22,052 bases of DNA from a virus: IMG/VR virus record IMGVR_UViG_3300025828_000221, positions 1 through 22,052 of that record. One strand, 5' to 3'. Numbering within the stretch: position 1 is the first letter of the stretch; the number at the start of each line of letters is the position of its first letter. The translations under genes and the position numbers were made by a program. Below are positions 1 through 22,052 of this stretch, piece after piece. The notes beneath the pieces are model-generated. The model was not told the DNA's origin. It worked only from the letters and a program-made list of their open reading frames with translations, and searched no databases.

Positions 1-41
1 TACCAGTCGTGGTTGCGTAGCATTTCAATCAGTTTTTCCAT
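1..41 (-). CDS. Partial small CDS running off the left edge
   Basis: Reading leftward from an ATG at 41, 13 codons are open to the window edge and begin MEKLIEMLRNHDW. A strong Shine-Dalgarno (GGAGG, six bases before the ATG, inside the end of the upstream gene) supports the start. It overlaps the end of the preceding minus-strand gene by 17 bases, as expected in a compact phage operon. Too little is visible to assign a function. Confidence 0.5.
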   Translation of the reverse strand, partial: MEKLIEMLRNHDW

Positions 42-255
42 CTTCATCCTCCACAAACTTAGCGAGCTTTTGCTGAATACTCGTCCACCGAGCTTTCAGC
101 TCGGCTTCTTCGTCTTTGTTGTAGCACTTGAACCAGAAGCAGGTGCCGATTAGCCCGTTGACGCGAGGATCGTCGGAGCTGCTACGCATAAGCGTAGACA
201 GCATCTCGATCTCTTCGTTGGTGAGCTGAAGGTATTGGGTTTTAAGTAGGGTCAT
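25..255 (-). CDS. Small hypothetical protein, 76 aa
   Basis: I do not recognise this protein. It is acidic and mostly helical by composition, with a central stretch holding two Cys and aromatic residues (GTCFWFKCYNKDEEAELKARW) that could be a short packing or metal-contact segment, and a charged C-terminus. The ATG at 255 is preferred over the in-frame GTG at 258 because AGGAGG lies seven bases before the ATG and only four before the GTG. It shares bases with the stop of the upstream metalloprotease gene, so the two are probably translationally coupled in one leftward operon. Confidence 0.7.
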   Translation of the reverse strand: MTLLKTQYLQLTNEEIEMLSTLMRSSSDDPRVNGLIGTCFWFKCYNKDEEAELKARWTSIQQKLAKFVEDEDGKTD

Positions 256-767
256 CACGCCACCTCCTGAACTGGTTCGATGTAAGGGTTGACCAATGTG
301 CGCCGCAGCTCACGATAGATCGTCTTGAACGCATCGCCGTGCGGTTTATGGAAAGTGTTCCTGAGATAGCGGGTGTACAGCCCGTACTTCATTTGGATGT
401 GGTGTGCTACCTCATGGGCGACCAAGCACTTGAGCAGCAGCTCACGGTCATCGCAGTCGATGATGTTGCCGATCACTGGGTCATCAGCAAACGAGCGGTA
501 CTCAGTGAACGAGGTTAAGCCTCGGCGATATTCACCCATGTCGATGCAGATGTGAGTATCGGAGCCGTAGCTAGACTGACTGCGATACTTAGTCCGCACC
601 TGAAGCCGCTTGAGAGCTTCGGTATACACGACAGGCTTGCCTTGATACTCGACCTCATATTGCTTCTTGCAGATTTCTTTTAAGCACTGCTTGGCAAACT
701 TCACGACGAGCTTGTGCTCGTCTGGTGTCACGTTTGGGCCGCGCTTTGATTTGATTTCGGAACTCAT
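255..767 (-). CDS. SprT-like zinc metalloprotease, 170 aa
   Basis: The protein contains HEVAH at residues 118-122, the zincin signature with two His ligands and the catalytic Glu, followed about 20 residues later by PHGDAFKTIYREL, whose His143 is the probable third ligand. That layout matches SprT-like/Spartan-type metalloproteases, a family that in cells is linked to cleaving DNA-protein crosslinks. What the phage uses it for is unknown; trimming a host or phage DNA-bound protein is an inference. The ATG at 767 has AGGAG at a good distance, with an in-frame GTG directly before it. The first six codons and the leader are identical to those of the next upstream gene. It sits in the leftward operon driven from about 1014-1042. 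Confidence 0.82.
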   Translation of the reverse strand: MSSEIKSKRGPNVTPDEHKLVVKFAKQCLKEICKKQYEVEYQGKPVVYTEALKRLQVRTKYRSQSSYGSDTHICIDMGEYRRGLTSFTEYRSFADDPVIGNIIDCDDRELLLKCLVAHEVAHHIQMKYGLYTRYLRNTFHKPHGDAFKTIYRELRRTLVNPYIEPVQEVA

Positions 768-777
768 CACGTTCTCC
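750..777 (-). repeat. 28-bp direct repeat, copy 1 (RBS + start + first codons)
   Basis: These 28 bases are identical to 970-997. On the minus strand they hold the Shine-Dalgarno GGAGAAC, the GTGATG start and the codons for MSSEIK. Identity stops just outside this block, so a translation-initiation module has been duplicated between two adjacent genes whose remaining sequences are unrelated. Confidence 0.9.
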
Positions 778-987
778 TTAAAAAATTGCTAGTCCGCTCT
801 GGTCGCTGTAAAAGCGCATGACCTTGGGCTTGTAACCTTCGGCCTCGAACCTAACGCGCGAAAAATATTGACCACGCGACCACATCGGCTTGATTTCCCA
901 AGCGGCAGAAAATTTGACATTGGGGTTACGACGCTTGAACAGTCTTTTAGCAATCGCCAAAGTCGGTTTTTTGATTTCGGAACTCAT
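778..987 (-). CDS. Small basic hypothetical protein, 69 aa
   Basis: I do not recognise this protein. It is rich in Lys and Arg (for example KRLFKRRNPNVKF) and in aromatics, and ends in a probable short beta region (YFSRVRFEAEGYKPKVMRFY), which could suit a small nucleic-acid-binding protein, although that is inference. A longer reading frame opens upstream, but the ATG at 987 is chosen because it has GGAGAAC immediately before it and shares its start block with the neighbouring gene. It is the first gene of the leftward operon; its stop abuts the ribosome binding site of the metalloprotease gene. Confidence 0.65.
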   Translation of the reverse strand: MSSEIKKPTLAIAKRLFKRRNPNVKFSAAWEIKPMWSRGQYFSRVRFEAEGYKPKVMRFYSDQSGLAIF

Positions 988-997
988 CACGTTCTCC
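970..997 (-). repeat. 28-bp direct repeat, copy 2 (RBS + start + first codons)
   Basis: Identical to 750-777, and again covering Shine-Dalgarno, tandem GTGATG start and the first six codons of a minus-strand gene. Confidence 0.9.
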
Positions 998-1013
998 GTT
1001 GTTGGTTTCCAAC

Positions 1014-1042
1014 AGCTTACCACATGCCGTGCCCATATGCAA
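1014..1042 (-). promoter_or_regulatory. Leftward promoter of the divergent region
   Basis: On the minus strand TTGCAT (1042-1037), a 17-base spacer containing CACGG, and TAAGCT (1019-1014) form a sigma70-like promoter about 30 bases upstream of the first leftward gene. The -10 is weak, but the element matches the promoters at 1077-1105 and 20072-20099 well outside the core hexamers. The transcript leader can form a 6-bp hairpin (TGTTGG/CCAACA, 1000-1014) just before the Shine-Dalgarno. Confidence 0.6.
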
Positions 1043-1059
1043 ACACCTACACAAAAGAA

Positions 1060-1073
1060 TTTATTCAAATAAA
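1060..1073. promoter_or_regulatory. Operator-like dyad between divergent promoters
   Basis: TTTATT-CA-AATAAA is a perfect 6-bp inverted repeat centred between the two opposing -35 elements. Its position suits a protein that represses or activates both promoters at once. No binding protein can be named from this window. Confidence 0.4.
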
Positions 1074-1076
1074 GTG

Positions 1077-1105
1077 TTGCACATCGACACGGATGCCATT
1101 AAGAT
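1077..1105 (+). promoter_or_regulatory. Rightward promoter of the divergent region
   Basis: TTGCAC (1077-1082), 17 bases, TAAGAT (1100-1105). The -35 and the spacer motif CACGG match the leftward promoters at 1014-1042 and 20072-20099. GTGTTG and CGACAC flank the -35 as an imperfect inverted repeat (1074-1090), a second operator candidate. It would drive the gene starting at 1132 and possibly the recombinase. Confidence 0.6.
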
Positions 1106-1131
1106 GCAATTTCACTTACAGGAGAAATGTG

Positions 1132-1413
1132 ATGACCGATAACGTAATTGTGACCCAAGCCGCTAAACGCTTTACCCTTGAGCTTAACAAGTTCGCGCAG
1201 CAGCACGATCTACAGCCTTGCGAGGCTATGTTGCTGCCGGGCCTGTTTCGCAAAGCCGCGAAAGTGGTTGACCAAGCGGTTCTTCGTTTTACTGAGAACG
1301 CTTTTGAAAATGAAGAGTTGGGTTTCTTTCTTGCGGCGCAGGCTCGTAAGCTAGGCGCGACGGATGAAGCGAAAAAGCTTTGGGAAGAATACTTGCAGGA
1401 GGGCGCAGCATGA
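1132..1413 (+). CDS. Hypothetical helical protein, 93 aa
   Basis: I do not recognise this protein. Composition suggests an all-helical fold with a hydrophobic middle (EAMLLPGLFRKAAKVVDQAVL) and an amphipathic C-terminus (DEAKKLWEEYLQEG). The frame is open far upstream, but the ATG at 1132 is chosen because it follows AGGAGAAATGTG and lies about 27 bases after the -10 at 1100-1105. It is the first gene of the rightward transcript, and its stop overlaps the next start as ATGA. First position after a regulated promoter would suit a regulator, but no DNA-binding motif is evident. Confidence 0.75.
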   Translation: MTDNVIVTQAAKRFTLELNKFAQQHDLQPCEAMLLPGLFRKAAKVVDQAVLRFTENAFENEELGFFLAAQARKLGATDEAKKLWEEYLQEGAA

Positions 1414-1643
1414 GCGCCCAAGCAAAGAAAGTTTTCTACAACCGAGTGCGCCGCACTTGCCTGAAGCACAACATCGACATCGTGTACGATGGGATGCCCA
1501 AGGCGGTGTACGGCGTCGAGTTGGTCAAAGACGGTCAGGTGATGTTTGCTGACCGTAGTACCGATAACATGCCGTTGGACATAAACTGGCAGCGGCTGCA
1601 TGAAGAGATGACTGACTATGGCTACAAAGGCGGTGTGAAATGA
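1410..1643 (+). CDS. Hypothetical protein, 77 aa
   Basis: No family is recognised. The N-terminus is basic and helical (AKKVFYNRVRRTCLKHN), followed by what looks like a short beta hairpin (KAVYGVELVKDGQVMFAD). The ATG at 1410 has AGGAGG seven bases upstream and overlaps the previous stop as ATGA; a further ATG at 1380 in the same frame lies inside the previous gene and lacks such a site. Its stop overlaps the recombinase start, so it may be translated as a coupled partner of the recombinase, which is the place where small recombination directionality factors are sometimes encoded. That role is speculative. Confidence 0.7.
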   Translation: MSAQAKKVFYNRVRRTCLKHNIDIVYDGMPKAVYGVELVKDGQVMFADRSTDNMPLDINWQRLHEEMTDYGYKGGVK

Positions 1644-2431
1644 GCGGCAACCCACTGAAGCAAATCAACAATATCTACGGCTACGTCCGCGTATCTACAG
1701 ACGAGCAGGTCAAGTCTGGCATCTCACTGGAGACGCAGAAGCAGCAGATCAGTGAGTTTGTGCGTGAAAAGTACAACCGTGAGGTGACCGAGTTCTTTGC
1801 GGATGAAGGCATCTCTGGCACCCATGCGGTGCTAGATCGACCCGCTAGTCGCGACATGACCGACGTGATCGATGAGCATGACGTGGTGATCTGCACTCGG
1901 CTTGACCGATTGAGCCGCTCCAGCTCTGACCTTCTTGGCCTGATACCTGTTCTGCAAGACATTGGTATCACGCTGTACTTCTGCGAGCAGTTTGGCGAGA
2001 TGCCGATTGTCTATCCAGATGCCGCCAAGTCTAAGGGCTTGGATGCCAAGTTTGATATGAACTCTATGGCCAATCAGATTATGCTTATGGTCTTGAGCGC
2101 GGTTGCTGAGATCGAACACGCGACCATCAAGGATCGCTTTGCCGCAGGCAAGCTTGACTGGGCATCTCGCGGCTACGCCATTGGCGGATCTGCGCCATAC
2201 GGCTTTCGTCATGTTGAGGTGAAGACGGGTAGTAAGACGCGCAAGTATCTCGAAGAGGTGCCTGAAGAACAGGCGGTTCTGAAATCAATCTATCGCCTTC
2301 ATAAGCGTGGCCTTGGCGCTCGCAAGATTGCCAAGCAGGTAAACAGCTTGCACGACATACCTCCGCTCACGCATTCCAAGGTGCAGCGCATCCTTAGCCG
2401 CAAATTTCAGGGTGTCCCTAACGCTGCATAG
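1640..2431 (+). CDS. Serine site-specific recombinase (resolvase/invertase/integrase superfamily), 263 aa
   Basis: The N-terminal catalytic domain begins with YGYVRVSTDEQ; Ser19 is the expected nucleophile that links to DNA. R17, R67 (LDRPAS) and the TRLDRLSRSS block (R87, R90, R93) are the family's active-site arginines. After the long helix, GGSAPYGF near residues 177-184 and the C-terminal THSKVQRILSRKF segment resemble the start of the Recombinase domain of large serine recombinases. At 263 residues it is longer than Gin/Hin-type invertases (about 190) but lacks the zinc-ribbon/coiled-coil half of large integrases (over 450). It could integrate the phage, resolve multimers or invert DNA; its position next to tail genes allows the last, but no invertible segment was seen. 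It overlaps the previous gene by ATGA, and a dyad follows it at once. Confidence 0.9.
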   Translation: MSGNPLKQINNIYGYVRVSTDEQVKSGISLETQKQQISEFVREKYNREVTEFFADEGISGTHAVLDRPASRDMTDVIDEHDVVICTRLDRLSRSSSDLLGLIPVLQDIGITLYFCEQFGEMPIVYPDAAKSKGLDAKFDMNSMANQIMLMVLSAVAEIEHATIKDRFAAGKLDWASRGYAIGGSAPYGFRHVEVKTGSKTRKYLEEVPEEQAVLKSIYRLHKRGLGARKIAKQVNSLHDIPPLTHSKVQRILSRKFQGVPNAA

Positions 2432-2437
2432 GCTCTA

Positions 2438-2467
2438 TCATGGTGACTTAATTGGAGGTCACTATGA
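2438..2467. promoter_or_regulatory. 10-bp dyad after the recombinase, overlapping the next start codon
   Basis: TCATGGTGAC (2438-2447) and GTCACTATGA (2458-2467) are inverted repeats with a single G-T mismatch and a 10-base centre. In RNA this hairpin would put the start codon of the next gene in the stem and GGAG in the loop. In DNA the symmetry and its location right after a serine recombinase would also suit a recombination or operator site. Confidence 0.4.
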
Positions 2468-2607
2468 CGGCTTTAGAGGATATTGAAGAGGCCATCGAGA
2501 CGATGGAGGCTTCGCTTGCGACAGATTTCATGACGAATGCGGTGCGCGACATCATGAGCACTGCGGTTCAGCGTCTGAAAGATGCCAAAGAAAAGTTGAC
2601 TGACTGA
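2464..2607 (+). CDS. Very small helical protein, 47 aa
   Basis: An open frame of 47 codons reads MTALEDIEEAIETMEASLA and then continues to KEKLTD. GGAGG lies five bases before the ATG, and the stop shares a base with the start of the next gene, both typical of real phage genes. The sequence is predicted to be one or two amphipathic helices with heptad-like spacing, so a small dimeric coiled coil is likely. No function is recognised. Its start codon lies in the stem of the dyad at 2438-2467, which may limit its translation. Confidence 0.7.
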   Translation: MTALEDIEEAIETMEASLATDFMTNAVRDIMSTAVQRLKDAKEKLTD

Positions 2608-3389
2608 TGTCTCAAGAAGGTTGGGGTCGCGGTACATGGGGGTTGGGTGCTTGGGGCACTCCGCTCTTTATTGATGTAACGCCTGATGGACAGCAGGCGA
2701 CTGCTGCTGTGGGCGCGGTCACCATCGACGGTGAGGCAAATGTACCGCTCACTGGCTTAGCGATCACATCTGGCATCGGCGCGGTCACTGTCATTGCAGA
2801 GGCTAATGTCACCCCGACAGGTCAGGCGATCACATCAGGCGTTGGCGCTGTTACGGTTGACGCGGAGGCGAATGTTCCCGTCACTGGCCAAGCAATCACA
2901 TCGAGCGTCGGCTCTATCGAGGTCGTGGCTCGCGCTATCGTGCAGGTCACGGGTCAGTCGATCACGTCAGGACTCGGTGCGCCGACAGTCGATGCAGAGG
3001 CTAATGTTACGCTCACAGGTCAGGGCATTGCATCTGGGCTAGGAACCGTAACAGCCAGAACGGTTAACAATGTTTTTGTTGACGGCCAGCAGATAAACTC
3101 GGCCATCGGTGACGTGAGCACGGTTGCGGGTGCCATTGTGCAGCTCACAGGCTTGTCAATGGTTGCAAGCGTCGGTGATATTCTGGTATGGGGTGAGATA
3201 GACACCAACCAAGACCCGTCCTACAATCCAATCAGCACAACCCAATCTGCGGGTTATTCGGCTGTCGATACTAGCCAGTCCGCAGGGTATGGAGACATAA
3301 GCACAACTCAATCTGCGGGTTACTCGACTGTTGATACCAGTCAATCCGCAGGATACGAAGAAATCAAAGCAGGCCGAGATGCCGCATAA
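2607..3389 (+). CDS. Repeat-built tail/fibre-type virion protein, 260 aa
   Basis: The N-terminus has a Gly-Trp motif (GWGRGTWGLGAWG) that I associate with small virion proteins of marine phages. From residue 28 to about 199 the protein consists of eight head-to-tail repeats of exactly 22 residues (the last shortened), of the form GQ-ITSG-GAVTVDAEANV-LT, a pattern that suggests short beta strands and turns in a stacked or fibrous fold. Residues 209-252 are four 11-residue repeats ending in QSAGY. Probably a fibre, tail decoration or adhesin component, inferred from this architecture and from lying directly before the tail fibre gene. Start at ATG 2607 overlaps the previous stop. Confidence 0.75.
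   Translation: MSQEGWGRGTWGLGAWGTPLFIDVTPDGQQATAAVGAVTIDGEANVPLTGLAITSGIGAVTVIAEANVTPTGQAITSGVGAVTVDAEANVPVTGQAITSSVGSIEVVARAIVQVTGQSITSGLGAPTVDAEANVTLTGQGIASGLGTVTARTVNNVFVDGQQINSAIGDVSTVAGAIVQLTGLSMVASVGDILVWGEIDTNQDPSYNPISTTQSAGYSAVDTSQSAGYGDISTTQSAGYSTVDTSQSAGYEEIKAGRDAA
2688..3203 (+). repeat. Tandem 66-bp coding repeats (22-aa units)
   Basis: Eight units, the last partial, start at 2688 and every 66 bases to 3150. Phase is kept perfectly, with no insertion or loss of residues. Neighbouring units share blocks such as GGTCAGGCGATCACATC, so the array probably grew by unequal recombination and then diverged. Confidence 0.85.
3231..3362 (+). repeat. Two tandem 66-bp units, each two 11-aa repeats (QSAGY)
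   Basis: Units 3231-3296 and 3297-3362 are highly similar; each encodes two 11-residue modules of the type xxTTQSAGYxx and xDTSQSAGYxx. Many differences between units are at third codon positions, which indicates selection on the peptide. Confidence 0.85.
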
Positions 3390-3401
3390 ACAGGTGATCA
3401 A

Positions 3402-6400
3402 ATGGTAAGTTACGTTAATGACCTTCGCTTGTCCGAATTGGCCACTGGGGAAGGCTCCGGGACATGGGGCACGACCACAAACACCAACCTAGAACTGATT
3501 GGTGAAGCTCTTGGATACGCGACTGAACAGTCTTTTGGTTCAGATGCAGACGCCACCACCACGGTTGGCGACGGTGTTTCTGATCCCGCTCGCGCCATGT
3601 ATTTCAAGGTCACATCCGCAGTCAGTCTGACGGCTACTAGAACTCTTACCATTGCGCCAAACACCGTTTCTCGCGTGATGTTCATCGAGAATGCGACCAG
3701 CGGCTCTCAGTCTATCGCTATCAGCCAAGGCTCTGGCGCGAATGTGACGATTGCGACGGGCAAAACTGCGATTGTTTATTTAGACGGCGCAGGATCTGGT
3801 GCGGCGGTAGTTGACGCTATGGCTGGGGTTGACCCTGGTGTGACGGATACGCTGGCGGAAGTTCTGGTTGCAGGTAACACCACTGGCGGCACAAGCATGG
3901 TGATTTCGTCTGGCGATGATGTCACTTTTACAGGCGCTTCAGCGAACATCGTTTTTGATAGTTCCGACTCTGCGCTTGAGTTTGCCGACAACGCGAAGGC
4001 TATTTTTGGCAGTGGCAGCGACCTACAGATTTATCATACGCCAACGGGCAATCATTCAATTATTGCTGAATCAGGTGCTGGCAACCTTATTCTTGCCGCA
4101 GATAACCTTGAAATAAATAATGCCGCAAACAATGCAAACAAAATAGTAGCTACGACTGGCGGTGCGGTAACCCTTTTCCATAACAACGCAGCCAAAATAG
4201 CCACCACCTCCACAGGCATAGACGTAACGGGTACTGTGACTGCTGATGGTTTGACTGTTGATACTGACACGCTTGTTGTTGACGCAGCTAATAATCGCGT
4301 CGGTATTGGCACTAGCAGTCCGGGAACACCTCTTGACGTTGCGGGTGGCATAAGAAGCATTGATTCTAGCGGAAATCCAGTATTTTATTTAAATAATGGC
4401 ACAACTCAACATGCTTTAATAAACGATTCAAATAATTTTGTATTTCAGAATGCTGGCATAGAACGCATGCGTATTTCTAACGGTGGCAACGTCGGGATTG
4501 GTACTAGCAGTCCGTCACAAGAGCTTCATCTAAGACAAAGCTCTGGTGATTGCAACTTGTTAATTGACTCTGCAAACGGCGCATCTCAAATATTCTTTGG
4601 CGATGACGAGTCTGTAAACGTAGGTAAAATTGGCTACAACCACGCTTCTAATTTTATGGCGTTTAGTGCTAACGGCACAGAAGCCATGCGCATCGACTCA
4701 AGCGGCAATGTTGACATTGGTTCAAACGCAACAGCGTCAGCAGGAGCATCAAAGCAATTACTGAGTTTGGTCAATCCAAGCGGTACTACAAGCACAGCCG
4801 CACGTCTTTGGATGTCAGGAACCAATGCAACAACTCGTGGAACCTACATAGAAGCAGAGGTTCAAAGCGCAGGTAACGACCACGACCTAATCTTTGCTAC
4901 ATCTGCATCAGGCGCTACGCCAGCAGAAGCCATGCGCATCGACTCAAGCGGCTTCGTCGGTATTGGTACTAGCAGTCCAGAAAGCGGTTTGCACTTATTT
5001 GATGGTACTAATGTACGCGCACCGCAAAATGCAAATAGAAAAGCAACTTTAACTATTGAAGCAGGGTCAGAAGGTTCTGCTGATATACAAATGTTAAATG
5101 CTTCATACAATCACATATTTTTTGGTGACGCCGCTGATGCAAATGTAGGTTATTTTTTATATGACCATACAAACAACAGTATGCAATTTGCAACAAACGC
5201 CGCAGAACGCATGCGCATTGACTCTAGCGGACAGGTCGGTATTGGTACTAGCAGTCCTACCGCTCTTTTTGATGCAAGAGCGGCATCTACCGGCCTTGTT
5301 GCGAATTTTAGAGGCGGCGCATCTAATCGCAATCTTCAAATAAGTAGCTTTGACGTAGGCGCTAACATTAACGCTGGGTATCAGCTTAATTCTACTTCTG
5401 GCACTGGTGCTTTAAGTTTTGCTGTTGGAGGCACTGACGCTGCATACATCGATTCAACCGGGAATGTCGGTATTGGTACTACCAGTCCAAGTAAAGAACT
5501 ACACGTTATGGGTGCATCGGCTCCAGAAATACGTTTACAAAATACAAGCAATAACTACGCTTTAGACTTAAAGGTAAACAACACTGTTGGTGAAGTAAAA
5601 GCATCTTCTGACTTAGCGTTTTTGCCGGGCGGCTCCGAAGCCATGCGCCTCGATGCAAGCGGCAACTTGTTGGTTGGGAAGACTTCTTCTGGATTAAACA
5701 CAGCAGGCTTTGAAGTAGCTTCTAGTGGTCGCACAAGGCTTACACGAGACTCAGCTAATGTCGTCGAGATAAACCGCAAAACTGATGATGGGTCTTTAGT
5801 TACCTTCAGCAAAGACGGCTCCGCAGTCGGTAGTATTGGTACTAGAGGCAGCGATGTTTATTTAGAAACAGGTGACACTGGCATACGAATGTATGACCAA
5901 TCTGATGCAATTATCCCCGTTGGCTCTGCTGGCGTTTCTAGAGATGCGGCTATTGATTTAGGTATATCTAATATACGCTTCAAAGACCTTTACCTGTCAG
6001 GCTCTGTTTTAATAAACGCGGCTGTTCCTCGTGTCACGCTCACTGATACAGACGGGACAAACACTATAGGAGACATACGCCAAGTTAGTGATGCGATAGT
6101 AATTAAGTCTAGGAATAACACATCTAACGGCGTTATTAAGTTTAGTGGAGACAACGGAACAACAGAAAGTGAGTACGCTAGGTTTAATGCCTCTGGCAAT
6201 CTTTTGGTGGGGACTACTTCTACAACGCCTGCGTTTAATTCAACTGGGTCTGGCATTGCTTTGAAAAGCGGTGAGTCTGCGATTAGTGCTGACAATACTA
6301 TTGGCTTAATAATTAATAGAAATACAAGTGATGGAACGATTCAGCAGTTCCGAAAGTCAGGCACAGAAGTCGGTAGTATTGGTACAGGCAGTGACGACCT

Positions 6401-6869
6401 TTACATTGGCACTGGCGACACAACGATACGTTTCGCAGATGGCAATGACGCGATTATTCCAAGAGGGACTGCTGGAGCTGCTAGAGACGGTGCTATTGAT
6501 TTAGGTCTTTCAAACAACCGCTTCAAAGACATCTACGCCACCAATGGCACAATCCAAACCTCTGACCGCAACGAGAAGCAAGACATTGAAGTCCTGTCTG
6601 ATGCAGAGCAGCGTGTGGCTGTAGCAGCTAAAGGCTTGCTACGCAAGTTCCGCTGGATTAGCAGCGTAGAAGAAAACGGTGACGACGCACGTATTCACTT
6701 TGGCATTATTGCACAAGACCTACAAGCAGCATTTGAGGCAGAAGGCTTAGACGCTGGACGCTATGCAATGTTTATATCAAGCACATGGACTGATGACGAT
6801 GGTAACGAGCAGACACGCTTAGGTGTGCGCTACTCTGAACTTCTCGCTTTCATCATCTCAGCAATTTAA
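3402..6869 (+). CDS. Tail fibre with C-terminal S74 intramolecular chaperone, 1155 aa
   Basis: Likely the receptor-binding fibre or tailspike. The N-terminus (GTWGTTTNTNLELIGEAL) is a virion-attachment type end seen in marine phage fibres. The shaft, about residues 270-760, repeats the module AMRIDSSGNVGIGTSSP, typical of trimeric beta fibres. Residues 796-867 and 977-1049 are an internal duplication. The C-terminal ~100 residues match the peptidase S74 chaperone: SDRNEKQDIEVL with Ser1054 as the expected nucleophile and cleavage point, then FGIIAQDLQAAFEAEGL and a final GVRYSELLAFI. In this family the chaperone drives trimer folding and then cuts itself off. The ATG at 3402 has a modest AGGTGA site. 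The shaft is visibly richer in A+T than the ends, consistent with exchange of host-range segments. Confidence 0.92.
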   Translation: MVSYVNDLRLSELATGEGSGTWGTTTNTNLELIGEALGYATEQSFGSDADATTTVGDGVSDPARAMYFKVTSAVSLTATRTLTIAPNTVSRVMFIENATSGSQSIAISQGSGANVTIATGKTAIVYLDGAGSGAAVVDAMAGVDPGVTDTLAEVLVAGNTTGGTSMVISSGDDVTFTGASANIVFDSSDSALEFADNAKAIFGSGSDLQIYHTPTGNHSIIAESGAGNLILAADNLEINNAANNANKIVATTGGAVTLFHNNAAKIATTSTGIDVTGTVTADGLTVDTDTLVVDAANNRVGIGTSSPGTPLDVAGGIRSIDSSGNPVFYLNNGTTQHALINDSNNFVFQNAGIERMRISNGGNVGIGTSSPSQELHLRQSSGDCNLLIDSANGASQIFFGDDESVNVGKIGYNHASNFMAFSANGTEAMRIDSSGNVDIGSNATASAGASKQLLSLVNPSGTTSTAARLWMSGTNATTRGTYIEAEVQSAGNDHDLIFATSASGATPAEAMRIDSSGFVGIGTSSPESGLHLFDGTNVRAPQNANRKATLTIEAGSEGSADIQMLNASYNHIFFGDAADANVGYFLYDHTNNSMQFATNAAERMRIDSSGQVGIGTSSPTALFDARAASTGLVANFRGGASNRNLQISSFDVGANINAGYQLNSTSGTGALSFAVGGTDAAYIDSTGNVGIGTTSPSKELHVMGASAPEIRLQNTSNNYALDLKVNNTVGEVKASSDLAFLPGGSEAMRLDASGNLLVGKTSSGLNTAGFEVASSGRTRLTRDSANVVEINRKTDDGSLVTFSKDGSAVGSIGTRGSDVYLETGDTGIRMYDQSDAIIPVGSAGVSRDAAIDLGISNIRFKDLYLSGSVLINAAVPRVTLTDTDGTNTIGDIRQVSDAIVIKSRNNTSNGVIKFSGDNGTTESEYARFNASGNLLVGTTSTTPAFNSTGSGIALKSGESAISADNTIGLIINRNTSDGTIQQFRKSGTEVGSIGTGSDDLYIGTGDTTIRFADGNDAIIPRGTAGAARDGAIDLGLSNNRFKDIYATNGTIQTSDRNEKQDIEVLSDAEQRVAVAAKGLLRKFRWISSVEENGDDARIHFGIIAQDLQAAFEAEGLDAGRYAMFISSTWTDDDGNEQTRLGVRYSELLAFIISAI
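4301..5488 (+). repeat. Dispersed ~21-bp repeats encoding VGIGTSSP/VGIGTTSP
   Basis: Near-identical copies of CGGTATTGGTACTAGCAGTC occur at 4301, 4493, 4958, 5237 and 5468. A second 27-bp block encoding EAMRIDSSG is identical at 4680-4706 and 4926-4952. Conservation at the DNA level, including synonymous positions, suggests recent recombination or gene conversion in the fibre shaft. Confidence 0.85.
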
Positions 6870-6883
6870 CTAGGAGAAAACTA

Positions 6884-7210
6884 ATGGCTACATGGACTAT
6901 TGCAACTTTAGAACGAGACTTGCAAGGCGACCTAGCGGGAGGCGTTATCGTTGCCCACTGGCGGGTCACTGAAGAAGAAACTGTGGGTACTGGAGATGAC
7001 GCTGTGACTTACACTGCTTCATCCTACGGAACTTGTGGGTTTACCCCAGACCCCTCCTCCCCTGATTACATTGCATACGATGACCTAACGGAAGCTGATG
7101 TCATTGGCTGGTGTCAGGGTGAGTTAGACGTTGAGGCTATTGAAGCTGCGCTGACTGCTAACATTAATGAGCAGAAGAACCCTACAACTGCTGACGGAGT
7201 ACCTTGGTAA
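6884..7210 (+). CDS. Small fibre-associated protein, 108 aa (DUF7936-like)
   Basis: The sequence MATWTIATLERD, then VIVAHWRVTEEETVG, SSYGTCGFTPDPSSPDYIAYDDL and the ending NPTTADGVPW match my memory of a small protein family (DUF7936-like) common in marine phages next to fibre genes; the assignment rests on memory rather than a search. The molecular role is unknown; a virion or fibre-assembly function is inferred from its position right after the S74 fibre. The start is well supported by AGGAG seven bases upstream. Its stop overlaps the next start as TAATG. Confidence 0.75.
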   Translation: MATWTIATLERDLQGDLAGGVIVAHWRVTEEETVGTGDDAVTYTASSYGTCGFTPDPSSPDYIAYDDLTEADVIGWCQGELDVEAIEAALTANINEQKNPTTADGVPW

Positions 7211-7440
7211 TGAGCGAACAACAAACAATTACTATCGACAATGAAGAGCATAACGTGTCAGATCTGACCGTCGAGACCCAGATGCACGTTGCCCGTGTCG
7301 CTGAGATTCGCCAAGAAATCGCACGTTTGCAAATGCAGATCAACGAGCGTCAAGTTGTGCTGAATGCTTACGGTGACGCTATCGTCAATGCAGTTAAGCC
7401 TGCTGAAGATGAAGAGCCAGAAGCAGAAGTGGTGCAGTAA
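7210..7440 (+). CDS. Small coiled-coil protein, 76 aa (DUF6447-like)
   Basis: An N-terminal beta segment (QTITIDNEEHNVSDL) leads into a long helix (ARVAEIRQEIARLQMQINERQ) with heptad spacing and an acidic tail. The layout resembles small DUF6447-type proteins of marine phages, which pair a TITIDG-EY-L strand with a helical hairpin; this is from memory. Function unknown. The ATG at 7210 overlaps the preceding stop; an in-frame TTG six bases earlier is less likely. The stop overlaps the next gene's start by one base. Confidence 0.68.
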   Translation: MSEQQTITIDNEEHNVSDLTVETQMHVARVAEIRQEIARLQMQINERQVVLNAYGDAIVNAVKPAEDEEPEAEVVQ

Positions 7441-7601
7441 TGGACTTGCTTACTCTAGTTACCACGGTCACGACGATTGTCACAATCGCATCGTTAATTG
7501 CTGCAATCACCCCGACACCGAAAGATGATGAGTGGATTGCGAAGCTGTATCGCTTCATTGATCTGCTCGCTATCAACATCGGTAAGGCAAAAGACAAATG
7601 A
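7440..7601 (+). CDS. Small single-pass membrane protein, 53 aa
   Basis: The frame from ATG 7440 encodes an N-terminal hydrophobic segment (MDLLTLVTTVTTIVTIASLI, residues 1-23) followed by TPTPKDDEWIAKLYRFIDLL and a basic end. It is flanked by start/stop overlaps on both sides (TAATG and ATGA), which supports it as real. As the first of several tiny membrane proteins before the spanins and lysozyme it may take part in lysis, for example as a holin or antiholin, but no holin family is recognised and this is inference from position. Confidence 0.72.
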   Translation: MDLLTLVTTVTTIVTIASLIAAITPTPKDDEWIAKLYRFIDLLAINIGKAKDK

Positions 7602-7786
7602 CGCCGACTGAGAAAGCCATAGCGCAAATTGAAGCGCATGAGCGTGAATGCGCCATTCGGTATGAGGGTATCGAAAAGCGTCTCGACTCTGGTAGCAAAC
7701 GGTTTGACCGACTTGAAATGATGATCTGGGGCGTTTATGTGACGGTGATTGTCGCGGTGGCTCTGCCACAGTTTATGGGCGGCTGA
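7598..7786 (+). CDS. Tail-anchored small protein, 62 aa (XhlA/holin-accessory-like)
   Basis: An N-terminal charged amphipathic helix (EKAIAQIEAHERECAIRYEG, then IEKRLDSGSKRFDRLEMMIW) is followed by one C-terminal membrane span (GVYVTVIVAVALPQFMGG). This order, coiled coil then C-terminal anchor, is that of haemolysin XhlA-like proteins that assist phage lysis, though the resemblance is only in layout. It overlaps the previous gene as ATGA. Likely part of the lysis cassette; certainty about the exact role is low. Confidence 0.7.
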   Translation: MTPTEKAIAQIEAHERECAIRYEGIEKRLDSGSKRFDRLEMMIWGVYVTVIVAVALPQFMGG

Positions 7787-7788
7787 AC

Positions 7789-8238
7789 GTGATTGGCGAG
7801 ATCGCTGCGATTGTAGCTGGCGTAAATGCGGCTACCAGTGCGATCAAGCGGGTCGCTGAAACGACCAATGACATCCAGTCGATCTCTGGCTTTCTGTCTT
7901 CGTTAGGCGGTGCCGAAGTAGAGCTACAACGCGCTCAGAACGAGGGCAAGCTGTCAGAGGCTGATGCTGTGAAAGCGGCGTTGGCAAAGAAGCAGATCCA
8001 AGAAACCATGAAGGAAATCAAGGATCTGTTTACCGTCTCTGGGAACGGACAGTTATACCAAGAAGCTATGACTGCTATGGCGGAAGCTAGGAAGGCTAAA
8101 CAACTAGAGTTAGCTAAAGCAGCAGCGCGAAAGAAACAGTTTTGGAAAGAAGTTAAAGAAATTGCAGCGGTAGTCGGCGTAATAATTTTTCTTTTACCGA
8201 TGACACTGGCACTGTTGCTAGGTTGGTTAACAAGGTAA
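7789..8238 (+). CDS. Helical protein with C-terminal membrane span, 149 aa
   Basis: Starts with GTG at 7789, two bases after the previous stop. Residues 1-50 are small-residue rich and amphipathic (MIGEIAAIVAGVNAATSAIK), the middle is a long charged helix with KELF-type and GNGQLYQEAM segments, and residues about 125-147 form a clear transmembrane segment (AAVVGVIIFLLPMTLALLLG) ending in a short basic tail. I associate this layout with a recurrent unnamed protein of marine phages. A structural or lysis-related membrane role is inferred from neighbours. The stop overlaps the next gene's start. Confidence 0.72.
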   Translation: MIGEIAAIVAGVNAATSAIKRVAETTNDIQSISGFLSSLGGAEVELQRAQNEGKLSEADAVKAALAKKQIQETMKEIKDLFTVSGNGQLYQEAMTAMAEARKAKQLELAKAAARKKQFWKEVKEIAAVVGVIIFLLPMTLALLLGWLTR

Positions 8239-8444
8239 TGATGGCGTTTCTGCTAGTAGTAGTGATAAACGGTGAGCCGATAGCAGATCAGTTTTACTTT
8301 CGAGACGTTACCCGATGTAACACGTTTGCGTACTACGTCAGTACCGGCAAGACTAAGATAAACAACCGCTACCAGATGCAAGAAAACATAACGGCTTACT
8401 GTATACCGAAACGAGTGCCAGCCAACACAAAGACGTGGGATTAG
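8238..8444 (+). CDS. Small secreted or membrane-tethered protein, 68 aa
   Basis: A short hydrophobic N-terminus (MMAFLLVVVINGEPI) precedes a polar domain with Cys residues in TRCNTFAYY and ITAYCIPKR that could form a disulphide in the periplasm. No charged n-region is present, so a cleavable signal is uncertain. The two tandem ATGs at 8238 and 8241 both follow AAGG; the second has the better spacing. Function unknown; it lies between two groups of membrane proteins of the lysis region. Confidence 0.65.
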   Translation: MMAFLLVVVINGEPIADQFYFRDVTRCNTFAYYVSTGKTKINNRYQMQENITAYCIPKRVPANTKTWD

Positions 8445-8447
8445 ATT

Positions 8448-9251
8448 ATGAGCAGAGAAATTTCATCAATCAGTCGCGTAGGCACTACCGAGCCTTTCGA
8501 GCTTCAGATTGCTAGAGGGCAAGTAGCTTGGCATTTCCCGCTTTTTAAGTTTGGTAATAATGCTGAAGTTTCTGATAGCTTAGAAACAGTATGGTCTGAG
8601 GGTGGCCTTTATAGTTATTTAACTTCCGCAACCGTCCTTAAAGTTTCTAGTTCCTCGACAGATGATACTTCTGCTGGAACTGGAGCAAGGACGGTTCAGT
8701 TGTATGGCCTTGATGGTGATTATAACGAAATAAACGAAATCGTAACCCTGAACGGGCAAACCGCAGTCAACACAACACAATCGTTTTTGAGAATTAATCG
8801 ACTCATTGTTCGCTCTGCGGGTTCAGGGGGCGCAAATGCTGGGGTTATTTACGCGGGTACAGGCACGGTCACGACAGGGGTTCCTGCAAATGTATACGCA
8901 AGCATTAATGGAATTACTGGTTCAAACCAGAGTTTTATGGCTCTCTGGACAGTACCTGCGAATCACACAGCGTATATGCTTCAGTACGATATATCGAATG
9001 GAACTACTTCCAATACCCCTGCGGTATGCAAATTAATTTTGTCGGTCAGACCGTTTGGGGAAGTATTCCAGTCAAAGGACGTTAAGTCTTTGACAACAGG
9101 TATGCACATCGAAGAAACCTTTGCGGTTCCGTTAAAATTTACAGAGAAGTCAGATATCGAAGTAAGGGCACTATCTTCATCTAATTCTGTCACTTTCGAC
9201 ATTTCCGCAGCTTTTGAAATTATCTACATACGAAACGGTGATTCCTTATGA
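8448..9251 (+). CDS. Virion structural protein, 267 aa (marine phage type)
   Basis: The opening SRVGTTEPFELQIARGQVAWH and the later VSSSSTDDTSAGTGARTVQL and NGQTAVNTTQSFLRINRLIV blocks are very like a beta-rich structural protein that I recall from many cyanophages and other marine phages. There it is called a virion or tail structural protein without a precise role. The protein has no membrane segment or repeats and ends with beta-rich sequence (SVTFDISAAFEIIYIRNG). Placement among lysis genes is unusual and hints at mosaic assembly. The ribosome site is weak; the start is set by the open frame and the ATG three bases after the prior stop. ATGA overlap with the next gene. Confidence 0.8.
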   Translation: MSREISSISRVGTTEPFELQIARGQVAWHFPLFKFGNNAEVSDSLETVWSEGGLYSYLTSATVLKVSSSSTDDTSAGTGARTVQLYGLDGDYNEINEIVTLNGQTAVNTTQSFLRINRLIVRSAGSGGANAGVIYAGTGTVTTGVPANVYASINGITGSNQSFMALWTVPANHTAYMLQYDISNGTTSNTPAVCKLILSVRPFGEVFQSKDVKSLTTGMHIEETFAVPLKFTEKSDIEVRALSSSNSVTFDISAAFEIIYIRNGDSL

Positions 9252-9574
9252 GTGCAAAACGGCTAGAGGAAGGTAGCGAATACGCCGAATACGATGCGGA
9301 TGGCGACGGTGTTGTTACCGACGAAGAGTTAAACACCAGTAAAGAACTGCAAGAGCTACAGCTACAACATGAACGTGCTGATGCACAAAGGGCTATGTCA
9401 TGGTTTGCCTTGTGGGGCATGTTGCTCTACCCCAGCTTGGTTGTGGCATCGGAGCTTTTCGGGCTGGTGCAAGCAGCAACGATTCTAGGTGATATGGCAG
9501 CGGTCTACTTTGTATCTGTCGCGGGTATACTGGCAGCGTTCTTTGGCGCACAAGCATGGTCGAATAGGAAATAG
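9248..9574 (+). CDS. EF-hand membrane protein, holin candidate, 108 aa
   Basis: Residues 16-27 (DADGDGVVTDEE) are a textbook EF-hand loop: Asp at positions 1, 3 and 5, Gly at 6, a hydrophobic residue at 8 and Glu at 12. A charged amphipathic helix follows (SKELQELQLQHERADAQRA), then two membrane spans, about residues 50-72 and 84-104, and a basic C-terminus. Two spans with a short loop suit a class II holin, and it lies directly before the i-spanin, o-spanin and lysozyme. The Ca2+-binding domain would lie on the same side as the C-terminus. Holin function is inferred from position and topology; calcium binding from a canonical motif. Confidence 0.78.
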   Translation: MSAKRLEEGSEYAEYDADGDGVVTDEELNTSKELQELQLQHERADAQRAMSWFALWGMLLYPSLVVASELFGLVQAATILGDMAAVYFVSVAGILAAFFGAQAWSNRK

Positions 9575-9575
9575 C

Positions 9576-9974
9576 ATGTGGCAGGTAGCGGGTGTTCTGG
9601 GCGTGGCCTTGGTTCTTACGGGCGGGGCTTTCAAGATGTATGCGGACAAGACTGAGGCTGAGAAAGAGGCAATGGCTACCAAGCTTCGCGTTGCCGCCGA
9701 AAACGAATTAGTCCTAGAAAACAGCATATCCAACTTGAACAACCAACTCACTGAGGCGGAAGAGCGCCAGCAGCGTATATTGGATCGAGTCAACGAGCTT
9801 CAGGCTGCTAACGCACAGGCTCAGCAAGAGGTGGAGTCGATTAGAAAAAAGTTCGCAAAGCACGATATGAATGTGCTGTCGCTACGCAAACCGGGTCTGA
9901 TTGAAAACATCATCAACCGTGGCACTAAGGGGGTTTTAAGTGATCTGGAAACTATTACCGATCCTGCTTCTTAG
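9576..9974 (+). CDS. i-spanin (Rz-like), 132 aa
   Basis: A single N-terminal membrane segment (WQVAGVLGVALVLTGGAFKM) is followed by a long periplasmic coiled coil (residues about 25-105: AENELVLENSISNLNNQL onward) and a short tail. This is the layout of the inner-membrane spanin that, with its lipoprotein partner, fuses inner and outer membranes at the end of lysis. The ATG at 9576 follows AGGAAATAGC; the frame extends upstream into the previous gene without a better site. The last 35 bases overlap the o-spanin gene in another frame, as in Rz/Rz1 pairs. Confidence 0.85.
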   Translation: MWQVAGVLGVALVLTGGAFKMYADKTEAEKEAMATKLRVAAENELVLENSISNLNNQLTEAEERQQRILDRVNELQAANAQAQQEVESIRKKFAKHDMNVLSLRKPGLIENIINRGTKGVLSDLETITDPAS

Positions 9975-10341
9975 TGGTTGTGGACTGCTAGGTCGAGAGC
10001 CATACATCCCTGAAACCAAGCCTGTCGAGGTTGTCACGGTCATCAAGCCAGCAGCCGTCTACCACCCTGCACTGCCAAACGCCATATCCACACTGCCTGT
10101 CGAATGGAAGGTTCTTACGCCTCAGACGATGCAGGAATATCTTGATGATCTTGAAGAGGGTAACGCCCCGACGAACGCTTACTATGGCTTATCGACAAAG
10201 GGTTATGAGAACCTATCAACGAACATGGCGGAAGTTAAAAGATATATCCGCCAAGTGCTCACTATTGTACAATATTACAAAAATTTGGACGAGGAACTCG
10301 AAGATGAGAGTGACCAGCGAGGAGGGGATATCCCTGATTAA
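9940..10341 (+). CDS. o-spanin lipoprotein (Rz1-like), 133 aa
   Basis: MIWKLLPILLLSGC is a short signal peptide with a lipobox (LLSGC); Cys14 would be lipidated after cleavage, anchoring the protein in the outer membrane. The mature part begins with a Pro-containing stretch (EPYIPETKPVEVVTVIKPAA). Together with the overlapping i-spanin this is a classical two-component spanin, although 133 residues is longer than most Rz1 proteins, with an extra acidic helical C-terminus. GTG start at 9940 has AAGGGGG seven bases upstream. The end overlaps the lysozyme gene. Confidence 0.85.
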   Translation: MIWKLLPILLLSGCGLLGREPYIPETKPVEVVTVIKPAAVYHPALPNAISTLPVEWKVLTPQTMQEYLDDLEEGNAPTNAYYGLSTKGYENLSTNMAEVKRYIRQVLTIVQYYKNLDEELEDESDQRGGDIPD

Positions 10342-10750
10342 AAAGTTCGAGGGCTGCGAACTGAAAGCATATCAGTGCTCAGCTAACGTCTGGACGATTG
10401 GTTATGGTCATACCCGAGGTGTCAGTGATGGCGATTCCTGCACCCAGAAAGACGCTGATGACATGCTCGTTGATGATCTGCAAGAGTTTGAGGGTTACGT
10501 CAACGAGCTGGTTGATGCAGAGCTGACGCAAAGTCAGTTTGACGCGCTAGTGGCTTGGACATACAACCTTGGCCCAACCAACCTAAAATCCTCCACGCTA
10601 CTGAAGCGTTTGAATGAAGGTGACATGGCGGACGTGCCACACCAGATCCGTAGATGGAATAAAGCTGGCGGCAAAGTATTAGACGGTTTGATCCGAAGGC
10701 GTGAAGCAGAGGCGCTTTTGTTCCAAGGGGAAGCTTGGGAAAATGTCTGA
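10304..10750 (+). CDS. Endolysin, GH24 (T4-type) lysozyme, 148 aa
   Basis: Cleaves the glycan strands of peptidoglycan. The catalytic pattern of the family is Glu-8 residues-Asp/Cys-5 residues-Thr; here it is Glu16 (KKFEG), Cys25 and Thr31 (VWTIGYGHT), so this is the Cys variant. QFDALVAWTYNLGPTNLKSS and the C-terminal RRWNKAGGKVLDGLIRRREA are standard GH24 blocks. Full length, with no signal or SAR anchor, so it should accumulate in the cytoplasm and need a holin for release. The ATG at 10304 follows GAGG. The gene overlaps the o-spanin before it and terL after it. Confidence 0.95.
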   Translation: MRVTSEEGISLIKKFEGCELKAYQCSANVWTIGYGHTRGVSDGDSCTQKDADDMLVDDLQEFEGYVNELVDAELTQSQFDALVAWTYNLGPTNLKSSTLLKRLNEGDMADVPHQIRRWNKAGGKVLDGLIRRREAEALLFQGEAWENV

Positions 10751-12227
10751 ACTCTCGCTGAAAGACTTTGAGATCCTGAGCGAGCAGGATCAAAACGAAG
10801 CCTTGGCGCTTCTGTCCCGTTATGACCAAATGGAAAAGCAGGACAAGTGTCAGGGTGACTTCATTGAGTTCGTCAAGCATATGTGGCCTGAGTGTATATT
10901 GGGCCGTCATCACAAGATTATTGGCGACAAGTTCAACAAGATTGCACAAGGCAAGCTGAAGCGGTTGATCGTCTGCTTGCCTCCTCGACACTCTAAGTCT
11001 GAGTTTGCGAGTACTTACTTTCCTGCTTGGATGATGGGGCGCAAGGGTGATCTCAAGATCATTCAAACCACGCACACGGCTGAGCTGGCGGTTAGATTCG
11101 GCAGAAAAGTCAGAAATATCATCGACTCGGATGATTACTCTCAAATATTTCCAGACCTACAATTGCAGGCGGACAACAAGTCTGCTGGCCGTTGGACAAC
11201 AAACCAAGAAGGTGAATCGTTCTACGCAGGTGTTGGCGGTGCTATCACGGGTCGCGGCGCTGACCTTTTGATCATTGACGATCCGCACTCAGAGCAAGAC
11301 GCGCTATCGCCTACGGCAATGGAGTCGGCTTACGAGTGGTACACGTCAGGGCCACGGCAGCGTTTACAGCCGGGCGGAACGATCATCATTGTAATGACTC
11401 GATGGTCAACGAAAGACCTTGTAGGGAAGGTTCTCAAGAAGCAGGGCGACGATCACGCTGACCAGTGGGAGGTTGTCGAGTTCCCCGCCATTATGCCCGA
11501 ATCTGATACTCCGCTCTGGCCTGAGTTCTGGAAGAAAGAAGAGCTTTTGTCGGTGAAAGCGTCTCTACCAATCAGCAAATGGAATGCTCAGTGGATGCAA
11601 AACCCAACCGCTGAAGCTGGCTCTATCGTGAAGCGAGAGTGGTGGCGTAAGTGGGAAAAGGACTGGGTGCCATCTTATGAATACGTCATTCAGAGCTACG
11701 ACACCGCGTTTAGCAAAAAAGAGACTGCCGACTACTCGGCCATAACCACATGGGCGATATTTCAGTCGCCAGATGACAATGTTCAAGCAATTATATTGCT
11801 AGACGCCAAACGAGTCAGGTTGGATTTTCCTGAGCTGAAGCGATTGGCTTACGAAGAGTACAAGTATTGGGAGCCAGACTGCATTTTGATCGAGGCCAAA
11901 GCCAGTGGTACGCCACTGACTCAAGAGCTTCGGCGCATGGGCATCCCAGTGACGGCCTATACACCATCGAGAGGCCAAGATAAGATTGCCCGAATGAACA
12001 GCGTTGCGCCGATCTTTGAGTCGGGCATGGTTTGGGCACCAGATGAAAGCTTTGCCGATGAGGTGATTGAAGAAATGGCGAGCTTTCCGTTTGGCGATAA
12101 CGACGATTACTGTGACTCGGCAACGATGGCGTTGATGCGGTTCCGTCAAGGCGGCTTTTTGAGCTTGCAAGACGATTACCCTGAAGAGGCTGAGTTTTTA
12201 AGGCGTGACAGACAGGTATATTACTAA
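10743..12227 (+). CDS. terL: Terminase large subunit, 494 aa
   Basis: The DNA-packaging motor ATPase and headful or end-cutting nuclease. The ATPase half has the adenine/Walker A region PPRHSKSE (80-87), Walker B LLIIDD (175-180) and the coupling motif IIIVMTRWS (214-222). The nuclease half has the RNase H-like acidic triad: Asp320 (QSYDTAFS), Glu384 (LIEAKASG) and Asp458 (DYCDSATMAL). Length is normal. The start at 10743 overlaps the lysozyme stop, and the site GGGGAAGC is somewhat distant. The portal gene follows directly with a TAATG overlap. No small terminase gene is recognisable nearby, and the upstream neighbour is the endolysin. Confidence 0.97.
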   Translation: MSELSLKDFEILSEQDQNEALALLSRYDQMEKQDKCQGDFIEFVKHMWPECILGRHHKIIGDKFNKIAQGKLKRLIVCLPPRHSKSEFASTYFPAWMMGRKGDLKIIQTTHTAELAVRFGRKVRNIIDSDDYSQIFPDLQLQADNKSAGRWTTNQEGESFYAGVGGAITGRGADLLIIDDPHSEQDALSPTAMESAYEWYTSGPRQRLQPGGTIIIVMTRWSTKDLVGKVLKKQGDDHADQWEVVEFPAIMPESDTPLWPEFWKKEELLSVKASLPISKWNAQWMQNPTAEAGSIVKREWWRKWEKDWVPSYEYVIQSYDTAFSKKETADYSAITTWAIFQSPDDNVQAIILLDAKRVRLDFPELKRLAYEEYKYWEPDCILIEAKASGTPLTQELRRMGIPVTAYTPSRGQDKIARMNSVAPIFESGMVWAPDESFADEVIEEMASFPFGDNDDYCDSATMALMRFRQGGFLSLQDDYPEEAEFLRRDRQVYY

Positions 12228-14731
12228 TGGCGATTGAAAAACAAGGCTTGGGCACAGAGAACGATCCTGACGTGATGCCGATGGGTAGCGCGATGGAAAT
12301 CGAGCCTGAGATGACTCGCAACGATGAGATCCGCAACGCAGCCGAGATATTGGTGCGGGAAGAAGAGATACTGATTGATGACGAGATCGACGCTGTTGAG
12401 GAGCAGATAGACACCGACTTCAACGCGAACTTGGTTGATTTCATCTCAGACAGTGATTTATCCAAGCTGGCGAGCGATGTTATTGGTTCGATCAAATCAG
12501 ACAAAGAAAGCCGTAGCGAGTGGGAAAAGACGTACACCGATGGTTTGAAGTATCTGGGCATGAAGTTCGATGAGTCTCGCAGCCAGCCCTTTGAAGGCTC
12601 AAGCGGCGTTATTCACCCAATCTTGGCGGAATCGGTTACGCAGTTTCAGGCGCAGGCGTACAAAGAGCTGCTACCCGCCAAGGGGCCGGTCAAGACCGAA
12701 ATCGTGGGTGTACGCAGCCCAGAGGTCGAAATGCAGGCTGGTCGCGTCCAAGACTTCATGAATTATTACATCATGAACATCATGGAAGAGTACGACCCAG
12801 AGCTGGATATGCTCCTGTTCTATCTGCCGCTCGCAGGCTCGGCTTTCAAGAAAGTGTACTTCGACACTGGCACAAGCCGTGCAATGAGCAAGTTCATCGA
12901 GCCTCAAGATCTTATTGTGCCTTACGAGGCCACCGATCTGTTCAGCGCAGAGCGTGTGACGCACGTTCTCAACATGAGCCGTAACGAGATCAAAAAGCAG
13001 CAGATCAACGGGTTTTATGCCGATGTCGAGTTGAAGGGCGGTTCTATGACCGTCAGCCGAAGCGACATTGACGAGCAGATTGACGAGATCGAGGGCATGG
13101 AGCCTTCGTATCAAGAAGACCGTGATCACGTCGTTTTTGAGACGCACACCATACTTGATATACCCGGCTTTGAGGACGTAGGAGAGGATGGCGAGCCTAC
13201 AGGCTTGAAGCTGCCGTACATCGTCACGATAGACGAAGGAAGCCAAAAAGTTTTGTCGATCAGACGCAACTACATCGAGACTGACCCGCGCAAGGCTAAG
13301 ATCAACTTCTTCGTGCAGTATAAGTTTTTACCGGGACTCGGTTTTTATGGTCTAGGGCTAAGCCACATGATCGGTGGCATTTCCAAGTCGGCCACGTCGA
13401 TTCTGCGCCAGCTCATTGATGCAGGCACTTTGGCGAACCTGCCAGCAGGCTTCAAGGCTCGCGGTATGCGTATTCGTGACGAGGACAGCCCATTACAACC
13501 GGGCGAGTTCCGCGACATCGACACCACTGGTGCTTCGTTACGCGAAAACTTGATACCGCTGCCCATCAAAGAACCTAGCAACGTGCTCATGCAGCTCTTA
13601 GGGCTGCTTGTAGAGTCTGGTAAGCGGTTTGCGTCAATAGCCGACATGAATGTCGGTGATATGAATCAAGCCATGCCAGTGGGCACTACAGTGGCTCTGC
13701 TGGAGCGTGGCACCAAGGTCATGAGCGCGATTCACAAGCGCCTGCACTACAGCCAGAAGCTGGAATTTCAGCTTCTTGCCAAAGTATTTGCCGAGTATCT
13801 GCCACCCAGCTATCCGTATGTCTCGCGCAACGGCCCACAAGAGATCATGGGTCAGGATTTTGATGGCCGAGTTGATGTCATCCCTGTATCAGATCCCAAT
13901 ATCTTCAGCCAATCACAGCGCATCACAATGGCTCAAGAGCTGCTAACGATGGTGCAATCTAACCCTGAGCTACACGGGCCACAGGGCATCTATGAGGCGT
14001 ACAGGCGCATGTACTCGGCTCTCGGCGTTGATGATGTGGACAGCCTCATACAGCCGCCCCCACCGCCACCACAGCCAATGCCGGTTGATGCAGGCATAGA
14101 AAATAGTGGCTTCTTGATGGGGCAACCAGCGCAAGCGTTTGAGCCACAGAACCATCAGGCTCACATCGATGCTCACAGATCGTTGTTTTTGACCGACGTG
14201 GTTAAGCAGAACCCGCCGCTTCAGGGCATGGTCATTGGACACATGATGCAGCACTTGCAGTTCATGGCTGGTCAGATGGTTCAAGACCAGATACCGCCAG
14301 AGCTGAACCAACAGATGCAAGAAATGCAGGCCGCGCAACAGTCAGGACAGGTTCCCCCCCAGCAGCTTCAACAGATGCAAAGCCAGATTCAGATGCAAAT
14401 CGAGCAGATATCATCGCCAGTTTTGGCTCAATTGACGCAAGAACTGCTTGAGTCGATTGGTCAGGGCGACGAGACAGATCCTCTGGTTCAGATTAGACAG
14501 CAAGAGCTTATGCTGAAAGAAAAGGCCATTGATTCTGAAAACGAGCAGTTTGAGGCCAAGCAACAACAACGTGCTGAAGAGAAGCTGTTGGAGACAGAGA
14601 TTGCCAAGCAGCGCCTTGGTATCCAGAAGGAAGTTGCGGACGATAAGCTTGATGTGGCACTTCGTCGCCTAGAGCAGCAAGCGGAGCTGAAGCTCCTAGA
14701 CATGCAAAACAAAAACATGGGAGGCCGATAA
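12227..14731 (+). CDS. Portal protein, 834 aa
   Basis: Forms the dodecameric ring at the capsid vertex through which TerL pumps DNA. Evidence is position directly after terL, size, and recognisable portal sequence such as SEWEKTYTDGLKYLGMKF, SGVIHPILAESVTQFQAQAY and the helical core QYKFLPGLGFYGLGLSHMIG followed by ATSILRQLIDAGTLANLPAG. It is a long portal. After the core there is a Pro run (QPPPPPPQPMP, near residue 612), a Gln/Met-rich region (about 685-745) and a long charged helix to the end (KQQQRAEEKLLETEIAKQR), which could form an extended barrel inside the capsid. This C-terminal reading is inference. The start overlaps the terL stop. Confidence 0.9.
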   Translation: MAIEKQGLGTENDPDVMPMGSAMEIEPEMTRNDEIRNAAEILVREEEILIDDEIDAVEEQIDTDFNANLVDFISDSDLSKLASDVIGSIKSDKESRSEWEKTYTDGLKYLGMKFDESRSQPFEGSSGVIHPILAESVTQFQAQAYKELLPAKGPVKTEIVGVRSPEVEMQAGRVQDFMNYYIMNIMEEYDPELDMLLFYLPLAGSAFKKVYFDTGTSRAMSKFIEPQDLIVPYEATDLFSAERVTHVLNMSRNEIKKQQINGFYADVELKGGSMTVSRSDIDEQIDEIEGMEPSYQEDRDHVVFETHTILDIPGFEDVGEDGEPTGLKLPYIVTIDEGSQKVLSIRRNYIETDPRKAKINFFVQYKFLPGLGFYGLGLSHMIGGISKSATSILRQLIDAGTLANLPAGFKARGMRIRDEDSPLQPGEFRDIDTTGASLRENLIPLPIKEPSNVLMQLLGLLVESGKRFASIADMNVGDMNQAMPVGTTVALLERGTKVMSAIHKRLHYSQKLEFQLLAKVFAEYLPPSYPYVSRNGPQEIMGQDFDGRVDVIPVSDPNIFSQSQRITMAQELLTMVQSNPELHGPQGIYEAYRRMYSALGVDDVDSLIQPPPPPPQPMPVDAGIENSGFLMGQPAQAFEPQNHQAHIDAHRSLFLTDVVKQNPPLQGMVIGHMMQHLQFMAGQMVQDQIPPELNQQMQEMQAAQQSGQVPPQQLQQMQSQIQMQIEQISSPVLAQLTQELLESIGQGDETDPLVQIRQQELMLKEKAIDSENEQFEAKQQQRAEEKLLETEIAKQRLGIQKEVADDKLDVALRRLEQQAELKLLDMQNKNMGGR

Positions 14732-15063
14732 TGGCTGATTTGATTTCATCAACAAGTTATGTGCGACAGCGAATCGAAGAGCTGCGCGAAAGCAAAAAGC
14801 TTGCTAGGCAAGTGGAAATCGCTTTGGCAGAGAAGAAAGCTGAAGATGCTGCTGAGAAGAAAAGAAAGAGCGATGCTCGGATTGCTGCAAAGTTGGCGAG
14901 AATCGCTGGCGAAGAACCGCCTGTAATTGAAGAGCCAGCGGTTGAAGCAGTGGTCGCTGAAGAGGTTCAAGAAGAGCTTGTTATCGAGGAAGAGCCTATT
15001 ATCAAAAAAGCGGCTAAAAAGGCCGCTGTGAAGAAAGAAACTGAAGAAAGCGAGGAAGACTGA
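14731..15063 (+). CDS. Charged low-complexity protein, 110 aa
   Basis: No family recognised. Residues about 1-60 are a highly charged helix (RQRIEELRESKKLARQVEIA), followed by an acidic Ala/Val/Glu segment and a Lys-Ala stretch (KKAAKKAAVKKE) like those of histone H1-like tails, then an acidic end. It overlaps the portal stop (TAATG) and the next start (ATG within TGATGA), so it is tightly coupled to head-gene expression. It may be a portal-associated or assembly factor, or a nucleic-acid-contacting protein; the sequence does not decide. Confidence 0.72.
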   Translation: MADLISSTSYVRQRIEELRESKKLARQVEIALAEKKAEDAAEKKRKSDARIAAKLARIAGEEPPVIEEPAVEAVVAEEVQEELVIEEEPIIKKAAKKAAVKKETEESEED

Positions 15064-15233
15064 TGAAAGATATGAGCAGAATCAAGAAGGTTGATTCACC
15101 AACCAAAAGCATCAAATCTGGCCCTACATCCCCTGAGCTGATTCGTCGCACGATGGGTGGTGAGATCAAGGTGATCAAGGCGCGTGGTGCCGGTGCTGCA
15201 ACCCGTGGTTTCGATTTCCATGAGAAAGTTTAG
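15063..15233 (+). CDS. Small basic protein, 56 aa
   Basis: MKDMSRIKKVDSPTKSIKSG is followed by SPELIRRTMGGEIKVIKARG and the ending GAGAATRGFDFHEKV. The Gly/Ala-rich GAGAATRG segment near the C-terminus is a feature I recall in small unnamed marine phage proteins between portal and capsid genes. Strongly basic; function unknown. The ATG overlaps the previous stop, and its stop TAG shares its last base with the GTG start of the next gene, so both ends are supported by coupling. Confidence 0.7.
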   Translation: MKDMSRIKKVDSPTKSIKSGPTSPELIRRTMGGEIKVIKARGAGAATRGFDFHEKV

Positions 15234-15415
15234 TGGATGACATTGATCTTGGGTCGCGCTTGAAGCGAGTCATGGCTGAGCGGAAGGAATTGATCCGCGA
15301 GGTCATGATGGACGGTATGTTAAAAGATATAGAACATTATAAAAGTTTGCAAGGCGAGCTAACTGTTATAAACTTGGTCGAGGAAACCATTAAAGAGTTC
15401 TATAAGGAAATCTAA
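15233..15415 (+). CDS. Small helical protein, 60 aa
   Basis: Predicted to be almost entirely helical and charged (RLKRVMAERKELIREVMMDG, then KDIEHYKSLQGELTVINLVE), probably a coiled coil or helical hairpin. The GTG start at 15233 overlaps the preceding stop; no better start is present. No family recognised. It lies directly before the co-chaperonin gene and could be co-translated with it. Confidence 0.68.
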   Translation: MDDIDLGSRLKRVMAERKELIREVMMDGMLKDIEHYKSLQGELTVINLVEETIKEFYKEI

Positions 15416-15416
15416 A

Positions 15417-15836
15417 TTGACTACCCCGACCACGGAATCCGCTTACGTCGCAAGCACGGAGCGCGTTCTTGACCCCACCTTGCTTGATAAATCTGCTTTA
15501 GAGCGTATGCCAGACCCTACGGGTTGGCGCATGTTGGTGCTGCCTTACAAGGGCAAAGCTCAGTCTGATGGCGGTATTCACCTATTGAAAGAGACTGTAG
15601 ACCGTGAGGCACTTGCCACGGTTGTGGCATATGTTGTAAAAATGGGGCCACTTTGCTACGGCGACACGGAAAAGTTTGGCGACACGCCTTGGTGCCAAGA
15701 AAAGCAATGGGTTCTGATCGGTCGTTACTCTGGCGCTCGATTCAAGTTAGAAGACGGTGGCGAGGTCAGGATCATCAATGATGATGAGGTTATTGGCACA
15801 ATTCTTAACCCAGATGACATAGTGAGTTTCACATGA
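15417..15836 (+). CDS. GroES-like co-chaperonin, 139 aa
   Basis: Co-chaperonins cap GroEL and help fold large substrates; T4 gp31 does this for its capsid protein. Here PTGWRMLVLPYKGKAQSDGG matches the first strand and mobile loop of GroES, and GGIHL (52-56) matches the GGIVL tripeptide region that docks on GroEL. The C-terminal DDEVIGTILN matches the final GroES strand (EEVLIMSESDILAIV). It is longer than host GroES (about 97) because of an N-terminal extension of about 30 residues and an insertion near residues 80-95 (CYGDTEKFGDTPWCQ). The TTG start at 15417 follows AAGGAAA; TTG may keep the level low. It precedes scaffold and capsid genes and overlaps the former by ATGA. Confidence 0.88.
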   Translation: MTTPTTESAYVASTERVLDPTLLDKSALERMPDPTGWRMLVLPYKGKAQSDGGIHLLKETVDREALATVVAYVVKMGPLCYGDTEKFGDTPWCQEKQWVLIGRYSGARFKLEDGGEVRIINDDEVIGTILNPDDIVSFT

Positions 15837-16780
15837 TTGAGAACCAAAACGCCCAGCAAGTCGAAGAAGAGCAGGTCTCTATTGAGGTCACAGAAGACCC
15901 AGTAGAAACCACTGATTCTGGCGACGAGCTTGAGAATTACACCAAATCGGTTTCTAAGCGCATCAACAAGCTGAATGCTAAGCACCGCGAGGCAGAACAG
16001 CGAGCGCAGCAGCTTGAGCAGATTGCTTTGCAGAAAGAGGCAGAGCTTCAGCAGTACCGGCAGTATTCGGTTCAGCAGTCAAACCAAGTCTTGGCGAAAG
16101 AAGAAGAGGCTTTGGCGTCGAAGGAGTCTCAAATTGATGATGTGTATCGCAAGGCTGTCGAAAGCGGCGATGCAGACCTAATAACGAAAGCAGCAAAGCT
16201 CCAGAGCGACATATCTATTCAAAAAGAAAAGCTGCGTGTAGCCAAGGCTCGACAACAGACCGCAGTGCAAGAGCAGGCGTATGTGTCGCAAGGCAATGAG
16301 CAGTTTGTGCAGCAGGAACAATACCGGCAGGCCGAGCAAGAGGTTCAGCCTACAGAGGATGCTCTGGAGTGGCATGAACGCAATCCTTGGTATGCTAACA
16401 AAGACGATGAAGAGGACATGAAGGCAACCCAATATGCCTATTATGTCCACTACAACCTAGCCAACGAGGGCTATGATGTTGGCTCAGATGAGTATTACGA
16501 GGAGTTGGACAGCCGTGTAGGTACGGTTTATCCTCACACGAAATCCGCTAAAAGTGGATCTAAGACCGTTCAAAGTGGAAGCAGACCCGCTGTGCAAAGA
16601 GTCGCTTCCGCCTCCCAAGGAGGTCGGTCAAAAACACAAGGCAAAAAGAATGGCGTGAGCTTTTCTAAGTCAGAACTAGAGCGTCTCAGAGGTCTCAAGC
16701 CGCACAATATGTCTGAAGAGGCATGGTTGCAGCGAGTAGCCAAAGAGAAGCAAAAAATTGCAGCAAGAGAGGCAAGCTAA
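15833..16780 (+). CDS. Probable scaffold protein, 315 aa
   Basis: Scaffold proteins organise capsid subunits during assembly and then leave. This protein has the usual traits: acidic disordered N-terminus, a long Gln/Glu-rich coiled coil (about residues 35-175), the block ALEWHERNPWYANKDDEEDM that I recall from phage scaffold-like proteins, a Ser/Gly-rich linker and a basic helical end (SEEAWLQRVAKEKQKIAARE) that could bind the capsid shell. Position between co-chaperonin and capsid genes supports it. No protease domain is fused to it. ATGA overlap with the upstream gene. Confidence 0.78.
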   Translation: MIENQNAQQVEEEQVSIEVTEDPVETTDSGDELENYTKSVSKRINKLNAKHREAEQRAQQLEQIALQKEAELQQYRQYSVQQSNQVLAKEEEALASKESQIDDVYRKAVESGDADLITKAAKLQSDISIQKEKLRVAKARQQTAVQEQAYVSQGNEQFVQQEQYRQAEQEVQPTEDALEWHERNPWYANKDDEEDMKATQYAYYVHYNLANEGYDVGSDEYYEELDSRVGTVYPHTKSAKSGSKTVQSGSRPAVQRVASASQGGRSKTQGKKNGVSFSKSELERLRGLKPHNMSEEAWLQRVAKEKQKIAAREAS

Positions 16781-16781
16781 A

Positions 16782-17255
16782 ATGGCGGAAACAAAAGCAA
16801 GCGCACGTTCATCCCGTGATTCGCAGTCACACGATAATCAGACTCGCAGAAAGCCGTGGCGACCTGTTCGCTCATTGGAGACTCCTACACCACCGCCGGG
16901 TTATACCTATCGGTGGATCAGGGAGTCGATGTTGGGACAAGAAGATCGAGCTAATGTCTCGCGTCGAATTAGGGAAGGGTGGGAACTCGTAAGAGGGACT
17001 GATCTTCCTGAAGAATGGCGTTCTTTACCGACGATGGACAATGGGCGGCACGAAGGCGTGGTTTACAACGAAGGGTTGCTATTAGCGAAGATCCCTAACG
17101 AGACGGTTGAAGAGCGGAGAGCCTATTATCAGGCTAAAAGCAAAGAAGCCACTGATGCGTTGGACAACACCATGTTCAACGAGACCCGTGGCGATAGCCG
17201 TTATGTTAAATACGATCCTCAACGCGATAGCAACGTCACATTTGGACGTAGATAG
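16782..17255 (+). CDS. Capsid-region hypothetical protein, 157 aa
   Basis: Not assigned to a family. Features are a basic Ser/Arg-rich N-terminus, PPGYTYRWIRESMLGQEDRA followed by NVSRRIREGWELVRGTDLPE, and a helical segment VEERRAYYQAKSKEATDALD. The pattern of a proline-rich entry, Trp-containing helix pair and a LLLAKIPNETVEE block suggests a small virion or assembly protein that binds the capsid interior. The ATG at 16782 follows the scaffold stop by one base; an earlier in-frame ATG lies within the scaffold gene. The final RDSNVTFGRR is positively charged. Confidence 0.72.
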   Translation: MAETKASARSSRDSQSHDNQTRRKPWRPVRSLETPTPPPGYTYRWIRESMLGQEDRANVSRRIREGWELVRGTDLPEEWRSLPTMDNGRHEGVVYNEGLLLAKIPNETVEERRAYYQAKSKEATDALDNTMFNETRGDSRYVKYDPQRDSNVTFGRR

Positions 17256-17267
17256 AGGTAATTACAA

Positions 17268-17852
17268 ATGGCGAATAAAGACGCTGCATTTGGAATGAAG
17301 CCGGTCAGAATGATCGGTGGCGCACCTTATTCTGGTGGCTCAAGTCGATATCGTATTGCTGCGAACTATGGAACATCCATTTTTCAAGGCGATATGGTCG
17401 CTCAAGTCACTGGCGGTACGGTGGAAGTTCACGCTGACGGAGGCACTGTGCCTATCGTTGGCGTATTTAACGGTTGTCAGTACACCGATCCGACTTCGGG
17501 CGAGCAGGTGTTCAGCAACTACTACCCTGCAAGCACCAACGCTTCAGACATCATCGCTTTCATCATTGATGATCCGAATGTTGTTTACGAAGTGCAGGCT
17601 GATGACACATTCCCAGTCGCTGATCTTTTCGGCAACTTCGATATCGTGTACACCAGTGCTGGCAGCACACAAACTGGCATTTCGGGAGCTGAGCTGGACG
17701 TAACCACTGGTGCGACAGCAACGACCCTGCCAATCAAGGCGATTGACATTTCACAAGATCCGAACAACGACGATGTTGCTTCGGCTAACACAAACGTGCT
17801 TGTGGTCATTCAAAACTCAATCTTCGGCGTTAAAGGCGCTGGCTTAGCATAG
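17268..17852 (+). CDS. Probable capsid decoration/accessory protein, 194 aa
   Basis: A beta-rich protein starting MANKDAAFGMKPVRMIGGAP, with SSRYRIAANYGTSIFQGDMV, a VPIVGVFNGCQY strand and DVASANTNVLVVIQNSIFG at the end. Such proteins usually lie directly before or after the major capsid gene in marine phages and are virion components; a decoration or stabilising role is inferred. It has AGAGG upstream of ATG 17268 and is followed by the capsid gene after 11 bases, as one operon. No Cys pairs or membrane segments. Confidence 0.74.
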   Translation: MANKDAAFGMKPVRMIGGAPYSGGSSRYRIAANYGTSIFQGDMVAQVTGGTVEVHADGGTVPIVGVFNGCQYTDPTSGEQVFSNYYPASTNASDIIAFIIDDPNVVYEVQADDTFPVADLFGNFDIVYTSAGSTQTGISGAELDVTTGATATTLPIKAIDISQDPNNDDVASANTNVLVVIQNSIFGVKGAGLA

Positions 17853-17863
17853 GGAGTTAAATA

Positions 17864-18781
17864 ATGGCTATTTCAAGAGCACAACTAGCTAAAGAGCTAG
17901 AGCCGGGTCTGAACTCGCTTTTCGGCATGAGTTACGACTCATATGACCGCGAGTATGAAGAAATCTTTGCCATCGAAGACTCACAGCGAGCCTTTGAAGA
18001 AGAGGTTTTGATCACTGGTTTCGGTGGAGCACCGACCAAAACTGAAGGCCAAGGCGTACAATTCGACAACGCTTCTGAGTCTTATACCGCTCGCTACACG
18101 CACGACACCGTTGCGTTGGCTTTCGCTTTGACCGACGAAGCCGTAGAGGACAACCTTTACGACTCACTGGGCAAGCGATATGTGAAGGCTTTGGCCCGAT
18201 CTATGGCTAACACCAAGGAAGTAAAAGGCGCTGACGTATTGAACAATGCGTTTGATACCAACTTCACTGGCGGTGACGGCGTAACATTGATCAACACGGC
18301 ACACCCTCTAGCGGGTGGCGGCACTGCTGCAAACCGTGCGACATCGATGGCCGACTTGAACGAAACGTCTTTGGAAGATGCGTTGATTGATATCAGCACA
18401 TTCACCGATGACAAGGGTCTAACGATCTCTGTTCAAGCCACGAAGCTGGTTGTTCCACCTCAGTTGACGTTTGTTGCTGACCGCATCCTAAGCTCTACGC
18501 TTCGTAGCGGCACGGCTGACAACGACATCAACGCAATTCGCAACACGGGTGTATTGCCCGGTGGCTACACGGTCAATCACTACCTGACTGACCCTGATGC
18601 CTTCTTCCTGCTGACTAGCGTCACCGACGCTGGTGAAGGCTTGAAGATGTTCCAGCGTACTGCGATGGAAACCACGATGGAGCCAGACTTTACGACTGGC
18701 AACATCCGTTACAAGGCTCGTGAGCGTTACAGCTTCGGCTTTAGTGACTGGCGCGGCATCTACGGCTCACAAGGCGCGTAG
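17864..18781 (+). CDS. Major capsid protein (probable, HK97-fold), 305 aa
   Basis: Likely builds the icosahedral shell. Support: 305 residues with the usual arrangement of an N-terminal helical arm (SRAQLAKELEPGLNSLFGMS), a glycine-rich FGGAPTKTEGQGVQFDNASE loop, a long core helix (GKRYVKALARSMANTKEVKG), and the block NTAHPLAGGGTAANRAT, which I recall from Mu gpT-like major head proteins. Adjacent scaffold, decoration and GroES-like genes agree. GGGAG seven bases before the ATG gives a strong start, as expected for an abundant protein. The gene is followed by a strong terminator at 18796-18821. Confidence 0.88.
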   Translation: MAISRAQLAKELEPGLNSLFGMSYDSYDREYEEIFAIEDSQRAFEEEVLITGFGGAPTKTEGQGVQFDNASESYTARYTHDTVALAFALTDEAVEDNLYDSLGKRYVKALARSMANTKEVKGADVLNNAFDTNFTGGDGVTLINTAHPLAGGGTAANRATSMADLNETSLEDALIDISTFTDDKGLTISVQATKLVVPPQLTFVADRILSSTLRSGTADNDINAIRNTGVLPGGYTVNHYLTDPDAFFLLTSVTDAGEGLKMFQRTAMETTMEPDFTTGNIRYKARERYSFGFSDWRGIYGSQGA

Positions 18782-18795
18782 ATACCAAGCAAAAG

Positions 18796-18821
18796 AAAGG
18801 GGGCGTAAGCCCCCTTTTTTT
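18796..18821. terminator. Intrinsic terminator, probably bidirectional
   Basis: AAAGGGGGC-GTAA-GCCCCCTTT forms a 9-bp stem with a GTAA loop, followed by a T run on the plus strand. On the minus strand the T run is broken (TTTCTTTT) but the stem is the same. It ends the capsid operon and faces the end of the leftward cassette. Confidence 0.92.
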
Positions 18822-18823
18822 GT

Positions 18824-18837
18824 GCCGCTTATGCGGC
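18824..18837 (-). other. Stop-codon hairpin at the end of the first reverse gene
   Basis: On the minus strand GCCGC-ATAA-GCGGC is a perfect 5-bp hairpin whose loop contains the TAA stop of the gene ending at 18829. A matching arrangement occurs at 19695-19710. Confidence 0.6.
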
Positions 18838-19680
18838 CTCCTCTAGTATTTCTGCCTTGGTGGGGCGTTTGAAAAACCCAAACTTGGCGTCTTTGTCTGA
18901 CGCTGTGACTGTGGCGGTGAACGTGATACGGCTCTCGCGCTCCGCATCATCAAGGCTCTTGGGAGCTGAACCCCAAACCCGAAACCCTCGATCATCCTGT
19001 ACTAACATCTTGAGCACGTCACCGAAATGCGATGACTGCCATTTGAACGCCAGCACGGTGCCAGTGATAACAATGCGTCCCTCTGGCGCATCCTCTCCAG
19101 CTTCATGGGCGGCGTCACGCTTTTCGCGCTCAGACTCCTGCTGCTCCTGAGCATACTTCTGCAACCTGACCAGATCACCGATCAGCTTTTCGCGGATTGC
19201 TTCACAGATGTCTTCGGGGCATTTAGAGATGGTCAGGAAGCGCATTGGCTTGCCCTGTAATCCATATCGGCCCTTGTCATTGAACTCCCTAGACTGATGA
19301 ATGCAGACGATCTGACGGGTCGCCGCTGGCAACTCCTGCCACTGCGACATGAACTTGTCGGCGCGATCAACAGGCACTTTGAACTCGGTTTTACCCGTGA
19401 ATCCGCCTCTGGTGATGCTTTCGCGCTCTTTTGGAAACGGTAGATACTGACCCGCGAGATATTCGCCTTCAAACTCACTGTCACCCTCGCACCAGTTCCA
19501 GACGTAGCCGTCGCAAGGCGCGTGTAACCGACCAGACTTTTCCGAGTAAACAGGCTCCAAATCCTCGTTGTACTCCGCCGCCATACGCTTGATGCGAGCG
19601 TCATAAGCCTTCACGCCGCGCTGACGCGCCAGCTCGTACTCGTCAATGCGATTTTCCAACCAGTTCCAAAAATTACCCAT
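18829..19680 (-). CDS. Protein with C-terminal OB-fold-like domain, 283 aa
   Basis: The N-terminal half is helical with aromatic-rich segments (CDGYVWNWCEGDSEFEGEYL); a coiled linker (YAQEQQESEREKRDAAHEAG) leads to a C-terminal beta domain, about residues 200-280: GRIVITGTVLAFKWQSSHFG, then KMLVQDDRGFRVWGSAP and ITFTATVTASDKDAKFGFFK. I recall this 'RGFRVWG ... FTATV ... FGFFKRP' pattern from uncharacterised phage and actinobacterial proteins; it looks like an OB fold, so nucleic-acid binding is plausible but unproven. ATG 19680 has AAGGAG and an in-frame GTG directly before it. Second gene of a leftward two-gene cassette set between capsid and other virion genes. Confidence 0.75.
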   Translation of the reverse strand: MGNFWNWLENRIDEYELARQRGVKAYDARIKRMAAEYNEDLEPVYSEKSGRLHAPCDGYVWNWCEGDSEFEGEYLAGQYLPFPKERESITRGGFTGKTEFKVPVDRADKFMSQWQELPAATRQIVCIHQSREFNDKGRYGLQGKPMRFLTISKCPEDICEAIREKLIGDLVRLQKYAQEQQESEREKRDAAHEAGEDAPEGRIVITGTVLAFKWQSSHFGDVLKMLVQDDRGFRVWGSAPKSLDDAERESRITFTATVTASDKDAKFGFFKRPTKAEILEEAA

Positions 19681-19694
19681 CACTTTCTCCTTCG

Positions 19695-19710
19695 GGCGGC
19701 TTACGCCGCC
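19695..19710 (-). other. Stop-codon hairpin between the two reverse genes
   Basis: On the minus strand GGCGGC-GTAA-GCCGCC forms a 6-bp stem; the loop holds the TAA stop of the gene ending at 19701. The Shine-Dalgarno of the next gene begins a few bases later. It has no T run, so it is not a normal terminator. Confidence 0.6.
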
Positions 19711-20045
19711 TTGTTTAAGTTGACTGTCTCGAAGCCGCAATTTGCGACCAAGTAAAACTGACCGTCCATTTCCAGCACGTCACCAACCGACACGCTGCTC
19801 ATTTGCGCGTGTTTTTTAACTAGCTCTGGCTTTTCCCAAAGGTTTGTCAGTCGAAAAACTTCGCCCAAGTCCGTAGCATCTACCGTGGCAACATGGTTAT
19901 AAGCGTGGAACCATTGAGTCAGGTCAATTTTGCCCATGCCTTTGTCTGCGAAAGCCATAGTTTTTCCTGAAGCGCCCCATCCCTCTTTGTTCAAAAGATC
20001 GATGTCTTCTTGCGTGAGGTGAAACTGGTAGATTTTTACTGTCAT
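19701..20045 (-). CDS. Hypothetical protein, 114 aa
   Basis: No family recognised. The sequence combines helices (LTQEDIDLLNKEGWGASGKT) with beta segments (HAYNHVATVDATDLGEVFRL and VGDVLEMDGQFYLVANCGFE), so a compact alpha/beta fold is likely; the QFYLVANCGFE end recalls small accessory proteins encoded near YodL/antirestriction-type genes, but I do not claim that family. Three tandem ATGs are present (20051, 20048, 20045); the last is chosen because GGAGA then lies seven bases upstream. First gene of the reverse cassette, driven by the promoter at 20072-20099. It ends in Lys-Ala-Ala with the stop in a hairpin loop. Confidence 0.7.
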   Translation of the reverse strand: MTVKIYQFHLTQEDIDLLNKEGWGASGKTMAFADKGMGKIDLTQWFHAYNHVATVDATDLGEVFRLTNLWEKPELVKKHAQMSSVSVGDVLEMDGQFYLVANCGFETVNLNKAA

Positions 20046-20071
20046 CATCATTCTCCGTTGTTATGGCCCTA

Positions 20072-20099
20072 ATTATACAGATCCCGTGTCTATGTGCAA
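20072..20099 (-). promoter_or_regulatory. Strong leftward sigma70 promoter of the reverse cassette
   Basis: TTGCAC (20099-20094), 16 bases, consensus TATAAT (20077-20072). Its -35, the spacer motif CACGG, the upstream CTTTTGTGT block and the downstream AACAACGGAGAA ribosome site all match the leftward promoter near 1014-1042. A TGTATACA palindrome (20103-20110) lies directly upstream. Confidence 0.82.
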
Positions 20100-20150
20100 C
20101 TATGTATACACACAAAAGTGCAAATAATTGAACTTTTTTTTGGCGGGTCG

Positions 20151-20178
20151 TTGGCATACACTGAGGATCTGAGATAAA
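20151..20178 (+). promoter_or_regulatory. Weak candidate rightward promoter
   Basis: TTGGCA (20151-20156), 16 bases, GATAAA (20173-20178) would place transcription start just before the structured leader. Hexamers are imperfect. A rightward promoter is expected here, because the capsid operon terminates upstream and the next genes face the same way. Confidence 0.35.
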
Positions 20179-20182
20179 TCAA

Positions 20183-20243
20183 GCCCCAGCGACTGGCTCA
20201 GCAGACGTTACGAAGACTCTGGGGCGAATCCTTTCGTAAGAGG
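20183..20243 (+). ncRNA. Structured 5' leader, possible H-type pseudoknot over the RBS
   Basis: GCCCCAG (20183-20189) pairs perfectly with CTGGGGC (20219-20225). The loop contains TTACGAA (20208-20214), which pairs perfectly with TTCGTAA (20233-20239) downstream, giving an H-type pseudoknot with loops of 18, 4 and 7 bases. An exclusive alternative is a local hairpin CCTTT/AGAGG (20230-20234 with 20239-20243, one G-U) that buries the Shine-Dalgarno AGAGG of the gene at 20251. The two states compete for the same bases, as in a switch. No known riboswitch class is recognised. Confidence 0.5.
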
Positions 20244-20250
20244 TAATACC

Positions 20251-20760
20251 ATGTCACAGATAACAATGTCAGGCCCAGTCAGATCGCTGGGCGGCTTCAT
20301 AACCGCAGGCGTAAACAGCAGCGTCAGTCTGTCCGCAGACACCACGCTGACCGTGGCTGCTCATGCTGGCAAGATCATTCTGCTGAATGACGCAGACGGC
20401 AAGTTTACTTTGCCATCAATTGTTTCCACCACCCCTACAGATCCTACGTCCCCTGATCAAGCTAATAATGTAGGCGCGTCTTTCTTTTTCTACATTGAAA
20501 CCGCAGCCACTGACTTGGACATCCTTACCGATGGCACTGACAAGTTCAAAGGTGCAGCGATCGTTGCTGTCGATGACGGCGTAGAGAAAGCTTTCTTCCC
20601 AGCCGCAGCAAATGACGTGATGACTTTCAACGGCTCAACCAAAGGCGGTTTGGTCGGCAGCGTCATTCAAGTAACAGCAATTGATACAGCCAGCTACCTC
20701 GTACATAACACCTTGCTGCTTGGTTCAGGAACGATTGTTACGCCTTTCGCTGACGCTTAA
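20251..20760 (+). CDS. Probable virion structural protein, 169 aa
   Basis: Beta-rich and Ala/Thr/Asp-rich, with no membrane segments: SLSADTTLTVAAHAGKIILL, DADGKFTLP and TDLDILTDGTDKFKGAAIVA. This looks like a small virion decoration protein; proteins of this style, with 'TLTVAAHAGKIILLNDADGKFTLPS' organisation, occur next to capsid genes of marine phages. The exact role is unknown. Shine-Dalgarno AGAGG is seven bases before ATG 20251 and lies in the structured leader. A strong, regulated 5' end suggests an abundant protein with controlled synthesis. Confidence 0.75.
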   Translation: MSQITMSGPVRSLGGFITAGVNSSVSLSADTTLTVAAHAGKIILLNDADGKFTLPSIVSTTPTDPTSPDQANNVGASFFFYIETAATDLDILTDGTDKFKGAAIVAVDDGVEKAFFPAAANDVMTFNGSTKGGLVGSVIQVTAIDTASYLVHNTLLLGSGTIVTPFADA

Positions 20761-20782
20761 TCCACAAAATAGGAGATAGGCA

Positions 20783-21187
20783 ATGGCAGATGCAGTAACA
20801 AGCCAAACCATTCAGGACGGCGAGCGCAAAGCCGTCCTCAAATTCACCAATATCAGCGATGGTACGGGTGAGACTGCTGTCACTAAGATTGACGTAAGCG
20901 CGTTGACTACGAACAGCGCAGGAAAGGCTTGCACAGAAGTAGCTGTCGCCAAGATTTGGTGGCAGTGCGTCGGCATGGGCGTTGAGTTGCTCAACGACGC
21001 CACGGCTGACACGTTGATCATTGGCCTTTCGCCTGACTCAAATGGCTTTCACGATTACTCTGATTTTTCTGGCATCCCCAATAATGCGGGTGACGGGAAG
21101 ACGGGTGACGTGAAGTTCACGACGATTGGCGCAAGTAGCAGCGACACCTATACTGTGATTGTTGAAGTGTTGAAGACTTACGGCTAA
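20783..21187 (+). CDS. Virion structural protein, 134 aa (marine phage type)
   Basis: The start MADAVTSQTIQDGERKAVLK, the KFTNISDGTGETAVTKIDVS block and AVAKIWWQCVGMGVELL are similar to a small structural protein that I recall from numerous cyanophages and other marine phages, always near head or neck genes. Function is not established. It has AGGAGATAGGCA before ATG 20783 and overlaps the next start by TAATG. No unusual features. Confidence 0.78.
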   Translation: MADAVTSQTIQDGERKAVLKFTNISDGTGETAVTKIDVSALTTNSAGKACTEVAVAKIWWQCVGMGVELLNDATADTLIIGLSPDSNGFHDYSDFSGIPNNAGDGKTGDVKFTTIGASSSDTYTVIVEVLKTYG

Positions 21188-21480
21188 TGGCTGACACAAG
21201 CGACGTTAAGAGAACCAAGTCGGGCAGGCTCGTCTATAGAGGCGAGTCTTTCCCCGGCTATAACAAGCAGAAAAGAACGCCCGGCGAGAACAAGAAGTTC
21301 GCGGTTCTAGCCAAAAAAGGCGATCAAGTAAAGATTGTGCGCTACGGTGATCCGAATATGGAGATCAAGCGCGACAGTCCAGAGCGTCGGCGCAACTTTC
21401 GTGCTCGCCACAACTGCGATGCGGTTCAAAAGAAGAAGGACGTATTCGCAGCTTCTTATTGGTCGTGCAAAAATTGGTGA
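21187..21480 (+). CDS. Small basic protein, DUF6321/DUF5872-like, 97 aa
   Basis: The protein reads SGRLVYRGESFPGYNKQKRT, AVLAKKGDQVKIVRYGDP, NFRARHNCDAVQKKK and ends SYWSCKNW. This succession (FPG-NK-K-TP, VLAK-GD-VK-IR-G, F-ARH, YW--K-W) is that of a small phage family I know as DUF6321/DUF5872 in T4-like and cyanophages; the assignment is from memory. Role unknown. Strongly basic, so contact with DNA or acidic surfaces is possible. The Cys in the ARHNC position fits neither a clear zinc site nor a disulphide. Confidence 0.78.
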   Translation: MADTSDVKRTKSGRLVYRGESFPGYNKQKRTPGENKKFAVLAKKGDQVKIVRYGDPNMEIKRDSPERRRNFRARHNCDAVQKKKDVFAASYWSCKNW

Positions 21481-21485
21481 ATTAG

Positions 21486-22052
21486 ATGGCTGAATCCAAT
21501 GATCTACAGGCTGCGCTAGACGAGTACGGAAGCTCGGCTTCGCCATACTCAGCTCTGAATCAGTATTTGATGCAGCAGCCCGTTTACGACAGAGGGCCAA
21601 GGGAAGCGCCAGCAGCGCCCACGCTGCGTACTTTGGAAGCTATTACGCCAGACACTGAAGACATGCTGGCAAGCCAGTATGAGCGGATTATGGAAGAGCA
21701 GCGAGCCTCTGATGAAGCCGCTACCGCTGCTCGTCAAGCCGAGATTGATAGTCTGCGAGACTTATTGCGTCAAGAGCTATCTACCTCAGAAGACGCTGCA
21801 TTGGCGCAACGCTCTGATATTACGAAGGCGCTTGAAGGCCGTATTGCTGACATGCAAAGAGAGGTTGACGCTGAGACCCTCGATCTGCGCCAAGCCGGTT
21901 TAGATGAAAGAGCGGCTCTGGCTCGTCAAATAGAAGAAGGCGACAGACTGGTTCGTCAGGCTCAAGAGGCTGCGATTGGCGATTTGAGTGACCGACAAGG
22001 TTCTTTAGTCAGTGATCTTACAGAAAGAATTGGGTCATTAAGCACTGATTTG
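21486..22052 (+). CDS. Long coiled-coil virion protein, partial (189 codons to the edge)
   Basis: From ATG 21486 the frame is open to the end of the window. After a low-complexity N-terminus (SSASPYSALNQYLMQQPVYD, then a Pro/Ala stretch) residues from about 60 form a long charged helix (QAEIDSLRDLLRQELSTSED, EGRIADMQREVDAETLDLRQ) with recurring LRQ/IARQ and SDLTERIGSLSTDL segments, some spaced near 11 or 22 residues. It could be a tape-measure-like, fibre or internal coiled-coil virion protein; only its completion would tell. The ribosome site is weak (GGTGA). Six bases separate it from the previous stop. Confidence 0.75.
   Translation, partial: MAESNDLQAALDEYGSSASPYSALNQYLMQQPVYDRGPREAPAAPTLRTLEAITPDTEDMLASQYERIMEEQRASDEAATAARQAEIDSLRDLLRQELSTSEDAALAQRSDITKALEGRIADMQREVDAETLDLRQAGLDERAALARQIEEGDRLVRQAQEAAIGDLSDRQGSLVSDLTERIGSLSTDL

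Follow-up and report, generated by a model that had tools for sequence, protein, structure and literature searches.

A leader RNA with four interlocked helices precedes a capsid cement-type gene in HTVC023P-type phages

Judged by comparison of natural variants, the leader in front of the gene at position 20251 is a real structured RNA, in which four interlocked helices have been kept by evolution while nearly every paired letter has changed. The leader lies in a 22,052-nt stretch of viral DNA (IMG/VR record IMGVR_UViG_3300025828_000221; hereafter the window), and the gene that follows it on the plus strand (20251-20760) encodes a 169-amino acid protein that fold prediction and gene order suggest is of the capsid cement or spike type. 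We propose, with a probability of about one half, that this RNA acts in cis: it would make up nearly the whole 5' UTR of this gene and control the initiation of its translation. With the comparison, what had been a guess by eye becomes a structured RNA with strong support in HTVC023P-type phages, and structural work gains a natural three-pseudoknot fold of compact size.

Architecture of the leader

The element reaches from a probable promoter up to the Shine-Dalgarno (SD) sequence of the cement-type gene, and its helices are all read on the plus strand. The 5' strand of helix P1 (CTGAG, 20169-20173) pairs with CTCAG at 20197-20201, which lies inside the loop of P2, a 3-bp hairpin formed by CTG (20193-20195) and CAG (20202-20204). 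Helix P3 joins GCCCCAG (20183-20189) to CTGGGGC (20219-20225) in 7 bp. Helix P4 joins TTACGAA (20208-20214) to TTCGTAA (20233-20239), also in 7 bp, and reading of the sequence allows an extension by one pair, G20215-U20232, to strands of 20208-20215 and 20232-20239. The strands follow one another in the order P1, P3, P2, P1', P2', P4, P3', P4'; P1 crosses both P3 and P2, and P3 crosses P4, which makes three chained pseudoknots. A conserved AAGAC/GAGAC segment (20214-20218) precedes the 3' strand of P3, and the SD sequence GAGG (20240-20243) directly adjoins P4.

The initial annotation of this DNA had described P3 and P4 as the two stems of an H-type pseudoknot. Both stems are exact and real, but P1 and P2 had been overlooked, and the fold is a chain of three pseudoknots instead of a single H-type one. 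Taken by themselves, the two stems could have arisen by chance. No other pair of 7-bp stems on this strand of the window makes an H-type pseudoknot within 62 nt, and at least one such pseudoknot occurred in 40 of 100 dinucleotide-shuffled windows, which rules out any claim of significance from two stems only. We count the observation as real because of the compensatory changes in relatives presented below, which also back the earlier proposal of a pseudoknotted RNA beside the ribosome binding site (RBS) of a virion-structural gene.

An Rfam 15 scan of the window returned no family match at threshold, in agreement with the initial view that no known class fits, and families considered at permissive thresholds gave chance-level matches only. 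The minimum free energy of 20150-20300 was unexceptional (z -1.0) in nested single-sequence folding, which misses pseudoknots. Pairing between leader and coding sequence, taken from the minimum free energy fold, was strong in the window only and lacking in relatives, and its conservation was rejected. An HDV-like ribozyme, suggested by GGCGAAU before P4, was also rejected: such a ribozyme has its helices in a different order, and other clades lack the motif.

SAM-II and preQ1 riboswitches are compact pseudoknots adjoining the RBS, with layouts broadly similar to that of the window leader. A metabolite-sensing riboswitch whose compact, pseudoknotted aptamer gates the RBS would fit the compact pseudoknot, the conserved unpaired bases and the position of the SD at the 3' edge. 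We nevertheless consider it improbable. The scan for SAM-II, preQ1 and other Rfam riboswitches, the first two of which had been brought up at the outset, found none, and in the loci examined the leader always precedes one type of virion gene and never a metabolic gene. The gene context of the window leader is virion assembly, unlike that of SAM-II and preQ1.

Compensatory changes among relatives

Relatives of the 169-amino acid gene were confirmed in at least 596 stretches of IMG/VR. Among sequenced phage genomes there were two, those of the pelagiphages HTVC023P and HTVC027P, and further queries yielded more distant relatives. HTVC023P-type phages have been counted among the most abundant pelagiphages (PMC9599517). 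The leaders that we compared were the sequences 5' of each start codon of these gene relatives. In a strict parse, which required perfect helices and permitted G-U pairs, all four helices formed in 101 of 128 distinct leaders. The other 27 include compact leaders resembling those of the Rfam family Mu-gpT-DE (RF03012) as well as leaders that contain a bulge or mismatch, and several of this second kind were recovered by R1, a covariance model of P3 and P2 only, built from 28 leaders. R1 also recovers leaders outside its training set, exactly at the gene start, and 13 phage records each had one strong match to it. The four-helix score of the window leader was reached by none of 300 shuffles; over 24 leaders with 300 shuffles apiece, one shuffle of one leader reached the real score, and the other 23 leaders had no such case.

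Because the strict parse selects for pairing, the main evidence was taken from fixed registers. In 32 window-type leaders (set A4), 98.9% of cells were paired in the fixed register, compared with 34-50% in slid registers. Double changes occurred in 13 of 23 pairs (0/500 shuffles), and the covariation score was 0.309, against 0.145 after shuffling. The 25 HTVC027P-type leaders (set A2) gave 99.3% paired cells and double changes in 12 of 23 pairs (0/500 shuffles). For the cross-clade set (A1) the values were 87.4% and 15 of 23, with losses chiefly in P4, whose register MAFFT fails to hold.

Both sides of P3 changed in 6 of 7 pairs in A4 and in 9 of 9 in A2. P1 covaries as CTGAG/CTCAG, CTGGG/CCCAG, CTAGG/CCTAG, CCTAG/CTAGG, CCAAG/CTTGG, CCGGG/CCCGG, ACTATAC/GTATAGT and CTCAAC/GTTGAG, and P2 as CTG/CAG, CCG/CGG, CCA/TGG and CAG/CTG. 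P4 is near-constant inside clades, and its support comes mainly from differences between them: it is invariant in the window clade save for the coordinated changes TTTACGAA/TTCGTAAA and CTTACAAG/TTTGTAAG, and other clades carry GTATAG/CTATAC, CCTAG/CTAGG, ACATGC/GCATGT, CATATA/TATATG, TTGTAG/CTACAA or TAGTAG/CTACTA. As an unbiased check, a pattern search that left P1 and P3 out of account yielded 68 distinct elements; an exact P1 partner lay upstream in 66 of them, and six P3 pairs were present in a fixed register in 54.

Among cells without a Watson-Crick pair, G-U far outnumbered A-C (47 and 23 against 4 and 0, with 32 of the 47 belonging to one invariant pair), as expected of RNA transcribed from this strand. 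This excess and the crossing topology disfavour an inverted repeat acting at the DNA level.

Conservation extends to unpaired positions. The dinucleotide (G/A)A, GA or AA, lies just 5' of P2 in 101/101 parsed leaders, a conserved AC follows within 2 nt of the P2 3' strand in 100/101, and RAGAY stands directly before the P3 3' strand in 97/101. In 100 of the 101, the leftmost SD-like match starts between -4 and +1, counted from the base that follows P4. In several clades P4 takes SD bases into its own pairing; in the clade of the window the SD stays free of it.

These data bear on the switch that the initial annotation had suggested, an ON state in which the pseudoknot prevents a hairpin from burying AGAGG. 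The alternative hairpin between CCTTT (20230-20234) and AGAGG (20239-20243) is possible, one G-U pair included. An SD-covering hairpin of at least 5 bp is present in 29/29 window-clade leaders, and the variant L245 (AAAAGG) swaps the hairpin's G-U for A-U. However, the window clade shows too little sequence variation to give the hairpin much covariation support. Elsewhere it recurs in L226, which is closely related to the window clade, and in only 2 of 71 leaders of the remaining clades. We rejected the hairpin as a general feature because of this clade restriction. In several clades P4 itself engages SD bases, which argues in the opposite direction, and an ON switch of this kind is very improbable.

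The cement-type gene and a proposed role in its translation

The 169-amino acid protein had no Pfam or PHROG match. Its AlphaFold2 model (pLDDT 88) is predicted to be beta-rich, and the sole significant PDB match was the capsid spike of Pseudomonas phage Pa223 (E 2e-5, TM 0.47). In relatives, the gene comes after the capsid gene, and a cement protein is annotated at the same slot in phage DSL-LC04, on a different body type. The element precedes at least four body families that are unrelated by BLASTP and share a short N-terminus like MA-x-T-x-F-x-G-P; some searches selected for this motif, whereas the pattern-found loci did not. An N-terminus of about MANTTFSGPVRSxNGF is kept and the rest replaced (window 20251-20300; L213, L219, L227, L319, L334, L335 and L432), and the leader together with this segment resembles a cassette accepting swapped decoration proteins.

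A -10-like box, TACACT (20157-20162, plus strand), is weak in the window, with a 4/6 match. Among 96 leaders, 69 carry at least a 5/6 match to TATAAT 2-14 nt upstream of P1, with a peak at 6-9 nt, compared with 2 of 96 for an equal interval farther upstream. A -10 box 6-9 nt before P1 in most leaders suggests that a promoter is present and that the message starts at or just before P1. In the leaders L017, L021, L041 and L042, TATAAT lies between P1 and P3, right after a terminator-like hairpin; P1 is kept there by compensating changes though the box sits downstream of it, and the use of the start site in these leaders is puzzling.

The structure and place of the leader are established by sequence comparison, and it is its function that we infer. 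If the leader controls translation, transcription would start at or just before P1, and the message would begin with the knot. With P4 closed, the knot would block or trap the 30S subunit, and a bound factor might stabilise or release the knot and so match cement output to capsid output. Since the same leader stands before unrelated bodies that share only the short N-terminus, the cement body is a less likely candidate for such a factor than the capsid protein, a host factor or the docking segment at the N-terminus, and autoregulation through the body is weakened by the occurrence of the leader in front of at least four BLASTP-unrelated families. Several observations weigh against an operator: the SD is left free of P4 in the window clade, so that only steric blocking could operate there; the window has a weak -10 box, and L017-type leaders have none upstream of P1; and constitutive roles account for the same conservation.

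The constitutive role that we weighed is that of a 5'-end stabiliser or translation enhancer, in which a knot at the mRNA 5' end shields the message from 5'-end-dependent decay, leaves the SD free and gives steady, high cement output with no sensing. The promoter-to-P1 spacing places the 5' end at P1, the SD is free and adjoins P4 in the window clade, and the leader is independent of the protein body. High output would also be in keeping with cement proteins that equal the capsid protein in number, as in phage GP4 (540:540; PMC9698820). Against this, simple hairpins already stabilise 5' ends, and conserved unpaired segments with three chained pseudoknots seem excessive; moreover, P4 pairs SD bases in several clades. 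A stabiliser or enhancer is the strongest alternative, possible but on the unlikely side, and we favour a translational control element over it.

Translational control by a pseudoknot has precedents. Like the window leader, the T4 gene 32 operator is a pseudoknot in the 5' region of a phage mRNA, upstream of the RBS, and it serves autogenous translational repression (PMC535899, PMC3014915). Unlike the window leader, with its three chained pseudoknots touching the SD of the cement gene, the T4 element is a single short H-type pseudoknot about 67 nt before the start codon and is bound by a single-stranded DNA-binding protein. According to a 2010 review, it may be the sole viral case of a pseudoknot in translational autoregulation (PMC3014915). 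The operators of the E. coli alpha operon (uS4) and rpsO (uS15) are also pseudoknots that embrace or touch the RBS, and they work by entrapment (PMC10931766), but the genes that they control encode ribosomal proteins. The Alpha_RBS model matched one relative leader only, at chance level. Whether cement output is tuned to capsid output by RNA is a question that is testable in cultured isolates.

Relation to Mu-gpT-DE RNA and genomic occurrence

Upstream of the element in the window is a gpT-like major capsid protein gene (17864-18781, plus strand; PF25209 and PF10124, Mu-like gpT). A capsid homologue lies upstream of the element on the same strand at 164/164 loci with at least 1.5 kb of upstream sequence. 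Two minus-strand genes (18829-20051) separate the capsid gene from the element in the window; the spacing between capsid and cement genes in other phages is about 0.1-1.8 kb.

Mu-gpT-DE RNA occupies the same genomic position, with a gpT-like capsid gene on one side and genes of the same downstream families on the other, and it likewise has a hairpin within an outer helix. The window has no match to RF03012 at its cut-off of 49 bits, and none at E<=10 was found for 20100-20300. At cut-off RF03012 misses every triple-pseudoknot leader, and R1 does not find the RF03012 leaders. The outer helix of RF03012 is 4 bp long and pairs the SD itself (CCUG/CAGG), whereas the outer helix of the window leader, P3, is upstream of the SD and P4 adjoins it; the Rfam structure has neither P1 nor P4. 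A published reanalysis places Mu-gpT-DE among the families whose database structures have no covarying pairs (PMC7657543).

A conserved GACA...GCCAMGA segment is common to Mu-gpT-DE and to intermediate leaders such as L219 (R1 E 1.4e-8). RF03012 matches compact leaders in the same slot, namely L213, L230 and those of the Roseobacter phages CRP-901 and CRP-902. The cement protein of CRP-901 (RF03012, 72 bits) is 72% identical to that of DSL-LC04, whose leader is of the triple-pseudoknot type (CTAGG/CCTAG, CTG/CAG, CTCGTATCT/AGATACGAG, TAGTAG/CTACTA; R1 E 1.3e-4), and the two RNA forms therefore replace each other at one locus. Shared segments, GACATGCCAAGAC in L219 compared with GACAcUAGCCAcGAC in the RF03012 consensus, suggest that the forms are of common descent. 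The Rfam orphan Mu-gpT-DE is thereby linked to a precise place, the 5' UTR of a capsid-cement gene.

RF03012 is typed 'Gene; sRNA', and its name refers to a location downstream of gpT, which would make the element an independent small RNA or part of the 3' UTR of the capsid gene. We regard this as highly unlikely, given that the RF03012 model itself stops at the start codon (AUG) of the gene that follows, that the abutment to the SD is kept, and that the element stays with the cement gene despite the two intervening minus-strand genes in the window. A more far-reaching proposal, which we hold to be doubtful and put forward tentatively, is an undescribed class of phage translational operators in which three chained pseudoknots, placed at the 5' end of the message, would sense capsid assembly through the shared cement N-terminus or the capsid protein, proportion cement and capsid, and exchange evolutionarily with Mu-gpT-DE. 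If this were true, Mu-gpT-DE RNA would gain a function.

The gene after the cement gene (20783-21187; ADAVTSQTIQDGERKAVLKF...) had no Pfam or PHROG match and holds the same place in the distant relatives L248 and L246. An ORF at 1640-2431 of the window resembles, by eye, a serine recombinase/resolvase. Occurrence of the element in host chromosomes was checked in three binned genomes. A binned Maricaulis genome (the L288 record, with G013 contigs C6, C58 and C146, which are L431, L432 and L433) holds four versions of the element, each on its own contig, before different decoration bodies, and these probably represent several phages binned together.
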